Both the position numbers and the translations under genes were made by a program. Below are positions 1 through 64,000 of a stretch of 64,000 nucleotides of DNA, one piece after another. This stretch comes from Paenibacillus sp. (GTDB taxonomy: Bacteria; Bacteroidota; Bacteroidia; Bacteroidales; Muribaculaceae), in assembly GCA_023663345.1 (NCBI GenBank), contig JAMPHR010000002.1:1-64000 (forward strand). The letters run 5' to 3'. The stretch's first letter is position 1. Every line of letters starts with the position of its first letter. The notes under the pieces were generated by a model. The model searched no databases. It saw only the letters and a list, made by a program, of their open reading frames with translations, and was not told the origin of the DNA.

Positions 1-35
1 TTCAGAGGGTAAATGTTAACTCTGAATCTCGTCTG

Positions 36-43
36 CAAAGGTA
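36..43 (-). promoter_or_regulatory. Possible -7 box for a gene left of the window
   Basis: The minus strand reads TACCTTTG, a match to the Bacteroidetes -7 element TAnnTTTG. Transcription would run leftwards out of the window. No clear -33 TTTG is seen about 20 bases upstream, so this is tentative. Confidence 0.35.
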
Positions 44-46
44 AAA

Positions 47-80
47 GCTATAATTACATCGCCCTTTCAGGGCTTTTAGG
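47..80 (+). repeat. Copy of the dispersed 'attacatcgccc' palindromic repeat
   Basis: The segment contains attacatcgccctttcaggg, whose GCCCTTTCAGGGC core can form a hairpin. The same motif with changed bases recurs four times near 30091-30316 and once inverted near 30381-30412. It lies outside any gene. Confidence 0.5.
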
Positions 81-167
81 TTGCCATGCGGGGTGTTGTG
101 AAGTCAAGGCGGGGTGGTTTGTGATGGCTGTAAGTGCGTCGCTGTTTTACGGCTTATCATAAATAAA

Positions 168-207
168 AACCATCGTGGCTGAGTAGATTAACACAGCCAC
201 GATGGTT
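168..207. terminator. Bidirectional intrinsic terminator
   Basis: A perfect 14-bp inverted repeat (168-181 and 194-207, core CCATCGTGGCTG) with a 12-base loop. It is flanked by an A-rich tract on the left and TTTTATTT on the right. It lies just downstream of the TPR gene on the minus strand. Confidence 0.8.
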
Positions 208-265
208 TTATTTCGTAATAGGTTTTCGTAATAACCCTATAGCGGGGATTACTTATAGTGGGGGA

Positions 266-949
266 TTATTCGCCGGCCTGGGCTTTGGCGCGCTCGAGGT
301 ATTTCTTTACGTCGATACCCATCTGGGCGCCGTAGTTGGGGTATTCCTTGATGATCTGGTCGTAGACAGTTGCCTCGGCCTTGTAGTCCTTCATCTCGCG
401 GAGCACGGTTGCTTCCTTGAGGAGGAATGCGGGGGTGTAGGCGGGGTTGTTGTCGGAAACCTTGACGGCGCTCTTGAAGCAGTCGAGCGCTTCGGCGAGC
501 TGGCCGAGGTTGGCGTAGCAGTCACCCTCGAGGCTCTTGGCTCCTGCGCCGATGATGGTCTCGGAGGCAGAGTATTTCTTGAGGTATTCGAGAGCTTCGG
601 TGTATTTCTTGTCCTTGTAGAGAAGGATGGCGGCGTTGAGCGATGCGAGATCGCCGGCCTTGTAGCCGTGCTGGTCGGCTACCTGCTGGTATTTGGCAAG
701 AGCGATGCTGTCGTTGCCCATGAGGAGCTCGATGTCGGCCTGTCCGAGTGCCTCGTTGGCGGCCTGGATGCCCGGCTGGCGGATAGCGTAGACGTAAACG
801 AGGACGGCGATCACCACTACGGCAACAGCCACGGTGGCGTACATGATGGTCTTGGGGTTTTTCTGCACCTTCTCGCCGAGACCGGTGAGGGTGTCGTTCA
901 CCTCATCGATCGAGGTGCGGGGTTCTTCGGGTTGATTTGTATTTGCCAT
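266..949 (-). CDS. Membrane-anchored tetratricopeptide repeat protein
   Basis: A 227-residue protein with a short charged N-terminus, one strongly hydrophobic segment at about residues 34-56 and a soluble C-terminal part. That part is made of helical repeats of TPR type (for example ALAKYQQVADQHG, ALEYLKKYSASE and ALDCFKSAVKVSD, each followed by a spaced alanine/glycine pattern). The topology suggests one transmembrane helix with the repeats on one side of the membrane, acting as a protein-interaction scaffold. The family resembles YfgM/TolA-like TPR proteins of Bacteroidetes, but no partner is encoded nearby and no enzymatic motif is visible. The start ATG at 949 is followed by a good hydrophilic leader. 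A minus-strand TAATTTTG box (1012-1019) may be its promoter. A strong terminator follows the stop. Confidence 0.8.
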   Translation of the reverse strand: MANTNQPEEPRTSIDEVNDTLTGLGEKVQKNPKTIMYATVAVAVVVIAVLVYVYAIRQPGIQAANEALGQADIELLMGNDSIALAKYQQVADQHGYKAGDLASLNAAILLYKDKKYTEALEYLKKYSASETIIGAGAKSLEGDCYANLGQLAEALDCFKSAVKVSDNNPAYTPAFLLKEATVLREMKDYKAEATVYDQIIKEYPNYGAQMGIDVKKYLERAKAQAGE

Positions 950-1062
950 TGTGTAACGTATTTTCTTGATTCATGGTCGGGTTACGTCATGACACAAGAC
1001 GTAACAATGTGCAAAATTAGCATTTATTCCGGTAATGAGGAAAATTTTGGGTGGAATTTTCG

Positions 1063-1070
1063 TACCTTTG
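1063..1070 (+). promoter_or_regulatory. -7 box upstream of the small lipoprotein gene
   Basis: TACCTTTG matches TAnnTTTG, 35 bases before the ATG at 1105. The upstream TTTTGG is closer than the usual 19-21 bases, so the -33 element is not assigned. Confidence 0.45.
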
Positions 1071-1104
1071 CGGAGAATTTTTATAAACCTAATCATACTT
1101 GTAT

Positions 1105-1512
1105 ATGAGAATCATTCGTTATGTGGCCTGCATGGCAGTAGCTGTCATGATGGCAATGGCGGCCACGTCGTGTGGCAATGTTAAGGACAAGGCCATGGAT
1201 ATGGCTATCGAGGAGATCAATAAGCAGCTCGAGGGCCAGACTATGCCGGGTATCGAGAAAATGAGCCTCTCGGCCGATGACAATTATGTGATCTACAACT
1301 ATGTAGTGGACGAGGAGCAGGTGGACATCAATGAGATGAAGAGCACTGCCGACCAGCAGAAGGCCGAGGTGATGAAGAGCGTGGTGAGAGATCCCAACCA
1401 GAAGAAATTTGTGGAGATGGTGAAGCTCGCCGACCGCGGCATGAAGTTCTCCTACAAGGGTAATAAGAGCGGCGAGGGTTACGAGATTGTGATAGAGCAG
1501 GACGAGCTCTGA
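1105..1512 (+). CDS. Small lipoprotein of unknown function
   Basis: About 135 residues. I take the ATG at 1105 rather than the TTG two codons earlier. The N-terminus is a lipoprotein signal (MRIIRY, a hydrophobic run, then MAATSC with the lipidated cysteine at residue 23), so the product should be an outer- or inner-membrane lipoprotein facing the periplasm. The mature part is acidic and lysine-rich, with the segments DKAMDMAIEEINKQLEG and DNYVIYNYVVDEEQVDI, which suggest a compact alpha/beta domain. I do not recognise a named family. It lies between the divergent TPR gene and panB and has its own -7 box, so it is probably monocistronic. Confidence 0.75.
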   Translation: MRIIRYVACMAVAVMMAMAATSCGNVKDKAMDMAIEEINKQLEGQTMPGIEKMSLSADDNYVIYNYVVDEEQVDINEMKSTADQQKAEVMKSVVRDPNQKKFVEMVKLADRGMKFSYKGNKSGEGYEIVIEQDEL

Positions 1513-1604
1513 TAGCCGCTATATAAATATCTGTCTCTAAGGCAACAAGGGGGCGTAGTAACAGATTTTAACATCTGTAACTGCGCTCCCTCTTAGGTTT
1601 TTAT

Positions 1605-1612
1605 TAACTTTG
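1605..1612 (+). promoter_or_regulatory. -7 box of the panB promoter
   Basis: TAACTTTG matches TAnnTTTG, 41 bases before the panB ATG. No clear -33 TTTG is present at 19-21 bases upstream. Confidence 0.45.
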
Positions 1613-1652
1613 CCCCCGCTTTCAATCATTAATCATTAAAACAAGAAATATC

Positions 1653-2474
1653 ATGTCGACATATACAGTTCAGGACGAGCGCAAGGTGACCACACGCCGC
1701 CTGGCCGAGATGAAGGCCAAGGGTGAGAAGATAGCTATGCTCACTGCTTACGATTACTCCATGGCACGGCTCGTGGATGAATCGGGAATGGATGTGATAC
1801 TGGTGGGCGACTCGGCGTCGAATGTGATGGCGGGCAATCCCACTACTCTGCCCATGACCCTTGACCAGATGATATATCACGCGTCGAGCGTGGTGAAGGG
1901 AACTAAGCGTGCCCTTGTGGTGTGCGATATGCCTTTCGGTACCTATCAGGGCAATTCGCTGGAGGCTCTGGCTTCGGCGATACGCATCATGAAGGAGAGC
2001 AATGCCGAGGCTGTGAAGCTGGAGGGTGGCGAGGATATCATCGAGAGTGTGAAGCGCATCCTTTCGGCGGGTATTCCGGTGATGGGCCATTTAGGTCTTA
2101 CTCCCCAGTCGATCAATAAGTTTGGCACATATAATGTGCGTGCCCGCGAGGAGGCTGAGGCTAATCGCCTGATTGCCGATGCCAAGCTGCTTGAGGAGGC
2201 GGGATGTTTTGCCGTGGTGCTCGAGAAGATCCCGGCCAAGCTTGCCGCGAGAGTGTCGGCCGAGCTGACCATTCCCACCATCGGTATCGGTGCGGGTAAC
2301 GGTTGTGACGGCCAGGTGCTGGTGCTTCAGGATATGCTGGGTATCAATAAGGGTTTCTCGCCCCGTTTCCTGCGCCGGTATGCCGATCTGGGCAATGTGA
2401 TCACCGATGCGTTGGGGTCGTATATCACCGATGTTAAGTCGGGCGATTTCCCTAATGAGAAGGAGCAGTATTGA
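1653..2474 (+). CDS. panB: 3-methyl-2-oxobutanoate hydroxymethyltransferase
   Basis: A 273-residue protein of the usual PanB length. It transfers a hydroxymethyl group from 5,10-methylenetetrahydrofolate to 2-oxoisovalerate to make ketopantoate, the first committed step of pantothenate and coenzyme A synthesis in the cytoplasm. Visible family signatures are [17 protein letters not shown] near residue 30, the metal-binding VGDS segment followed by MTLDQM, KLEGG near 115, GHLGLTPQS near 145, and [16 protein letters not shown] near 205. It stands alone, not beside panC or panD. The 3' end runs into a hairpin/octamer repeat that also forms its likely terminator. Confidence 0.96.
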
Positions 2475-2476
2475 AA

Positions 2477-2574
2477 TTCCGCTACGCGGAAGGTTATAAG
2501 GTTATTTTCCGCGATGCGGAAGGTTATAAAGGAAAAAGGTTATGAGGTTATTGATTGGCCTCGTAACCTTTTTT
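2477..2574 (+). repeat. Variable-stem hairpin plus octamer array, ending in a terminator (copy 1)
   Basis: Two hairpins with the same stem and different loops (TTCCGC-tac-GCGGAA at 2477-2491, TTCCGC-gat-GCGGAA at 2507-2521), each followed by GGTTATAA-type octamers. The last part folds as GGTTATGAGG (2538-2547) against CCTCGTAACC (2559-2568), followed by six T residues. It therefore looks like the panB terminator. The second half is repeated at 3314-3378, on the other side of the HigBA cassette. Confidence 0.75.
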
Positions 2575-2586
2575 ATGTGCAAAAAA

Positions 2587-2618
2587 TTTGTCAGATTAGT
2601 ACTAATTAGTTATATTTG
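2587..2618 (+). promoter_or_regulatory. Promoter of the HigB/HigA cassette
   Basis: TTTG (2587-2590), a 20-base spacer, then TATATTTG (2611-2618): a full match to the Bacteroidetes promoter. The ATG at 2623 lies where transcription should begin, so the transcript may be nearly leaderless. Confidence 0.75.
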
Positions 2619-2622
2619 TGGC

Positions 2623-2988
2623 ATGGATTCCAAAGACTCTCTTCCGCAATATATACGCATTATCTATCGCAGTGCCGAATTTGATGCGTTCATGGCTACG
2701 CTCTCGCCTAAGGTGCAGACTAAATTCGACTATGTGATGAATGTTATTGCGACCATCTATAATGTACCTACAAAATTTGTAAAGCATCTCGAGAATACTG
2801 ACCTGTATGAGATGAGGGTATCGGTCGGAAATAACGAGTATCGGACGGTCTTGTTTGCGATAGATAATTCCAGCGTGATAGAGGCCAAGAAAATATTGCT
2901 GTTGAACGGATTCCTAAAGAAAGATACCCGCGATTATCGCAAACAGATAGATAAAGCAAAAAATATACTTAAAGAATTTGAATCATGA
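2623..2988 (+). CDS. higB: RelE/HigB-family toxin of a type II toxin-antitoxin pair
   Basis: 121 residues from the ATG at 2623; the reading frame is open further upstream, but that part overlaps the promoter. The protein resembles the RelE/ParE/HigB fold: IRIIYRSAEFDAFMATLSPKVQTKF at the start, then DLYEMRVSVGNNEYRTVLFAID, where the arginines fit the RNase surface, then KKILLLNGFLKKD. Members cleave ribosome-bound mRNA and are neutralised by the partner antitoxin. The gene order is toxin first, as in HigBA, and the stop overlaps the antitoxin start (ATGA at 2985-2988), so the two are translationally coupled. The naming as HigB rests on gene order and the XRE partner; the exact toxin subfamily is an inference. 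Confidence 0.8.
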   Translation: MDSKDSLPQYIRIIYRSAEFDAFMATLSPKVQTKFDYVMNVIATIYNVPTKFVKHLENTDLYEMRVSVGNNEYRTVLFAIDNSSVIEAKKILLLNGFLKKDTRDYRKQIDKAKNILKEFES

Positions 2989-3308
2989 TGAAATTAAACC
3001 TTGATAAATTAGAAAAACTGCCTACGTATAACGACCGTCTGGATAAACAATATGGTGAGCCGGGGAGTGTGGAGCGCGAGCAATTTGATGAGGAATCAAT
3101 CGCATGGTTCTATGGAAAGATGCTCAAGGATCGTCGTAAGGAATTAAAACTGACTCAAAAACAGGTGGCGGAAAAAATAGGCCGGGAACAGAGTTATATC
3201 GCACGGATAGAGAATGGGAAGGCTGATATTCAATTGTCGAGTTTCTTCCGTATCGCGGCCATACTCGGAATACAGTTTGTGCCTACATTCATGAATGTGA
3301 TACGATAG
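2985..3308 (+). CDS. higA: XRE-family antitoxin (HigA-like)
   Basis: 107 residues. The C-terminal two thirds is a classical helix-turn-helix of the Cro/C1 type (KDRRKELKLTQKQVAEKIG, then REQSYIARIENGKADIQ). The N-terminal 45 residues are charged and probably bind the toxin. Its likely job is to neutralise the upstream RelE-like toxin and repress the shared promoter at 2587-2618. The start overlaps the toxin stop by four bases; a second ATG follows at 2988, so either codon could be used. The gene is followed directly by another copy of the hairpin/octamer repeat that ends as a terminator. Confidence 0.85.
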   Translation: MMKLNLDKLEKLPTYNDRLDKQYGEPGSVEREQFDEESIAWFYGKMLKDRRKELKLTQKQVAEKIGREQSYIARIENGKADIQLSSFFRIAAILGIQFVPTFMNVIR

Positions 3309-3313
3309 CATTA

Positions 3314-3378
3314 TTCCGCTACGCGGAAGGTTATAAAGGACAAAAGGTTATGGGGTTATTGGCCTCGTGACCTTTTTT
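3314..3378 (+). repeat. Hairpin plus octamer array ending in a terminator (copy 2)
   Basis: TTCCGC-tac-GCGGAA (3314-3328), then GGTTATAAAGG. Next GGTTATGGGG (3346-3355) pairs, with wobble pairs, against CCTCGTGACC (3363-3372), followed by TTTTTT. It is a close direct repeat of 2507-2574, so the HigBA cassette sits between two near-identical terminators. Confidence 0.75.
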
Positions 3379-3414
3379 GTGGATTTCACTGTATGGTGTA
3401 AAAATGTATTTTCT

Positions 3415-4026
3415 TTAAATGGATTCCCATTTAAGGTCGTAGTAATAAAATCGTGTGGGCATTTCATGTTCTGATGGCAGTCCAAGAAATTCCCGTTCTT
3501 CGATTTCGTTTCTATACAATGGTTTGAAACCGTTTTTTTCATAGAAGTGCAATGTCTTATCATTATTATAGGCATCCACAACTATAAACCGGCATCCGGT
3601 TTTATTCTCTTTTGTACGGAACCAGTCTTTTATGAATTTCAGGATCTGACTCCCAACATTATATCCTTTACCACGAAAATCAATTGCAACCCCTAATCGT
3701 CCGATAAGTACTGCCGGATAGCTTCGGCCTCTTTTTACATTTGAAATATTTCTTTGCAATCGGTTCCTTGCGTTGGATGTTATATGCCTGGCTTTGATGC
3801 TGTCATTAGCCAACGTTATCATGCCGATAATATGAGATGGTTCGGTATAGTCCACCCACGCATAAGTTTTCCCAAGTAGTTCAGCATCATAGGGAAGTGC
3901 ATCACGAGAGAAAAATTCATTCAGATCGTTATCTCCACAATCAAAATCAACACAATACTCCACAGCCTCAGCCGTGTAGGGTATCATCACGGCATCATGT
4001 TCGAGCCGGAATGGTTGCGCCCGCAT
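3415..4026 (-). CDS. GNAT acetyltransferase, probable toxin of a toxin-antitoxin pair
   Basis: 203 residues from the ATG at 4026. It has the GNAT fold: a CGDNDLNEFF segment typical of the TacT/AtaT-like toxin group near residues 30-40, the acetyl-CoA loop region LIGRLGVAIDFRGKGYNVG near 115-135 (RxxG present, second glycine shifted), and the C-terminal FIVVDAYNNDKTLHFYEKNGF. Related proteins block translation by acetylating aminoacyl-tRNA. Two bases separate its start from the stop of a 59-residue upstream gene, the usual antitoxin-toxin arrangement. The toxin role is inferred from this architecture and from family resemblance. Confidence 0.75.
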   Translation of the reverse strand: MRAQPFRLEHDAVMIPYTAEAVEYCVDFDCGDNDLNEFFSRDALPYDAELLGKTYAWVDYTEPSHIIGMITLANDSIKARHITSNARNRLQRNISNVKRGRSYPAVLIGRLGVAIDFRGKGYNVGSQILKFIKDWFRTKENKTGCRFIVVDAYNNDKTLHFYEKNGFKPLYRNEIEEREFLGLPSEHEMPTRFYYYDLKWESI

Positions 4027-4028
4027 TA

Positions 4029-4208
4029 TTATTGTTTTTTGGGTGGGAAGATAAATTCGCGGGATCTCCGCATAAATTCGGAAATCTCCGTTTCTCGTTC
4101 CTGAGATATGTAAGGTGTGGTCTTTTTTCCACAACGCTCGGCTTCCTCGATGAAGAGTCGGGCGGATTCGCCCGATAATTCGGGCGATGAGTTGATTGTC
4201 ATTGCCAT
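4029..4208 (-). CDS. Small protein, candidate antitoxin of the GNAT toxin
   Basis: 59 residues from the ATG at 4208, which has a GGAGG ribosome-binding site five bases upstream; a further ATG six bases on is also possible. The sequence is charged and helical (ESARLFIEEAERCGKK, then ERETEISEFMRRSREFIFP). I see no ribbon-helix-helix DUF1778 signature, the common partner of GNAT toxins, so this would be a different antitoxin type. The antitoxin call rests on size, position two bases before the acetyltransferase and shared promoter. It has a complete promoter on the minus strand. Confidence 0.55.
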   Translation of the reverse strand: MAMTINSSPELSGESARLFIEEAERCGKKTTPYISQERETEISEFMRRSREFIFPPKKQ

Positions 4209-4241
4209 GCCTACCTCCAAAATAAATGTAATCTATTTTTG

Positions 4242-4272
4242 CAAAGATACGCTTTTATAATTTATTATGCAA
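4242..4272 (-). promoter_or_regulatory. Promoter of the GNAT toxin-antitoxin operon
   Basis: On the minus strand TTG (4270-4272), a 20-base spacer, then TATCTTTG (4242-4249). It is followed by a short leader with GGAGG before the ATG at 4208. Confidence 0.75.
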
Positions 4273-4353
4273 TTGATATAGGCATAAATACCTATAAAAG
4301 CATGTGGTATAATACTCGCGGGAGGAGGTGCGGGACGGGTTGGTGTGCGGGGA

Positions 4354-5028
4354 TTAGTCGAGGAGGTCGGGGCGGAGGCGGCGGGTGCGCTCGAGGGCTT
4401 GCTCGTGCTTCCAGTCGTCGATGCGGGCTTTGTGGCCCGAGAGGAGCACGTCGGGGACACGCCATCCCTTGTATTCGGCGGGGCGGGTGTAGACGGGGGG
4501 AGCGAGGAGGTTGTCCTGGAAGGAGTCGCTGAGGGCGCTCTGCTCGTCGCCGATGGCTCCGGGGATGAGACGTACCACGGCGTCGGCGATGGCTACGGCG
4601 GGAATCTCGCCTCCGGTGAGGACGTAGTCGCCGATGGAGATTTCCTTGGTGATGAGGTGCTCGCGTATGCGATAGTCCACGCCCTTGTAGTGGCCGCAGA
4701 GAATGATGAGGTTCTCGCAGAGCGAGAGCGAGTTGGCCATGGGCTGGTCGAAGGTCTCGCCGTCGGGGGAGGTGAATATCACCTCGTCGTAGTCGCGCTG
4801 GGATTTCAGTTGGGCTATGGCGCGGTCGACGGGTTCAACCTGCATCACCATTCCGGCCTCGCCACCGAAGGGGTAGTCGTCGACCTTGCGGTGCTTGTTG
4901 GTGGTGTATTCGCGTAGGTTGTGCACGGCTATCTCCACTAAGCCCTTGTCCTGGGCGCGCTTGAGTATCGAGCAGTTGAGGGGAGATTCCAACATTTCGG
5001 GGAGAACGGTGAGAATATCTATACGCAT
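4354..5028 (-). CDS. trmD: tRNA (guanine37-N1)-methyltransferase
   Basis: 224 residues from the ATG at 5028 ([12 protein letters not shown]). TrmD methylates G37 next to the anticodon of proline, leucine and arginine tRNAs with S-adenosylmethionine and prevents +1 frameshifting. The SPOUT trefoil-knot signatures are visible: [15 protein letters not shown] near residues 52-66, [16 protein letters not shown] near 110-125, and [13 protein letters not shown] near 129-141, plus the C-terminal [18 protein letters not shown]. Length is normal to slightly short. It has its own promoter and no rpsP/rimM/rplS neighbours, so the classical ribosomal operon is not kept here. Confidence 0.96.
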
Positions 5029-5054
5029 CTTGCAGGGATTATCGGATTCAGGTG

Positions 5055-5087
5055 CAAATTTACGCAAAATAGGTGATATTATGCAAA
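5055..5087 (-). promoter_or_regulatory. Promoter of trmD
   Basis: On the minus strand TTTG (5084-5087), a 21-base spacer, then TAAATTTG (5055-5062), 27 bases before the trmD ATG. Confidence 0.65.
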
Positions 5088-5118
5088 TATAAGCGCGAGA
5101 CGGGTAGCGCCGGGGGTG

Positions 5119-6468
5119 TCATGAGCAGTATATACGCCAGAAACAGATGGACAGGAGCGAGATGAGGAGGAGGGATGAGACGAGGAGGAGGCGGAGCCGG
5201 GCGGGGAGGCGGTAGCCGTAGCGGTGATGGAATATCCACCAGGTGATGAGGGCGTAGAGGGCGTAGCCGGCGGTGAAGCCGAGTCCGAGTCCGGCCATGC
5301 CTCCGAGGGTGTAGCCGGCGATGTAGAGCAAGAGCGATGCCACGGCGCTGACGGTCTCGGCCACCGCGAATACGCGCCCCTCGCCACGGGCCAGGATGAG
5401 GTAGGCTATACAGAGCGAGAAGCTCTGAAACAACATGCTCGGCATGGCCAGGAGCATGAAGGGGACGGCGCCGAGAAAGGCGGTGGAGTAGAGCAACCGC
5501 AGGGCCAGGGGGATAAGCGGGATGAACACCACGAGGGCGGGGGTGAGGATCATGGCGAGTATCCACATCTCGTGGCACACGAACACACGCTGGCGGGCGG
5601 GGCCGGTGCCGTTGGAGGCCAGGCGGGGGTAATACTCGACTGCTATGGCGGTGAATATCATCCCGGCATAGCGTATCACGATGGTGTATCCGGCCTGGTA
5701 GATGCCGACGTTGGCGGTGCCTCCCGAGGTGTTGAGGTAGGCGATGAAGAGGTAGTTGACCGCCTCGGTGGCCACTGAGGCGATGGTCATGTAGGTGCCG
5801 AGCCGGAGCATGGGGGAGCCTGAGGCCCACAGCGCGCGGAGCGTGGGGCGCTGACGGGGCGGGACGGGGGGACTGACGCGGAAGAAACGGAGGCCGGCGT
5901 ATCCGGCGATGGCGTATATGGTGATGACGGGGAGGATGCTGTGGATGCGCAGGAAATATACGGTGGGGAGGGTGAGGAGGAGTCCGGCTAAGGCTCCGAT
6001 CACGGATGCGCGTGCCAGGGGGCGGAGCTGACCCGTGGCCTGGAATATAGCCTGCTCGGCCGACATGCCTGCCGTGAGCATGACCGAGATGGCCAGAAGC
6101 ATGTAGAGCCCGGTGTGGGACAGGTCGCCGAAGGCGGTGACGCTGAGGGCCGGTGCGGCGATGAGGGTGAGGATCATGCCTGCGAGGCCCAGGAGATGGC
6201 CCCACCGGCGGGTTGTGTCGACCATGGCGGGGCGGACATCGGCCGGAGCGGCGGCGATGGACCTGACGGCGCTGCCACGGAGTCCGAGCTGGCTCACGGT
6301 CGAGATCATGGTGAGGGCGGAGTTGAAGATAGCAAAAAGCCCCACCCCCACAGTGCCGAGGAGCAGAGCTATTATCTTGATGCGAACGACTCCGCAGAGG
6401 ATGTTGAGCATCTGGAGGCTGCCAAACAGTCCCATGGCCCGTATCACTATGGAGGATGTCTTTTTCAT
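5119..6468 (-). CDS. Polysaccharide flippase (Wzx/O-antigen translocase type)
   Basis: 449 residues from the ATG at 6468 (MKKTSSIVIRAMGLFGSLQM). There are about 12 hydrophobic helices with few charged loops, the N-terminal GLFGSLQMLNILCGVVRIK pattern and the ALIDP-like absence of catalytic motifs. This fits the MATE/polysaccharide transporter superfamily that moves undecaprenyl-linked sugar repeat units across the inner membrane. The closest family by look is the O-antigen translocase group of Bacteroidetes. No glycosyltransferase cluster adjoins it; the neighbour is a GNAT-fold protein 46 bases upstream on the same strand, so the two are probably co-transcribed. Substrate is unknown. Confidence 0.8.
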   Translation of the reverse strand: MKKTSSIVIRAMGLFGSLQMLNILCGVVRIKIIALLLGTVGVGLFAIFNSALTMISTVSQLGLRGSAVRSIAAAPADVRPAMVDTTRRWGHLLGLAGMILTLIAAPALSVTAFGDLSHTGLYMLLAISVMLTAGMSAEQAIFQATGQLRPLARASVIGALAGLLLTLPTVYFLRIHSILPVITIYAIAGYAGLRFFRVSPPVPPRQRPTLRALWASGSPMLRLGTYMTIASVATEAVNYLFIAYLNTSGGTANVGIYQAGYTIVIRYAGMIFTAIAVEYYPRLASNGTGPARQRVFVCHEMWILAMILTPALVVFIPLIPLALRLLYSTAFLGAVPFMLLAMPSMLFQSFSLCIAYLILARGEGRVFAVAETVSAVASLLLYIAGYTLGGMAGLGLGFTAGYALYALITWWIFHHRYGYRLPARLRLLLVSSLLLISLLSICFWRIYCS

Positions 6469-6514
6469 TTCGGAACCTCGTGAGCGGTAGACCCGCGCCG
6501 GGACGGTGGGAGAA

Positions 6515-7645
6515 TCAGAGGTCCTTGGTGAAGGCGCGGCGACGGCGGTGCTGGCGACGCTCGAAGTATTCCCACTGCGACTGCACGTGAGTGTTCTCCT
6601 CAAGCTCGAGGTTGGTCTCGGCAAACTTCACGCCGTCGCGGATGTAGAGGTTGCAGAGGTCGTAGAAGAAGAGTGAGTTGACACCCTTGGACTGGTACTC
6701 GGGCTTCACGGCTATGAGCATGAGGTCGACCACGTCGTTGTGGCCCTTCATGGCGCGGAGCAGGTGCCACCAGCCGGTGGGGAACAGCTTTCCGCCCGAC
6801 TTCTGCAGGGCCTTGGTCATCGATGGCATACTTATGCCCACGCCCACGAGACGGTCGGCGCTGTCGACGACGATGCTCACGTAGTCGAGCTTCAGGAAGC
6901 CGAGATACATGTCGATGTAGTAGTCGATCTGCTTGTCGGTGAGCGGTGAGTAGCCGTAGAGGTCGGCATAGGCATCGTTGATGAGGCGGAAGAGGTCCTC
7001 GCCGTATTTCTCGGCGAGTTTCTTTCGCGAGGTGTATTTCACGATGCGCAACTGGTATTTCTTGAGCACGATCTCGGCGATGCGCTCCATCTTCTCGGGG
7101 AGTTTCTCGGGGATGGTGATGCGGTACTCCACCCAGTCGGTGTCCTTGGTGTAGCCCATCGCCTCGAGATGCTTGGGATAGTAGGGGTAGTTGTAGATGG
7201 TGGCCATGGTGCCCATCTCGTCGAAACCCTCGACGAGCATACCCTCGTGGTCCATGTCGGAGAATCCCATGGGGCCGATGATGCGCTTCATGCCACGCTC
7301 GCGTGCCCACTGCTCGGCTGTCTCGAACAGGGCGCGGCTCACCTCGGGGTCGTCGATGAAGTCAACGAATCCGAAGCGTGCCTCCTGGCGGCCGGTCTTC
7401 TCGTTGAGCAGGCGGTTGATGATGGCGGTGATGCGTCCGGCGGGCTTGCCGTCGCGATAGGCCATGAATGATTGCGCCTCGCTGAACTCAAAGGCGGGGT
7501 TCTTGCCGGGTGTGAGGGTGTTTACGTCGTCGAAAATCAGCGGCGGCACGAAATAGGGGTTGCCTTTGTAGAGGTCTATCCCGAATTTCACGTATCTGGT
7601 AAGTTCTTTCTTGGTTGCCGGAATTGGGCTTACAGTGACGTTCAT
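6515..7645 (-). CDS. Large GNAT-fold acyltransferase-like protein
   Basis: 376 residues. It belongs to a widespread but poorly described family that starts with a KKELTRYVKFGIDLYKGNPY segment and continues AFEFSEAQSFMAYRDGKPAGRITAIIN and FGFVDFIDDPEVSRALFETA, which fits a GNAT-like N-terminal half. The IIGPMGFSDMDHEGMLVEGFD stretch is the family hallmark. A second GNAT-like half (LMLIAVKPEYQSKGVNSLFF) follows, so the protein probably has a tandem fold. It should be cytoplasmic. Members are often found beside lipid or envelope genes, and here it precedes a flippase. An acyltransferase role in envelope lipid synthesis, for example in ceramide formation, is a guess and is not shown by the sequence. 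Confidence 0.7.
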   Translation of the reverse strand: MNVTVSPIPATKKELTRYVKFGIDLYKGNPYFVPPLIFDDVNTLTPGKNPAFEFSEAQSFMAYRDGKPAGRITAIINRLLNEKTGRQEARFGFVDFIDDPEVSRALFETAEQWARERGMKRIIGPMGFSDMDHEGMLVEGFDEMGTMATIYNYPYYPKHLEAMGYTKDTDWVEYRITIPEKLPEKMERIAEIVLKKYQLRIVKYTSRKKLAEKYGEDLFRLINDAYADLYGYSPLTDKQIDYYIDMYLGFLKLDYVSIVVDSADRLVGVGISMPSMTKALQKSGGKLFPTGWWHLLRAMKGHNDVVDLMLIAVKPEYQSKGVNSLFFYDLCNLYIRDGVKFAETNLELEENTHVQSQWEYFERRQHRRRRAFTKDL

Positions 7646-7692
7646 TTCTTTCGTAGGGTTGCAGGAGCAGTGAAATTGGCCCGTGAGGGGAG

Positions 7693-8535
7693 TCAGGGCA
7701 TGGATGGCGTGGCCGAGGCCAGAGTGCCGGAGCGGTCCGGAGCCGGGGCCTCATACATGGCCTGGGTCTTATCCTTGATGGCTGTGGGGGTGGGGCGATA
7801 GGGTGAGTTGAGCCACAGCAACAGCCCAATCATCACGAGGAGAAATGCTATCACGCAGATATAGAATGTATTGCGACGATTGCCGGCAAGGTCGGCGCGG
7901 AGCTGGTCGAGATTGCGGTAACGCCTTGAGGGATCCTCGGCCGTGCATTTGGCAGCCACTTTACGCAGTTTGGCATGGTTGGGGCCGGGACATGCGTCGA
8001 GGGCTTCCTTGAGCAGAAGACCGTAGTTGTAGATGTCGTCGTTGGTGTCCTCGTGGGTGAGGAATTTCTTCTGGTCGAAGCCCACGTCGATGAGCTTGAG
8101 GTTGCCGATGTTCTCGGTGAAGATCACGCGTGAGGAGTTGAGGGGGTGGTGGGCCAGATGGTTGGTCTGGATATAATCGAGCGCATCCAGGAGCTGATGG
8201 TGCAGCTTGTAGATGTGATCGTCGGTGACCTTTCCCTCCCGTATCAGTTTGGCCAGGGAGTCGCCATACACATCGTCGGTGATGATGCACATGCCCAGGT
8301 CGGGGACCTCCTCGAAATCGTTGATCATGATGATGTGTGGGTGGGCGAGGTTGTAGCGTACCTCAAACTCCTTCTCGATCATCTTCTCATATTCGGGCAG
8401 GCCTTTCAGCTCGGGGCGGAGAGTCTTGAGCATCAGCCATTTGCCATGTTTCTTGGCCGTATAGACGTGATAAAACTCCTCGTCCCATTCGGGCAAGTGC
8501 TCTATCTCGGTCCATTTGGGGGTGGAGTTGTCCAT
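7693..8535 (-). CDS. Membrane-anchored protein kinase-like protein, predicted pseudokinase
   Basis: 280 residues: a cytoplasmic protein-kinase-like domain at about 1-215 and one transmembrane helix at about 220-241 (TFYICVIAFLLVMIGLLLWL), then a proline/alanine-rich tail. The ATP-anchoring lysine is present (LMLKTLRP, K37), as is a following glutamate-rich helix (EKEFEVRY). The catalytic loop is broken: where HRDxKPxxN is expected the protein reads HHPLNSSR (129-136), so the catalytic Asp, Lys and Asn are Pro, Asn and Arg. The DFG motif reads DVG. It is therefore likely to bind nucleotide or partners without phosphotransfer. It has a full promoter and a palindrome upstream. Confidence 0.75.
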   Translation of the reverse strand: MDNSTPKWTEIEHLPEWDEEFYHVYTAKKHGKWLMLKTLRPELKGLPEYEKMIEKEFEVRYNLAHPHIIMINDFEEVPDLGMCIITDDVYGDSLAKLIREGKVTDDHIYKLHHQLLDALDYIQTNHLAHHPLNSSRVIFTENIGNLKLIDVGFDQKKFLTHEDTNDDIYNYGLLLKEALDACPGPNHAKLRKVAAKCTAEDPSRRYRNLDQLRADLAGNRRNTFYICVIAFLLVMIGLLLWLNSPYRPTPTAIKDKTQAMYEAPAPDRSGTLASATPSMP

Positions 8536-8569
8536 CGTTTTTAATTTTTCGACTTACTTATTTAAGTGA

Positions 8570-8601
8570 CAAAAATAGGCATTTTCCGTCAAAATGCCAA
8601 A
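8570..8601 (-). promoter_or_regulatory. Promoter of the pseudokinase gene
   Basis: On the minus strand TTTG (8598-8601), a 20-base spacer, then TATTTTTG (8570-8577). A perfect 8-bp inverted repeat lies just upstream at 8624-8651. Confidence 0.65.
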
Positions 8602-8623
8602 AATCAGCCCGAAAATGACAATA

Positions 8624-8651
8624 ACTGACGTGATTAGCTACTAACGTCAGT
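8624..8651. promoter_or_regulatory. Palindrome upstream of the pseudokinase promoter
   Basis: ACTGACGT (8624-8631) and ACGTCAGT (8644-8651) form perfect arms around a 12-base centre. The outer bases (AATGAC / GTCATT) also partly pair. The position, about 23 bases upstream of the -33 box, suits an activator site or a small hairpin. Confidence 0.4.
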
Positions 8652-8710
8652 CATTCTAAATAAATTCCCAATATTGTCGCGATTAGTGCCACCGTCAGAA
8701 TCATTCATTC

Positions 8711-8749
8711 AAAAAAATGACAGCCGGAGATATCTATCTCCAGCTGTCA
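8711..8749 (-). terminator. Intrinsic terminator of the first SusCD operon
   Basis: A 15-bp stem with one mismatch (8718-8732 against 8735-8749, core GGAGATA/TATCTCC). On the minus strand it is followed by seven T residues. It lies 236 bases beyond the SusD stop. The rest of 8750-8984 is AT-rich and holds no gene I can see. Confidence 0.8.
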
Positions 8750-8984
8750 TGATTGTTAGGATTTGTCTTATAAAGACTCTGCGTCAAATGATTACGGTAT
8801 CATTGGCAATCTCTTGTTGGCGATACCGGATGATAAAATTCATACCATATTAATTTCATTTCAACAGTAAGCAACAAAATTGATGCACTTATAAACCGCC
8901 ACTGTTTGAGCAAGTTTTGTTAGAATGAGATTATTTTTTTACTCACCCAAAAGCGCGTTTACTCCTGAACTCAATTTTGCATGC

Positions 8985-10889
8985 TTAATATCCGTTATTG
9001 CCAAATTCTCCTGGATTGGCAATAGCGTCGAGGAAGCTCTGAGGAATGGGACGAACAAGATGCTTGCCCTCATCAAAGAACTTGATGTCAGGATTGGTCT
9101 TGGCAAAGAACTCCTTGGTGAGTTTTCCGCAACGCTTCAGGTCATACCATCTCACCTGCTCGCCAGTAAGCTCACGGGCACGTTCCTGAAGGATGAAGTC
9201 AATCGTCATGTCACTCTGATTGACCTTCATCTCGGCCTGGCGTCCTGTCAGCGCGGCACGGTCACGCAATGGCTGTACATATTTCAGAGCTGTAGCCTGA
9301 TCGTTTCCGGCGCGTAGAGCAGCCTCGGCGGCTACGAGATAAATTTCACCGAGACGGATTACAGGATAGTCGCCACACCACTTCTGGTTATCGCGGATCC
9401 AGCGGATGGATGAATACTTGTTGAGCGACGGGTGAGTATCCTTGTATATCGATCCGAGCTTGGGGTTGCTTGTCTCGTCCACCCACTTGCCTTCTGCTGT
9501 AAACATATCGGATGGATCAACGCATACGAAAGGTAGTTTAGCCTTTTCGGCCACTGTCATCGTGTAGTTGGGTGTAAGCACCGAGATGCCGTCGAGCCAT
9601 CCGTCGCCATCCTCATCAACCATATTGACATTACCCGATGAATTGTTCTGATAGTACACCGAGCGTCCGCCCCAATATACCTCTCCAGGCTTATATGTCC
9701 CGGCAGTGTTCTTGATCACATGATTCAGGAGCGACTGATCCTTGCCAAACTGATCGATCATCGACTGGGTGATCTTCTTGTCGCCCCATGATGAGTTGTA
9801 ATATTCGGTAAAGAATGTGTTGTCAAAGCGGGTATCGGCAGGATTCTTCACCGGCTCGAAGATGGTGGTGAGAAGATATTTCGTAGGCTTGAGGCCACGG
9901 TTGTTGGAACGGCCGTACCATGCGCAATTCTTCTCGGCAAGCCCCCATGCAGTGAAGTTCTGCAGACGCATTTCATAGAACTGACGTGTACGTCCGCGGT
10001 TGGATCCCTCAGGATTCTTGTCTCCGGCCTCATCGATAGCTTCGATAAACAGGAATTCGGTATTGTTCTTATTATTGTCTCCGTCCCACAGTTTTGCATA
10101 ACCCGACTTCTCGGCATCGCTTGTGTACAGAGCGCAATTATATTTTGACTGATTGTCGATAAGCTCGGTTGCACACTTCAAGGCCATGCGCGCATACTCC
10201 TCGGCATTGCCTTCATTCAGGCGGGTACGCTGGAGATACACTTTGGAAAGCATGGCAAGTGCGGCTTTCTTGGAGACACGTCCGCGGTCATCGCCCTGAG
10301 AATAAGGAAGATGGTCGAAAGCAAATTGCAGGTCGGATATGATCAGGTCATAGAACTGCGACTCGGAGCTTCTCACCGGATTTGCGTCAGGACTGCCGGT
10401 TGCCGAGGAAGTGGTACGGAGCACAACTCCGCCAAACTGCTCCACAAGATGCCAGTTGGCCCATCCTCGGAAGAAATAGGCCTCGGCCAGTTTGGCATCA
10501 AGTTCATCCTGGGTATTATACCCGGTGACCGTAGCGCCATACTGTATAGCGGTATTGCAATAATTGATAGTGGAATAGAATGTGTTCCAGAGGGTTTTCA
10601 GAGTCCCCGCTTCGGTATTGAGCGCTGAATTATACTGTGAGAATGAATCCTCATATCCCACGCTGTACCACAAGTCGGTACCTAGCTCCATGGCGCCCAC
10701 GCCGTCGATCTTTCCATAGAGGTAATAATAACCGTCGTAACAATAGTTTACAAGACTTTCAAAACCGTCACGCTCAGCATAGGCTGTCTCGAGATCGACG
10801 GTCGACGGATTCCATTCTTCGAGGCTGCAGCCGGTGAGTACTCCGGCACAGAGGGCCACTGAGAATGCCTTTCCTAATATATTTTTCAT
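8985..10889 (-). CDS. susD: SusD/RagB family nutrient-binding lipoprotein
   Basis: 634 residues from the ATG at 10889; the TTG four codons earlier is not preferred. The lipoprotein signal (KAFSVALCAGVLTGCSLEEW) places it on the outer membrane surface. SusD features are visible: tetratricopeptide-like helices around LAEAYFFRGWANWHLVEQFGGV, the VSKKAALAMLSKVYLQR segment, and the C-terminal FILQERARELTGEQVRWYDLKR and HLVRPIPQSFLDAI that close most SusD proteins. It caps the SusC pore encoded 29 bases upstream and binds the glycan before import. Length is somewhat above the usual 500-600 residues. It is the last gene before the terminator at 8711-8749. Confidence 0.95.
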   Translation of the reverse strand: MKNILGKAFSVALCAGVLTGCSLEEWNPSTVDLETAYAERDGFESLVNYCYDGYYYLYGKIDGVGAMELGTDLWYSVGYEDSFSQYNSALNTEAGTLKTLWNTFYSTINYCNTAIQYGATVTGYNTQDELDAKLAEAYFFRGWANWHLVEQFGGVVLRTTSSATGSPDANPVRSSESQFYDLIISDLQFAFDHLPYSQGDDRGRVSKKAALAMLSKVYLQRTRLNEGNAEEYARMALKCATELIDNQSKYNCALYTSDAEKSGYAKLWDGDNNKNNTEFLFIEAIDEAGDKNPEGSNRGRTRQFYEMRLQNFTAWGLAEKNCAWYGRSNNRGLKPTKYLLTTIFEPVKNPADTRFDNTFFTEYYNSSWGDKKITQSMIDQFGKDQSLLNHVIKNTAGTYKPGEVYWGGRSVYYQNNSSGNVNMVDEDGDGWLDGISVLTPNYTMTVAEKAKLPFVCVDPSDMFTAEGKWVDETSNPKLGSIYKDTHPSLNKYSSIRWIRDNQKWCGDYPVIRLGEIYLVAAEAALRAGNDQATALKYVQPLRDRAALTGRQAEMKVNQSDMTIDFILQERARELTGEQVRWYDLKRCGKLTKEFFAKTNPDIKFFDEGKHLVRPIPQSFLDAIANPGEFGNNGY

Positions 10890-10918
10890 GATGTATTTCA
10901 AATCTAAGAGTTGGATGA

Positions 10919-13900
10919 TTAGAATGACAGATTTACGCCAAATACAATCTGCTTGTAGAGAGGATACTTGTCAGTACCACCTGTCTCGGGATCGACCTCG
11001 CGGAGCAGTTTATCCTTGGCAAATACAAAGGGATTGGAAAGTGTGCCATAGATACGGCAACGGCTCATGCCGGCTCTTTCCAGGACATTTTTGGGAAGGG
11101 TATAGCCGAGCGAGATGGTCTTGATCTTCCAATAGGAACCATCCACGATCCCGAGGCCGAGACTCGGTGACGAGTAGCCGGCGTTGCGTGACATATAAGG
11201 ACGCGGGAAATCGTTGGTGGGATTGCTTTCTGTCCAATAGTTATAGAACTCGGGCATCGCCGCGTTACCCCAATATCCGAGGATGTCGCTGCTCACTGTG
11301 TGACCCCAACGTGCTGTAATAAACACATTCAGGTCAAAGCCCTTATAATAGAATGAGTTATTGAGACCGGCTGTCCACGACGGAGACTTGTGTCCGAGTA
11401 TCACACGGTCCTCGGCATTGATGGTGTACGGATTCTCGGCAGTATATTCGGTGACGGTTCCGTCCTCATCGGTAAGAGTCCAGAGACCGTCGCTCACCTT
11501 CTGCAGGCGGGTCTGCACCTTGGAGTCACCGGGAAGCAGACCGAACACAGCGGCATCGGCCTCCTCGCCCTTCTGCCAGATTCCTAACTTCTTGTAGCTG
11601 TAGATCACATCCTTGGGCTCACCCATGAACAAGCCGAGAGAAATGAGATCATCGACAGTGGTACCGCTACCAAGGTCGATAGACTTCACGCGCTCTTTGT
11701 TCACGGCAAATGTCAGTGTCGAAGTCCACTGGAAATCACGTGTCACGATATTACGGCTGTTGATGGTCATTTCAAAACCGGTATTACGCATACGGGCGAT
11801 ATTGCACACCATCTCGTAGGGTGTCTTGGGATTGAAGAGACCTCCCGAGGTGGGGAGCTTGCGGGAATAGAGCACATCCTTGGTATCGGTGTCATAGAAT
11901 TCGAGCGATCCGTCGATGCGGTTGTTGATCACCCCGAAGTCAAGACCGATATTCCAGTTGTAGGATTTCTCCCAGCCCATATCTACATTACCCACGGCCT
12001 TGGACAGCACGCTCGAAGTCACGGCGCCTGAACCGAAATTAAGGTTGTCGAGACCATCGGATGAAACCTCGGTACGTGACACGTATGCGCTCACATTGGG
12101 GTTACCTGACACACCCCAGCCTACACGTAGCTTAAGATTGTTGAGCCATCCTCGGGTCGACTCCATGAAAGGCTCGTCGGACATACGCCATGCCAAAGCC
12201 GCGGCAGGGAATGTATCCCAGTGATTATAAAGCTGCGACACGCCGTCCTGACGCACGGATGCGGTGAACAGATAACGGCCCATGTAGTCATAATTGACAC
12301 GAGCGGCGTATGACATGCGCTTCGTCTGGTAATACGAAGATGTAACACTCGGGTTTACGCCCGACGACAGCGAATACCACAGGAAATTATTATAAAGGAA
12401 GCCCTCGTTGTATGCGGAATTCTCCTCCTTCTGATTATTGGCCCATGAAGTGATGAGAGTTATGCCAAGATTGTGGGTGTCATTCCACGACTTCTTGAAA
12501 TTCAATATGTTCTCCCATGTGTAATTGTAATTAATATTCGGTGCTACCGACGCTTTGCGCAACGCGGTCTCCGAACCCGTGAGCATCATGAACGTCTCGT
12601 TGCTCTTGAACTCTCCAGCTCGTGATGAGCTGACCGATGTTCCGAGGATGGAACGGAATGTAAGCTCGGGAAGGATAGTGATGTCGATATACGGATTGGC
12701 CGTGAAGGCAAATGTCTTGGTGTTCTTAGAATAGATACCGTCACGCTCATCGGCAAGCAGACTCACCTGATCCTGCATACCGTCCACCGGATATATATTT
12801 ATTCCACCATTGGCATCATATACATCTCCGACAGGCACATAGCTGTACACGCGGTTAAGACGGGTGGAACGGCTGTCGACATCACGATAGGTGAAACCAC
12901 CCTGTATGCCGGCTGAGAACCATTTGTTAACCTTAAGATCCATTCCGAAACGCGAGGTATAGAGATCAGACTTATCATTACGATAGATACCCTCGGTGCG
13001 GTTATATCCCAATGAGAAATGACCGCGGAACCGATCGTTTCCACCGCGCACTGACACCGAGTAATTCTGCTGCGATCCGGTCTGGAGAGTCTCGTCGACC
13101 CAATCGACCCATTTTCCACTATTCACGTAAGGTATGATCGCATCGGAATTATATCCGTAACCGTTGAATAGCTCTGTCAAGCCCGGAGCCTGAGATCCGG
13201 TAGAAGCGTAGTATCCCTCTCTGAGATAGTCGAGCCACGCCTCTCCTCTCAAGGCCTTGGGGTATTTTGCAAAACCGTTCCAACCGTAATATGCGTCAAA
13301 ATCCACCTGTACTTTTCCGGCCTCGGCCTGCTTGGTGGTAATCATGATCACACCATTGGCACCGGCCGAACCATAGATAGCTGTCGACGACGCATCCTTC
13401 AGCACGTCTATCGACTGGATATCATTGGGGTTGAGATTATCTATTGATCCGGGAATACCGTCGATCACATATAATGGCTCTTGGCCTGCTGTGAGCGAAC
13501 GGTTGCCACGGAGCAGAATCTTGGTTCCCGACCCTGCCTGTCCGGATTCACGCGTGATGTCCAGACCTGCCACACGACCTTCAAGAGCCTCTGTAGCACT
13601 TGCCACAGGAGTCATGTTGAGGTCAGTGCTCTTCACTGATGCCACGGCACCGGTAAGATCACGTTTCTTCACCGTACCATAACCGACTACAACCACATCA
13701 TCGAGCACATTGTTGTCGGGAGCCATCGTGATATTGATCGACCCCTTCGAGCCTACGACTGCTGTCTGTGTTTTATATCCGATGTAAGAAAACTGAAGAG
13801 TGGCGCCTGGAGCAACCTGAATCGAATAGTTGCCATCGAAATCGGTAGCCACACCTTCCTTAGTGCCGAGTACGAGAACCGAAACGCCTATCATGGGTTC

Positions 13901-14110
13901 GCCACTCTCGTCCACGACTGTTCCACTGACTATATGTTTTTGGTTAACTGATTGAGATACAGAGAGTTCTACCCCCCCCATTTTGTCACCGGCATAGGAC
14001 ACCAACGCTGATCCGCCTATCATCGCGGCAGTGATGATCCCGCAAGCCAATCTGCTGTCCGCCTTGAACGATCGTCCGGCGACCGACAGAGCCCTTGGTC
14101 TTTGTTTCAT
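10919..14110 (-). CDS. susC: SusC/RagA TonB-dependent outer membrane transporter
   Basis: 1063 residues. After an N-terminal signal region comes a carboxypeptidase-like regulatory domain (HIVSGTVVDESGEPMIGVSV, then FDGNYSIQ) at about 60-140. Next is the TonB box/plug region (DDVVVVGYGTVKKRDLTGAVA, then VIDGIPGSIDNLNPNDIQSI, LKDASSTAIYGSAGANGVIMI) at about 140-260. A long 22-strand beta-barrel ends in the terminal phenylalanine (FGVNLSF). It imports the glycan bound by SusD using TonB energy. The N-terminus is longer than usual (about 40 residues with GIITAAMIGGSALVSYAG), so the signal peptide is extended. It is the first gene of the locus, with a complete promoter about 106 bases upstream. 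Confidence 0.96.
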   Translation of the reverse strand: MKQRPRALSVAGRSFKADSRLACGIITAAMIGGSALVSYAGDKMGGVELSVSQSVNQKHIVSGTVVDESGEPMIGVSVLVLGTKEGVATDFDGNYSIQVAPGATLQFSYIGYKTQTAVVGSKGSINITMAPDNNVLDDVVVVGYGTVKKRDLTGAVASVKSTDLNMTPVASATEALEGRVAGLDITRESGQAGSGTKILLRGNRSLTAGQEPLYVIDGIPGSIDNLNPNDIQSIDVLKDASSTAIYGSAGANGVIMITTKQAEAGKVQVDFDAYYGWNGFAKYPKALRGEAWLDYLREGYYASTGSQAPGLTELFNGYGYNSDAIIPYVNSGKWVDWVDETLQTGSQQNYSVSVRGGNDRFRGHFSLGYNRTEGIYRNDKSDLYTSRFGMDLKVNKWFSAGIQGGFTYRDVDSRSTRLNRVYSYVPVGDVYDANGGINIYPVDGMQDQVSLLADERDGIYSKNTKTFAFTANPYIDITILPELTFRSILGTSVSSSRAGEFKSNETFMMLTGSETALRKASVAPNINYNYTWENILNFKKSWNDTHNLGITLITSWANNQKEENSAYNEGFLYNNFLWYSLSSGVNPSVTSSYYQTKRMSYAARVNYDYMGRYLFTASVRQDGVSQLYNHWDTFPAAALAWRMSDEPFMESTRGWLNNLKLRVGWGVSGNPNVSAYVSRTEVSSDGLDNLNFGSGAVTSSVLSKAVGNVDMGWEKSYNWNIGLDFGVINNRIDGSLEFYDTDTKDVLYSRKLPTSGGLFNPKTPYEMVCNIARMRNTGFEMTINSRNIVTRDFQWTSTLTFAVNKERVKSIDLGSGTTVDDLISLGLFMGEPKDVIYSYKKLGIWQKGEEADAAVFGLLPGDSKVQTRLQKVSDGLWTLTDEDGTVTEYTAENPYTINAEDRVILGHKSPSWTAGLNNSFYYKGFDLNVFITARWGHTVSSDILGYWGNAAMPEFYNYWTESNPTNDFPRPYMSRNAGYSSPSLGLGIVDGSYWKIKTISLGYTLPKNVLERAGMSRCRIYGTLSNPFVFAKDKLLREVDPETGGTDKYPLYKQIVFGVNLSF

Positions 14111-14215
14111 AATGCTTTAATAATGAATGGTATAAAATTTAAGTTATTGTAGTATCTTTAAATTTAAGGTCAAGTATCTAAAGACGTTCGTTCTATATTC
14201 TCATTTAAATTTTTG

Positions 14216-14247
14216 CAAATATAGTAAACATGTGTAAATTTTGCAAA
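14216..14247 (-). promoter_or_regulatory. Promoter of the first susC gene
   Basis: On the minus strand TTTG (14244-14247), a 20-base spacer, then TATATTTG (14216-14223). This gives a leader of about 100 bases before the SusC ATG. Confidence 0.75.
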
Positions 14248-14304
14248 AACAAACTAAAAAATATCCCAGCTTTTGTTATGATGAAACAGTTTCTAAGGGA
14301 TGGT

Positions 14305-15792
14305 TTAGGGGATGAGGGAGTTGAGGTAGATCTCGAGGTTGGTGTAGCCGGTGGCGGGGGAGAGGGTCGAGGCGGGGCCGTCGGAAGGATCGGCGGGGTC
14401 GAGGCCTCGGGAGAGTTCCCAGTAGTCGGGCATACCGTCGCCGTCGGTGTCGATGAAGCGCTCGATGGGGGTGTCGCCTGCGCTCAGGATGGGCCACGGC
14501 GACACGCCGGGAGCGGGAGAGGCGTCGTAGGGGGTGTCGATGAAGCCCGGCACGAGGCGGGCGTCCTTGGCCCGGGATCCGTAGAGTGAGGCTGTGCCGA
14601 GGCGGGTCTCCTCGACCACGCGCCGGTCGACCGCGTCGCGCGAGAGGGAGCATCCGGCTCCGGCCAGCACATGGGTGAAGGCTTCGGAGGCGGAGTGGGT
14701 GGTCACGGTGCCGCTCTCGATGGGGGAGTCGAGACGGATGGCGCGGGCCACGGAGTCGTTGTACATGCCGTCGCAATGCTCGTTGTGGATCTGGGTGAGA
14801 ATACCTCGGGTCCAGTTGTCGCGGGTCACATCATCGTCCCCCTCCATCACGTTGCCGACCACGTAGAACCGTCCCCACACGTGCTCCATAGGTTTCCACT
14901 GGTTGGGGGTGCCGTCGGGGCGGGTGACGTAGGCTGTGGTCCTTATGCCGGGCGATGCTATGCGGTGGGCCACCTCGCTGTCGCGGGGAGTGGCGGGGCC
15001 GGGCTTGTAGTAATTGTTCACAATGTTGACTTTCATGCCCTCGCCTCCGTAACATCCGGCTCCGGCCCAGTTGTAGATCACGTTGTTGCGCATGTCTAGG
15101 TGCTCGCGGGTCTGTGTGCCGGGGCGCGGGCCGAGGCGTGGCATACGGCTCTCGGAGTGGGCGAGGAGATTGTGATGGTAGGAGGCATGGGCGCCACCGA
15201 ATATGGCTCCGTAGCCGTGGGTGCCCCCCTTGGAGTGACCAGCGTCGCGCAGGGCCTCGGAGAATATGCACCATTGCACGGTGAAATCGTCGCCTCCATA
15301 CAGTCCGCAACACTCGTCCACACTCCAGCTCACGGAGCAATGGTCGATGATGAGGTTGCGGAAGTCGGTGCCACCGATGCCGTCGGGACTGCCGGGAGCG
15401 TCGTTGCCGATGCGGAAGCGCATGTAGCGCACTATGGTGTTGTCGGCATTGAAGGATACCTGGCGTCCGGCCACGCACACTCCATCGCCGGGAGCGGTCT
15501 GCCCGGCGATGGTGAGGTCGCCCGAGGTGATGCGCAGGGGGGAGTCGAGAAATATTGTCCCTGCTACGTCAAACACTACCGTGCGCGGGCCCTCCTGCAT
15601 CACGGCATGACGCAGGGTGCCCGGCATGGTGCCGTCGGCGAGTGTGGTGACATGATAGACTTTTCCACCGCGTCCGCCGGTGGTGTACCGGCCGAATCCT
15701 TCGGCTCCGGGAAATGCTATGGGGCGAGTCTCGGCCAGGGTGGATGAGATGACGGCGAGTGAGAGGAGTGCGGTGAGAAGCGGTCTTTTCAT
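14305..15792 (-). CDS. Secreted pectate lyase-like protein (PL1 type)
   Basis: 495 residues with a signal peptide (MKRPLLTALLSLAVISSTLA). The body is a right-handed parallel beta-helix: FPGAEGFGRYTTGGRGG at the start of the mature protein, VFDVAGTIFLDSPLRI, LTIAGQTAPGDGVCV, VRYMRFRIGND, and NLIIDHCSVSWSVDE, typical of the PL1-like pectate lyases common in Bacteroidetes. They cleave unesterified polygalacturonate by beta-elimination with calcium. The C-terminus carries a calcium-binding DTDGDGMPDYWE repeat. It lies 21 bases from the GH95 gene on the same strand and belongs to the same utilization locus. Its exact substrate is not shown by the sequence. Confidence 0.85.
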   Translation of the reverse strand: MKRPLLTALLSLAVISSTLAETRPIAFPGAEGFGRYTTGGRGGKVYHVTTLADGTMPGTLRHAVMQEGPRTVVFDVAGTIFLDSPLRITSGDLTIAGQTAPGDGVCVAGRQVSFNADNTIVRYMRFRIGNDAPGSPDGIGGTDFRNLIIDHCSVSWSVDECCGLYGGDDFTVQWCIFSEALRDAGHSKGGTHGYGAIFGGAHASYHHNLLAHSESRMPRLGPRPGTQTREHLDMRNNVIYNWAGAGCYGGEGMKVNIVNNYYKPGPATPRDSEVAHRIASPGIRTTAYVTRPDGTPNQWKPMEHVWGRFYVVGNVMEGDDDVTRDNWTRGILTQIHNEHCDGMYNDSVARAIRLDSPIESGTVTTHSASEAFTHVLAGAGCSLSRDAVDRRVVEETRLGTASLYGSRAKDARLVPGFIDTPYDASPAPGVSPWPILSAGDTPIERFIDTDGDGMPDYWELSRGLDPADPSDGPASTLSPATGYTNLEIYLNSLIP

Positions 15793-15813
15793 GATGGTGG
15801 CTGTGGTGGATTG

Positions 15814-18315
15814 TCAGATTGCTGAGGTGAGGGTATAGGAGGTGCCGGGGAGTGTGGTGATGTCGTAGAAGTAGCGCGGAGCCGAGGTGCCGGCGGTGTT
15901 GACCGGGGCCGACGGGGAGATGAGGGGACGGCGTATATCCTGAGGGGTGAGGAGGTGGTTGCCGACGGGGGTGGATGCGGGATCCTCAACGGCTGTCAGC
16001 TTGACATCATCACCGGCTGTGGAGCCTGAGAGCGCCAGAGGGGTGGAGGAGGCGATGCGGAGCGTGCCGCCGATGGTGGAGGTGATGGTGGCCTGCTTCA
16101 GACGGCCATCGCTCCAGGTGAGGTCGTCGAGCAGGAAGCCTCCACGGCATCTCAGTCCCTTGACATTGCCATCTTTCCACACTGAGGGAAGGGCCGGGAG
16201 GAGGTGTACGGCTCCGGCGTGGCTCTGCACGAACATCTCGGCTATGCCGGCGGTGCAACCGAAGTTGCCGTCGATCTGGAACGGCGGGTGAGCGTCGAAG
16301 AGGTTGGGGTAGGTGCCGCCGTTCTGTCCGCGCTCCTCGCTTGTGGGTACGATCTGATCGGTGATGAGCTTGTAGGCGTGATCGCCGTCGAGCAAGCGGG
16401 CCCAGAAGCACACTTTCCATCCCATCGACCATCCGGTGGAGGGGTCGCCACGACCCTCGAGGGTCTTCTTGGCGGCTTCCATGAGCACGGGGGTGCGGTA
16501 GGTGATCTGACGGCCCGGGTAGAGGCCCCACAGGTGGGAGGTGTGGCGGTGGCGGTCACGGGGATTGTCCCAGTCGTCCATCCACTCCTGCATCTGGCCC
16601 CAACGACCCACCTGCATGGGGGCGAGGTCGGCAATTACGTGGTTGAGGCTGTCGATGAAGGCGGTGGACTCGCCGTTGAGCGCGGCGGCCTCGGCGGTGT
16701 TGCGGAACAGATCGGTGATCATCTGGTTGTCCATTGTGCATCCGGCCACGATCACGAAATCGCGCTTGCCGTTGACCGAGGGGGCATTCTCGGGGGAGTA
16801 GGAGGGAGCGGCCACGAGCCAGTTGTTGCGGGGCTCGCGCACGAGGAAGTCGAGATAGAACCGGCAAGCGTCCTTCATGATGGGGTAGACGTCGGCCAGA
16901 TATTCCTTATCGCCGGAGTAGAGGTAGCGGTCCCACAGGTGCTGGGCAAACCATGCGTTGCATGTGGGCCACACTCCGTAGCTGGGGCCGTCGACGGCTC
17001 CGGTGGAGCGCCATATATCGGTGTTGTGATGGAGGGTCCATCCACGGCAACCGTACATCGAGGCCGCGTCGCGACCGGTGACGGAGCAGTCCTTCACAAG
17101 CTGTAGGAAAGGCTGATGGAGCTCCTGGAGATTGGTGATCTCGGCGGGCCAGTAGTTCATCTCCACGTTGATGTCGGTGGTGTACTTGCCGTCCCACGGG
17201 GCGCGGAGCTGATAGTTCCATATACCCTGGAGGTTGGCTGCCTGTCCGCCGGGCTGGGAGCTGCATATCAGCAGATAGCGGCCAAACTGGAAGTAGAGCG
17301 CGGCGAGCTGTGGGTCGAAGCCTGAGGCAAACTCGCGGACGCGCACGTCGGTGGGCTTGGAGGCCTGGGCGTTGGTGCCGAGGTCGAGCGACACGCGGTT
17401 GAAATAGTCGCCGTAGGCTGTCTCATGGTCGCGGAGCATACGGCGGTAGTCGCGTTTCCCCTTTGCGAGATATTTGCGGGCCGATTTCATGGCATCGCCC
17501 GAGACGTCGCGGTAGTTGACGAAATTGGTGCCGATGGACACGAAGATGGTGACCTCGTCGGCCCCGCTCACGCATATAGCGGTGTCGCCGAGGGCCTTGA
17601 TGGATCCGCCACGGCGGTCAAACTGGGCGAGGGATGCGAACTTGACCTTGCCCTCGATCCCCTCGTGGGTGTCGGCCTGCCCCTGGAGGAGCAGTTCGTT
17701 GCGGGCGGGGGTGGACACGGACACGGCCTTGGGCTTGTAGGGGGTAGTGTAGCGGGCTGTGAACGACAGCTTGCCACGACGCGAGGCCGAGAGCCTGATC
17801 ACGAGCAGGCGGTCGGGGAGCGAGGTGAACGCCTCGCGGGTATATTCGGTGTCGCCCACGCGGAAGCGGGTGGTGGCCACGGCGCGTGAGATGTCAAGGT
17901 CGCGGTAGTACTCGGTGTATCCGTCGGTGCCCTCGAAGTCGAGCATGAGGGAGCCTACGGTCTGATAGGGCATACCGTTGGCGCCGTTGGGGGAACAGAT
18001 AGCAGGGCCACAGAGCTTCTGGGCCTCGGCGTTACGGCCTTCGAAGATGAGGTGGCGTATCTCGTCGAGCGAATCCTTGGCGCGGGGGTTGGTGTTATTG
18101 TGGGGTGATCCGCCCCATATCGTCTCCTCGTTGAGCTGGAATTGCTCGTTGGCCGGATCGCCAAACACCATGGCGCCGATCGCCCCGTTGCCTATCGGCA
18201 GGGCTTCGACCCACAGCGAGGCGGGCTTGTCATACCATAGTTTCATGTCGTCGCTGGCAGTGGCTGTGAGCGAGTAGGCCGCCGTGAGGAGGAGGGCTAA
18301 AAATTTCCTGAACAT
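15814..18315 (-). CDS. GH95 family glycoside hydrolase (alpha-L-fucosidase or alpha-L-galactosidase)
   Basis: 833 residues from the ATG at 18315 ([20 protein letters not shown], a signal peptide). Family GH95 features appear in order: N-terminal beta-sandwich ([19 protein letters not shown], then [15 protein letters not shown]), then the helical barrel with [15 protein letters not shown] near residue 395, [29 protein letters not shown], and [12 protein letters not shown] and [23 protein letters not shown]95 inverts terminal alpha-1,2-fucosyl or alpha-L-galactosyl linkages; which one cannot be told here. The signal peptide puts it in the periplasm or on the surface. It sits between the pectate lyase and the GH29 gene, which favours a plant cell-wall substrate. 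Confidence 0.9.
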
Positions 18316-18358
18316 TGCGTGAGGTGTGTGTTGATTAAGGATTATGGTGTATGTGTAG

Positions 18359-20005
18359 TTATTTGCGTATGCGGAATACAGGGATGATGCCACGCTGTGC
18401 GTCGGAAGGGATGGTGATGCACAGGCCGTCGGCTGTGCGCTTGAAAGGCACCTTGCCATAGCCGAGCAGTTCCACATTGCGTATTCCTTTCTTGTGCAGT
18501 TGCGAGCCCTTGGCAAGTGACTTTACTGTGACTTGGCCATTTTCGGGCCAAGCCAGCGCGATGGCGTAGAGGTGGTTGGGGGTCTGGGTGAAGCGTATGT
18601 CATCGGCACCGGCACCCATATAACTCCCTTCGTTGAAGCCGAAGACGTTTATGGCTATGTCGGCATCGGCTATGGGGCCTTCGCCGAATATGTGCCAGGG
18701 ACGTGTGGAGTAGATGCTCTCGCCGTTGGTGTCCATCCACTCGCCGATGCTGTTGATGATCTCCTCCTCTTTCTCATCGAAAGTGCCGTCGGCGCGCAAC
18801 GGGATGCTGAGTAGGAGATTGCCGTTTTTGCTCACGATGTCGGCAAGGAGCTTAATCACTGTGGAGGCTGATTTATAGCGGTTCTCACGGTAGACATTGG
18901 TGTTGTAGTGCCAGTCGCCGAGGCAAGAGCATGTCTGCCAAGGCTTTTCGGGAATATTGTTGGGCGCACCACGCTCCACGTCCCAAACGAGAGCCTTTTT
19001 CATGGTGTCGTCAAGGACCTTGCCGAACATTACCGCCGAGAAGCCATCGGCACCTCGGGTGGCGGCATTATGGTTGTAGAAATGGGCTGCGATCTTGAGT
19101 CCGGCATCGCTGATGGGGTGGAACGGCACGCCGGCCACGTCGAAATACAGCAGGTCGGGGTTGTAGCGGTTGATCACATCAAGTGTGCGGTTGTAGAAAT
19201 TGGTGCAATATTCGGCAGTGGGAAGTGAGACACCGTTGCTCCACTTCCAGTAGCGGTGTATGGCACCGTCGCTCCATGTGCCTTTGCTCTCGGGATGGTT
19301 CTGGACGTAGAGATTCTGAGGGTCCAGTCCTTCCCACCATTTTCCTTTGCCGTCGGCGGCTGTCAGATTGCCGTCGTAGGGCACACATGCCTTGTCGCCG
19401 TTACGGTCGTACCGGCGGGATGTCTCATACCATGCCCAGGCACGGTCGGAGTGCAGGCTCACGCCGAATTTCAGTCCGTGTTTTCGGCAGGCCTCGGCCC
19501 ATCCGGCCAGCAGGTCGCGGTGAGGGCCGATGGCTTGGGAGTTCCATTCCTGATATTTGCTGTCCCACAGGTCGAAATTGTCGTGGTGGTTGCCCAGCGC
19601 CAAGAAATATCGGGCACCGATTTTTTTGTAGAGGGCCACGAGCCGGTCGGGATCCCAGTTCTCAGCCTTGAACAGCGGAAGGAGATCCTTGAATCCGAAT
19701 TCCGAGGGGTGTCCGTAGTTCTCCAGATGATGGCGGTATTGGTAGCTGTCCTCGATGTAGAGTCCGCGGGCCATCCAGTCGCCCGAACCTTCCACACACT
19801 GTGGGCCCCAGTGAGCCCATATACCGAATTTTGCATCGCGGAACCATTCGGGAGTCTCATACTGGGAGAGTGATTCCCATGTGGGCTCGAAGCGTCCGGT
19901 CATCATGGGTTCCTGTGCTTCCGAGATAGTTATTAACCGGTTTTCCTGGGCCGTGGCAGTGATGCCTACCACTATCGCGGCTAAAAGTGTGTTGATTCGT
20001 TTCAT
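18359..20005 (-). CDS. GH29 family alpha-L-fucosidase
   Basis: 548 residues from the ATG at 20005 ([20 protein letters not shown] signal peptide). The GH29 domain is clear: [17 protein letters not shown] at the start, [32 protein letters not shown], and [11 protein letters not shown] near residue 290, whose aspartate is the expected retaining nucleophile. It continues [21 protein letters not shown] and a C-terminal beta domain. It releases L-fucose, with retention, from oligosaccharides in the periplasm. The gene is divergent from an AraC regulator, 363 bases away, and leads a three-gene run with GH95 and the pectate lyase. A TATATTTG box lies 26 bases upstream (20031-20038), without a clear -33. 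Confidence 0.92.
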
Positions 20006-20085
20006 GGCGGTAGATTGATTTTCTGTTCTGCAAATATAGGGATTGCACTGAGAAATCCATCGGAATATACAGCGGGATTTATAGG

Positions 20086-20103
20086 ACAAAACCGTTGTTT
20101 TGT
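20086..20103. promoter_or_regulatory. Palindrome in the GH29/AraC divergent region
   Basis: ACAAAAC (20086-20092), a 4-base centre, then GTTTTGT (20097-20103). It lies about 50 bases upstream of the GH29 -7 box in the 363-base gap between two divergent genes, where an AraC-type activator would be expected to bind. The rest of the gap has no gene I can support. Confidence 0.35.
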
Positions 20104-20331
20104 ATCCGGCCACATGGCTTTGGCCCGGCATGAGAAGAATCCGGGGTGGAAGCGATGACAGGAGGAACAGCTATATGGCCGATACATTTATATGCTTTGG
20201 CTTTGTGACTCAGTAGTATAGCTTGTGGTTGCCATCGGCTATGCCGGCGAGATGTCCCGGAGAGTGTGGTGGTCTGGAGGTGAATGGGTTTCCGAGACTT
20301 GTCCGCAAAAGGTATTTTACCGTTTGCGGAG

Positions 20332-20363
20332 TTTGGATGCGGTCAGATAAAACGCTATATTTG
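20332..20363 (+). promoter_or_regulatory. Promoter of the AraC-family regulator
   Basis: TTTG (20332-20335), a 20-base spacer, then TATATTTG (20356-20363). The ATG at 20369 coincides with the expected transcription start. Confidence 0.75.
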
Positions 20364-20368
20364 CAAGC

Positions 20369-21223
20369 ATGGAACAGACATTTCTCTCATCACTGCTCAT
20401 GCTCAACGCCGGCTATGCCTCGCACGACGGCGATTGGAATTTTTCGGGGGTCAGCAGTCCGTTCACACGGCTGTATCTCGTGGAGAGCGGACGGGCTGCC
20501 GTGAGCCATGTAGGCGGTACTCTGGAGCTGGAGCCTGGCCATATATATATTGTGCCGGCATTTGCATGTCACAGCAACCACTGCGAGGGGGAATTTGAGC
20601 ACCTCTATATCCATATGTACGAGAGTCCCGGTGCCACGATGACCCTTACCGATACCTTTGAGGTGCCGGCGGGGTTGCCGGCCACGGCGCTCGACAGGGA
20701 TCTGTTCCGGTTTATCTGCTCCCGCCACACGGCCACCGCGCTTGAATATGCCGACCCGCATGTGTATGACAACATGCGCTCGCTCATAGCCTGTGCCCAG
20801 CGCTATAAGGCGCTTCCGCTTGCTGACCGCATGGAGGTGTCGGGCTGTATAGCCATGCTTCTATCGCGGTTTATGCGTGAGACCGCCGTGGCCGCTCCGG
20901 TGGCTGACCGACGCATACGCCGGGCCATGGATTATATGAACTCTCACACATCAGCAGGGGTACCGGTGGAGCGTCTGGCCGACGAGGCGTGTCTGTCGCG
21001 AGACCATTTCATCAAGATATTCCGAAGGGAGACGGGGTGTACACCGGGGCAGTACATGATAGCGCGCATAATGAAGAAAGCCCGGCTCATGCTCGCGACC
21101 GAGACTATGCCTGTGCGCGACATTGCCTCCTCGCTTGGATATGAGGACAGTTCCTATTTTGTACGCCTGTTCCATAAGCACACGTCAATGACACCGATGC
21201 AGTACCGCAACAGTTTCAATTAG
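20369..21223 (+). CDS. AraC-family transcriptional regulator
   Basis: 284 residues. An N-terminal cupin-like ligand-binding half (LYLVESGRAAVSHVGGTLELEPGHIYIVPAF, residues about 35-65) is followed by a C-terminal pair of helix-turn-helix motifs at about 185-282 (VPVERLADEACLSRDHFIKIFRRETG, then VRDIASSLGYEDSSYFVRLFHKHTSMTPMQYR). Such proteins bind a sugar and activate catabolic genes. Being divergent from GH29, it is the likely regulator of the GH29-GH95-PL1 run and perhaps of the SusCD genes. Most Bacteroides glycan loci use hybrid two-component or SusR-like sensors instead. The ATG lies five bases after the -7 box, so the mRNA may be leaderless. Confidence 0.9.
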   Translation: MEQTFLSSLLMLNAGYASHDGDWNFSGVSSPFTRLYLVESGRAAVSHVGGTLELEPGHIYIVPAFACHSNHCEGEFEHLYIHMYESPGATMTLTDTFEVPAGLPATALDRDLFRFICSRHTATALEYADPHVYDNMRSLIACAQRYKALPLADRMEVSGCIAMLLSRFMRETAVAAPVADRRIRRAMDYMNSHTSAGVPVERLADEACLSRDHFIKIFRRETGCTPGQYMIARIMKKARLMLATETMPVRDIASSLGYEDSSYFVRLFHKHTSMTPMQYRNSFN

Positions 21224-21245
21224 GCTAAGAGAGAGGTTGAGTGTT

Positions 21246-22652
21246 TCAGTCGGTGGCTGTCATGGTGGCGAGGTCGACTGTCACGGCCGAGGGATAGAGG
21301 CGAGCGCGGTCGTAGTAGCGGGCACAGCTGTTGACGATGTTCTCGAGGCTGCGTGAGAGCTTCCCGCTGAATACTTTGCGGCCGTTGACGGTCACGGTGA
21401 CTTTCTTGTTGAGGTCGACAAGCTTGTCGTTGAGATATATCGTGAAGTTTCCGGTGGTGGCGGGGGTGTATTCACGGTTGAAGAGCAGGCCGATGCTGAA
21501 GCCGAAGCTGGTGTCGTCCTTGGCCACGCTGTACTTCACCTCGTCGACGTTGACCTCGATGTCGTTGCCGGTGATGGTCATGGAGTAGCGGGTGCGGGTG
21601 CTCTCGTCGGAGTTGCTTCGCTCGTTGACATAGAGGTTATAGAAGCCGTCGCGGTAACGGCCATCCATCTCGAAATTCTCCCAGTTGACCTGCTTGGGAT
21701 AGGGGTTCCTCACGTGCTTGGCGAGCCAGGGGGTGGTGACGGAGTAGTCAATGGAGTGTCCGCGTCCCGGCTCCAGCTCCACGAGGTGCTCATATCCGCC
21801 CGGATAGAGCCGTTGCAGGCTGTCGAGGGCGGCTCCGGTGATCATGGTGAGGCGGTTGCGGAGGAATCCATAGTCGTTCTCGCCGGTGTGGAAAGTGAGG
21901 GGAGTGTTGAGCAGATTCTCGGCGGGAGCGTTGATCAGCGGTTCGCCACCGGCCATCGGTCCGGCTCCGGCGAGGTAGTCGGCATAGAACGAGGCCAGGC
22001 GCTGGCTACCGTATCCGCCCTCGGAGATGCCGAAGAAGTATATCCTGTTGCCGTCGATAAGGTCGTCGCGGAGCATGGCCCGGCGCAACAGTTTCTCCCA
22101 CGCCCACTGCTTGGATTTCTGCCACCAACGGTAGTAGGGGCCTTCGTTGGGGATCTGGGGGATGAAGTAGACCGACGGGGAGTCCTTGAACATCTGGCCG
22201 AGCTTCACTCCGGTGTACCACTCGTGGGACTTGGGTCCGGAGCCGTGGAGATAGACGTACATGGGGTAGCCATCGGGGCCTTTCTCGCCCTTGCTTCCGA
22301 AATAATAGGGCATGGTGGCCGAGGGCTCGAGCGAGGCGGGGAGCTGCCAGCGGTATTGCGACTCGTCGCGGAGGGGCGACACTGAGGCGGGGAGGCTCTC
22401 CTCGCCGGTGGCTTGGTTGGCTTTGCGCCATTCTTCCCACACACGGGTCTCGACGTCGCCGACATTGGCCGGCTTGACTGAGAAGTTGCTGACGTAGGGG
22501 GCATGGTCGCCACCGAGATAGGCGGAGAAGTAGCTCTCCACCGCATTGTAGTCAAATGCCGATGGCAATGACTTGAGTTTTTTGCCTCCGGCCGTGGCTA
22601 CCGCCATAGCGGTCATGATTGCCATTGCGGCTACAATGTATCTCTTTTTCAT
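21246..22652 (-). CDS. Secreted alpha/beta hydrolase, probable carbohydrate esterase
   Basis: 468 residues with a signal peptide (MKKRYIVAAMAIMTAMAVATAG). The middle part has the alpha/beta-hydrolase signs YPMYVYLHGSGPKSHEWY near residue 140 (oxyanion region) and the nucleophile elbow GISEGGYGS (GxSxG) near 215, with a later GRGHSIDY histidine near 310. The C-terminal 110 residues are a beta-rich domain (SMTITGNDIEVNVDEVKY, NFTIYLNDKLVDL). This layout is like the secreted esterases and peptidases found in glycan loci. It is convergent with the AraC gene and 22 bases from it, so it could serve the same locus, perhaps removing acetyl or feruloyl groups. The substrate is not identifiable. Confidence 0.7.
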   Translation of the reverse strand: MKKRYIVAAMAIMTAMAVATAGGKKLKSLPSAFDYNAVESYFSAYLGGDHAPYVSNFSVKPANVGDVETRVWEEWRKANQATGEESLPASVSPLRDESQYRWQLPASLEPSATMPYYFGSKGEKGPDGYPMYVYLHGSGPKSHEWYTGVKLGQMFKDSPSVYFIPQIPNEGPYYRWWQKSKQWAWEKLLRRAMLRDDLIDGNRIYFFGISEGGYGSQRLASFYADYLAGAGPMAGGEPLINAPAENLLNTPLTFHTGENDYGFLRNRLTMITGAALDSLQRLYPGGYEHLVELEPGRGHSIDYSVTTPWLAKHVRNPYPKQVNWENFEMDGRYRDGFYNLYVNERSNSDESTRTRYSMTITGNDIEVNVDEVKYSVAKDDTSFGFSIGLLFNREYTPATTGNFTIYLNDKLVDLNKKVTVTVNGRKVFSGKLSRSLENIVNSCARYYDRARLYPSAVTVDLATMTATD

Positions 22653-22698
22653 GGTTTGATGAATTTAACTGTTTATAAGTAAGGCTTACTTGCCTCGG

Positions 22699-22729
22699 CA
22701 AAGATAGCGATTTTAATAATTCAATCCAA
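22699..22729 (-). promoter_or_regulatory. Promoter of the secreted hydrolase gene
   Basis: On the minus strand TTG (22727-22729), a 20-base spacer, then TATCTTTG (22699-22706), 46 bases before the ATG at 22652. Confidence 0.75.
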
Positions 22730-22813
22730 GATTGCCGGGCTGATTAGGGAAAGAGCCGTATAGATCCATTCATAAAAGCAGGCTAATGCACTGATATTGT
22801 CAGATATTTGAAG

Positions 22814-22821
22814 TATATTTG
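22814..22821 (+). promoter_or_regulatory. -7 box of the KilA-N gene
   Basis: TATATTTG, 27 bases before the ATG at 22849. A TTG at 22797-22799 is only 14 bases upstream, so the -33 is uncertain. The leader that follows (tttgaaatcaa) is shared with the deleted copy at 29285-29344. Confidence 0.5.
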
Positions 22822-22848
22822 TGTTTGAAATCAAATGCTTATCCCCAA

Positions 22849-23664
22849 ATGGCAAAAATCACAGTTCAAAATACTCCGATAACTGTTCTCAACATCGAGG
22901 ATCAGGATTATATCTCTCTGACTGACATGGCTACAGCCAAAGATGGAGACAGCAGAGCTGCGGATGTAATCAAGAATTGGATCCGAAATAGATATACCAT
23001 TGAGTTTCTTGGTACATGGGAACTTATCCATAACCCTAATTTCAAAGTGGTCGAATTTGACCACTTTAGAATGAGTGCGGGTTTGCCATCTTTTGTATTG
23101 AGTGCATCGGAATGGATTGAAAGAACCGGAGCAATAGGATTGGTAGTCAAGAAGGGACGTTATGGAGGAACCTATGCCCATAAGGATATTGCATTTGAAT
23201 TTGGATCTGCTATAAGTGTGCCGTTCAAACTATATCTTATAGAGGAGTTCCAACGACTGAAAGCCGAGGAACAGCGGCTGATCGGATGGTCGGCGAAGCG
23301 TGAGTTGTCGAAAATCAACTATCGAATACACACTGATGCCATCAAGCAGAATCTTATTCCGGCAGAGGTCACCAAAGCGCAGGCGAGTATTATTTATGCC
23401 AATGAAGCAGATGTGCTGAACGTGGCAATGTTCGGCATGACTGCGAAGCAGTGGCGCGAAGATAATCCTGACTTGAAAGGTAATATACGCGACTATGCCT
23501 CGGTCAACGAACTTATATGCCTCTCCAATATGGAAAGTCTCAATGCCGTATTCATAGAGCAGGGCCTGCCTCAATCCGAGCGACTTATCAAACTTAATCA
23601 AATCGCCATCCATCAGATGAGTGTATTGGAAAGCGGTGACAATGACCGCAAGTTATTGAAGTGA
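22849..23664 (+). CDS. KilA-N domain protein
   Basis: 271 residues from the ATG at 22849 (MAKITVQNTPITVLNIED). The N-terminal 130 residues are a KilA-N domain: YISLTDMATAKDGDSRAADVI, NWIRNRYTIEFLGTWE, FKVVEFDHFR, then SASEWIERTGAIGLVVKKGRYGGTYAHKDIAFEFGSAISVPFKLYLIEEF. KilA-N is a DNA-binding domain of phages and large DNA viruses that is common as scattered chromosomal copies in Bacteroidetes. The C-terminal half (about 140-271) is helical and ends DRKLLK. The role in the cell is not known. A shrunken relative that keeps the leader and the last eight codons lies at 29285-29344. Confidence 0.85.
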   Translation: MAKITVQNTPITVLNIEDQDYISLTDMATAKDGDSRAADVIKNWIRNRYTIEFLGTWELIHNPNFKVVEFDHFRMSAGLPSFVLSASEWIERTGAIGLVVKKGRYGGTYAHKDIAFEFGSAISVPFKLYLIEEFQRLKAEEQRLIGWSAKRELSKINYRIHTDAIKQNLIPAEVTKAQASIIYANEADVLNVAMFGMTAKQWREDNPDLKGNIRDYASVNELICLSNMESLNAVFIEQGLPQSERLIKLNQIAIHQMSVLESGDNDRKLLK

Positions 23665-23702
23665 AATATCCGGCCTGGGGCCGGGATCAATCTCAATCCG
23701 TA

Positions 23703-25124
23703 ATGACCATAAGTGAATTTGCCGAGGATGTAGCGCGCAACCTCCCCTATACCCCCAACCACCAGCAGTCGCTGTTAATAGCGGCGCTGGCACGGTTTTG
23801 CTCATCGTCCACGCCGAGCGATTCGGTGTTTATACTCAATGGTTATGCCGGCACGGGCAAGACATCGCTTACGGGAGCGCTGGTCAAGAGTCTGAGAGGG
23901 GTGGGGCGCGAAGTGGTGCTCCTGGCGCCCACCGGACGTGCCGCCAAGGTGTTCTCGGGTCATGCAGGCTATCCCGCCTCGACGATACACCGGCGCATCT
24001 ACCGCGGGTCGTCGGACAGTTTCACGGGCAATTTCTCGATACTCCAGAGAAATAATCTGAGCAATGCGGTGTTCATAGTCGACGAGGCGTCGATGATAGG
24101 GGACGGGCATGGGGCCGAGGGAGGGCCTAATCTGCTCGAGGATTTGGTGGAATATGTGTTTACCGGCGATAACTGTCGGCTATTGCTCCTGGGCGATGTG
24201 GCCCAGTTGCCACCTGTGGGATCGGCCGAGAGTCCGGCCATGTTGCCTGCGAGCTACAAGAGGCTGGGACTACGCGTGAGCCGTGCCATCCTCACCGACA
24301 CTGCCCGCCAGTCGCGGGAGTCGGGGATCCTGCTCAACGCCACTTGGCTGCGCCGTGCCATGCTCATGGATCCATTGCCACGGCCCCGGCTGCTGCTCGA
24401 CGGGCACGATGATGTGCATGTGACCGACGGCAATGATGTGGCCGACGTGGTGGGGGAATGTTACCGTGCCGACGGGCAGGGGGAGACCATAGTGATAACC
24501 CGCTCCAACCGCCGTGCCCTGCAGTTCAACATGGGCATACGCTCCACGATACTCGACTATAACGAGATACTGGTGAAGGGGGAGCGGCTTCTCGTGGCCA
24601 AGAATAATTACATGTGGTCGTCCAAGATCAAGGGGCTTGATTTCATAGCCAACGGTGACGTGGCCATAGTGACGGCAATCCACGGCACGGAGACGCGCCA
24701 CGGATTTCATTTCGCCAATGTGACCCTGAATCTGCCCGACCGTGATATCGACGTGCAGTGCCGGATATTTCTCGACACGCTGGCTGACGAGAGCGCGGCT
24801 ATGTCAAATGTGGCCTTGAGCGAGCTTGCCGAGTACCGCATGGCCGATCCGGCGGTGAATCCGCTCGACACTCCACGCGAGACGCGCCTGCGCCGGTTGC
24901 GCAAAGATGAGTATTTCAATGCCCTGCAGGTGAAGTATGCCTACGCGGTGACGTGCCATAAGGCCCAGGGTGCCCAGTGGCGCAATGTGGTGGTGGATCT
25001 GGGGGGGATCGCTCCCGAGTCGCAGGGGATGGAGTTTTACCGGTGGCTGTACACCGCTACGTCGCGTGCCACGCGCCGGCTCTTTTACCTCAATCCGGGC
25101 GAGATGGCCGAGAATCAGGATTAA
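23703..25124 (+). CDS. RecD/UvrD-like ATP-dependent DNA helicase
   Basis: 473 residues from the ATG at 23703; the frame is open from a GTG at 23661, but that would overlap the KilA-N stop. Superfamily 1 helicase motifs are in order: Walker A LNGYAGTGKTSL near residue 45, motif Ia LAPTGRAAKVFSG, TIHRRIYRG, Walker B FIVDEASMIGDG near 130, motif III LLLLGDVAQLPPVGS near 165, motif IV VITRSNRRALQFN, and the UvrD-like C-terminal CHKAQGAQWRNVVVDLG followed by YTATSRATRRLFYLNP. It resembles the stand-alone RecD-like (Dda-type) helicases conserved in Bacteroidetes rather than the RecBCD subunit. It starts 38 bases after the KilA-N gene. Confidence 0.9.
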   Translation: MTISEFAEDVARNLPYTPNHQQSLLIAALARFCSSSTPSDSVFILNGYAGTGKTSLTGALVKSLRGVGREVVLLAPTGRAAKVFSGHAGYPASTIHRRIYRGSSDSFTGNFSILQRNNLSNAVFIVDEASMIGDGHGAEGGPNLLEDLVEYVFTGDNCRLLLLGDVAQLPPVGSAESPAMLPASYKRLGLRVSRAILTDTARQSRESGILLNATWLRRAMLMDPLPRPRLLLDGHDDVHVTDGNDVADVVGECYRADGQGETIVITRSNRRALQFNMGIRSTILDYNEILVKGERLLVAKNNYMWSSKIKGLDFIANGDVAIVTAIHGTETRHGFHFANVTLNLPDRDIDVQCRIFLDTLADESAAMSNVALSELAEYRMADPAVNPLDTPRETRLRRLRKDEYFNALQVKYAYAVTCHKAQGAQWRNVVVDLGGIAPESQGMEFYRWLYTATSRATRRLFYLNPGEMAENQD

Positions 25125-25174
25125 TGAGGCTGGAACCGGATGTCGTAATCGTATATATTATATATAATGTATAG

Positions 25175-25237
25175 GAGGCCGTGTTTCTGACGGCCTCGAA
25201 ATAAAAAAATCCGGGCGGACCGTGAGGTCCGTCCGGA
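25175..25237. terminator. Double hairpin between the convergent helicase and nifJ genes
   Basis: GAGGCCGT (25175-25182) pairs with ACGGCCTC (25190-25197). After an A-rich tract, a second stem pairs 25211-25221 with 25226-25236 (core GGACC/GGTCC). Read from nifJ, the second hairpin ends in seven T residues, an intrinsic terminator. Confidence 0.8.
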
Positions 25238-25269
25238 TTATTGTGTTGATAGTTGGATCAGTCCTGAGA

Positions 25270-28200
25270 TTATGCCTCGGGCTCTACACCCCACTGCTGC
25301 TTGGAGAGGCGGAGGTAGTTGTTGTAACGCCACTGGGCATTAGCCTTGGCTGCGGCGAAGAGCTCGGCTGCCTCGGCAGGATACTGCTTCATTACGGAAG
25401 CGTAGCGAACCTCACCCTTGAGGAAGTCCTCGAACTTGTCCCAATCGGGAGTCTTGGAGTCGAGAGTGAAGGGGTTCTTGCCTTCTTCCTCGAGAGCGGG
25501 ATTGTAACGCCAGAGGTGCCAGTAACCGCACTCAACAGCTGCCTTCTGCTCTTCCTGAGCGTGGCCCATGCCTGAGCGGATGCCGTGGTTGATACAGGGA
25601 GCGTAGGCGATGATGATCGAAGGTCCGTCGTAAGCCTCAGCCTCGCGGATGGCCTTGAGGGTCTGGGCATTGTCGGCACCCATAGCGATCTGGGCAACGT
25701 AAACGTAGCCGTAGGTCGAGGCGATGAGGCCAAGGTCCTTCTTGCGCACGCGCTTGCCGGCAGCGGCAAACTTGGCGATAGCGCCGACGGGAGTAGCCTT
25801 GGAAGCCTGGCCACCGGTGTTGGAGTAAACCTCGGTGTCGACTACGAGTACATTAACGTTCTTGCCGGAAGCGAGCACGTGGTCGAGACCACCGAAGCCG
25901 ATGTCGTAAGCGGCACCGTCGCCGGCGATGATCCACTGTGAACGGTTGGCGATGTGCTCCTTGACAGAAAGGAGACCCTTGCTTACCTCGCAACCGCAAG
26001 CCTCGCAGAGGGGAACGATCTTCTCAGCAACTTCCTTGGAAACGGCAACGTCGGAACGGTTGTCGAGCCAGCGCTGAGCAAGCTCCTTCATCTCGGCCGA
26101 GCAGCAGTCGCAGGTGAGAGCCTGCTGCATGTAGGCAGCTACGCGAGCCTGGAGTTTCTCGTGAGCGAGCGACATACCGAGACCGAACTCGGCGAAGTCC
26201 TCGAAGAGTGAGTTGGCCCATGCAACACCCTCGCCCTTGGCGTTCTTGGTGTAGGGGGTAGAGGGAACAGAGCCTGAGTAGATAGAAGAACAGCCGGTAG
26301 CGTTGGCCACAATCTCGTGGTCGCCGAAGAGCTGGGAGATGAGCTTGACATAAGGAGTCTCGCCGCAACCGGAGCAAGCGCCTGAGAACTCGAAGAGCGG
26401 GGTAGCGAACTGAGAGTTCTTGACGGTCGACTTGATGTCAACAAGGTGCTGCTTGGAGGCAACGTTGGCCACGCAGTAATCCCATTCCTTCTGCACGTCG
26501 AGCTGAGTCTCGAGGGGCTTCATGGCGAGAGCCTTCACGCCCTTCTTGCCGGGACATACAGCCACACAGTTGTTACAGCCGAGACAGTCGAGAACGTCGA
26601 CGCTCTGCATGAAACGCATACCGGTGAACTGCTTGCCGATAGCGGGGATAGTAGCGTCCTCGCCGAAGGGAGCAGCAGCCATCTCCTGTGCGTCGAGCAC
26701 GAAGGGACGGATAGCGGCGTGGGGGCAGACGTAGGCACAGAAGTTACACTGGATACAGTTCTCCTCCATCCACTCGGGAACGAAGGCTGCTACACCGCGC
26801 TTCTCGTAAGCTGCAGTGCCCTGCTCCCAGGTGCCGTCCTCGCGACCCTTGAAAGCGGAAACCTTGAGGAGGTCGCCGTCCTGGGCGTTGATGGGACGAA
26901 CCACATCGTTGATGAAGGCGGGATCGTTGTTGGCAGCGGGTGCTTCGGGCTCGAGGTTGCTCCAGGCCTTGTCGACGGGGAGTTCCTTGTACTCGCCACC
27001 GCGGTCAACGGCTGCGTAGTTCTTGTCAACGACATCCTGGCCCTTCTTGCCGTAGCTCTTGACGATGAATTTCTTCATCTGCTCAACAGCGAGGTCAACG
27101 GGGATCACCTCGGTGATGCGGAAGAATGCGCTCTGGAGGATGGTGTTGGTACGGTTGCCGAGACCGATCTCCTGGGCGATCTTGGTAGCGTTGATGTAGA
27201 ATACGCGGATATCGTTGTCAGCGAAATACTTCTTGATCTTGTTGGGGAGATTCTTGGCGAGCTCCTCACCTTCCCAGATGGTGTTGAGAAGGAATGTACC
27301 GCCCTTGCGGAGACCGCGGGTCACGTCGTACATGTGGAGGTAGGCCTGAACGTGGCAAGCGACGAAGTTGGGGGTTGTCACCAGATAGGTGGAACGGATG
27401 GGATCGTCGCCGAAACGGAGGTGAGAGCAGGTGAAACCGCCTGACTTCTTGGAGTCGTAGGCGAAGTAAGCCTGGCAATATTTGTTGGTGTTGTCACCGA
27501 TGATCTTCACGGAGTTCTTGTTGGCACCTACAGTACCGTCGGCACCGAGACCGTAGAACTTGGCCTCGAAAGTGCCCTCGCCACCGAGAGCGATCTCTTC
27601 CTTGGGAGGAAGTGATGTGAAGGTAACGTCGTCGATGATACCTACAGTGAAGTGATCCTTGGGAGTGGGGAGTGCAAGGTTCTCGAACACTGAGATGATC
27701 TGGGCGGGAGTGGTGTCCTTGGAAGCGAGACCGTAGCGTCCACCCACGATGAGGGGAGCGTTCTCCTGGCCATAGAAGCAGTCCTTAACGTCGAGGTAGA
27801 GGGGCTCTCCGTTGGCTCCGGGCTCCTTGGTGCGGTCGAGCACGGCGATGCGCTTTGCAGTCTTGGGGACAGCGGCAAGGAAGTGCTTGGCCGAGAAGGG
27901 GCGATAGAGGTGTACGGCAACGAGACCTACCTTCTCGCCGTTGGCTACGAGGTGGTCGATAGCCTCCTGAGCGGCCTGGGTAACAGAACCCATGGCGATG
28001 ATCACGCGCTCGGCATCGGGTGCGCCGTAGTAGTTGAAGAGGCCATACTCGCGACCGGTGATGCGGGTGATCTCCTTCATGTACTCCTCTACGATCTCGG
28101 GTACGCGGTTGTAGTACTCGTTGCTTGACTCGCGGTGCTGGAAGAATACGTCGCCGTTCTCGGCCATGCCACGAGCCACGGGGTTGCCGGGGTTGAGGGC

Positions 28201-28824
28201 GCGGGCGCGGAAGTCGGCGAGGGCTTCGCGGTCAACGAGGGGAGCGAGGTCGTCCTGGTCCATAGCCTCGATCTTCTGGATCTCGTGAGATGTGCGGAAT
28301 CCGTCGAAGAAGTTGAGGAAGGGGACGCGGCTCTTGATGGTAGAGAGGTGGGCAACACCGGCGAGGTCCATCACTTCCTGTACGGAACCTTCGGCGAGCA
28401 TTGCGAAACCGGTCTGACGGCAGGACATAACGTCCTGGTGGTCACCGAATATCGAGAGTGCATGGCTGGCGAGAGTACGGGCCGATACGTGGAACACGCA
28501 GGGGAGGAGCTCGCCGGCGATCTTGTACATGTTGGGGATCATCAGGAGAAGACCCTGAGAAGCTGTGTAGGTTGTGGTGAGTGCACCGGCCTGGAGAGAA
28601 CCGTGAACGGCACCTGCGGCACCACCCTCGCTCTGCATTTCCTGCACGAGCACGGTTTCGCCGAAGATGTTTTTACGGCCTGCTGCCGCCCATTCGTCGA
28701 CATATTCAGCCATGGTCGACGAGGGTGTGATGGGGTAGATGGCGGCTACTTCCGAGAACATATAGCTCACGTGGGCAGCTGCCTGGTTGCCATCACAAGT
28801 CAAGAATTTTTTTTCTTTGCTCAT
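25270..28824 (-). CDS. nifJ: Pyruvate:ferredoxin (flavodoxin) oxidoreductase
   Basis: 1184 residues, the usual size of single-chain PFOR. It oxidises pyruvate with coenzyme A to acetyl-CoA and CO2 and passes electrons to ferredoxin or flavodoxin, the main route of anaerobic pyruvate breakdown in Bacteroidales. Domains in order: TPP-binding domain I (AAHVSYMFSEVAAIYPITPSS), domain II, the gamma-like domain (GLGADGTVGANKNSVKIIG), two 4Fe-4S clusters (CIQCNFCAYVCPHAAIRP near 690; CLGCNNCVAVCPG near 750), the proximal cluster cysteines (ACSGCGETPYVK near 815), and the TPP site GDGAAYDIGFGGLDHVLASG with EVYSNTGGQASK. A TACCTTTG box at 28941-28948 precedes it, and palindromic sites lie further upstream. 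Confidence 0.97.
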   Translation of the reverse strand: MSKEKKFLTCDGNQAAAHVSYMFSEVAAIYPITPSSTMAEYVDEWAAAGRKNIFGETVLVQEMQSEGGAAGAVHGSLQAGALTTTYTASQGLLLMIPNMYKIAGELLPCVFHVSARTLASHALSIFGDHQDVMSCRQTGFAMLAEGSVQEVMDLAGVAHLSTIKSRVPFLNFFDGFRTSHEIQKIEAMDQDDLAPLVDREALADFRARALNPGNPVARGMAENGDVFFQHRESSNEYYNRVPEIVEEYMKEITRITGREYGLFNYYGAPDAERVIIAMGSVTQAAQEAIDHLVANGEKVGLVAVHLYRPFSAKHFLAAVPKTAKRIAVLDRTKEPGANGEPLYLDVKDCFYGQENAPLIVGGRYGLASKDTTPAQIISVFENLALPTPKDHFTVGIIDDVTFTSLPPKEEIALGGEGTFEAKFYGLGADGTVGANKNSVKIIGDNTNKYCQAYFAYDSKKSGGFTCSHLRFGDDPIRSTYLVTTPNFVACHVQAYLHMYDVTRGLRKGGTFLLNTIWEGEELAKNLPNKIKKYFADNDIRVFYINATKIAQEIGLGNRTNTILQSAFFRITEVIPVDLAVEQMKKFIVKSYGKKGQDVVDKNYAAVDRGGEYKELPVDKAWSNLEPEAPAANNDPAFINDVVRPINAQDGDLLKVSAFKGREDGTWEQGTAAYEKRGVAAFVPEWMEENCIQCNFCAYVCPHAAIRPFVLDAQEMAAAPFGEDATIPAIGKQFTGMRFMQSVDVLDCLGCNNCVAVCPGKKGVKALAMKPLETQLDVQKEWDYCVANVASKQHLVDIKSTVKNSQFATPLFEFSGACSGCGETPYVKLISQLFGDHEIVANATGCSSIYSGSVPSTPYTKNAKGEGVAWANSLFEDFAEFGLGMSLAHEKLQARVAAYMQQALTCDCCSAEMKELAQRWLDNRSDVAVSKEVAEKIVPLCEACGCEVSKGLLSVKEHIANRSQWIIAGDGAAYDIGFGGLDHVLASGKNVNVLVVDTEVYSNTGGQASKATPVGAIAKFAAAGKRVRKKDLGLIASTYGYVYVAQIAMGADNAQTLKAIREAEAYDGPSIIIAYAPCINHGIRSGMGHAQEEQKAAVECGYWHLWRYNPALEEEGKNPFTLDSKTPDWDKFEDFLKGEVRYASVMKQYPAEAAELFAAAKANAQWRYNNYLRLSKQQWGVEPEA

Positions 28825-28940
28825 AGTGATATTTATAGAGATGTATAAATCTTTCAGAAGATTATATTAATAAGGTATTAGATGCACGAGTCGTGTTATG
28901 GAGATTATTCCGTGCACGTACCGGCTGGGAATACCCCGTG

Positions 28941-28948
28941 CAAAGGTA
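28941..28948 (-). promoter_or_regulatory. -7 box of nifJ
   Basis: On the minus strand TACCTTTG, giving a leader of about 110 bases. No clear -33 box is present, which fits activator dependence; the paired palindromes at 29049-29133 lie upstream. Confidence 0.5.
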
Positions 28949-29048
28949 CAAAATTTATTATAATATGGTGATAAGTAAGTCTTAAAAATTACCACCATGT
29001 GTTAAGTTTTTGAGTTTTTGATTTGTGATTAAGGATTGGGGGGCTTCT

Positions 29049-29133
29049 AAAAATCACAGCGCGTTGTGATTTTTGATGATTTAGATGGAAATTGCACCGC
29101 CGATTTGGTCGAAATCACAGTGTATTGTGATTT
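29049..29133. promoter_or_regulatory. Paired TCACA-N6-TGTGA palindromes upstream of nifJ
   Basis: Site 1 is AAAAATCACA-N6-TGTGATTTTT (29049-29074, perfect arms). Site 2 is AAATCACA-N6-TGTGATTT (29112-29133, perfect arms). They share the same half-sites with different centres and are 63 bases apart, six helical turns. This looks like two binding sites for one dimeric regulator, or two hairpins. They sit 100-190 bases upstream of the nifJ -7 box. Confidence 0.5.
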
Positions 29134-29253
29134 TGGGTATGTGTTTATGCCTTGTCCGATTTAGGGCTGTCATGGATTTAATGGTTCGTGTTAAGTCAGA
29201 TGTTGTTGATGTCGCGAAGTCAACCGTGCGTGGAGAAAATGGGGGACAATAAG

Positions 29254-29284
29254 TTGATATCTCAATTTTTTTGATGTAGTTTTG
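29254..29284 (+). promoter_or_regulatory. Promoter kept by the deleted KilA-N copy
   Basis: TTG (29254-29256), a 20-base spacer, then TAGTTTTG (29277-29284). It now reads into the 160-residue protein gene at 29354. Confidence 0.65.
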
Positions 29285-29344
29285 CATTTGAAATCAAGGA
29301 CATATCTCTCCAATGGCGAGAATGAACGTAAGTTGTTGAAATAA
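29285..29344 (+). pseudogene. Internally deleted KilA-N gene remnant
   Basis: The leader tttgaaatcaa and the start ATGGC (29313-29317) match the intact KilA-N gene at 22849. The following bases 29318-29344 read Glu-Asn-Glu-Arg-Lys-Leu-Leu-Lys-stop, matching the last eight codons (DNDRKLLK) of the intact gene, with about 770 bases missing between. The start and the tail are now in different frames. No product is expected. Confidence 0.75.
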
Positions 29345-29353
29345 AGTAAAGAT

Positions 29354-29836
29354 ATGAGAGTATATACATATTTTTGGTATGCTGTTTTGCTTATAGGATT
29401 CGTATTGTGCGGGATCGAAACCAATGCGGAGGCGAATGTGGCGCAATGTGAAAACGGCGTGCAACTAAGCGCGGAGGCTGTTAAAAACGATAAGGACGCA
29501 GAGTTGATTAGAAATGTCTATGAAAAGTTTGTGTTTGCAACAGTGACGGAGGGGAATGATAGCCCCGAGGATTATTTCACACCCGGAGCGTTGAAAAAAC
29601 TCCAGGCTGACTATGAATTTGATTGTGAGGATGGGCCGTGTTATGCGTATTATGCGCTGAGAACGTCGGAGCAGGATTCTAAGCCAGGTTCAGAGGATGT
29701 ATCCCGGATTTGCAATATAGATTATGTTGGCGATGGATGGTATATTGTATCATACCTGGATATGGGATGGAGTGGCAAGACTCGGGTTATGATTGTCGAT
29801 GGGAAAATCGATAGGTATGAGCGATTGGAGCAGTAG
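29354..29836 (+). CDS. Small secreted protein of unknown function
   Basis: 160 residues with an N-terminal signal (MRVYTYFWYAVLLIGFVLCG, then ETNAEA), so probably periplasmic; there is a cysteine near the cleavage region but no clean lipobox. The mature part has AELIRNVYEKFVFATVTEG, PEDYFTPGALKKLQADYEFDCEDGPC and a C-terminal WYIVSYLDMGWSGKTRVMIVDGKIDRYERLE, which recalls the DUF3828-like secreted proteins of Bacteroidetes whose last strand ends in a V..GKI pattern. I cannot assign a function. The gene begins ten bases after the KilA-N remnant and seems to use the promoter left by it. Confidence 0.7.
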   Translation: MRVYTYFWYAVLLIGFVLCGIETNAEANVAQCENGVQLSAEAVKNDKDAELIRNVYEKFVFATVTEGNDSPEDYFTPGALKKLQADYEFDCEDGPCYAYYALRTSEQDSKPGSEDVSRICNIDYVGDGWYIVSYLDMGWSGKTRVMIVDGKIDRYERLEQ

Positions 29837-29961
29837 CCTGAGGTAAATAGGTGGAGTAAAGACCTTAAGCCGTTGTGATATTGCGATAAATCAGTTGTCA
29901 GAAATTCAAGACGAGGTGATGTGGGGATTTGTTGTGGTGAGGGGGGTGGTAGATTTTCTAA

Positions 29962-30535
29962 TCACGTATGCGGGTCTATTATAGGACGTCTTCGACGCCC
30001 GTTTGGGTATGCGATTCATTTTCCCCGCGCCTCGCCGGACGGCGCAAATCTGCCCTGACGGGCAGTTTGCTTGTCAGGCTCGTGGCGGGGCTACGATTAC
30101 ATCGCCCCGTTCGGGGCTTAAAGGGATTGAGGTCTGCGGATGGTTTGCTGGCTATAATTATATCGCCCTATTCGGGGTTAAATGGTTACAGAGCCTGCGG
30201 GTGGTTTGATGGTGGGGGCTATGATTGCATTGTCTTGTTCGGGGCTAAATGGGAGCGGAGCCTGTGGGTGGTTGGATGGCGGGGGGTATGATTGCATTGT
30301 CCCGTTCGGAGCTTATATCCGCAATATGACGGCCACGTTTGGACGGATTCGATGGTATAAATTCCGCAGGATCACGGTGTTATAAGCCCCGGAGGGGCGC
30401 GGTAATTATAGCCCCACCACGAGGGGACGCGTAAATCGCCCGGTAGGGCAGAATTACGCGTCGCCGAGGTGTGGGGAATATGGGATGAAATAAAAATAGG
30501 CGTCGAAGACGTCTGTTAATAAACCCGTTACGTCG
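29962..30535. mobile_element. Large inverted-repeat element with internal tandem repeats
   Basis: The left part (29962 to about 30100) is repeated as an imperfect inverted copy at about 30395-30535. The most exact stretch is GACGTCTTCGACGCC (29985-29999) against GGCGTCGAAGACGTC (30499-30513). Shared inner parts include GCCCTGACGGGC-like, GCCACGAG and TAATTATAGCCCC-like stretches. Between the arms lie four degenerate 61-68 base units (30091-30316). There is no open frame of credible protein, so it looks like a non-autonomous element or a folded RNA locus. It fills most of the 711-base gene-free gap. Confidence 0.6.
30091..30316 (+). repeat. Four tandem degenerate repeats of the 'attacatcgcccc' motif
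   Basis: Units begin at 30091, 30152, 30219 and 30287, spaced 61, 67 and 68 bases. Each starts ctatgattacat-like and contains a GCCCCGTTCGGGGC-like palindrome that degrades along the array. The unit also appears at 47-80 and, inverted, at about 30381-30412. Confidence 0.65.
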
Positions 30536-30547
30536 ATTTTTGCACTG

Positions 30548-31090
30548 TTAGAAATTCAGGGCGAAGCTCAGGGCGGGGGTGATGTGGGTATTGGTTGTGA
30601 GGGTGGGGATGGTGATGTGTGAGACACCCATATTCAATGACATCTTTTTTGCTTTGTTCCTGTAGCTGTAGGCTGAAACCAGTATGGGGACACTTGCAAT
30701 GGTCAATGCTCCTCCTCCGATCATCAATGCGGGACCTGCTGCTGAATGTTTCCCTGTGAAGGAACTTTCGAACAAAAAGGTTAGGACTCCACCGACAAAA
30801 GCGGCACTACCGACACCAAAAGAGGTCCAGCCCACTGCACGGAGAGCCTTGTATTTTCCCCATTCCGCGGTCTGTTTGTAATCAAAAGGTTGGGAGGTGA
30901 AGGGGGCGAGGGAGCTTGCATTTGAGCCTGTGGAAGTGTCCGGGAGTGATAATTGACTTTCAGATGCGTCGGAGCGAGATTCAAAATAAGATTCTTCCGA
31001 TATGTCACCAATAGCGGTGACCATGGCTTGGGAATATGCGCTCATAATCGCGGAGAAGATGAGCGCGAGGAGTATAAAATATCGTTTCAT
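30548..31090 (-). CDS. Secreted or membrane protein of unknown function
   Basis: 180 residues with a signal peptide (MKRYFILLALIFSAIMSAYSQ). A serine/aspartate-rich low-complexity stretch (about 30-60) is followed by two hydrophobic segments at about 84-108 (ALRAVGWTSFGVGSAAFVGG) and 118-142 (GPALMIGGGALTIASVPILVSAYSY). The C-terminal strand ends ITPALSFALNF, a terminal phenylalanine that recalls outer-membrane strands. The two glycine-rich hairpin helices resemble small Bacteroidetes proteins sometimes found in surface or secretion contexts. No function can be given. A TATCTTTG box on the minus strand (31116-31123) is close to the ATG at 31090. Confidence 0.65.
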   Translation of the reverse strand: MKRYFILLALIFSAIMSAYSQAMVTAIGDISEESYFESRSDASESQLSLPDTSTGSNASSLAPFTSQPFDYKQTAEWGKYKALRAVGWTSFGVGSAAFVGGVLTFLFESSFTGKHSAAGPALMIGGGALTIASVPILVSAYSYRNKAKKMSLNMGVSHITIPTLTTNTHITPALSFALNF

Positions 31091-31324
31091 TCTTTGTCTA
31101 TTTGATTGGTTAGCACAAAGATACGAAATATACGGCCATCGCCATAACCGGACCGGCGTTTATATCCTTATTTAATAATGATTGTGACTTTTTTGCCAAA
31201 TATATCATGAAAAGAAGGGAGGCCGGGCTGATGGAGAACTTGAGGAATGGGTTCTCGTATCGGTCCGGTCTCCGAGAGAGTGTATGTGAAAAAGAGCAGT
31301 GTCAGAGTGTGGGGGTGACGGGGG

Positions 31325-32623
31325 TCACTTGATGTTTTCGTAGTCCTGGAGGGCTTTTTCGAAGCGGGCGGCTACGTCGGACATCTTATAGAGGCCGTCG
31401 GCGTTGCGGGTGAGGCCCTTGAGGGAGAGGGGATAGATGCAAGGGGGATTGTCGAGCCCGAGGAGCTGCATCTGGCGGAGCTGGTCGACCGACTGGTAGA
31501 CGATGTTGATGTCGGCATACTCCTGGCCGTCGGCACCGAGGAATTTCTCGATTACGATCTTGGAGCCGATGGGGGTCTTTTTCTCAATGGCGTTGGGAAG
31601 CTCGTATTCCTCCACGCCGAGGGCGGTGGCTACGCTGGAGAGATTGCTGTCGTGGCCCACGAGGAAGGTGAACTTACGGTCGGGGGAACGGAGCTCGTCA
31701 TACATATATTGTATGAGCGGGTTGGCCACGTTGGCAGCCACGATGGGGGCGGTGAAGAGCACGTCCTGGTAGGTGTCCTTGATGTGGGCGAGCTTCTCCC
31801 AGTCCTTGCGGGTGAGCTTGTGACCGAAGGCTGCCTTGAGGGTGTCGGGCTCCTCGTAGTACTGGAGGATGAAGGCATCGCTGGCCGAGTTGAGCTCCTT
31901 GAGGGCGGAGCCGGGTTTCATGGCCGGTTCGGCCCATTTCTCGAGCACGATCTCGGTGTTGTAGTTGTCGAGTGCCTTGAGCTTAGGATCGTTGGCCTTG
32001 GCCATGGGTGAATCCTTCACGTCGAGCACCTCGGTCATGAGCGCATAGTCGGGGGCGATGGCCTCGTTGATGCCCACGATACCTTTCTTACCGCCCATGT
32101 CGTTGATCTGCTTCATGGCGATTTCGACAAACTCGGGGCTAACCTTGGTGAGCTGGGGGTTGAAGAGGGGATCCATCTTGCTTGGGGTGTAGCGGTGGTT
32201 GACACGCACGCCTCCAACGGGCATGAAGCCCGAGGTGAAGTACTGGGCAGTGGCGATGCAACGCTGCATGGAGTTGGCTATGACGTTGAGATCGTCGGCG
32301 GTGGGAACATAGTTCTCGGGGAACATGCCGGCATCGACGGCCCACTTGCGGAAGTATTGTCCCATCATGGTCTCGAGGGCTCCGCCTCGCGAAGTGAGTT
32401 CGCTTTTGGCCGCGCTCCAGTCGGTCCACTTGTGGGGAGTCATGCGTCCGAGGTCGCTTTTGCTGTCGGAGAGCGGGGAGCGGATGTTGTGGCGGCTGAG
32501 CACCACGGCTTCCTTAAGCTGATACTTGTCCTTGAATTCCTTGCTGCGCTGGGCCTGTGCGTCGGCGATGGAGGGGATGCCCATGATGGCGAGGGCTATG
32601 AGGCCCGAGAATATACCTTTCAT
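31325..32623 (-). CDS. Histidine acid phosphatase (branch 2; phytase or glucose-1-phosphatase type)
   Basis: 432 residues with a signal peptide (MKGIFSGLIALAIMGIPSIADA), so periplasmic. The catalytic motif RHNIRSPLSD at about 44-53 is the AppA/Agp-like RHGxRxP with Asn in place of Gly. The proton-donor motif GHDSNLSS near 325 provides the HD pair. Other shared parts are SMQRCIATAQYFTSGFMP near 118-135 and PLIQYMYDELRSPDRKF. These enzymes form a phosphohistidine intermediate and release phosphate from phytate or sugar phosphates. The gene is divergent from a phosphate-type porin, with a 336-base gap holding nested palindromes, which fits phosphate scavenging. Confidence 0.9.
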   Translation of the reverse strand: MKGIFSGLIALAIMGIPSIADAQAQRSKEFKDKYQLKEAVVLSRHNIRSPLSDSKSDLGRMTPHKWTDWSAAKSELTSRGGALETMMGQYFRKWAVDAGMFPENYVPTADDLNVIANSMQRCIATAQYFTSGFMPVGGVRVNHRYTPSKMDPLFNPQLTKVSPEFVEIAMKQINDMGGKKGIVGINEAIAPDYALMTEVLDVKDSPMAKANDPKLKALDNYNTEIVLEKWAEPAMKPGSALKELNSASDAFILQYYEEPDTLKAAFGHKLTRKDWEKLAHIKDTYQDVLFTAPIVAANVANPLIQYMYDELRSPDRKFTFLVGHDSNLSSVATALGVEEYELPNAIEKKTPIGSKIVIEKFLGADGQEYADINIVYQSVDQLRQMQLLGLDNPPCIYPLSLKGLTRNADGLYKMSDVAARFEKALQDYENIK

Positions 32624-32734
32624 AATGAGTGGCGGGTGGGTTGTTAGTTTTTTGGTAATAGTGGGGAGGGGAGGTGGTGATGTGACTTGCGTTGCATGTG
32701 GGTTTCTACAACATTAATAACCGTGGGATGTGGC

Positions 32735-32790
32735 GATGGTTCACATATTGAAAAATTTTTTCAATAAATTTTACATAAATTTGAACCATC
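32735..32790. promoter_or_regulatory. Nested palindromes between the divergent phosphatase and porin genes
   Basis: The outer arms GATGGTTCA (32735-32743) and TGAACCATC (32782-32790) are perfect. Inside is another perfect palindrome, ATTGAAAA-ATT-TTTTCAAT (32747-32765). The position, midway in the 336-base gap between divergent genes, suits an operator controlling both. The rest of the gap holds no gene I can support. Confidence 0.5.
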
Positions 32791-32959
32791 GGGATGCTGA
32801 ATGGTTAAAAATATCAAAGTGGCTTACCACGCATGACATCTACACCCCCATGAAAAGGACTTACCTAAACGATATACCATAGATAAGTTCATCGACATCA
32901 TCTTACATTCAACGTTTCTATTCCACCTACTCCCCCCAACCAGTAAAAACACCTGAGTT

Positions 32960-34138
32960 ATGAGAGCAATCACACTCACAGCCATATCAGCACTGTTCAT
33001 GACAATGACATGCTTTGCCACAGCCAGCGCGCAGGATGAAGAACCTAAGCTGACAATCAAACCTACAGGCCGTATCCTCCTCGACGGCGCCATATATTGC
33101 CCTGACGGCGACGGATTTGCCGACGGAGTCGCTCTGCCCGACATACGCATGGGCGCCAAAGTGGGCTACGGCAACTGGGCCGCCAAGATCGATGTGGGCT
33201 ACGGATTCGGCAAACTCAGCATGAAGGATGTGTATATCCAGTATAATTTCAATGAGAATAATCTGCTCCGCGCGGGATATTTCGTGCATCAGTTTGGTCT
33301 CAACGCCGCCACCTCGAGCTCGATGAAGCCGGCTATGGAGGCTCCGATCTCGGACACGTTCTTCAACGCCACGGGTCGTAACATCGGCGTGATGTATGTG
33401 TATGACAAGGAAAAATTCTTCGTGGGCGTGAGCGGTATCGTGGCCGGCACGTCGATGACCACCCCTGCCAACGAGCAGGCCAAGGTGAGCGTGGGCGCGC
33501 TGAACCGCATGGTGTACCGCCCTTATTTCAGCGACGGACTTGTGGCCCAGGTGGGCGCGTCGCTGTGGTATCAGAGCGCTATGCACAAGAAGATCGAGAA
33601 TGAGGATGGTGAGGCAGTGGCCTCGCCGGGATATTTCGACTTCTCGGCCGGTTTCCCCACGAGGGTGTGCAAGGTGAACCTGCTTGGCGCGGATATCCAG
33701 GAGGCCAAGGGGGTGTTCAAGTTCTCGCCCGAGCTCCTGCTCGCCAAGAACCGCGTGGCGCTGGAGTCGCAGTACTATTACATGAACGTGAGCCGCAAGG
33801 GGGACTACAAGACCTATACAGCCCAGGGTGTGTATGGACTGTTGCGTGGGTTGCTGATAGGTGACTCCTACGGCTACTCCCACGGTGACGCCGGCCTGGC
33901 TACTCCAAAGCCCGGATCGCTCGAGATGATACTCGGATACAACTACATGAATGCCAACTCGAGAAAGGCCGAGGTGTTTGGCGGTATCTCGAATGACTAT
34001 TCGCTGACGCTGAACTATTATATCAACAAGTATATGCTGGCTCGTCTGCGCTACTCCTATACCGATGTGCGCCACAGCGCCGTTCAGAAGGACCGCCACG
34101 TGAGCACCATCCAGGCCCGTATTCAGATAATTTTCTAA
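32960..34138 (+). CDS. Outer membrane porin of the phosphate-selective OprO/OprP type
   Basis: 392 residues with a signal peptide (MRAITLTAISALFMTMTCFATASAQ). The mature protein is a beta-barrel of alternating polar and aromatic residues, starting LTIKPTGRILLDGAIY and with periodic strands such as DVYIQYNFNENNLLRAGYFVHQFG and GNWAAKIDVGYGFGKLSM. It ends with IQARIQIIF, the usual terminal aromatic residue. It resembles the Porin_O_P family, which passes phosphate and other anions. Divergence from a periplasmic histidine acid phosphatase suggests that phosphate freed or needed by that enzyme enters here. The ligand is inferred. A strong hairpin (34224-34253) follows. Confidence 0.85.
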   Translation: MRAITLTAISALFMTMTCFATASAQDEEPKLTIKPTGRILLDGAIYCPDGDGFADGVALPDIRMGAKVGYGNWAAKIDVGYGFGKLSMKDVYIQYNFNENNLLRAGYFVHQFGLNAATSSSMKPAMEAPISDTFFNATGRNIGVMYVYDKEKFFVGVSGIVAGTSMTTPANEQAKVSVGALNRMVYRPYFSDGLVAQVGASLWYQSAMHKKIENEDGEAVASPGYFDFSAGFPTRVCKVNLLGADIQEAKGVFKFSPELLLAKNRVALESQYYYMNVSRKGDYKTYTAQGVYGLLRGLLIGDSYGYSHGDAGLATPKPGSLEMILGYNYMNANSRKAEVFGGISNDYSLTLNYYINKYMLARLRYSYTDVRHSAVQKDRHVSTIQARIQIIF

Positions 34139-34223
34139 GAGCCTGTTTGGCATGAATGAACGCTTAGGCAGTCATACATTGAGCGGATAAGGAAGTGTGT
34201 AAAAAAACTTCTTTAAAGAAACT

Positions 34224-34253
34224 ACCCCTGTCACTTCACTGAGTGGCAGGGGT
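34224..34253 (+). terminator. Intrinsic terminator of the porin gene
   Basis: ACCCCTGTCACT (34224-34235) pairs with AGTGGCAGGGGT (34242-34253) with one wobble pair and a 6-base loop. The downstream T content is modest. Confidence 0.65.
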
Positions 34254-34287
34254 ATATCGTTATATTTTAGCATTATGTTACAGCCTA

Positions 34288-34790
34288 AGAAACTGTTTAG
34301 AGGTTGTTTAATAACAAATGTGAAGCCAGAGTGGATGTATTTTTGAGGTAAATTATTCATAATCAGAGGGAGCATAGCTGTAGCTATGTGACCGAGGATT
34401 AGGGATAATTTAACCAAAAAGACATCCATGAGACAAATGATTCTTTATTGACTACAAAATTTAACATTGCTATTTTATATGAAACAAAATAAAATTACCT
34501 TGTTCGCATCCAACCCCATGGATGCCTTCCGCCCTGAAAATCGGTCACATAGCCACAGCTATGCTCCCTCTTTTCATGCCGGAATCCATCTCATGGGATT
34601 GGACTCTGGCTTTCACATTTGTTTTTAAACAACCTCTTAATATTCATTTCACTTTGCTTTTGAGTGTCTTATCGTTGTCATTTTGCTTGTTCTTCAGTCA
34701 TGTAGCTACAGCTACACTCCTTCATCACAAACAAAATGCCATTCGATAATACTTCTCAAAATCTGTATCAAATAAATTTAAACAGTTTCT
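34288..34790. mobile_element. MITE-like element with terminal and internal inverted repeats
   Basis: The ends are a perfect 12-bp inverted repeat: AGAAACTGTTTA (34288-34299) and TAAACAGTTTCT (34779-34790). Inside, about 34301-34393 is repeated inverted at about 34544-34640 (shared GAGGTTGTTTAA, CAAATGTGAAGCCAGAG and AGCATAGCTGTAGCTATG parts). A third copy of the ATGTAGCTACAGCTAC palindrome is at 34696-34723. There is no open reading frame of note. About 500 bases of the 695-base gene-free gap belong to it. Confidence 0.6.
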
Positions 34791-34833
34791 AAAAATTGCT
34801 TCTTTATATCAATATTTATTGTCTGACAGAATC

Positions 34834-35517
34834 TCAATTCGTGTCTGTTTCCTCCTCATCATCAGGAGTTTCCTTGATAAAGCCGATATTGTTGCACACC
34901 ATCTTAACCTTAGGCGACACCACGAATCCAAAATTAGGATTCTCCATTTCGGGGCATTTCGACTTGTATATCTCCAGGCCATCCACGAAGAAATATAGAT
35001 GATCTTTTAGCTTTAACATATTTACATCCAGTTTTTTGGATTTGTATTTCAGCTTATAGAGGCCCTTTTTCACTACCGATATCTTCCCGTCTTTGACACT
35101 CATCAATCGGAAGCTCTTTTTCATGATCAGCAACATACGGTAGTTATTTTCATCCTCCACATCATACACCACTCCAAATGGTTTATCATCAGATATCTCA
35201 TTTGGGGTCATCTCAAAGCGTACTACATAGTTGTCGTCCTTAACACTAATAGGAAGTTCGCAAAAAGTCATGCTGTACACATCATCTTTTTTCGACTCCA
35301 ACTCAAGCCCTTTCTTTGTCACCAGGGCTTTGCCGGTTTTTTCATCATACTGTTGCCAATCATAGGTGGAGTCATTGCATCCGGTAAGTTCAATCACCTC
35401 GAAATCATCAACCGTGATATTCATTGGCGACTTGTGAAATATAGCATACCCTTCATCCTGCGCCTTGATAGCAGTAGCTATCATACACATGGCTATAGCA
35501 AAGATTATTTTTCTCAT
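34834..35517 (-). CDS. Secreted beta-rich protein of unknown function
   Basis: 227 residues with a signal peptide (MRKIIFAIAMCMIATAIKAQ). The mature part is beta-rich and aromatic, with SMTFCELPISVKDDNYVVRFEMTPNE, FGVVYDVEDENNYRMLLI, KGLYKLKYKSKKLDVNMLKLKDHLYFFVDGLEIYKS and NPNFGFVVSPKVKMVCNNIGF. This pattern is like a concanavalin/LamG-type jelly roll such as the family 16-type periplasmic proteins of Bacteroidetes, but the catalytic residues of those enzymes are not apparent. It ends with an acidic tail (TPDDEEETDTN). It lies 14 bases after the PEGA-domain gene and is co-transcribed with it. Confidence 0.65.
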   Translation of the reverse strand: MRKIIFAIAMCMIATAIKAQDEGYAIFHKSPMNITVDDFEVIELTGCNDSTYDWQQYDEKTGKALVTKKGLELESKKDDVYSMTFCELPISVKDDNYVVRFEMTPNEISDDKPFGVVYDVEDENNYRMLLIMKKSFRLMSVKDGKISVVKKGLYKLKYKSKKLDVNMLKLKDHLYFFVDGLEIYKSKCPEMENPNFGFVVSPKVKMVCNNIGFIKETPDDEEETDTN

Positions 35518-35531
35518 GTCATTCTTATCGT

Positions 35532-36215
35532 TTATTCACCACCGCCAACTGAGGTCTGCAATTCCTCAATCATAGGCTGAAAAATTTTAAGCACACGGTC
35601 ATATTGCTCATAGCAGTTTTTGCCGGTACAATCTTTATCCTTGATTTCCGACACAATACGCGCCCTGTAGCTTATCACGTCCTCGTCGGTAAACGACATG
35701 CGTATCTCCAGGCGGGTCCTTACTACCTGATAAGTAAAGGCTGTTGGCTTCCAGCTTGTTTTGATCCATCCCGCTGACTTGTCACGCACTTCGATGTTTG
35801 AAAAATAGCTTGTGGCAATATTCATCAGTCGCTTCCACACCTTATCCTCGGTCAAACCCTTGCGGCAAGTGATATCCATCCAAGTGTTGGCCAGTTCAGC
35901 TCCATCCTCGCTACCGGTTGATGCTTCCATTGCTTCATCTTCGTTAAGGCGAATCACCATTGATTTCTGAGGATTGGACTTTAGCAGACGGATACGCTTT
36001 CCGATATATCCGGGAGCCGTAGCCGTGACAATGTAAAGTTCGTTGTCTTTTTCAAACTTCACAGTGTAGCTGCCCTCGCCTACAGCCTGTCCATCAATAA
36101 ATATTGTGGCGTTTTCGGGGATTGTTTTCACTGTGATTTTCTTTGCGCCAAATGCCGGTACGCTAAATGACACAAGCATGGCCATTATCGCCATAATAAC
36201 GATTCTTTTTGCCAT
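35532..36215 (-). CDS. Secreted PEGA-domain protein
   Basis: 227 residues with a signal peptide (MAKRIVIMAIMAMLVSFSVPAFG). Residues about 25-90 are a PEGA domain: ITVKTIPENATIFIDGQAVG, SYTVKFEKDNELYIVTATAPGYIGKRIRL. PEGA is a small beta domain, related to the carboxypeptidase-regulatory fold, used in surface-layer and envelope proteins. The C-terminal half (about 110-220) is mixed alpha/beta (TWMDITCRKGLTEDKVWKRLMNIATSYF, VVRTRLEIRMSFTDEDVISYRARI) with a CTGKNC pair that may form a disulfide. It is the first gene of a two-gene unit. A complete promoter lies 353 bases upstream. Confidence 0.8.
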   Translation of the reverse strand: MAKRIVIMAIMAMLVSFSVPAFGAKKITVKTIPENATIFIDGQAVGEGSYTVKFEKDNELYIVTATAPGYIGKRIRLLKSNPQKSMVIRLNEDEAMEASTGSEDGAELANTWMDITCRKGLTEDKVWKRLMNIATSYFSNIEVRDKSAGWIKTSWKPTAFTYQVVRTRLEIRMSFTDEDVISYRARIVSEIKDKDCTGKNCYEQYDRVLKIFQPMIEELQTSVGGGE

Positions 36216-36430
36216 ATGAATTCGTGTAATTGGTTTATAACTCGCGATTTATCCCCTGTACGCGATTAATTATTAACTGTTTTGTATGATGCAACAAGCG
36301 TGGGATAATGTTCTGGTTATCATTCCTCGGCATCGCCAAACGCCGTTTACGCAATAACAGTCCACCCCACGCCGTGCCGATATATAGACTCCTGGCCGTG
36401 AGGCCTTTTGAGACTATAAACGCAAACATG

Positions 36431-36507
36431 GAGCGTTTTTTTGACTGCATTATCCGCGTACTGTTGAAATTTGGCGATTTCAGGAATGGATAAAGCAAAA
36501 AACGCTC
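36431..36507. repeat. Inverted repeat in the PEGA operon leader
   Basis: GAGCGTTTTTTTG (36431-36443) pairs with CAAAAAACGCTC (36496-36507) across about 52 bases. It lies in the 611-base gap between the PEGA operon and the pentapeptide gene. The gap also holds a 103-codon frame I do not accept as a gene. Confidence 0.4.
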
Positions 36508-36567
36508 ATCTAATAAAAAATTGAAGTCCGCACACCATGCTCTCATGGATTAATGGATCTTCAACCG

Positions 36568-36598
36568 CAAATATAGGGATTAATTCCGATTCCTACAA
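36568..36598 (-). promoter_or_regulatory. Promoter of the PEGA-domain operon
   Basis: On the minus strand TTG (36596-36598), a 20-base spacer, then TATATTTG (36568-36575). This predicts a leader of about 345 bases before the PEGA ATG. Confidence 0.6.
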
Positions 36599-36747
36599 TA
36601 CTATTACTTTCCTCAAGTTCAAAAAAATAGTTGACTTGCTTGCCATGATATCCTATACCATGTTGTGGAGGATTTAATGCTTGAATATTTTATATTATAA
36701 TATCGGTATGACTTGCTGAATAGTATTCCGGATATTTGTATTCATCG

Positions 36748-36778
36748 TTGCAGTATATGCAAAAAACAATTACATTTG
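36748..36778 (+). promoter_or_regulatory. Promoter of the pentapeptide-repeat/channel gene
   Basis: TTG (36748-36750), a 20-base spacer, then TACATTTG (36771-36778), 48 bases before the ATG at 36827. Confidence 0.7.
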
Positions 36779-36826
36779 CAATCTCGGTGTATTTAAGCCT
36801 TGAATTATCAACAAGATATTATAATT

Positions 36827-37948
36827 ATGGAAATCAAAGAGATAATCTCAATATTGACTTCGCGGATCAGTAAGGCAGGAACCAATTTCGGGTGTGAAGA
36901 AGTTGCAGAAGCCCAGTGCAGACATATACAATCATTACTTTCACATTTGCCTGATGATACAGTCGTATTTGGCCCTGATGATGCGCCATTCCAGTCAGAT
37001 GGGCCCAAGACGGCTTGTGTGATATATGGCGTGGACTTTTCGGGACAGAAATTGGAGCGAGTGAATTTTGATGCGACAATACTTGTTGATTGCAATTTTA
37101 AAGAGGCTACACTTGTGGACTGCAGGTTCAGGAAGGGATGTATGGTGATGTGCGATATGCGGTACATGACAGTCTCGGGTGGAACATTTGAAAATGCAAA
37201 GTTCGTGATGTGTGATTTTTACCGCAGTTATTTCTGTGACCTGATACGATTCTGGGGCGCAAGATTTTATGATTGCAGTCTTAATAATGCTTTCTTTTCA
37301 GGAGGAGCTTTAGTGGAAAGATGGAATTTCCCGGAGAGTCGTCTGCTACAGGAAAAACCTAAAAGTTATAAGCTGTTTCTTGCAGTATGGGAGGTATTGA
37401 GAAGTCCTGATGATAAGATAACCAAGCATGAAAGCATTGATGATAAAATAGAGAAAAGGCATTACGAACTGTTCCTTATATACAGAAATCTTTATTCCGC
37501 ATTTGGAGCTAATGGCTTTTCTTCCGATGCCAATTGGGCTTATGCTAAAAGTTGCCGGCAGGAACGCGAGATAATATTCAAGGATAATGTGTTCAATCCA
37601 AAGAAAAAAATGGGGGTCGGTAAAAGGATCGGATTGTTCTTTAAAGGAACGTTCAATGCGTTTATGGATTTGTGCTTTGGATATGGCGATTCTCTCGTGA
37701 AGATATTGGGTACGTATATATTTGTAATATTGGTATTTACAGTAATATTCTATTACAATGGGAATGTTGGGTCTTTTTTAAAGGCCTTTACCATCAGTTT
37801 TAAAAACATGGTGGGCATATCTTCACCTGAATTGACGGATGAGAATAACGTATTTCTTGATTTCCTCAATCTGATTCAGACTACCATCGGCATCCTCATA
37901 ACCGGAATTTTCGGATTCATTCTCGGAGTGAAGATGCGGAGGCAGTGA
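36827..37948 (+). CDS. Pentapeptide-repeat protein fused to a two-helix channel-like membrane domain
   Basis: 373 residues from the ATG at 36827; the TTG nine codons earlier is not preferred. Residues about 60-165 are pentapeptide repeats with the A(D/N)LXX periodicity (VDFSGQKLERVNFDATILVDCNFKEATLVDCRFRK, then TFENAKFVMCDFYR), a right-handed quadrilateral helix. After a helical linker come two hydrophobic segments at about 290-312 (LVKILGTYIFVILVFTVIFYY) and 345-370 (LIQTTIGILITGIFGFILGV), with a short re-entrant-like stretch between them. This resembles the two-helix ion channel domain, but the TVGYGD filter is absent (KNMVGISSPE instead). It is probably a membrane protein gated or placed by the repeat domain. 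The function is unknown. Confidence 0.75.
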   Translation: MEIKEIISILTSRISKAGTNFGCEEVAEAQCRHIQSLLSHLPDDTVVFGPDDAPFQSDGPKTACVIYGVDFSGQKLERVNFDATILVDCNFKEATLVDCRFRKGCMVMCDMRYMTVSGGTFENAKFVMCDFYRSYFCDLIRFWGARFYDCSLNNAFFSGGALVERWNFPESRLLQEKPKSYKLFLAVWEVLRSPDDKITKHESIDDKIEKRHYELFLIYRNLYSAFGANGFSSDANWAYAKSCRQEREIIFKDNVFNPKKKMGVGKRIGLFFKGTFNAFMDLCFGYGDSLVKILGTYIFVILVFTVIFYYNGNVGSFLKAFTISFKNMVGISSPELTDENNVFLDFLNLIQTTIGILITGIFGFILGVKMRRQ

Positions 37949-37966
37949 GTATCGTAGATGGGGGGA

Positions 37967-39127
37967 TCAGAGGAGGGAGGTGATGGCGTTGACGATGAGG
38001 CGGACGTCGTCGGGGGTGACCCAGGGGCCGGAGGGGAGGCAGAGGCCACGCTCGAAGAGGTGGGTGCTCACGCCGTTGGTGTAGGCGGGTGCTCCGGCGA
38101 ATACGGGTTGCATGTGCATGGGTTTCCACAGGAGGCGCGACTCGATGTTGAGCGATTCGAGATGGAGACGCACGGCATCGGGGGTGAGTCCGCCGGTGAG
38201 CGAGGGGTCGATGGTGATGGTGGAAAGCCAGTAGTTGGGCTCGAAGTCGGGCGACGGCGCGGCGTGGAAGTCTATGCCGGGAACGTCGGCGAGCAGTGAG
38301 GCATAGAGCGAGGCGAGCATACGGTGATGGGCTATGTGGTCGTGGAGCACGGTCATCTGTCCGCGTCCTATTCCGGCCGAGATGTTGCTCATGCGGTAGT
38401 TGTAGCCGATGCTGACGTGATGGTAGTAGGGGCGTGGCTCGCGGGCCTGGGTGGAGAAGTAGACGGCGCGGGCGCGGGACTCGTCGTCGGGGCAGATGAG
38501 GGCTCCTCCGCCCGAGGTGGTGATCATCTTGTTGCCGTTGAAACTGAGTATGCCGTATCGACCGAGGGTGCCGCATTCATGGCCACGGTAGCGTGATCCG
38601 AGCGCCTCGGCGGCATCCTCGACCACGGGGATGTCCCATTTGGCGGCCACGGCGAGAATGTCGTCCATGCGGGCGGGCATACCGTAGAGGTGTACGGGGA
38701 CTATGGCGCGGGGACGGCGGCCAGTCTTGGCTACGCGGTCGGCTATGGCATGGTCGAGCAGGTGGGGATCCATATTCCAGATGTCGGGCTCGGAGTCGAC
38801 AAACACCGGTGTGGCACCCTGATAGACGATGGGGTTGGCCGAGGCCGAGAATGTGAAGCTCTGACACATCACTTCGTCGCCACGGTCCACTCCGGCGAGG
38901 ATGAGGCCGAGGTGGATGGCCGCTGTGCCGGCTGAGACGGCTGCCACGCGCACGTGGGAGCGCGACGGGTCGTCGTGGGAAAGGAAGTCCTGGAGGTCTT
39001 TTTCGAAGGCATCTACGTTGGGGCCGAGGGGCACTACCCAGTTGTCGGCAAAGGCTTCATCAATGTATTTTTGCTCGTTGCCGCTCATGTGGCAGAGACA
39101 AAGATGTATGCGTCGAGATGATTTCAT
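37967..39127 (-). CDS. DegT/DnrJ/EryC1/StrS-family sugar aminotransferase
   Basis: 386 residues. A PLP-dependent enzyme that converts a nucleotide-linked keto sugar to an amino sugar for surface polysaccharides (for example perosamine, bacillosamine or 4-amino-4-deoxy sugars). Signatures are VPLGPNVDAFEKDLQDFL at the start, VSAGTAAIHLGLILAGV, EVMCQSFTFSASANPIVYQGATPVFVD, IPVVEDAAEALGSRY near 175, and the Schiff-base lysine in SFNGNKMITTSGGGAL near 205-220. The later IGYNYRMSNISAGIGRGQM is also typical. It is not in a glycan cluster here; its left neighbour is the pentapeptide gene and its right neighbour a divergent SIMPL gene. The sugar substrate cannot be told. Confidence 0.92.
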   Translation of the reverse strand: MKSSRRIHLCLCHMSGNEQKYIDEAFADNWVVPLGPNVDAFEKDLQDFLSHDDPSRSHVRVAAVSAGTAAIHLGLILAGVDRGDEVMCQSFTFSASANPIVYQGATPVFVDSEPDIWNMDPHLLDHAIADRVAKTGRRPRAIVPVHLYGMPARMDDILAVAAKWDIPVVEDAAEALGSRYRGHECGTLGRYGILSFNGNKMITTSGGGALICPDDESRARAVYFSTQAREPRPYYHHVSIGYNYRMSNISAGIGRGQMTVLHDHIAHHRMLASLYASLLADVPGIDFHAAPSPDFEPNYWLSTITIDPSLTGGLTPDAVRLHLESLNIESRLLWKPMHMQPVFAGAPAYTNGVSTHLFERGLCLPSGPWVTPDDVRLIVNAITSLL

Positions 39128-39136
39128 GGGTCAGAG

Positions 39137-39180
39137 TTGTTATATTACTGCAAAGTTAGCTATATTTGCAGTGAGAGCAA
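39137..39180. promoter_or_regulatory. Interleaved divergent promoters
   Basis: Plus strand: TTG (39137-39139), 21 bases, TATATTTG (39161-39168), reading to the SIMPL gene. Minus strand: TTG (39178-39180), 19 bases, TAACTTTG (39151-39158), reading to the aminotransferase. The two overlap, so they should compete for polymerase. Confidence 0.65.
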
Positions 39181-39192
39181 AGTTTATTATGG

Positions 39193-39246
39193 GTTTATGG
39201 GTTTATAAGTTTATAGGTTTATAGGTTTATAGGTTTATGGGTTTAC
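39193..39246 (+). repeat. Octamer tandem repeat (GTTTATRR), about seven copies
   Basis: GTTTAT begins at 39193, 39201, 39209, 39217, 39225 and 39233, with GTTTAC at 39241, an exact 8-base period. It lies in the leader of the SIMPL gene. The same octamer occurs near 52765 and 56054. Confidence 0.75.
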
Positions 39247-39298
39247 TGCTCGATGATATCAACATATAATAATTCAACAATTTAAAATTTTAGAGATT

Positions 39299-39994
39299 AT
39301 GGACATAAAGACACGTATGGTGCCGGCAATTGTGATTGCCGTGGGCATGGTGATAGTGGGCTTCACGCTGAAGGCCGGTATCGATAATATCGCTTTCCGT
39401 GACAGGGAGGTGACTGTGAGAGGATTGGCTGAACGCGAGGTGCCGGCCAATCTGGTGACATGGCCCATCGCCTACAGCATCGCGGGCAATGACCTGATGA
39501 CGATGTACAACACCGTGAATTCCAATAACGACAAGATTGTGAAGTTCCTTACCTCCAACGGGATCTCGACCGATGAGATCTCGGTGAACCCGCCGGACAC
39601 TTACGATGCCACAAGCAACCGCTACCGCTCGGATTCGTTCAGCTATAACTATTCGATCAATTGCACGGTGACTGTGACCACCAAGAAGGTGGACAAGGTG
39701 CGCGAGCTGCTCAACCGCCAGAGCGAACTGCTCAAGGAGGGGATAGCGTTCTCCAACTCATATATCAACTATCAGTACACCGGCCTTAACGAGATCAAGC
39801 CCGAGATGATAGCCGAGGCTACGAAAAATGCCCGCGCTGCGGCCGACCAGTTTGCCGCCGACAGCGACAGCAAGGTGGGCAAGATCAAGACTGCCTCGCA
39901 GGGCCAGTTCTCGATCGATGATTCCGACTCGAGCACTCCTTTCATCAAGAAGGTGAGAGTGGTGTCTACGATAGTCTACTATCTGGAAGACTGA
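39299..39994 (+). CDS. SIMPL-domain (DUF541) membrane-anchored protein
   Basis: 231 residues. A single N-terminal hydrophobic helix (AIVIAVGMVIVGFTLKAGI) anchors a periplasmic SIMPL domain: REVTVRGLAEREVPANLVTWPIAYSIAG at the start, then FLTSNGISTDEISVNPPDTYD, YNYSINCTVTVTTKKVDKVRELL, and IAEATKNARAAADQFAADSDSKVGKI. SIMPL proteins are widespread in bacterial envelopes (for example BP26-like proteins that form ring-like assemblies), but their molecular role is largely unsettled. The domain is complete and of normal length. The leader carries an 8-base tandem array, and the promoter overlaps that of the divergent aminotransferase gene. Confidence 0.88.
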   Translation: MDIKTRMVPAIVIAVGMVIVGFTLKAGIDNIAFRDREVTVRGLAEREVPANLVTWPIAYSIAGNDLMTMYNTVNSNNDKIVKFLTSNGISTDEISVNPPDTYDATSNRYRSDSFSYNYSINCTVTVTTKKVDKVRELLNRQSELLKEGIAFSNSYINYQYTGLNEIKPEMIAEATKNARAAADQFAADSDSKVGKIKTASQGQFSIDDSDSSTPFIKKVRVVSTIVYYLED

Positions 39995-40071
39995 TTCTTA
40001 TAAAATCATAATATCATAGCCATTGTCCGGTATTCCCCGAGCGGGGCGGGCGATGGCTTTTTCTGTGCCCT

Positions 40072-40644
40072 TTATTCCGGTGTGACGAGGGTGTCGGCCT
40101 CGGCCTTTACCTGGGTGTCGATTATGCTCAGCGGGGTGTCGATGCGGTGGAGGGGGAGGGTCTCGGTGAGGCGGTTGAGGAGCAGAGGGGTGCGCACCAC
40201 TTCCTTGGTGTGGTCGGGCACGGGGAGCATGGTGATGATGTCGAGCACTGGGCCCTCGATCCCGGCTATGCCCGAGGATTCGGAGAAGTCGCCTGATGGA
40301 GTGGCGGAGCCGGGGGCGATGGCGCTCCAGGTGTCGAGGATGGTTGCCACGGAGTCGTCGGGGAGCAGTTCGTCGGGGTCCACCACCATAGTGATCGGTG
40401 CCGAGATGCGTGACCGGGCCGTGAGATAGCAGGAGAAAAGTCCCCCGCGCTCCTTATATATATAGGTAATGGGGATGCGCCCCTCGCTGATGAACGAGTC
40501 GACAATGGGGCGGGTGAAGTCGGTGGATCCGTCGTCAATGATGATCCACTGGAAATCGGTCGCCGTCTGGGTGACAAGGCTCTCGTAGAGCTGACGCAGA
40601 TTGTGGGCCCGGTTGCGGGTGATGGTGAGTATGGCTAAGGTCAC
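40072..40644 (-). CDS. Short GT2-type glycosyltransferase domain protein
   Basis: 190 residues. The beginning is a family 2 glycosyltransferase nucleotide-binding fold: LAILTITRNRAHNLRQLYESLVTQ, then QWIIIDDGSTDFTRPIVDSF at about 33-52 (first acidic motif DDGSTD), and VVDPDELLPDD near 85-95, where the DxD-like site falls. Full GT2 enzymes usually have 250-350 residues, so this copy is short and stops soon after the metal-binding region, with an unusual C-terminal tail (RIDTPLSIIDTQVKAEADT). It may be a minimal enzyme or a decayed one. No sugar pathway genes flank it. It is read on the minus strand, 102 bases downstream of the MetE-like gene. Confidence 0.65.
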   Translation of the reverse strand: MTLAILTITRNRAHNLRQLYESLVTQTATDFQWIIIDDGSTDFTRPIVDSFISEGRIPITYIYKERGGLFSCYLTARSRISAPITMVVDPDELLPDDSVATILDTWSAIAPGSATPSGDFSESSGIAGIEGPVLDIITMLPVPDHTKEVVRTPLLLNRLTETLPLHRIDTPLSIIDTQVKAEADTLVTPE

Positions 40645-40746
40645 TTTTACGATAGAAAAAGCCGGAGTTCCGAGGATGGCATGAGATGTCGTCAGGGGAA
40701 CTCCGGTTGTATATTATAATAAGGTGTCGTGATTACCGGTGGGCGT

Positions 40747-41874
40747 TCACACGGTGCCGGCGATGATCGATGCGGCCTGCTTCAGAAGGTCGATCTTGGT
40801 CCACTGGGTCTCGTAGTTGAGTCCCTGACGCTCGCGGTCGCGCACCTTGAATCCGCATGTGGGGCTGATGGAGAGCAGTTCCATGGGCACATAGCGGTGG
40901 GCTACGTTGATGGCTTGTACAATATCGGTCACGCTCTCGAGTCCGGCCATTGAGCCGTCCACGAGGCCGAGGATGGCGCGTTTGCCCTCGGGGAGATTGC
41001 TCAGAGCCTCGATATGCTCGGGCGAACGCAGGTCGAACGGCATGAGGAAGGCATCGGCATCGACTGTGCGGAGCATCCTCACCAGATGGCGCATCTCCTT
41101 ATCATCGCCCCAGCGGGGTATGCTTGTCTCATCGGCGGCGATGCTGAGTGTGATCTCAAGATCGGCGGGGCGGTCGGCTACCGAGCTGTTGATGAGGTGG
41201 ATGAGCGAGCCGGTGATCACGTCGGGGTCCATGCCTCCGAGCAGGAGTGTGCGCTCGAAGTCGGGGTTGCTCAGTCGGCCCCACACCGAGCTGTCGAGCT
41301 GAATGTGGCGGCAACCGATGCGGTAGAGCTCGGCTATGGTGAGGCGGTAGGCGTCGATGATGTCCTGCTCGAGAGTCTCGGGCGATTCATATATCTTGCC
41401 CGGCTCACCGTTGGTCATGAGCATTATGCGCATGTAAAGCTCGCCCGGCGAGGGGATGGTCTGGCGCACGGCGGCGCGTCCGGCGGCCAGCTCCTGCATG
41501 TGGATATATTTTTCGAAGAATGGGTGTTCGGGATTGAAGGCTATGCGTCCGCTGAAACGGAGCAGGTCCTTGCGCACAGGATCGTCCTGATAGATGTGTC
41601 CGGTGTCGATGCGCTCGCGGCTCATGCCGTCGAGGCCTTCCCAGAAGTCGCGGTCCCATGACTTGCGACGCATCTCGCCGTCGGTCACGATGCGGAGTCC
41701 GGCCTCGATCTCGCGGTCGATGAGTCGGTCGATCACGCGGTCCTCCACGGCGTGGAGTTCTTCTATCGAAATATTTCCCTGGCATTTCTGCTCGATGGCT
41801 TGCTCGAGCACTTCGGGGGGGAGAAAGCTTCCCACGATCTCTACCCTGGGAGAAAGATTGCTTGTCAAAGTCAT
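40747..41874 (-). CDS. MetE-like (cobalamin-independent methionine synthase C-terminal type) protein
   Basis: 375 residues from the ATG at 41874. The family core is recognisable: VEIVGSFLPPEVL at the start, the helical insert, QTIPSPGELYM, then CRHIQLDSSVWGRL and the C-terminal MELLSISPTCGFKVRDRERQ. These single-domain proteins (for example YxjG-like) transfer methyl groups using a zinc site with ligands from a His-x-Cys pair, a Glu and a late Cys. Here the late cysteine remains (SPTCGF), but at the place of the His-x-Cys pair (usually LHxCRGN) the protein reads LSIAADE, so two ligands are missing. It may therefore not be a zinc methyltransferase. Confidence 0.75.
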   Translation of the reverse strand: MTLTSNLSPRVEIVGSFLPPEVLEQAIEQKCQGNISIEELHAVEDRVIDRLIDREIEAGLRIVTDGEMRRKSWDRDFWEGLDGMSRERIDTGHIYQDDPVRKDLLRFSGRIAFNPEHPFFEKYIHMQELAAGRAAVRQTIPSPGELYMRIMLMTNGEPGKIYESPETLEQDIIDAYRLTIAELYRIGCRHIQLDSSVWGRLSNPDFERTLLLGGMDPDVITGSLIHLINSSVADRPADLEITLSIAADETSIPRWGDDKEMRHLVRMLRTVDADAFLMPFDLRSPEHIEALSNLPEGKRAILGLVDGSMAGLESVTDIVQAINVAHRYVPMELLSISPTCGFKVRDRERQGLNYETQWTKIDLLKQAASIIAGTV

Positions 41875-42000
41875 AATAAAATAAGAGTTACTTGGTGTTT
41901 CGTCAGACTCTTCTTTTTTTCTGCGGTGCAAAGGTACGTAAAAAGCCCGTGGGGCGGGGCCTACGGGCGTTAAAATTCTTTAACAGAGCGGATGGGCGGA

Positions 42001-42714
42001 CTATCGGTCGATGCGGAAGGTGTTGAAAGTCATTGTGATGGCATCGAAGGTGAGGATGCGGTCGGTGAGCAGGTCGCCGGTGCGGGCCAGATACTTGATG
42101 GCCTCGGTGGCCTGTAGGCATCCCACCACGCCCACCACGGTGTTCATCACGCCGTCGATGGCACAGGGGATGTCGCCCCCCTCGGCGGGCGTGGAGCCGA
42201 AGATGTCGCGGTAGGTGGCGGTGCCGGGCAGATGGGTGAACACCTGCCCCTCGAAACGGCGCACCGCGCCAAACACGTAGGGCTTCCCGAGGCTCACGCA
42301 TGTGTCGTTGATAAGCAGGCGCGTGTCGAGATTGTCGGTACAGTCGATGGCCAGGTCGCACCGCCCTATCAGCTCCCCGGCATTGGAGGGGGTGAGGCGG
42401 TCCACCACAGGCTCAACGGTCACGAGCGGATTGATGGCGGTCATGGTGTCGCGGGCCGAGATGGCTTTGGACCGGTCGATGTCGGATGTGGAGTGTATCA
42501 CCTGGCGCTGCAGGTTGCTGAGACTCACGGTGTCGGGGTCGAGCACGGTGATATGGCCCACTCCGGCGGCTGCCAGATAGAGGCACACCGGCGATCCGAG
42601 TCCGCCTGCCCCGATCACGAGCACCCGGGCCGACTCGATGCGCTGCTGGCCGGGAAGGTCGATCTCGCATAGCGAGAGGTGCCCACGGTAACGGGTGTCG
42701 CGAGAGTCACTCAT
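42001..42714 (-). CDS. ThiF/MoeB-family E1-like adenylyltransferase
   Basis: 237 residues from the ATG at 42714, which overlaps the bioB stop by four bases (ATGA). The ThiF/MoeB/HesA fold is clear: VLVIGAGGLGSPVCLYLAAAGVG at the start (nucleotide-binding glycines), LDPDTVSLSNLQRQVIHSTSDIDRSKA, DLAIDCTDNLDTRLLINDTC, and CAIDGVMNTVVGVVGCLQATEAIKYL. These enzymes adenylate the C-terminal glycine of a small sulfur carrier (ThiS or MoaD). The neighbour is biotin synthase, not a thiamine or molybdopterin gene, so the sulfur-carrier partner is not in the window. Whether it is ThiF or MoeB cannot be decided. Confidence 0.88.
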   Translation of the reverse strand: MSDSRDTRYRGHLSLCEIDLPGQQRIESARVLVIGAGGLGSPVCLYLAAAGVGHITVLDPDTVSLSNLQRQVIHSTSDIDRSKAISARDTMTAINPLVTVEPVVDRLTPSNAGELIGRCDLAIDCTDNLDTRLLINDTCVSLGKPYVFGAVRRFEGQVFTHLPGTATYRDIFGSTPAEGGDIPCAIDGVMNTVVGVVGCLQATEAIKYLARTGDLLTDRILTFDAITMTFNTFRIDR

Positions 42715-43685
42715 AAGGTGTATCCGGCCTCCTTCACCATCTCGAGGTCCTGGGCTATCTGCGAGCCCACGGTGGTGAGCATGTCGCCCATTATGGCTCC
42801 GTTGATGCCTATGGCGAGGGCCTGGCGCTGTATTTCGGGGGGCAGTTGGGCACGTCCTCCGGCAAAGCGGAGCACGGCGCGGGGATGCACAAGGCGGAAT
42901 ATCGCCACTGTGTCGAGATATTCCTCGGGGTCGATGGCCGGAGTCCCCTCGAGCGGGGTGCCGGGGATGGGTTGGAGAGTGTTTATGGGGATGCTCACGG
43001 GGGAGATCTCGCGCAGTTCGAGGGCAAACTCCACGCGCTGTCTCATAGTCTCGCCCATGCCTATAATACCGCCCGAGCATATCTCCAGGCCTGCCTCGCG
43101 GGCGCGGGCTATGGTCTCGAGCTTCTCATCCTGGGTGTGGGTGGAGCAGAGGGTGGGGAAGAACGAGCGGGCCGTCTCCATATTGCAGTGATAGCGGTGT
43201 ACGCCGGCCTCGCGCAACCTCACCATGGCCTCGCGGTCGAGCAGGCCCATCGAGGCACACAGCCCCATGCCCGGCTCACGCTCGCTCAACTCGGAATAGT
43301 AGGAGCAGATGGTGTCGAGGTCACGCCCCTTCACGGCGCGTCCGCTGGTCACGAGCGAGAAGCGCCCTATGCCGGCACGGCGGTTATAGTCGGCCATCTC
43401 CATGCAGGTGTCGCGGTCAACGAGGGGATAGGAGTGTATGGTGGTGGAGTAGTGGGCCGACTGGGCACACCATTTGCAATCCTCGGGGCATCGGCCCGAG
43501 CGGGCGTTGATGATGGAGCAGGAGTCGAAACGGCGCGGACCCATGGCCGAGGTGATCTCCACGGCCGCCTCGCGCAGTGCCTTGCGCTCCTCGGGGGTGA
43601 GGTCGGCCAGGGCAAGGGCTTCATTGTCGGTGATCTCTCCGCCGGCAAGTATGCGGTCTTTTATAGCGAGAATATCCATTGTCAT
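42711..43685 (-). CDS. bioB: Biotin synthase
   Basis: 324 residues from the ATG at 43685, with another ATG two codons on at 43679. BioB inserts sulfur into dethiobiotin using radical S-adenosylmethionine and two iron-sulfur clusters. The radical SAM motif GRCPEDCKWCAQS (CxxxCxxC) is near residue 62. Further conserved parts are SIINARSG, LVTSGRAVKGRD, GVHRYHCNMETARSFFPTLC (with the 2Fe-2S cluster cysteine near 160), ICSGGIIGMGET and SIPINTLQPIPGTPLEG, and AVLRFAGGRAQL. Length is normal. A TACCTTTG box at 43698-43705 lies just upstream. It is the first gene of a two-gene operon with the ThiF-like protein. Confidence 0.96.
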   Translation of the reverse strand: MTMDILAIKDRILAGGEITDNEALALADLTPEERKALREAAVEITSAMGPRRFDSCSIINARSGRCPEDCKWCAQSAHYSTTIHSYPLVDRDTCMEMADYNRRAGIGRFSLVTSGRAVKGRDLDTICSYYSELSEREPGMGLCASMGLLDREAMVRLREAGVHRYHCNMETARSFFPTLCSTHTQDEKLETIARAREAGLEICSGGIIGMGETMRQRVEFALELREISPVSIPINTLQPIPGTPLEGTPAIDPEEYLDTVAIFRLVHPRAVLRFAGGRAQLPPEIQRQALAIGINGAIMGDMLTTVGSQIAQDLEMVKEAGYTL

Positions 43686-43774
43686 AAAAATGATGGGCAA
43701 AGGTAGCTTTTTTATTTGTAAAAATTGATGGTGCCACGCGACATTATCGCACCTTTTCGCATGTCCGCACCCCT

Positions 43775-43782
43775 TACCTTTG
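43775..43782 (+). promoter_or_regulatory. -7 box upstream of the portal-like island
   Basis: TACCTTTG, 73 bases before the first gene of the island at 43856. The -33 position has TTTTC rather than TTTG, so it is a partial match. Confidence 0.4.
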
Positions 43783-43855
43783 CAGTGACATGAGGTTTTT
43801 GGCAAGTGATATAAACAATAACAAGTGATATGAACAAAAATAATAAGTACAATAT

Positions 43856-44389
43856 ATGAAACAGCATTTCACGAAGACTGAATTTCTGGATGTGTGGCGC
43901 GAGCTTAAGGGCTATGTCCCCTTGCGCAACGATGCCGCGGTGGTGCGCACCGATGGCATTGACCTCGACCTGGTGCTGACTGCCGGGATGGACGACTGGT
44001 ATGCCCGCTTGCTCCGCGAGGGGGAGGAGCGGTATCTGGCCCCCGAGGACCTGGTGGCCGATGTAGCCATGCCGGCTCCGGTAGATGGTGGTGTCACGTT
44101 GCAGTTGCCCGAGGGGACGGTGAGGGTATTGCATGTGAAGCTCTCGGGGTGGCGGACCGAGGCTCGTGTGGTCACCGATCCGTCGGGCGCCGTGGCTATG
44201 CGCCAGTTGCACCCGTTCACGCGGGCCTGTAGGGAGCGGCCTGTGGCGGTGTTGCATCCCGGCGGGGAGCTCGCGCTGTATCCGGCCTCGGGGACTGATG
44301 TGCTGGAACGCCTGGTGTGCGTGGTGGAGCGCGAGGGGGTGTATTCCATGGACAGCTCGGCGTTGAATCTAATCCAAAAATCTGAATAA
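43856..44389 (+). CDS. Unrecognised protein before the portal-like gene
   Basis: 177 residues. The start is helical and charged (MKQHFTKTEFLDVWRELKGYVPLRND). The rest is beta-rich (VTLQLPEGTVRVLHVKLSGWRTEARVV, MRQLHPFTRACRERPVAVLHPGGELALYP, ERLVCVVEREGVYSMDSS). I recognise no family. Two bases separate its stop from the portal-like gene, so it is in the same operon. In phage genomes a small gene before the portal is often a terminase or adaptor, but nothing in this sequence shows such a domain; an adaptor-like role is a guess. Base composition looks as GC-rich as the surrounding core genes. Confidence 0.6.
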   Translation: MKQHFTKTEFLDVWRELKGYVPLRNDAAVVRTDGIDLDLVLTAGMDDWYARLLREGEERYLAPEDLVADVAMPAPVDGGVTLQLPEGTVRVLHVKLSGWRTEARVVTDPSGAVAMRQLHPFTRACRERPVAVLHPGGELALYPASGTDVLERLVCVVEREGVYSMDSSALNLIQKSE

Positions 44390-44391
44390 CT

Positions 44392-45708
44392 ATGACAGTA
44401 TTTGAGACAGCCCGCGGTGCCTGGGAGGCTTGCGCGGGGATGAGGGCCACGAGAGCCCGACTGAAGAATTTTACCTATGGCCGTCAGTGGGACGATGTGG
44501 TCATCGACCACAAGGGGCAGAAGGTGTCGGAATATGAGTATGCCAGCCGTGGAGGCCGTCGTCCTGTGACCAACAATCTGCTCCGCTCGCTGGTAAAGAG
44601 TGTGGTGGGGCGCTTCCGCCAGACACTTCTCGCCTCCCGCGCCGGCGACATGGATGCAAGGGGTGCCGAGGATCCGCTGCTTGCCCACGTCAGGGAGGTA
44701 AATCTGCTCGACGAGCTCGATGCCCGCGCCCTGGAGGAGTTTCTCATCTCGGGGTGTGCGGTGCAGAAGGTGAGCTACGAGCGAAGGTTTGAGGGAGCCG
44801 ACGTGTGGGTCGACAATGTGAACCCCGACCGATTTTTCTGCAACCGCTATCTTGATCCCCGTGGAAGCGATATCAGGCTCATAGGTATGCTCCACGAGAT
44901 GTCGCTCCCCGAGATGAAGATGCGCTTCGGCCACAACAACCGGCGCCGTCAGCGCGACATGGCCCAGATCTACAGCCGGGCCATGGGGTTGCGCGAGGGA
45001 TTGGGGCTCCTCTCGGCCACCTCGACACTGATGGGGCGATGCGACGGCGGGGTGTCGTGGGCCACGTCGGGCGATCCGTCGCTGTGCCGGGTGGTGGAGG
45101 TGTGGACATTCGAGGGGGAATCGCGCACGGGCGGTGCGTGGCATTGCCGATACTTCGCGCCCGACGGCACGCTCATCGACGAGACCGTATCCCCCTTCAA
45201 GCACGGCAGTCATCCGTTTGCCGTCAACATGTATCCGCTCACCGACGGTGAGGTGCATCCGTTCATCGAGGATGTGATAGACCAGCAGAGGCATATCAAC
45301 CATCTCATCACCACAATCGACCATATCCTGGCCCATAGCGCCAAGGGGGCGTTGCTCTATCCCCAGGATGCCCTGCCTCAGGGCTACTCCTACGAGGAGA
45401 TCATCGATATGTGGGCCAGGCCGGGGGCGGTGGTGCCCGTAGCGGCCCGCGCCACGAGGATGCCGGCCGAGGTGATGTCGCAAGGGCGTTGCGAGGGAGC
45501 ATCCCAGCTTCTTGACCTGGAGATGAGGATGATGCAGCAGATCTCGGGAGTCTCCTCGGCTCTGCAGGGGCAGTCGGCGGGCGGCAACATGTCGGCCTCG
45601 CTCTACGAGACCCAGGTGCAGAATTCCACCATAGCCCTGCTCGATGTGTTTGAGACGTTCAACTCGTTCCGCTCCGTGAGAGACCGTAAGGCGATCTCCA
45701 CAGTCTAA
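44392..45708 (+). CDS. Phage portal-like protein
   Basis: 438 residues. The layout matches P22/SPP1-type portal proteins: RPVTNNLLRSLVKSVVGRFRQTL (the 'N..R...V...VG.. R' stem start), ALEEFLISGCAVQKVSYERR, VDNVNPDRFFCNRYLDPRGSDIR, GSHPFAVNMYPLTDGEVHPFIEDVIDQQRHINHLITTIDH, and the long late helices MMQQISGVSSALQGQSAGGNMSA. Portal proteins form the dodecamer through which DNA enters a phage head. The protein is shorter than most portals (500-700 residues) and stops soon after the YETQVQNST helix, so the C-terminal barrel is missing or small. No terminase, capsid or tail gene is found near it, so it appears to be a domesticated or remnant phage gene. Confidence 0.75.
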   Translation: MTVFETARGAWEACAGMRATRARLKNFTYGRQWDDVVIDHKGQKVSEYEYASRGGRRPVTNNLLRSLVKSVVGRFRQTLLASRAGDMDARGAEDPLLAHVREVNLLDELDARALEEFLISGCAVQKVSYERRFEGADVWVDNVNPDRFFCNRYLDPRGSDIRLIGMLHEMSLPEMKMRFGHNNRRRQRDMAQIYSRAMGLREGLGLLSATSTLMGRCDGGVSWATSGDPSLCRVVEVWTFEGESRTGGAWHCRYFAPDGTLIDETVSPFKHGSHPFAVNMYPLTDGEVHPFIEDVIDQQRHINHLITTIDHILAHSAKGALLYPQDALPQGYSYEEIIDMWARPGAVVPVAARATRMPAEVMSQGRCEGASQLLDLEMRMMQQISGVSSALQGQSAGGNMSASLYETQVQNSTIALLDVFETFNSFRSVRDRKAISTV

Positions 45709-45866
45709 GCTCTTATTTAAGCTATTTTTAGATTGATGGGCATCGGCGCGGCTCATGCTTTGTGGTAATTTTGCCAATGTGATGGTGGTAGTAATACACA
45801 CGCTACTACAAGCCTGACAAATATCTACATTATACTCAACGTTCAACCAATTCAAAATCTGTAGCC

Positions 45867-46250
45867 ATGTTATCATTAATCGAGACCCGCAACCGTCATT
45901 TCATCGAGGCATGTCGCCGGGAGATCAGTAAACTGCCCGCCGGAGAGGAGATCAACATCACCCGTGTGGCCATGAAGGCCGCGACATCGCCCGCGCCCCA
46001 CTACTACTGTACCTACATCTATGCACTTAGGATGCTCAGGGTGTTCCGTCATGGCCGGCTCGCGCTTAAGCGTGACCGACGGTATGCGCTGTGGTCGGAG
46101 CTCAACGAGAAATGCTCGCGCTATATGGAGCGCACCGGATGTCTGCTCCCCGAGGCTCTGGGCTACGTGCTTGCCGGAGAGCCGGCCACACAGTTTTTCA
46201 TTGCCCCGAGCACGGCCCTGCGCCTGGCCCAGAAACTGAGATCGCGATAG
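45867..46250 (+). CDS. Small basic protein of the portal-like island
   Basis: 127 residues, rich in arginine (HFIEACRREISKLPAG, EEINITRVAMKAATSPAPHYYC, RVFRHGRLALKRDRRYALW). The predicted structure is mainly helical. I recognise no family. The segment NITRVAMKAATSPAPHYYCTY, with its alternating hydrophobic spacing, could be a helix-turn-helix, so a small DNA-binding role is possible but unproven. A TAATTTTG box at 45766-45773 suggests its own promoter. It lies 158 bases after the portal-like gene. Confidence 0.5.
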   Translation: MLSLIETRNRHFIEACRREISKLPAGEEINITRVAMKAATSPAPHYYCTYIYALRMLRVFRHGRLALKRDRRYALWSELNEKCSRYMERTGCLLPEALGYVLAGEPATQFFIAPSTALRLAQKLRSR

Positions 46251-46292
46251 TCGCATTTTCCTTAGATACTTCACTTCTTACCTTTTACTGAC

Positions 46293-46811
46293 ATGAATTA
46301 CCATCTTTCTACCAATTCTATACTTACCACCGTCCAAGCCATGGCAGCGTTGCAAGCCATATCGGCCGGTGATGCCGAGCGTCCGGTGCTCGCTCCGCTT
46401 CTGGGCGGTGGCCGACCCGGCTTGCTGGCGGTGATGATAAAAAATGCGTTTGCTGACATTGCCATGAGTCTCGGCCCGCTTGTGATCGATGTCCAGCTCG
46501 ACGGCGAGACATCCTCGGGCGATGGGATGGAGAGTACCGATCAGTCGGCCAGTCCCGCCGACATGATGCTCTCGGTGGAACTGCTCACTCCCCGCTCGTT
46601 CACCACCTCGCGCCACGGCATAGTGCGTCGTGCGCTTGAGCAGGCTGTGGCGCTTACGGCCCTGCAGATGTGGTGCATGGCCTCGGATGGAGCCGACGGT
46701 CACGGGACCGGGATGGCCGGGCGGTTTGGCGCGGTGGCTGCCGAGTGGCTCGGGACACTCCGCTCGGCTCTCGAGCCAGTAATTTATCCTACCGTAAGAG
46801 CCGGATGGTGA
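46293..46811 (+). CDS. Unrecognised protein closing the portal-like island
   Basis: 172 residues, alanine-, glycine- and methionine-rich (TVQAMAALQAISAGDAERPVLAPLLGGG, IKNAFADIAMSLGPLVIDVQLDG, MMLSVELLTPRSFTTSRHGIVRRALEQAVALTALQMWCM). It is probably soluble and helical, with no signal peptide. I do not recognise a family. A capsid-assembly or head-tail role would fit the position after a portal-like gene, but there is no direct evidence. It lies 42 bases after the preceding gene. Its stop is just upstream of the promoter of the next gene. Confidence 0.5.
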   Translation: MNYHLSTNSILTTVQAMAALQAISAGDAERPVLAPLLGGGRPGLLAVMIKNAFADIAMSLGPLVIDVQLDGETSSGDGMESTDQSASPADMMLSVELLTPRSFTTSRHGIVRRALEQAVALTALQMWCMASDGADGHGTGMAGRFGAVAAEWLGTLRSALEPVIYPTVRAGW

Positions 46812-46833
46812 CGGTGAATCCGGAGAAATTTTG

Positions 46834-46841
46834 TACCTTTG
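46834..46841 (+). promoter_or_regulatory. -7 box of the fRMsr-LOG fusion gene
   Basis: TACCTTTG, 77 bases before the ATG at 46918. No clear TTTG at the -33 position. Confidence 0.45.
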
Positions 46842-46917
46842 CACTCTGATTTTGCCCGCGTGCATCACGGCGGAAACTGTTTTACGTAATCCATTACATA
46901 CCCCCCTACTTAGCATT

Positions 46918-47967
46918 ATGGCCGAGGAATTGATAATATCAGGTGAGACCAAGGAGGAGAAATATGCCTCCCTGTTGCCTCAGATCGAGTCTCTAATCAT
47001 CCACGAGGCCGATCCGGTGGCCGTGATGGCCAATCTGTCGGCCGCGATAAGCGACACGTTCGGATTCCTGTGGACAGGATTCTACCGTGTGGAGGGCAAT
47101 CAGCTTGTGTTAGGACCGTTCCAGGGTCCGCTGGCATGTACCCGCATCCCCTACGGGCGCGGAGTGTGTGGCACGGCCTGGGCCGAGGAGCGCACTCTCG
47201 TGGTGCCCGATGTCGAGGCTTTCCCCGGGCATATAGCCTGTAGCTCGGCCTCGCGGTCGGAGATAGTGGTGCCATTCTACAAGGACGGCAAGGTGGCCGG
47301 AGTGCTCGACATCGACAGCGACCGCATCGGCACGTTTGACGACACCGATGCCCGCTGGCTCGAGCAGGCAATGGCCGCGCTTGGGCGCAAGCTCCAGTCA
47401 TGCGGGGTTGAAGAAGCCACTCAGCGCGACGGTGTGGTAGTGTATTGCGCATCGTCGTCGCAAGTACCCGCCGAGTGCCTGGAGGCCGCACGTGAGATGG
47501 GTAATCTCATAGCCCGGGAAGGATTCACGCTCGTGACCGGAGGCGGCTACCGCGGACTCATGGCCAGCACCATCGACGGAGCGCTTGAGGCGGGCGGGCG
47601 TGTGACGGGCGTATTGCCCCACTTCATGCTTGAGCGCGGATGGGCCCACAAGGGGCTGACCCGTTGCATCGACACCCCCTCGATGCACGTGCGCAAGGAG
47701 ACCATGGCCTCGCTCTCGGTGGCAGCCGTGGCACTGCCCGGAGGCATAGGCACACTCGACGAGCTGTGCGAGATCATGACCTGGCATCAGTTAGGCATCT
47801 TCACCGGTCCGGTAGTGATAGTCAACACCGGCGGATTCTTTGATCCGCTCATAGCGATGTTTGACCGTATGCGCGAACTCGGATTCATGCGAGGTGGCAT
47901 CATCCCCGCCCACGTGGTATCCACCCCCGCCGAAGCCATCGGTTACATCACCGCCTCCTGCCGTTAA
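46918..47967 (+). CDS. Fusion of free-methionine-(R)-sulfoxide reductase (GAF) and LOG-family protein
   Basis: 349 residues from the ATG at 46918. Residues 1-160 are a GAF-type free-methionine-(R)-sulfoxide reductase: TRIPYGRGVCGTAWAEE and VPDVEAFPGHIACSSASRSE, with cysteines 74, 84 and 108 at the same spacing (10 and 24) as the Cys84/94/118 trio of E. coli MsrC (YebR). Residues 170-349 are a LOG domain: YCASSS near 180, VTGGGYRGLMAST near 207-218, MHVRKETM near 257, and the PGGIGTLDELCE motif at 274-285. LOG proteins hydrolyse nucleoside 5'-monophosphates to free base and ribose phosphate. The frame is uninterrupted. Both domains are usually separate genes, so the fusion is unusual. Confidence 0.88.
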   Translation: MAEELIISGETKEEKYASLLPQIESLIIHEADPVAVMANLSAAISDTFGFLWTGFYRVEGNQLVLGPFQGPLACTRIPYGRGVCGTAWAEERTLVVPDVEAFPGHIACSSASRSEIVVPFYKDGKVAGVLDIDSDRIGTFDDTDARWLEQAMAALGRKLQSCGVEEATQRDGVVVYCASSSQVPAECLEAAREMGNLIAREGFTLVTGGGYRGLMASTIDGALEAGGRVTGVLPHFMLERGWAHKGLTRCIDTPSMHVRKETMASLSVAAVALPGGIGTLDELCEIMTWHQLGIFTGPVVIVNTGGFFDPLIAMFDRMRELGFMRGGIIPAHVVSTPAEAIGYITASCR

Positions 47968-47984
47968 TCCTCTAAATTAAAAAA

Positions 47985-48060
47985 CTCCTCTATACTCTAT
48001 ACTTCCCCCCTCTATACTAAAAACTCCCCTCTATACTCTATACTTTCCTCTCTATACTTA
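47985..48060 (+). repeat. TCTATACT short-repeat cluster
   Basis: TCTATACT starts at 47989, 47996, 48011, 48030, 48037 and 48051, with pyrimidine-rich linkers (cttcccccc, cttccc-like). It fills the gap between the fusion gene and the DUF4271 gene. No function is apparent. Confidence 0.65.
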
Positions 48061-48067
48061 TAAAACT

Positions 48068-48895
48068 TTGACACAACAAGATACAATCACAATATCCCAG
48101 TATGGGCAGTGGCATCCGTTGGATGTCTCCCTCGCCGACCAAGGTCCCGCCACCCGGGCTGAACTCGCCGGGATGACCCTCGGCGAGATTCCCTATACCC
48201 ACGGGCTCGAACCTATGGAGCGGGCCGGACTACCCGGCTATGACTCAGGCGTGCTGTGTCTGCTCATCGGCATGTTCCTCCTGCTGGCGCTTAATTTCCG
48301 CCATTACTCCACATTCTTCAAGAACTTCCTGTCCGACCTGTTGAGTGTGCGACGCAGGGAAAAGACCTTCGGAGTGCGCACATTCAGCGAGACAGGTGTC
48401 CAGATCTCCATCGTGCTCATCGCCTGCTTGAGCGAGGGCATCATCATCAACTCGGCGCTTCCCGAGCGGAGGGCCATCGGGCCGGTATCGGGCGAGTTTG
48501 CCGTCATAGGATCACTCACGCTCATGGCCATGCTCTACTATCTGTGGCAGCTTGCGGCCTACGGGACGGTAGGGTCGATATTCACCGACAAGGTTTCGGC
48601 CCGCATGTGGATGAAAGGCTTCAACGCCTCGCAGTCGTTGCTGAGTATGCTCATAGTGGTGCCCGCGATAGTGGTGCTTTTCAATCCCTCGGCGTCACAT
48701 TTGGTGCTCACGTTGGGTGCAATATTCTATTTTTTGGCCCGTCTCGCATTTATATGTAAAGGTTTTAGGCTTTTTTACGACAATTTTGGCTCGTTGCTTT
48801 ATTTTATTTTGTACCTTTGCAGTCTCGAAATCGTACCTCTTGTTCTTTTATACCGGGCAGTCCTGTTTTTTCATAACTTGCTGCTACAAACTTAA
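48068..48895 (+). CDS. DUF4271-family membrane protein
   Basis: 275 residues if the TTG at 48068 is used; the first ATG in frame is at 48173, so the start is uncertain. The protein has about six hydrophobic helices (for example SGVLCLLIGMFLLLALNF, IVLIACLSEGIIINSA, GEFAVIGSLTLMAMLYYLWQLAAYG, LLSMLIVVPAIVVLF, SLLYFILYLCSLEIVPLVLLYRAVLFF) and no catalytic motif. DUF4271 proteins are conserved in Bacteroidetes and often precede hemD, as here. The role is unknown; a link to haem synthesis is suggested only by position. A promoter for hemD may lie inside its 3' end (48812-48819). Confidence 0.75.
   Translation: MTQQDTITISQYGQWHPLDVSLADQGPATRAELAGMTLGEIPYTHGLEPMERAGLPGYDSGVLCLLIGMFLLLALNFRHYSTFFKNFLSDLLSVRRREKTFGVRTFSETGVQISIVLIACLSEGIIINSALPERRAIGPVSGEFAVIGSLTLMAMLYYLWQLAAYGTVGSIFTDKVSARMWMKGFNASQSLLSMLIVVPAIVVLFNPSASHLVLTLGAIFYFLARLAFICKGFRLFYDNFGSLLYFILYLCSLEIVPLVLLYRAVLFFHNLLLQT
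48812..48819 (+). promoter_or_regulatory. -7 box upstream of hemD, inside the DUF4271 gene
   Basis: TACCTTTG, 88 bases before the hemD GTG. A TTTG at 48785-48788 is 23 bases upstream, slightly long spacing. Confidence 0.45.
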
Positions 48896-48907
48896 GAAAA
48901 ATACGTC

Positions 48908-49657
48908 GTGAAAGTAAAGAAAATTTTGGTCTCACAGCCTCGTCCCGAGTCAGGAAAATCGCCTTACTATGACATCGCAGAAAAGTATGGTGTCGAAGTG
49001 GTGTTGCGTCCGTTCATCAAGGTCGAGGGCCTGACCGCCAAGGAGTTCCGCCAGTCCAGAATCTCGATTCCTGATTTCACCGCAATTATCTTCACCGCCC
49101 GCACGGCTATCGATCACTTTTTCAGGATCTGTGAGGAGATGCGAATCACCATCCCCGAGACTATGAAGTATTTCTGCACCACCGAATCGATCGCTCTGTA
49201 TCTGCAGAAGTACATAGTGTACCGTAAACGCAAGATCTTTCATGGCGACAACGGCAAGCTCGACGGCCTGCTTCCCGCTCTGATCAAGCACAAGAAGGAG
49301 AATTTCCTCTGGGTGGTATCGGATGTTCACAACGAGAACACCGGCCTGCTCGACAAGAACGGCATCAATTACACCAAGGCCGTGATGTACCGCACCGTCA
49401 GCAATGATTTCGGTCCCGACGAGCCTTTCGATTACGACATGCTCATCTTCTTCTCCCCCTCGGGAATCCAGTCGTTGCTGAAGAATTTCCCCAATTTCGA
49501 GCAGGGCGACATACGCATCGCATGTTTCGGCCCCACCACAGCCCAGGCTGTAAGGGACGCCGGTCTGCGTCTCGATATCGAGGCCCCCTCGCCCGGCAAT
49601 CCTTCGATGACCGGCGCGCTCGAGAATTACCTCAAGGCTGCTACCGCGGCTTCCTGA
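48908..49657 (+). CDS. hemD: Uroporphyrinogen-III synthase
   Basis: 249 residues from the GTG at 48908. HemD inverts ring D of hydroxymethylbilane and closes the macrocycle to uroporphyrinogen III. The bilobed fold shows in VKKILVSQPRPESGKSPYYDI, ISIPDFTAIIFTARTAIDHFF, FLWVVSDVHNENTGLLDKNG and FDYDMLIFFSPSGIQSLLKNF (the conserved FTS/SPSG segment), then IACFGPTTAQAVRDAGLRLDIEAPSP, the usual C-terminal GxxTAxA pattern. The family is poorly conserved, but the order of motifs and length fit. It lies 12 bases after the DUF4271 gene and before rnpA, the usual Bacteroidetes order. Confidence 0.88.
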   Translation: MKVKKILVSQPRPESGKSPYYDIAEKYGVEVVLRPFIKVEGLTAKEFRQSRISIPDFTAIIFTARTAIDHFFRICEEMRITIPETMKYFCTTESIALYLQKYIVYRKRKIFHGDNGKLDGLLPALIKHKKENFLWVVSDVHNENTGLLDKNGINYTKAVMYRTVSNDFGPDEPFDYDMLIFFSPSGIQSLLKNFPNFEQGDIRIACFGPTTAQAVRDAGLRLDIEAPSPGNPSMTGALENYLKAATAAS

Positions 49658-49697
49658 TCCCCCCATTTATATAATACAGGTGCCTGAGGTAAAAAGC

Positions 49698-50120
49698 ATG
49701 AAGGGCTTACGATTATACAAAATTGAAAAACTATGCAGTGAGACGGCTATATGCCGTCTCTTTGCGCGTAGTGACAGCAGTGTGCGTGGCTCGCTGTCCT
49801 ATCCTGTCAGGCTGGCCTGGCGGGTCGACGAGGGCCGTGATGTGAAAGTGCCCCGTTTCCTTGTGTCGGTCCCCAAGAAAAGAATACGCCATGCGGTGGA
49901 TCGCGTGACCATGCGCCGGCGTATACGCGAGGCCTACAGGCTCAACCGCGGACTGTTGCCACGCGACCTCCCGGTGGATCTGGCATTTATCTACGTTGCC
50001 GACACGCTGTTGCCCTACGCCAAGGTGGAATCCTCGGTGCGTCGCCTGCTACGCGATGTGGCTTCCAAGCTCGGCCTCCCTGCCCAGGAAAGCGCCCGGC
50101 CCACACCCGCTCAGGACTGA
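49698..50120 (+). CDS. rnpA: Ribonuclease P protein component
   Basis: 140 residues from the ATG at 49698; a GTG six codons earlier (49680) is also possible. It is the small basic partner of the RNase P RNA that trims tRNA 5' leaders. The RNR motif region is VPKKRIRHAVDRVTMRRRIREAYRLNR at about 60-90, whose arginines contact the RNA. The protein is basic and of normal length. It sits in the hemD-rnpA-yidD-tatD block. The rnpB RNA was not seen in the window. Confidence 0.92.
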   Translation: MKGLRLYKIEKLCSETAICRLFARSDSSVRGSLSYPVRLAWRVDEGRDVKVPRFLVSVPKKRIRHAVDRVTMRRRIREAYRLNRGLLPRDLPVDLAFIYVADTLLPYAKVESSVRRLLRDVASKLGLPAQESARPTPAQD

Positions 50121-50173
50121 TTTCAGCCGTGAGATTTATTGGTCTGATCACCCTTCTCTTAATACCTGAATAA

Positions 50174-50383
50174 TTGAAGCGTCTACTCCTCCTGCCTATC
50201 TATTTCTACCGCGCGTGCATCTCGCCGATGCTTCCACCGTCGTGCCGGTACACACCTACGTGCAGCGCCTATGCCATAGAGGCCATTAACAAGCATGGAG
50301 CCGTAAAGGGACTTTGGCTCACAATAAAACGCATATCCCGGTGTCATCCGTGGGGAGGCTCGGGCTACGATCCTGTACCATGA
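50174..50383 (+). CDS. yidD: Membrane protein insertion efficiency factor
   Basis: 69 residues beginning at the TTG at 50174 (read as [20 protein letters not shown]). The YidD signatures [15 protein letters not shown] and [12 protein letters not shown] are complete. It is a small amphipathic protein at the inner membrane that aids YidC-dependent insertion. The start codon is not ATG. The stop overlaps the next gene start by four bases (ATGA at 50380-50383), so translation is coupled. Confidence 0.93.
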
Positions 50384-51036
50384 TTATCGACAGTCACACT
50401 CACAATCCTGCTCCCGGGGCGGTGATAAATATCGACCCTGTGGCCATACCTCCCCGGTCGCTCAAACTCGAGGACGGTATGCTCTATTCGGTGGGGATAC
50501 ATCCCTGGCATGTGGGGTGCTACACTCAGCGCGATGTGGACCGCATGAGGCGTCTGGCCACTGACCCGAGGGTGGTGGCTATAGGTGAGACGGGGCTCGA
50601 CTCGGTGCATGTGACCTACGAGTGGGTGAAGCGCGGAAATATCGAGGAAATTGTGCAGGCCCTCCCCGATATCGACAAGCAGATGGATCTGCTGAAACTT
50701 CATGTGGAATTGAGCGAACTTACCGGCAAACCGCTCCTGCTCCACGTGGTGAAGCGTTATCCCGAGATAATGAAACTGCGCCTGCGCCTCAAGCCCACCC
50801 AGGCTTGGGTGATACATGGCTTCCGTGGTAAGCCGGGACTGGCCAAGGATCTGCTTCACTGGGGATTCTATCTGAGCTATGGTGAGAAATTCAACCCCGA
50901 GTCGGTCGAGGTGACACCTCCCGACCGTATGCTTGCCGAGAGCGATGAGTCGGACGTTCCGTTTCCCGAGATACTCGCATCGCTCCCCGTAGTCCCCGCT
51001 GTCTCTATCACCGACCTCGGCACGTCGGCGCGGTAG
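50380..51036 (+). CDS. TatD-family metal-dependent hydrolase
   Basis: 218 residues from the ATG at 50380. The metal-binding HTH (IDSHTHNPA) is at residues 5-7. Later TatD marks are [13 protein letters not shown] near 45, [13 protein letters not shown] near 70, [14 protein letters not shown] near 130, [23 protein letters not shown], and the C-terminal [11 protein letters not shown]. TatD proteins are 3'-5' exonucleases or DNA quality factors in the cytoplasm. The protein is somewhat shorter than the typical 250-265 residues. It is the last gene of the hemD block; a CCGGAATG/CATTCCGG hairpin (51040-51059) follows. Confidence 0.88.
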
Positions 51037-51126
51037 TGCCCGGAATGGTATCATTCCGGATAGTATCAATCAGGATAGTATCAAAATGAAAAATAGTCCT
51101 ATGGATCTCTGGCCTATCCCGGTAGT

Positions 51127-52032
51127 TCAACCGCCCGCGTTGCGTTGCAGACCGGCGAGCTTGGTGCGCTTGATGGCCGAGTGGGTGAATATGCGTGAGA
51201 ACTCCCCCTGTTCCATAGTGAGGATGTCGTCGCGGGTGAGCGACAGTATGGACTCCCGTGGGGCAAAAGCCGGAATTTCCGATGGGCGCGCGCATGAATT
51301 GTGGGGACACACCTCCTGGCAGATGTCACAGCCATATATCCTGTCGCCACATCCTATCGGCCCCTCTCCCCGGTATTCGATTGTAAGATAGCTCATGCAC
51401 CGGCCCGCGTCCATGCCTCCGTGCCCGTCGAGCGCCCGTCCGGGACACGCCTTGACGCATTTCATGCACCCGTCGCAACTGAGCCGGCATGGCTCGTCGG
51501 CCTCTAAGGGTAGGGTGGTGATGATCTCGCCGAGAAGCACCCACGATCCCGTGCCCGGGATGATGAGCTGATTGTTTACCCCTATGAATCCTATCCCCGC
51601 CTCCACGGCCCAGTAACGCTCTCTCAATGGGGCGGTGTCGACTGTGACCCGGCATTGAGCGCCCGTGAGTGCGGTGATCTCTCCGGCCACAGCTGACAGC
51701 CGGTCGCGTATTTCCTCGTGATAATCTCTCCCGAGGGCATACCGAGCCCATTTCAGCGGAGCGGAGCTCCCGTCCATGGAGTCACCGTGATTTTTAGGGG
51801 TATAGTAATTGAAAGCTGCCACTATCACTGACTCGGCGCCATCGAGGAGCATACGTGGATCACGGCGCACGTCGGCATACCGCTCCATATACTCCATGCC
51901 TCCATGTCGGCCGTCAGCTATCCATGTCTGATACAGCTCCTCGGCTTCGGGTGTCACCTGGCGTGCCTTGGCGATGCCCGTGGCCACAGCCCCGGCATCG
52001 AGCACAAGTTTCTTTATATCGGCTGATTTCAT
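51127..52032 (-). CDS. queG: Epoxyqueuosine reductase
   Basis: 301 residues. QueG, a cobalamin and iron-sulfur enzyme, reduces epoxyqueuosine to queuosine in the tRNA wobble base, the last step of queuosine synthesis. Two 4Fe-4S motifs are plain: CDGCMKCVKACPG near 190 and CDICQEVCPHN near 240. Other family parts are MEYMERYADVRRDPRMLLDGAESVIVAAFNYY, KWARYALGRDYHE, DTAPLRERYWAVEAGIGFIGVNNQLI (the aspartate that supports catalysis is here) and SWVLLGEIITTLPLE. Length is slightly below average (300-380), lacking the C-terminal HEAT-repeat part found in some homologues. It is followed closely by a deacetylase gene. Confidence 0.93.
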   Translation of the reverse strand: MKSADIKKLVLDAGAVATGIAKARQVTPEAEELYQTWIADGRHGGMEYMERYADVRRDPRMLLDGAESVIVAAFNYYTPKNHGDSMDGSSAPLKWARYALGRDYHEEIRDRLSAVAGEITALTGAQCRVTVDTAPLRERYWAVEAGIGFIGVNNQLIIPGTGSWVLLGEIITTLPLEADEPCRLSCDGCMKCVKACPGRALDGHGGMDAGRCMSYLTIEYRGEGPIGCGDRIYGCDICQEVCPHNSCARPSEIPAFAPRESILSLTRDDILTMEQGEFSRIFTHSAIKRTKLAGLQRNAGG

Positions 52033-52080
52033 CCCTGATTCTCGTATCCCTGATTCCCCCTCTCGCTTCCGGATTACCGG

Positions 52081-52698
52081 TTACATCGGCAGAGCCTCAA
52101 ACTCATATCCCTGCTCCTTGAGCCACTTTATGGCACGCGGCAGGGCATACCGCATATTGTTGTGAGCCTTGATCGAGTCGTGAAACACTATTATACTGCC
52201 GTTGCGGGTGTATCGTTTCACATTCTCCAGCACCTCCTCGCCGGTCACGCGCTTGGAATAGTCGCGGGTCACGAGGTCATACATCACCACATTGTAATGC
52301 CGCTTGATGAGTCTTGCCTGCCAGGGCCACATTATGCCGTGGGGCGGGCGGAACAGCGTGGAGTCGATGAGCGAGGCAGCCTCGGTGATGTCGCGGAAAT
52401 AGGTCTGGCTCGGCTCCTTGATGGCCTGGAGATGGTGCATGGTGTGGTTGCCGTAGGAATGACCGCGACGGCGCACCTCCTCAAGCAGTTCGGGATGACG
52501 GCGCACATTGTCGCCCACCATGAAGAATGTGGCCTTTACCCCCTCTTTTTCAAGCACGTCGAGCACCCAAGGGGTCTCCTCGGGCACCGGGCCGTCGTCA
52601 AAGGTCAGGAACACTACCTTACGGCCACGTCGCTTGAGTCTCCACCAGGTCTCGGTGAAGAGCATACGGTAAAACAATGGAGGCTGCTCAATCCACAT
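52081..52698 (-). CDS. Polysaccharide deacetylase (NodB-like, CE4)
   Basis: 205 residues. The NodB domain is clear: KVVFLTFDDGPVPEETPWVLDVLEKEGVKATFFMVGDNVRR, containing the TFDDGP metal/catalytic motif near residue 30. Then come GHSYGNHTMHH (HxxxH metal ligands) near 78, LFRPPHGIMWPWQARLI and IIVFHDSIKAHNNM (the H-D motif near 165). There is a short basic N-terminus but no clear signal peptide; the WIEQPPLFYRMLF segment may be a membrane-facing helix. It probably removes N-acetyl groups from peptidoglycan or a chitin-like glycan. It is upstream of queG on the same strand; the hairpin/octamer repeat region lies on its other side. Confidence 0.88.
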   Translation of the reverse strand: MWIEQPPLFYRMLFTETWWRLKRRGRKVVFLTFDDGPVPEETPWVLDVLEKEGVKATFFMVGDNVRRHPELLEEVRRRGHSYGNHTMHHLQAIKEPSQTYFRDITEAASLIDSTLFRPPHGIMWPWQARLIKRHYNVVMYDLVTRDYSKRVTGEEVLENVKRYTRNGSIIVFHDSIKAHNNMRYALPRAIKWLKEQGYEFEALPM

Positions 52699-52705
52699 AT
52701 TTTAT

Positions 52706-52804
52706 TTAAGCTAACGCTTAAAGGTTATAGGGTTATAAGGTTAGGAGGTTGTAGGGTGGGAGGAGTTTATGGGTTTATAAGTTTATTGGTTTATAAGTTT
52801 ATGG
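52706..52804. repeat. Variable-stem hairpin and 8-base-period array (plus-strand unit)
   Basis: TTAAGC-taac-GCTTAA (52706-52721), then GGTTATAG, GGTTATAA and degenerate octamers from 52723. These merge without loss of phase into GTTTATRR copies beginning at 52765, 52773, 52781, 52789 and 52797. No protein gene fits. The facing minus-strand unit is at 52857-52922. Confidence 0.7.
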
Positions 52805-52856
52805 GGGGTGGTAAAGCTTTGCTTAATCGGTTAAAAAAGCAGAAAGCACTGCCTTA

Positions 52857-52922
52857 ACCCCATAACCTCATAACCTTTGTCCGAAGGACAAATAACCTTA
52901 TAACCTTTGCCCGTAGGGCAAA
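52857..52922 (-). repeat. Variable-stem hairpins and octamers immediately after hflX
   Basis: Read on the minus strand, directly from the hflX stop: TTTGCCC-tac-GGGCAAA (52906-52922), GGTTATAA, then TTTGTCC-ttc-GGACAAA (52876-52892), then GGTTATGA and GGTTATGG. Stem bases change together, while the octamers stay constant. It could also pair with the plus-strand unit at 52722-52748. Confidence 0.7.
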
Positions 52923-54137
52923 TCAGATTTCGTCGTACTTCTGGAAGAGGAAGTCGTTGTAGGGGAATCGGGTGAGGTGTATCTCCTTAGCACGCTCGTA
53001 GAGCATCTGTTTCAGCTCGTCGATATTGCGTCCGGTCTTGGCCGAGATGAACACGCAATCGTGGGGCAGACGTGTCATCCACATCTTCTTCATCTCGTCG
53101 AGCGAGATGTTCTCGCGTGTGCGCGGGGTGAGGTCGTTCTCATCCTTCTCCACGTGGGTAAAGGCGTCGATCTTGTTGAACACCATGATCATGGGCTTCT
53201 CGGCGCCGTCGCACACCTCGCGGAGCGTCTTGTCTACCACTTCGATCTGCTCCTCGAAATGCGGGTGGGAGATGTCGACCACATGCACAAGCAGGTCGGC
53301 CTCGCGCACCTCGTCGAGTGTCGATTTGAACGAGTCGACAAGATGGGTGGGGAGCTTGCGTATGAAGCCCACGGTGTCGGTGAGCAGGAATGGGAGATTG
53401 TCGATTATCACCTTGCGCACGGTGGTGTCAAGGGTGGCAAACAGCTTGTTCTCGGCAAACACATCGCTCTTGCTCAGCACGTTCATCAGGGTTGACTTGC
53501 CGGCGTTGGTGTATCCCACCAGGGCCACGCGGGTGAGTTTGCCACGGTTTTTGCGTTGCACGGCCTTCTGCTTGTCAATGGAGCGCAGCTCCTCCTTCAG
53601 CAGTGATATCTTGTTGAGGATGATACGGCGGTCGGTCTCGATCTGGGTCTCACCCGGGCCTCGCATACCTATACCACCGCGCTGACGCTCGAGGTGGGTC
53701 CACATGCGGGTGAGTCGGGGGAGCAGATACTGGTATTGCGCAAGCTCCACCTGGGTCTTGGCGTTGGCTGTGCGGGCGCGCTTGGCAAAGATGTCGAGGA
53801 TCAGGCTCGTGCGGTCGAGGATCTTCACCTTGAGCTCGCGCTCGATGTTGACCACCTGCTTGGAGGTGAGGTCATCATCAAAAATGGCCATGCCTATATC
53901 GTTGTCCTCGATATAGGCGCGTATCTCCTCGAGTTTACCCTTGCCCACGTAAGTGCGCGGGTTGGGGTATTCGAGTTTCTGGAGAAAAGTTTTGACGGTC
54001 ACGGCTCCGGCTGTATCGGCCAGAAACGCGAGTTCGTCGAGGTATTCGCGGGCTTTCGCCTCGTTCTGTTGGTTGCTTATGAGTCCCACGAGCACTGCAC
54101 GCTCGGTGATCTCTTCGCTTATAATCTGATCAATCAT
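52923..54137 (-). CDS. hflX: Ribosome-associated GTPase HflX
   Basis: 404 residues. HflX splits stalled 70S ribosomes during stress. Order: N-terminal HflX domain (VGLISNQQNEAKAREYLDELAFLADTAG, then PNPRTYVGKGKLEEI, FDDDLTSKQVVNIERELKVKILDRT), the ARTANAKTQVELAQYQYLLPRL and RQRGGIGMRGPGETQIETDRR linker helices, then the G domain with GYTNAGKSTL (G1, near 205), DTVGFIRKLP (G3) and VFNKID (G4). The C-terminus has CVFISAKTGRNIDELKQMLYE. It is downstream of and close to the WecA-type transferase gene. The stop is followed immediately by hairpin/octamer repeats. Confidence 0.96.
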   Translation of the reverse strand: MIDQIISEEITERAVLVGLISNQQNEAKAREYLDELAFLADTAGAVTVKTFLQKLEYPNPRTYVGKGKLEEIRAYIEDNDIGMAIFDDDLTSKQVVNIERELKVKILDRTSLILDIFAKRARTANAKTQVELAQYQYLLPRLTRMWTHLERQRGGIGMRGPGETQIETDRRIILNKISLLKEELRSIDKQKAVQRKNRGKLTRVALVGYTNAGKSTLMNVLSKSDVFAENKLFATLDTTVRKVIIDNLPFLLTDTVGFIRKLPTHLVDSFKSTLDEVREADLLVHVVDISHPHFEEQIEVVDKTLREVCDGAEKPMIMVFNKIDAFTHVEKDENDLTPRTRENISLDEMKKMWMTRLPHDCVFISAKTGRNIDELKQMLYERAKEIHLTRFPYNDFLFQKYDEI

Positions 54138-54181
54138 GCTTTATTGCTTGTAGTGGCGCCTGCGTATGGCGGGGTGGGGCT

Positions 54182-55303
54182 CTACTTGCCCGCGGCCTCG
54201 ATCATAGCCTTGTTGCGGTCTATGCGCTTGTTGAGCCACAAGTTGAACGTAATCCATATTATAACGTCCAGCACCACTATTATGTTGATGTTCATGAATG
54301 TGCTCAGCCACAGGTTGAGGAGGGTGAATATCATGGATACTGATATGATGCTCACCATCGCGGCGCGGGGCTTGAGGCCTGCGGCGAGGAATTTATGATG
54401 GATATGGTTCTTGTCGGGCAGGAACGGTGAATGATGCTGGCGTATGCGCACCATGTAGACCCTGAGCACGTCGAAGCTGGGGATGATGAGGGGGGAGAAG
54501 GCCAGGACGGCGGGCTGGAAATTGATGGCCGGGTCGGCGCTGTGGGTGAAGAGCCTGATACCAAGGATACTGAGTATGAGGCCTATGGTCAGCGAGCCGG
54601 TGTCGCCCATGAAGATCTTGGAGTGCTTCTTGGCATCGCCAAACACGTTGTAGTAGAAGAACGGTACAAGCACTCCGAGCGTGGCAAACGAGATGATGGC
54701 GTAGGCATACTCGCCCATCACGAAGAACGACACTCCATAGATGATGGCGGCGATGGAGCTGAGGCCCGAGGCCAGTCCGTCGATACCGTCGATGAGGTTT
54801 ATGGCGTTGATCACGAACACTATCACCACCGCTGTGAACGGGATGGCTATCAGTGCCGGGAACTGATTGATGCCGAGGGCTCCGGCAAGAGTGTGGAACC
54901 AGCAACCCGCACTGATTATGAGGGCGGCGCATATCAGCTGTACCACAAATTTCGCACGGTACTTGATACCTATGAGGTCATCGGCCAGGCCCACGAGGTA
55001 GAGCATCTGTATGCTACAGAATGTGGCCACCATCATCAGGGCGTCCTCGAAGAAAGCGTATCCGAAGTAGGGGGTGCCGTTCATGATATTCCCTCCGATC
55101 ACAAACACTATCGACAGAAGCATCACGGGCATGAAAGCTATGCCACCAAGGCGCGGGATGAGGCCTTTGTGGATTTTTCGTTCGTCTACCTCGTCAAAGA
55201 GGTTGCGGCGATAGGCGATGAGCAGAATCTGCGGAATTAGCACGCCCGCAAGAAGCACGCAGAGGGCGAAAACGATCAGGGTATTTATTATCCAGTATGT
55301 CAT
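54182..55303 (-). CDS. Undecaprenyl-phosphate N-acetylhexosamine-1-phosphate transferase (WecA/MraY type)
   Basis: 373 residues with about ten membrane helices. The PNPT-family motifs are visible: KIHKGLIPRLGGIAFMPVML near 40, YLVGLADDLIGIKYRAKF near 100 (DDxxG), FVINAINLIDGIDGLASG near 165 (the NxxN/D loop with catalytic aspartates), KIFMGDTGSLTIG near 228 and FLPDKNHIHHKFL near 300. It moves a phospho-sugar from UDP-GlcNAc or a similar donor to undecaprenyl phosphate, starting O-antigen, capsule or teichoic-like chains. It is not with the peptidoglycan cluster, so WecA rather than MraY is likely. It has a clean promoter 53 bases upstream. Confidence 0.9.
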   Translation of the reverse strand: MTYWIINTLIVFALCVLLAGVLIPQILLIAYRRNLFDEVDERKIHKGLIPRLGGIAFMPVMLLSIVFVIGGNIMNGTPYFGYAFFEDALMMVATFCSIQMLYLVGLADDLIGIKYRAKFVVQLICAALIISAGCWFHTLAGALGINQFPALIAIPFTAVVIVFVINAINLIDGIDGLASGLSSIAAIIYGVSFFVMGEYAYAIISFATLGVLVPFFYYNVFGDAKKHSKIFMGDTGSLTIGLILSILGIRLFTHSADPAINFQPAVLAFSPLIIPSFDVLRVYMVRIRQHHSPFLPDKNHIHHKFLAAGLKPRAAMVSIISVSMIFTLLNLWLSTFMNINIIVVLDVIIWITFNLWLNKRIDRNKAMIEAAGK

Positions 55304-55355
55304 GACATATATGCTTACAAAGTCAATTCGTCAGGCGATTTATAACATTTTTTTG

Positions 55356-55387
55356 CAAAGATATGAATAATATCTATTTGCGCCAAA
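55356..55387 (-). promoter_or_regulatory. Promoter of the WecA-type transferase gene
   Basis: On the minus strand TTTG (55384-55387), a 20-base spacer, then TATCTTTG (55356-55363), 53 bases before the ATG at 55303. Confidence 0.75.
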
Positions 55388-55455
55388 TAATCAGAAATTT
55401 AAAATTAACAAAAAAACATTCCATACCTATGGTTCACCTTATGGAATAAATGTTG

Positions 55456-55463
55456 TATATTTG
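55456..55463 (+). promoter_or_regulatory. -7 box of the ferritin gene
   Basis: TATATTTG, 40 bases before the ATG at 55503. The -33 place holds TTC instead of TTG, so initiation may need help or be regulated. Confidence 0.5.
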
Positions 55464-55502
55464 CATACAGATACATTAACATAAAATCAAACACAACAAG
55501 TT

Positions 55503-56021
55503 ATGATGAATCCTAAAATCCAAGATGCTATCAACGAGCAGATCAATGCCGAGATGTATAGCGCATATCTGTATCTGTCGATGGCCCAGTATTTTGAGGC
55601 CGAGGGCCTGGCCGGATTTGCCAATTGGTTCAAGGTGCAGTTTCAGGAGGAGCAGGCTCACGCCACCATTTTCATGAACTATATCAACCAGCGCGGTGGC
55701 CGTGTGCTTCTCAAGGCTATCGAGGGTGTGCCCACCGAGTGGGAGTCGCCTATGGCTGCTTTCGTGAATACTCTGGAGCATGAGAAGAAGGTGACAGCTC
55801 TGATCAACAATCTCTACACCCTGTCTCTCGAGGAGCAGGATTACGCTACCCGCGACAGACTCACATGGTTTGTCAACGAGCAGGTTGAGGAGGAGGACAA
55901 TTGCCGCACTCTCATCGACAAGCTCCGCATGATCGGCGACAACGGCATGGGCCTCTATATGCTCAACTCCGAGCTCGCCTCCCGCACCTATGTAGCCCCC
56001 TCCGCCCTCTCAGCTGAGTAA
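55503..56021 (+). CDS. ftnA: Non-haem ferritin
   Basis: 172 residues. The four-helix ferritin bundle is complete: INEQINAEMYSAYLYLSMAQYFEAEGLAGFANWFKVQFQEEQAHATIFMNYINQRGG, where the glutamates and histidine (EQAHA) form the diiron ferroxidase centre, then a long loop and TALINNLYTLSLEEQDYATRDRLTWFVNEQVEEEDNCRTLIDKL, with the second set of glutamates. It stores iron as ferric mineral in a 24-mer and protects against oxidative damage, important for anaerobes meeting oxygen. A hairpin/octamer repeat follows its stop, then a strong bidirectional terminator. Confidence 0.95.
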   Translation: MMNPKIQDAINEQINAEMYSAYLYLSMAQYFEAEGLAGFANWFKVQFQEEQAHATIFMNYINQRGGRVLLKAIEGVPTEWESPMAAFVNTLEHEKKVTALINNLYTLSLEEQDYATRDRLTWFVNEQVEEEDNCRTLIDKLRMIGDNGMGLYMLNSELASRTYVAPSALSAE

Positions 56022-56084
56022 TTCAGCTACGCTGGAGGTTATAGACTTGTGAAGTTTATGAGTTTATAAGTTTATAGGTTTATA
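56022..56084 (+). repeat. Hairpin plus octamer array downstream of ferritin
   Basis: TTCAGC-tac-GCTGGA (56022-56036), then GGTTATAG (56037-56044). Octamers in the same 8-base phase follow, up to GTTTAT copies at 56054, 56062, 56070 and 56078. It is the same family as at 2477, 3314 and 52706. Confidence 0.7.
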
Positions 56085-56109
56085 CCCCGGAGGTCGGCGT
56101 GATTGGCCG

Positions 56110-56170
56110 GACAAAATAAAATACGGGCTGTGGCTTCATTCTTAAGCCACAGCCCGTATTTTATTTTGTC
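56110..56170. terminator. Bidirectional terminator with a perfect 27-bp stem
   Basis: The arms 56110-56136 and 56144-56170 are perfectly complementary (core GGGCTGTGGCTT), with a 7-base loop. The outer part of the stem is AAAATAAAAT / ATTTTATTTT, so either strand ends with a U-rich tail. It separates the convergent ferritin and thioredoxin genes. Confidence 0.9.
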
Positions 56171-56231
56171 ACTATCCGAATTTTATCTTGTTACTTTCGG
56201 GAGATTTTTTCAAGGATGGTGATTGCGGGGA

Positions 56232-57407
56232 TTATAGGGACATTCTTACCTTGCGGGCTTCTTCCTCGAGGGCGCTGGCTTCGTCGGGACGGCCTTGGGC
56301 GGTGAGGATGCGGGCCTGGAGTTTCATGTATTCCGATTTGTAGTAGCCCATGGGAGCCTCGTCGGCAAGCTGTTGCATCCAGTCGTAGGCTTCGGCCAGC
56401 AATGGCTTGTCGGCGGTGGTACACAACTGAATGATGTGTCCCTGGACGTAACTGAGCTGATCATCGTCGTTGAAGATACCGTAGCCGAGGGCGCGGTGCA
56501 TCTCATCGATCATGGCACGGTAGTCGCCGTCGATCCAGTGGCGCGAGGTGAGGAGCGTGGCTATGTAGCCGGCTTTCTTATCCCAATTGCGTATGCCACG
56601 GAGATATTTCAGATAGTCGTCATAGGCCTTCTCGTTGAAGTTGGGCGACTTGGTCTTGCTCCATGTATAGCGTCCGAGACCGTTGCGGAATGTGTAGTTG
56701 AGAAACAGGTCTACCGAATCGCGTGCGGCGATCTCATAGAAACGTTTGCGGTTGGCGAACACTTTCTGCACCACGGGCGACATGGGATCGCTGAAGTTGC
56801 GGTAGAATATCTCCCAGCAGTCGCGCGAATAGAACTGGGAGTCGGAGAAAGTGTTGAGAAACTCGGTGGCCACTTTCTCCTGGAGCTTGGACTGGCTCGA
56901 CTGGCTGAGCTTGGCGATATATTTCCTCACGAAAGCCTCGTCGCGCTCGCCGGAATCATACCGTTTCTGCAGAGCCGAGAGGGTCTCGGAGCCATCGAGG
57001 GCAGTGCGTCCCTCGGCGAGAAGTTTGCCGGGTTTCTGATATCCCACCACGGTGTGTACCTGCTCGCCGTCGCCGTTGATGAAGAGGAGGGTGGGATAGG
57101 CGGCGATGTTGTATTTCTTGGCCAGCTCGGGGCCCTCGCCCTTCTCCATATCCATCTTCACGCAGATGAAATTGCGGTTGAAGAAATCGGCCACTGAGTC
57201 GACGGTGAACACATGCTTGGCGAGCATCCTACAGGGCCCGCACCATGAGGTGTAGCAGTCGAGGAATATGAGTTTGCGACTCTTGGATGCCTGTTTCAGC
57301 ATCGAGTTCCACTCACCTTGGCGGAACTTGATCCCGCCCTCCTCTCCGGCATAGGCCGGAGACAGGAGCAGGCAGGCGAAAAGGATAATTGAAATGATCC
57401 GTTTCAT
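56232..57407 (-). CDS. Secreted thioredoxin-fold protein
   Basis: 391 residues with a signal peptide (MKRIISIILFACLLLSPAYA), so periplasmic. Residues about 25-150 are a thioredoxin domain with the active site CYTSWCGPCRMLAKHVF (CGPC) near 55-60 and NIAAYPTLLFINGDGE (cis-proline loop). The C-terminal 230 residues are helical and TPR-like (DSGERDEAFVRKYIAKL, KPLLAEAYDWMQQLADEAP, MKLQARILTAQGRPDEA). Such proteins keep periplasmic thiols in the right redox state and often accompany SusCD loci in Bacteroidetes. It is the last gene of the second SusCD run. Confidence 0.88.
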   Translation of the reverse strand: MKRIISIILFACLLLSPAYAGEEGGIKFRQGEWNSMLKQASKSRKLIFLDCYTSWCGPCRMLAKHVFTVDSVADFFNRNFICVKMDMEKGEGPELAKKYNIAAYPTLLFINGDGEQVHTVVGYQKPGKLLAEGRTALDGSETLSALQKRYDSGERDEAFVRKYIAKLSQSSQSKLQEKVATEFLNTFSDSQFYSRDCWEIFYRNFSDPMSPVVQKVFANRKRFYEIAARDSVDLFLNYTFRNGLGRYTWSKTKSPNFNEKAYDDYLKYLRGIRNWDKKAGYIATLLTSRHWIDGDYRAMIDEMHRALGYGIFNDDDQLSYVQGHIIQLCTTADKPLLAEAYDWMQQLADEAPMGYYKSEYMKLQARILTAQGRPDEASALEEEARKVRMSL

Positions 57408-57448
57408 TGAAAATTACAGTAGGTAATGATAGGATTGGAAAAATAGGA

Positions 57449-58972
57449 TTAATACGCTTTGTACTTGTACAGGAAATCGAGTATCTCGCCAAAGCCGTCG
57501 TAGGACTTGAACGGCTCGGGATTGGCCTCGGTGGGCTCGGCCTGGATACCGAAATTATCCACGCTCACACGGAAGAATGTGCCGTGCCCGTGGCTGTTGC
57601 CGGCGAAAGTCACTTCCTGGGTCGCACGTTCGCGGTAGAGGATCTTGGAGAATCGCATGTCGGGGTCGGGCGAGGTGTAGAAGGGGGTGTCCTCGGTGCG
57701 GCCTGTGTCGGCGTTATAGATCCAGATGGTATTGTCGACCGCGTAGTAGAACTTGTTGGTGAGTGTCCTCACGGGGCAGAACGCTGTAGCCTTTCGGAAA
57801 GCCGAGGCGGTGGCCTCATCGAGCTTCACAGGGGGAGCGGCGGGAGTGACGCGTACATTGTAGTAAGCTGTGCCGCCATCCTTGAAAGGATAGAGCCACA
57901 GGGCGTTGTCATTGTCCTCAAAGAGCATCCACAGGCGCGATTCGTGACCCGAGATGGAGGCAAACAGTTTCTTGTCGATGGCTTGTGGATCGAAGGCGCT
58001 GTTGATCACACTCGATGTGACGGTTAGGGGTTGTATATATCGGGCTCCGTAGTTGTCATTCCATTCTATCAAGCGTCCGTTGAGCTCATCGTAGAAGGCA
58101 TAGCTTGCTCGGCCGCCCGCATGGAGGATTTCGCCAACGCCAGTGATATTGTAGTCGCTACCATCCTGAAGGCGACAACGGCCTCTGGCCTTGATCGGCA
58201 TCTCTACATTATCGACAAAATGGATGCCTCCGTCGCTCACAACGAATTCGTTGTGGCCTTCACGGTCCATGAGGATATGTGAGATGCTGTAGGATGATGC
58301 CGGCTCGAAGAATATATCGTCGGTGGAGGCTTGGTACACAAGGTCGACTGGACTTATAGTCTGGCCTTTCTGAGAGCCGAGAATGTAGAGTCGCTCGTCC
58401 TGTTGCAGATAGCTGTTGAGATACGCGAGCTTTCGGCCATCGGAGATGGTGGCTCCATTGTTCATGTAGGAGTACTGGCGGAAACGTGAGATTCCACCCG
58501 GATAGGTCACGGCCTCGAGATCGCACTCGCCACCGGGCTGACGCGTGAGCATGAGATACACGCGCGATAGGCCGTTGTCGACCTTGAAATTGCAGTAGGC
58601 CATGGTGCGCACACCGGTGGCGCGGTGGATGGCGCTGAGACGGAGATTGTAGGATCCGATCTCTTCCTGAAAATTAGTGATGTTGAGCTCCTTGGTCGAG
58701 CCGATCTCGCGGTATTCGGGAACCACGCCCATGGCGATGGGGGCAATCTCCCATGACCAGTCATATTCAGCCTCGGAAGTACCCTCGTATAGATCTTTCT
58801 TGGGCTTCATGGTGAGATCCTCGCCATACATCACTATGGTGTCGGGAGTGATCTCGAGAGTCACCTTGCCGAGATCGGTATAGGTGTAGTTGCCGTTGTC
58901 CTCGGTACACGACCCGAACATGAGGAGGCCGAGAACCGGTAATCCTATATTCTTGATATATGATGTTTTCAT
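57449..58972 (-). CDS. PKD-like family lipoprotein
   Basis: 507 residues with a lipoprotein signal (IGLPVLGLLMFGSCTEDNG), so anchored in the outer membrane. The first part, with IVMYGEDLTMKPKKDL, DWSWEI and YNLRLSAIHRATGVRTMAYCNFKV, is a PKD-like Ig fold. The rest is a beta-propeller-like run of strands such as RVYLMLTRQPGG, ERLYILGSQKG, EFVVSDGGIHFVDN, ASYAFYDELNGRLIEWND and NKFYYAVDNTIWIYNADTG. This is the common PKD_6-type protein of SusC-SusD-DUF4843 loci. Its ligand is unknown; binding of a glycan or peptide on the cell surface is inferred. It lies 31 bases after the DUF4843 gene. Confidence 0.85.
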   Translation of the reverse strand: MKTSYIKNIGLPVLGLLMFGSCTEDNGNYTYTDLGKVTLEITPDTIVMYGEDLTMKPKKDLYEGTSEAEYDWSWEIAPIAMGVVPEYREIGSTKELNITNFQEEIGSYNLRLSAIHRATGVRTMAYCNFKVDNGLSRVYLMLTRQPGGECDLEAVTYPGGISRFRQYSYMNNGATISDGRKLAYLNSYLQQDERLYILGSQKGQTISPVDLVYQASTDDIFFEPASSYSISHILMDREGHNEFVVSDGGIHFVDNVEMPIKARGRCRLQDGSDYNITGVGEILHAGGRASYAFYDELNGRLIEWNDNYGARYIQPLTVTSSVINSAFDPQAIDKKLFASISGHESRLWMLFEDNDNALWLYPFKDGGTAYYNVRVTPAAPPVKLDEATASAFRKATAFCPVRTLTNKFYYAVDNTIWIYNADTGRTEDTPFYTSPDPDMRFSKILYRERATQEVTFAGNSHGHGTFFRVSVDNFGIQAEPTEANPEPFKSYDGFGEILDFLYKYKAY

Positions 58973-59003
58973 TAATAACTGTATATAGCGGTTAGATACA
59001 CTC

Positions 59004-59723
59004 TTAGAAACTTATCACGTTGCCGTTCTCATCGAGCATAGGCCCGTTTTCCTGAGTCCACTTGGCAAGGGCCGACTTCATCTTGTCCTGATAGAAGTAC
59101 ATCTGGGCACGCGGGATGGCGTTCTCGCCAGTATTGGGGAAATTCCATATCCCCAGAGTGTCGATGATGAAGCGGTACTTCACCTGGCTGTAGACTCCGA
59201 AATAGGGCTGGCACTCGTACACCCAGCGGGCGGGACGGGTGAGGATGTCGTTGATCTTGAGCTTATAGTCGATCCAGGCCGGATTGACGTCGATCTCCAA
59301 CCCCTCGGACGGGAGTATGCGGAACGTGATGTACATTTCCTTCTCGGCTATCGAGGGGGTGCGGTTGACCTCGACGCGCAGGGCTGTGCGGAACTCTCCG
59401 GCGGGTATCACCACGGGCTGTAGCGAGTATTCCCGGCCTTCGGTGGCGGTGGTGAGGGTGGGGTCGACCTCCACGTTGACCTTGCGGTCGTAGTCCACGG
59501 CCTGACCGGTGACCACAATGGGGATCTCCACGATGTCGCTCGTGAGTCCGGCCGGCTGAACGGCAAACGAGTAGGTGAGGCTGTCGGCGGTGCCTGATCC
59601 GGCCACACGTTCGAAATATACCTGTGCGCCACCCGAGAAGGTGTCGATCTCATCGGTGGAGCAACTGTTGAGCGCGCTGATGGCGCATGTCGCGGTGAGG
59701 AGTGTGTATATGAGATGTTTCAT
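59004..59723 (-). CDS. DUF4843-family lipoprotein
   Basis: 239 residues with a lipoprotein signal (TATCAISALNSCSTDEID). The mature protein is mostly beta (GTADSLTYSFAVQPAGLTSDIVEIPIVVTGQAVDYDRKVNVEVD, FRTALRVEVNRTPSIAEKEMYITFRILP), two Ig-like or Calx-beta-like sheets, then a C-terminal helical part with VYECQPYFGVYSQVKYRFIIDTLG. The family is found almost only beside SusC, SusD and PKD-like genes, so it is probably a surface accessory of the importer. Its biochemical role is not known. It lies 22 bases after the SusD gene. Confidence 0.88.
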   Translation of the reverse strand: MKHLIYTLLTATCAISALNSCSTDEIDTFSGGAQVYFERVAGSGTADSLTYSFAVQPAGLTSDIVEIPIVVTGQAVDYDRKVNVEVDPTLTTATEGREYSLQPVVIPAGEFRTALRVEVNRTPSIAEKEMYITFRILPSEGLEIDVNPAWIDYKLKINDILTRPARWVYECQPYFGVYSQVKYRFIIDTLGIWNFPNTGENAIPRAQMYFYQDKMKSALAKWTQENGPMLDENGNVISF

Positions 59724-59745
59724 TGCGAGCTGGGATGATGATGGG

Positions 59746-61185
59746 TTAGTAGTTCAGTCCGGTGGCTGTGTTGCCGAATTCCTGTTCCTGATCGGGGAGC
59801 GGGAGTATGTAGACCTTCTCTTTGCGGGACGCTACGTTCTGAGCCAGGTAGCCGGGGCCGATCACGTCGGCATCGAGCCACTTGTAGCGGTAGAAGAGCT
59901 GTCCCTCGCCGTAGAACTCGCGGCGGTACTCGGCGGTGAGATAGGTCTCGATGTCGTCGAATCCGGTGAATGTCTTGGCTTCGAGCGAGCGTGCGCGACG
60001 CACCTGGTTGAGCCATCCGGTGGCCTCGTCGAGATCGGCGGTGGACTCGGCGGCTATATAGTACATCTCGGAGAGGCGCAGCATGGGCACACGGTAACGG
60101 GCATTGTAGCCGTCGCCCGGCTTATAGAGGTACTTGTTGAGCTTGCCGTAGTAGTCGGCCACATCAAACTGGGCCTCGTAGCGCACATCCTTGCCGAGAC
60201 CGGCGTTCACGTCGAAGAAATCGTCGAGATAGAATGTCATCTGCTGATAGTCGTATCCGTAGCTGCTGTGGCTGAAATGGTCGTCGGCCCAGTCGGAAAG
60301 ATTGTCGACGAAAAGGGCGAAGAGCAGTTCGGCGGAAATCACGCGGTCGGAGGTCACGGTCATCATGTTGGTGATGAGATTGAACCTGTCGCTGTCGATG
60401 ATCATGCGGGCATAGGCGAGAGCATTGGCCTTGTCGCCGGCATAGTGGTAGATGCGGGCCATGAGGGCGCGGACGGCAAAGAGATTCATGCGGGTGGTGC
60501 GGTTCATACGGTAGATGTTATCCTCGTTGGACACCAAATTTTTCACGGGATCGTCGGCAAGGAGCTGTTCGGCTTCCTTGAGGTCCCTGATGCACAGCTC
60601 CACGATCTCGCGGGCCGAGCTGTAGGGGGTGTTCTTGCGCGACACGGCGGTGACGTAGGGGATGCACTTGCGGTCGGGGTCCATGCGGAACGACGGGCCG
60701 AAGAGCCTGAGGGCATCGAAATGTAGATAGGCGCGCAGGGCCAGGGCCTCGCCACGTATCAGCTCATAGTTATTGTCGGAGAACATGCGGCGGTCGGCTC
60801 CGTCCAGGTGCTCGAGCACATTATTGTCGTTGACGATGGCCTCGTAGATATTGGACCAGAAGGCATCGATGGTGGGGCGCACGTTGGTGTTCTCGTAATC
60901 GAAACTCTTGGCATAGTTGAGGGGATGGGCGGTGGTGGCCAGATAGTAGTTCTGGACGATGGCCTCGGGGATACCCATGGTGAGGTGGTCGCCGTAGAGA
61001 GCCTGACGGCCCATGATGGAGTAGACCCCTACGAGTGCGTCGAAGAATCCGCTCTCGTCACTGAACAGGTCGTCCTCCTTGATCTCGGTGCGTGGGTCCA
61101 CGTCAAACCATTTCTCGCATGAGGTGGTGGAGATGAGCGAGAGGAACCCGATGGCGCAGAGTAGATATATATTGAGCTTTTTCAT
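59746..61185 (-). CDS. SusD/RagB family nutrient-binding lipoprotein (second locus)
   Basis: 479 residues with the lipoprotein signal LLCAIGFLSLISTTSCEKWF. The SusD fold is visible from the N-terminal WFDVDPRTEIKEDDLFSDESGFFDALVGVYSIMG, the RGEALALRAYLHFDALRLFGPSF segment near 140, RMNLFAVRALMARIYHYAGDKANALAYA, and the C-terminal RVPMLRLSEMYYIAAESTADLDEATGWLNQVRRARS, followed by AEYRREFYGEGQLFYRYKWLD. It is shorter than the first SusD and quite different in sequence, so its ligand is likely to differ. It lies 15 bases after the SusC gene. Confidence 0.94.
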   Translation of the reverse strand: MKKLNIYLLCAIGFLSLISTTSCEKWFDVDPRTEIKEDDLFSDESGFFDALVGVYSIMGRQALYGDHLTMGIPEAIVQNYYLATTAHPLNYAKSFDYENTNVRPTIDAFWSNIYEAIVNDNNVLEHLDGADRRMFSDNNYELIRGEALALRAYLHFDALRLFGPSFRMDPDRKCIPYVTAVSRKNTPYSSAREIVELCIRDLKEAEQLLADDPVKNLVSNEDNIYRMNRTTRMNLFAVRALMARIYHYAGDKANALAYARMIIDSDRFNLITNMMTVTSDRVISAELLFALFVDNLSDWADDHFSHSSYGYDYQQMTFYLDDFFDVNAGLGKDVRYEAQFDVADYYGKLNKYLYKPGDGYNARYRVPMLRLSEMYYIAAESTADLDEATGWLNQVRRARSLEAKTFTGFDDIETYLTAEYRREFYGEGQLFYRYKWLDADVIGPGYLAQNVASRKEKVYILPLPDQEQEFGNTATGLNY

Positions 61186-61200
61186 TGCTGTCGATGTGGA

Positions 61201-64000
61201 TTAGAATGATACGTTGAGGGAGAATGCGTAGCGGCGTGCGAACGGGTAGTCGAGACCACGCTCCTGCTTTACGGTGGACCAGCGGAAGATGTCGTTGAGG
61301 TAGCCGGTGACCCTGAGACGCTCGGCTCCGATGAATCCGAGCACCTTGCGCGAGGTGATGTCGTAGCCCAGGCTGATGGACTCGCACGAGATATAGTTGT
61401 TGTCCTGGACGAAACGGCTGGTCTGGCGGGTGCGGCTGGTGTCCTTCACGTCCTTGAACATGGTGACGTCGCCGGGCTTTCTCCAGCGCTGGTCGTAGAC
61501 GCGGCGGTCGACGTTCTGGTAGAGGTTGGCGTTCTCCACGCGGTCGGCGAGGGTGGTGTTATACACCTGTCCGCCGAAGCTGTAGCGGAAGTTGGCGCTG
61601 AAACTGAAGTCGCCCCAGTTGATTGACGTGCCAAACACTCCCTCCATGTCGGGACGGGTGTCGCCCACGCACACCTGGTCGGCCGAGTTCCATGTATAGG
61701 TCTTGATGCCGTTCTTGGTGAGGTACATCTCCTGACCGTTGGAGGGGTCGATACCGAGCGACCTCACGGCATAGATGCTGGTCACCGAGTTGCCCTCCTC
61801 GTAGAGCAGGAGCGGAGTGGTGGTGCCCTCGCGGTAGGCCTTGTCGATGATATCCTCGTTGCGCTTCTTCATGGCGTTGCTGATCTTGGTGATCTTGTTG
61901 GAATTGTGGTTGCCCGAGAAGTTTACGCTCCAGTAGAGTCGGCGTGATACGTCGCGGAGGAACATGTAGCGGAGCGAGAACTCGTAACCGTTGTTCTCGG
62001 TCTCGCCGATATTCTCGGTGTAGGAGGGGAAGCCGAGCGAGGGGGCTACGGTGACCGATGCGAGGAGGTTGGTGGTGCGGCGCTTGTAGATGTCGAAGGT
62101 GAAGCTGAGGCGGTCGTTGAAGAGGCCTATGTCGGTACCGCCGTTGATCACCTTGGTCTGCTGCCATTTCAGGTCGTTGTTGCCGAGGCCCATCATGGTG
62201 GCGGGAATGATGCCGGCATACTGGTGGGCGATGTTGTACTGGTACTTGCAGATGGCCTGATAGGGCGAGAAGTTCTGGGCGGCGGTCACGCCGTAGGAGC
62301 CACGGAGCTTGAGCTGGCTGAACACGCCCCCTTCGAGGAAGGCTTCCTTGTGGATGTTCCATCCGGCACCTACCGACCATACGGGAGCGTAACGCTGGTT
62401 GGCTCCGAACTGGGACGAGCCGTCATACTTGAGCGACGCGTCGAGGAGATATTTGCTGTCGTAGGCGTAGTTGGCAGTGAGGAGGATACCCGCAAGGCGG
62501 TTGATATTATAGGTGGATGTGGGACGGCTGTCCTTGTAGTACTGCTTGGCGAAGCTGATGTCTACCATGTTCTGGCTCGGGAAGCCTTCGGCACGCACGG
62601 TGCGGGTCTCGGCAGTTGTCTGGGATACGTTGACTCCCATCACGGCATACAGGCTGTGCTTGCCGAACGACTGTCCGTAACGGAGGTTGATGTCGCCGAG
62701 TACGCTGAACATCTTGCTTGTGCCCCAGGTGAAGGAGCCACGGCGCATGTATTCCTCGGGATCGGTGACGGGATCGCCCATCTCGGCAAAGCTGGAGTGC
62801 TGGGCGGGGAGGAAGTAATTGGTCTCGCCTGTCTGCCTGGTGATGCTCACGCGGGCCATGAGGGTGAGGAAATCGGTGATGTTCCACTCGAGCGAGAAGT
62901 TGTTGACAAAGTTGAAGTAATCCTCGCTGTCGGTGATATTGAGCCCGGCATCGTAGAGGGGATTGTTGTTGTAGCCGGTGAAGTAGCGGGGCGCGTCCTT
63001 GTCAAACTGCTTCACGAGACGGCCATCGGCATCGGTGGGGCGCTGATAGGGGTTCATGGCCACGTAGGTGGAGAACTTGCCGTAGGGGGAATTGTCGGCA
63101 TCGTTGTAGGTGAGCTGAAGGTCGTTCTTGAATATCAGGCCCTTGACGCGGTAGGATAGGAACATGCCTCCCTCGTAGCCGGTACGGCCCGATCCCTTCA
63201 TGACACCCGGAGCGTTGCGGGCGGTGAGGTTGATGCTGTAGCGCACGGTATTGTCGCCACCCTCGAGGCGCACGTTGTGACGATGCTCGAAGACGGTGTG
63301 GACGGGCTGTGCGAGCCAGTCGGTGTTGACCCCCTCCTCGACATTGCGTTTCAGGCGCTGGTAGTAGTCCTGGAGGGTGTTGTAGTTGGTGTTGTCGGTG
63401 GCATCGAAGTGTCCGGCATCGACCTGGAGCTGGAGTTTCTCGCGAGCCGATAGCATGTTGTAGTCGCTGAGGTCGGGGGTGACTACCGCATAGTCGCCGG
63501 CATAGTTGACGCGGATGCGTCCGCCCTCGGGGGCGAGGGTCTCGATGACGATTACACCGTTGGCCGAGCGGGAACCGTAGAGGGCGGCTGCCGACGCGTC
63601 CTTAAGGATGGTGATCGAGGCCACGCGGTTGGGGTCCATGTCCATCACGCGCTGGAGGGTGGTCTCGAAGCCGTCGAGGATGAAGAGTGGCTGGTTGGGG
63701 TTGCCGGTGTAGTTGGCATCAAGGTCGGTTATGCCGTTGGCACCGCGCAGCTCCACCTCGGGGAGAGCGTTGGGGTTCGATCCGGCCAGGTTGTTGTCCA
63801 CGAGCTTGATGGAGGGATCGAGGGTGCGGAGACTCTGGAGCAGATTCTGGTTGCCCACCTGTTTCAGCTCCTTGGCCGAGAGGGTGGTGGAGGCTCCGGT
63901 GGCCAGCTCCTTGTTGCGACGGAATATACCGGTGACCACCACGTCGTGGAGAGTCTCGGGGTTCTCGCGCAGGGTCACGTTCATTGTCGAGCTCTTGCGC
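61201..64000 (-). CDS. SusC/RagA TonB-dependent transporter, 5' end outside the window
   Basis: At least 927 residues; the reading frame continues past the right edge, so the signal peptide and regulatory domain are not seen. The ATG at 63984 is not the start, because the frame is open beyond it with plausible sequence (SSTMNVTL). Visible parts are the plug (DVVVTGIFRRNKELATGAST, then LFILDGFETTLQRVMDMDPN, ITILKDASAAALYGSRSANGVIVIET) at the start and a beta-barrel ending FSLNVSF with the terminal phenylalanine. With the 3' SusD, DUF4843, PKD-like and thioredoxin genes it forms one transcription unit. No carbohydrate enzyme gene is in the visible part, so the substrate may not be a glycan. Confidence 0.93.
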   Translation of the reverse strand, partial: RKSSTMNVTLRENPETLHDVVVTGIFRRNKELATGASTTLSAKELKQVGNQNLLQSLRTLDPSIKLVDNNLAGSNPNALPEVELRGANGITDLDANYTGNPNQPLFILDGFETTLQRVMDMDPNRVASITILKDASAAALYGSRSANGVIVIETLAPEGGRIRVNYAGDYAVVTPDLSDYNMLSAREKLQLQVDAGHFDATDNTNYNTLQDYYQRLKRNVEEGVNTDWLAQPVHTVFEHRHNVRLEGGDNTVRYSINLTARNAPGVMKGSGRTGYEGGMFLSYRVKGLIFKNDLQLTYNDADNSPYGKFSTYVAMNPYQRPTDADGRLVKQFDKDAPRYFTGYNNNPLYDAGLNITDSEDYFNFVNNFSLEWNITDFLTLMARVSITRQTGETNYFLPAQHSSFAEMGDPVTDPEEYMRRGSFTWGTSKMFSVLGDINLRYGQSFGKHSLYAVMGVNVSQTTAETRTVRAEGFPSQNMVDISFAKQYYKDSRPTSTYNINRLAGILLTANYAYDSKYLLDASLKYDGSSQFGANQRYAPVWSVGAGWNIHKEAFLEGGVFSQLKLRGSYGVTAAQNFSPYQAICKYQYNIAHQYAGIIPATMMGLGNNDLKWQQTKVINGGTDIGLFNDRLSFTFDIYKRRTTNLLASVTVAPSLGFPSYTENIGETENNGYEFSLRYMFLRDVSRRLYWSVNFSGNHNSNKITKISNAMKKRNEDIIDKAYREGTTTPLLLYEEGNSVTSIYAVRSLGIDPSNGQEMYLTKNGIKTYTWNSADQVCVGDTRPDMEGVFGTSINWGDFSFSANFRYSFGGQVYNTTLADRVENANLYQNVDRRVYDQRWRKPGDVTMFKDVKDTSRTRQTSRFVQDNNYISCESISLGYDITSRKVLGFIGAERLRVTGYLNDIFRWSTVKQERGLDYPFARRYAFSLNVSF

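Follow-up and report, generated by a model that had tools for sequence, protein, structure and literature searches.

The gap at 52699-52922 raises the question of what kind of element joins a hairpin of changing stem to an array of octamers, and how copies of it come to lie between genes. The window, by which we mean the whole stretch of 64 kb that was analysed, is the first 64 kb of its contig in a host assembly of 2.64 Mb (22 contigs, 86.6% complete). A preliminary description had listed five loci (2477, 3314, 52706, 52857-52922 and 56022), and we found a paired hairpin with GGTTAT or GTTTAT octamers at all five. The features of the window are as follows.

2477..2491, + strand: hairpin TTCCGC-TAC-GCGGAA, 2 nt past the stop of the ketopantoate hydroxymethyltransferase gene
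2492..2505, + strand: two GGTTAT octamers
2507..2521, + strand: second hairpin, TTCCGC-GAT-GCGGAA, a copy additional to the five loci
2522..2551, + strand: GGTTAT octamers of the second module
2532..2574, + strand: octamer pair with its complement and T6, the shape of an intrinsic terminator (RNA fold of 2470-2580, z -8.6)
3314..3328, + strand: hairpin TTCCGC-TAC-GCGGAA, 5 nt past the stop of ORF 2985-3308
3329..3359, + strand: GGTTAT octamers
3343..3378, + strand: terminator shape built of octamers, with a T run
39193..39245, + strand: GTTTATRR array without a hairpin
52699..52922, no strand assigned: complete insert in the gap between a GTPase gene (52923-54137, - strand) and a polysaccharide deacetylase gene (start 52698, - strand)
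52705..52722, + strand: terminal hairpin TTTAAGC-TAAC-GCTTAAA, 6 nt from the deacetylase start codon
52723..52744, + strand: two GGTTAT octamers and one GGTTAG
52765..52804, + strand: GTTTAT octamers
52862..52875, - strand: GGTTAT octamers behind the inner hairpin
52876..52892, - strand: inner hairpin TTTGTCC-TTC-GGACAAA
52892..52905, - strand: two GGTTAT octamers
52906..52922, - strand: terminal hairpin TTTGCCC-TAC-GGGCAAA, abutting the stop codon of the GTPase gene
56022..56036, + strand: hairpin TTCAGC-TAC-GCTGGA, one of whose pairs is T-G, abutting the stop of a ferritin-like gene
56037..56083, + strand: single GGTTAT unit, then GTTTAT octamers

The hairpins at 52705 and 52922 are opposite ends of a single convergent insert that fills 52699-52922. 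Along the minus strand the stop codon is followed by hairpin TTTGCCC, octamers, hairpin TTTGTCC and octamers, and the opposite side consists of hairpin TTTAAGC, octamers and then the GTTTAT array. The RNA fold of this insert has two end hairpins and a long array-against-array stem (z -5.8), while in the fold of 2470-2580 both neighbouring hairpins merge into a longer stem and do not form two separate ones. The octamers had been described as kept in strict 8-base phase, which is correct within each run and incorrect between GGTTAT and GTTTAT runs. At the two places for which one common phase had been claimed, the runs are offset by 2 bases modulo 8 (52723-52804; 52723 and 52731 against 52765-52797) and by 1 base modulo 8 (56037-56084; 56037 against 56054-56078). 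Placement right after a stop codon was confirmed for the hairpins at 2477, 3314, 52922 and 56022 (2, 5, 0 and 0 nt), but not for that at 52705, which lies 6 nt before a start codon.

Other repeats share this window. The stretches 2507-2577 and 3314-3381 are direct repeats of hairpin, octamers and terminator (86% over 72 columns) that bracket a Gp49-like gene (PF05973) and an HTH gene at 2623-3308, likely a toxin-antitoxin pair. A third array type (CTCTATACTCTATACTTCCC) is found between two genes at 47969-48067, and a TAATTACTAATTGC array with a 7-base unit occupies the equivalent gap of the related genome G117. A second family of dispersed repeats, with GGGGCTACGATTTCATCGTCCC-like sequence, occurs at 29978-30513 of the window, at 4230-4371 of locus L040, and in L065 and L074.

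The motif is abundant in the host genome, where GGTTATRRGGTTAT has 87 sites and GTTTATRRGTTTAT has 86, with 0 for the reversed control of each; the whole-genome search proposed earlier thus places it far above chance. The DNA studied comprised the window and 45 stretches picked around array matches, together about 0.39 Mb. Rfam 15, searched over the element at gathering score, returned a tRNA in L049 as the sole match in six sources, and a search of phages and plasmids with the insert gave 0 matches. Viral contigs gave 46 single matches of GAAGGTTATRRGGTTAT, only 1 with a hairpin, which we took as chance. No description of such repeats in Muribaculaceae was found in the literature outside most subscription journals; the term GUUAU is absent from the accessible part of the RbpB paper (PMC11697453), which offered no lead for the repeat.

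The association of hairpin and array is close. Under a strict rule, in which the hairpin ends at most 3 nt from the first unit of an array that starts with GGTTAT, 50 of the 67 such arrays in the fetched host DNA have an abutting hairpin, compared with 1.3% of random positions in the same DNA. A looser hairpin rule gave 60 of 79 arrays versus 4.4% of random positions, and arrays starting with GTTTAT had a hairpin in 8 of 45 cases under that rule. At the 67 GGTTAT arrays we counted 49 perfect stems, 1 with a mismatch, 0 with G-T deviations only and 17 without a hairpin; the 56022 copy with its T-G pair lies outside this count. In several of the 17 the hairpin is displaced upstream by one unit, and at least three of them (L038, L057, L058) resemble worn hairpins. 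The preliminary description had depended on other copies being paired as well, and 49 of 67 are perfectly so.

A total of 88 hairpin modules were found, of which 7 were dropped for a missing second octamer core and 81 kept. As modules were selected by the octamer after the hairpin, the GGTT or GTTT that follows is fixed by selection. The 81 modules contain 41 different 5' arms and 60 different hairpins. Their outermost pair is T-A in 80 of 81 and their second pair T-A in 74 of 81, and stem pairs 3 to 6 include all four Watson-Crick types.

A longer non-coding repeat of about 0.5 kb or more, containing ATGTCAAGGGGCTCTTGCCGAGC and about 71-96% identical between copies, is present in 15 copies (L032, L036, L037, L039, L040, L043, L059, L063, L066, L067, L068, L070 twice, L071 and L075). 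At least one hairpin module is found in 14 of the 15, the copy at L043 being without. Many copies border contig ends or 100-N scaffold gaps, which may conceal something longer.

Paired changes in the stems had been read as a sign of selection for structure. An alignment of 21 hairpins of 15 nt (18 distinct) has two-sided change at three pairs, but its rows were chosen for perfect pairing and it is therefore no independent test. A fairer one is given by the longer repeat, of which 14 copies (13 distinct) were aligned by their flanks. Here 90.6% of 117 cells were paired versus 88.7% in shuffles, one pair changed on both sides (G-C to A-T, 3 rows), 3 cells were U-G, and 11 of 117 were unpaired, 8 of these at the innermost pair. 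The covariation score was modestly above the shuffled one (0.128 versus 0.094), and two of five measures were not above shuffles. With pairing nearly all-or-none and covariation this modest, the step from paired stem changes to selection on RNA does not follow. Much of the stem diversity is the diversity of separate inserts.

Position with respect to genes was counted with a simple gene caller that misses some starts and short genes. On these calls, 51 hairpins are outermost in their gaps, 34 facing stop codons and 17 facing start codons. Among the former, 24 lie within 3 nt of the stop or overlap the gene (five overlap the gene end); of the latter, 6 are within 10 nt of the start codon. The core of the preliminary description, a dispersed family at gene ends whose stems change yet stay paired, therefore stands, on the strength of the 81 modules, their 41 stems, the junctions and these positions. 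The 46 gaps with elements separate 36 co-oriented, 9 convergent and 1 divergent gene pairs, compared with 223, 26 and 27 among all 276 pairs of the same stretches. Modules face both ways in 10 of the 46 gaps and one way only in 36.

Hairpins that abut stops differ from internal ones. Unique stems were found in 16 of 23 stop-abutting hairpins and 2 of 20 internal ones, in 2 of 7 on the start side and in 8 of the remaining 17, the 14 copies of the longer repeat being left out; the contrast of stop-abutting with internal hairpins has p 1.3e-4, in a post hoc comparison noticed before testing. The former have long, mostly gene-specific stems, and the latter share the stock stems TTCGGC, TTCCGC and TTCAGC. 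At L057 near 3077 (minus strand), a gene reads through the hairpin to a TAA stop inside the octamer GGTTATAA, and its C-terminus differs from that of its G240 relative.

Such a distribution might indicate an RNA element selected at each gene end, one that protects the mRNA 3' end or tunes translation termination and in which only the fold matters. The closeness to stops, the longer and gene-specific stems there and the two-sided pair changes are all in keeping with it. In addition, translation is stated in part of PMC12306157, citing its reference 17, to be lowered by E. coli REPs that lie less than 16 nt from a stop. However, the nearly all-or-none pairing with 0 of 67 G-T-only stems speaks against such a device, the two-sided changes in the 15-nt hairpins come from rows picked for pairing, and the neighbouring hairpins at 2470-2580 merge when folded. 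The copies before start codons are left unexplained by a pure 3'-end device, and arrays are absent at the same genes in relatives (see below). We therefore consider selection for an RNA element rather unlikely, although it is the strongest of the alternatives.

Transcription termination would be another function for an element between genes. The octamers with their complement and T6 indeed give terminator shapes at 2532-2574 and 3343-3378, and convergent genes flank 9 of 46 element gaps versus 26 of 276 pairs overall. However, the TTT...AAA palindrome has the polarity of a terminator on neither strand. We found hairpins of at least 7 bp starting within 3 nt of a stop at 16 of 295 gene ends, in stretches picked for arrays. 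These 16 were found regardless of what follows: 14 run into GGTTA (one after an extra G), the remaining 2 run into ATAGTATC and TGAGAGGG, and a T tract follows in 0 of 16. They thus lack the stem-loop with T tract of an intrinsic terminator, to which the two array-based shapes of the window are exceptions. A T tract was likewise seen in 0 of 81 modules, a result largely built in by the octamer-based choice. A motif for array complement with a T run, which misses 3343-3378, matched twice in the host stretches, in one case with no clear stem. That the elements as a class are terminators is very improbable.

Comparison with relatives speaks to how the copies arose. At the reported site the host has an insert of 224 bp, where the two genes are 12 bp apart in G240 and overlap in G130. 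The insert 52699-52922 is absent from G130, G240 and G153, and the equivalent place in G117 is occupied by a different hairpin-array insert. Seventeen further sites, picked by hand, were compared with G130 or G240, and an array was found in these relatives at 0 of 17. Both flanks were aligned and adjacent at 16 of the 17, the exception being L074, where one side carries an additional gene in the host. GTTTAT arrays alone occupy three of these host sites (L044, L050, L069). Because the relatives hold no array there, stem change within one element cannot be traced at these orthologous sites. At L044 and at a second site in L042, a GTTTAT-only array in the host corresponds to a hairpin-array insert in G117.

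The host gaps with arrays exceed those of G130 by a median of 158 bp (15 gaps) and those of G240 by 113 bp (6), compared with 60 bp (16 gaps) and 95.5 bp (8) for gaps without arrays (one-sided p = 0.026). The excess of the host in gaps without arrays means that the difference in length is partly general. A MITE would have terminal inverted repeats and a target-site duplication; the reported site has convergent ends, and a duplication was not recognisable, because the relatives are about 78% identical and the intergenic gaps do not align. In a tree of five genomes (7,940 aligned positions), G117 pairs with G240 with support 1.0. Since G117 has 74 sites and its tree partner 0, shared places were not simply inherited without loss.

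On this evidence, we believe that the elements probably form a non-coding family of dispersed palindromic repeats that behaves like a REP, REPIN or BIME element and has spread by insertion between genes. The unit would consist of a hairpin (5' TT, a variable stem, mostly a 3- to 4-nt loop and AA at the 3' end) and tandem GGTTATRR, often continuing into GTTTATRR. Such units would have spread through the genome by insertion into short intergenic gaps, either alone or in convergent pairs whose hairpins form the outer ends and whose arrays lie between them.

Growth of gaps without dedicated mobility has to be weighed against this proposal. Neutral gap growth and replication slippage at hairpins, with template switching that copies the arms from each other, might yield perfect arms without wobble and local tandem copies of modules, e.g. 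TTCGGCTTCGCCGAA three times at L058. The L045 hairpin duplicates the end of its gene, and in purC (L051) the 5' arm is in the coding sequence and the stop codon in the loop. The purC case is ambiguous: comparison with 25 relatives showed a conserved leucine that fits a native 5' arm, but a hairpin starting with TTT in that frame would often give leucine. A test like that of purC had no clear outcome at L053, whose gene tail is variable. At L046 the hairpin lengthens the gene, which runs at least 2 codons beyond the ends seen in 17 relatives; the 5' arm was therefore brought in, contrary to slippage. Slippage also leaves unexplained how one octamer follows unrelated stems at dozens of places in several genera. 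Finally, agreement between a stem and the adjacent gene end is hardly more frequent than in shuffled pairs. Templating of stems by the gene end, as a general rule, was rejected: matches to the preceding 60 nt were of at least 6 nt in 18 of 67 hairpins versus a shuffled mean of 14.3, and of at least 7 nt in 7 versus 3.6, and L045 alone stands out (13 nt). We regard slippage as an improbable origin for the family.

Insertion, the reading we prefer, can be set beside the distribution in other genomes. A site was found in 54 of 297 genomes of the family, mostly one to three sites each, with high counts in the host (87), G117 (74), G046 (42), G204 (36), G272 (29) and G277 (27), lower ones in G208 (11), G096 (7) and G101 (7), and 0 in G240. 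In the order, 65 of 393 genomes had a site, G464 (51) and G586 (13) being high; the reversed control also gives as many as 12 in single genomes of the order (G474, G569), and little can be read into an isolated count that high. Junctions elsewhere were checked at the first-listed places of each genome. Hairpins with other stems abut 10 of 11 arrays in G117, 6 of 7 in G204 and 3 of 4 in G277; in G208, whose loops are longer, the strict rule gave 2 of 9. They are rare or absent at the arrays of G046 (0/4), G101 (0/5) and G272 (1/7). Array and hairpin are therefore separable, the octamer being shared and the stem local. With longer loops allowed, the 28 hairpins of G117, G277, G204 and G208 include 10 situated no more than 4 nt after a stop and 9 no more than 9 nt before a start codon.

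REPs are associated with Y1 transposases, and the presumed agents of movement for REP-like repeats are tyrosine transposases that recognise a tagged hairpin. A Y1 transposase gene (Y1_Tnp) was found in four of the five genomes with hairpin-arrays (G117, G204, G277, G208), and none in the fifth, the host, whose assembly is 86.6% complete. Among five other genomes searched, two had Y1_Tnp (G153, G170) and three had none (G130, G240, G034). Four Y1_Tnp loci were fetched and the surroundings of two (L288, L289) inspected. The G117 gene is not flanked by the hairpin-octamer repeat, and a link between Y1 transposase and the repeat is possible. L288 of G153 has a Y1 transposase-like gene whose flanking repeats contain GTAGCCCCGGCCATGG; gene and repeats look like a classical RAYT with tagged palindromes.

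REPINs, reportedly, are two inverted palindromic units that make one larger foldable insert in P. fluorescens. The convergent hairpin-array ends of the host fold together likewise, but both orientations occur together in only 10 of 46 gaps, and the hairpins are separated by tandem octamers. Cyanobacterial STRR sequences are intergenic arrays of 7-8 bp units in several word families, and are not known to have a fixed hairpin at the array start. The resemblance to the host repeat lies in intergenic arrays of short units.

The likeness to REP and BIME elements, as portrayed in sections of PMC3733652, extends to short palindromes that occur many times between genes (here 81 modules in about 0.39 Mb), to stems that vary among copies, to A-T pairs at the first two stem positions (a trait of the CGTC families), to inverted dimers and mosaics, and to the location of some copies near stop codons. 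REPs have an unpaired GTAG or CGTC at one palindrome end, according to the same sections of PMC3733652, whereas these tags precede the host hairpin in 1 of 81 modules; CTAC or GACG follows in 0 of 81, where the flank is fixed by module choice. Unlike REPs and BIMEs, the host hairpins are joined to octamer arrays, and no Y1 transposase was found in the host. The BrickBuilt MITE of Porphyromonas gingivalis, in the portion of PMC4596501 available, has a 23-nt tandem unit with fixed leader and tail, 19 copies in one strain and distances of 49 to 591 nt from genes. It resembles the host repeat in being intergenic, species-limited and from Bacteroidales, with a tandem array inside an element with flanking parts, and differs from it in that the host repeat has 8-nt units, variable hairpins and positions often 0-3 nt from stops. 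A repeat that is present in one genome and absent from its relatives, is numerous in few species and forms mosaics and inverted pairs bears the marks of REP, BIME and REPIN elements.

As the junction TT...AA|GGTTAT is constant and the stem is not, we infer recognition by shape and junction. An enzyme that spreads the units would recognise the AA-GGTTAT junction and the hairpin formed by single-stranded DNA, and not the stem letters, as tyrosine transposases do for REPs. A further conceivable mechanism, to which we give little weight, is that the stem is regenerated by copying, in which an enzyme or replication process reads TT...AA|GGTTAT and rebuilds the arms from each other by fold-back or arm conversion. 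If true, arm copying would give each new boundary a perfect, wobble-free stem of nearly unlimited sequence while the octamer array stays fixed across genera. For the host mRNA, a hairpin at the stop codon might as a side effect hinder terminating ribosomes or 3' exonucleases, and array-against-array stems between genes and an occasional terminator might form. Effects on translation at the stop codon are plausible by analogy with the E. coli REPs.

The finding thus describes a patchy repeat of the Muribaculaceae, a gut family, with an octamer-array junction, no tag, and stems that vary both among copies and among genera. If it is mobile, the family either uses a Y1-type tyrosine transposase in a new way or needs another enzyme. 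The repeat rewires gene boundaries, as it splits tightly packed gene pairs, places a hairpin at the stop codon and at times provides a terminator.
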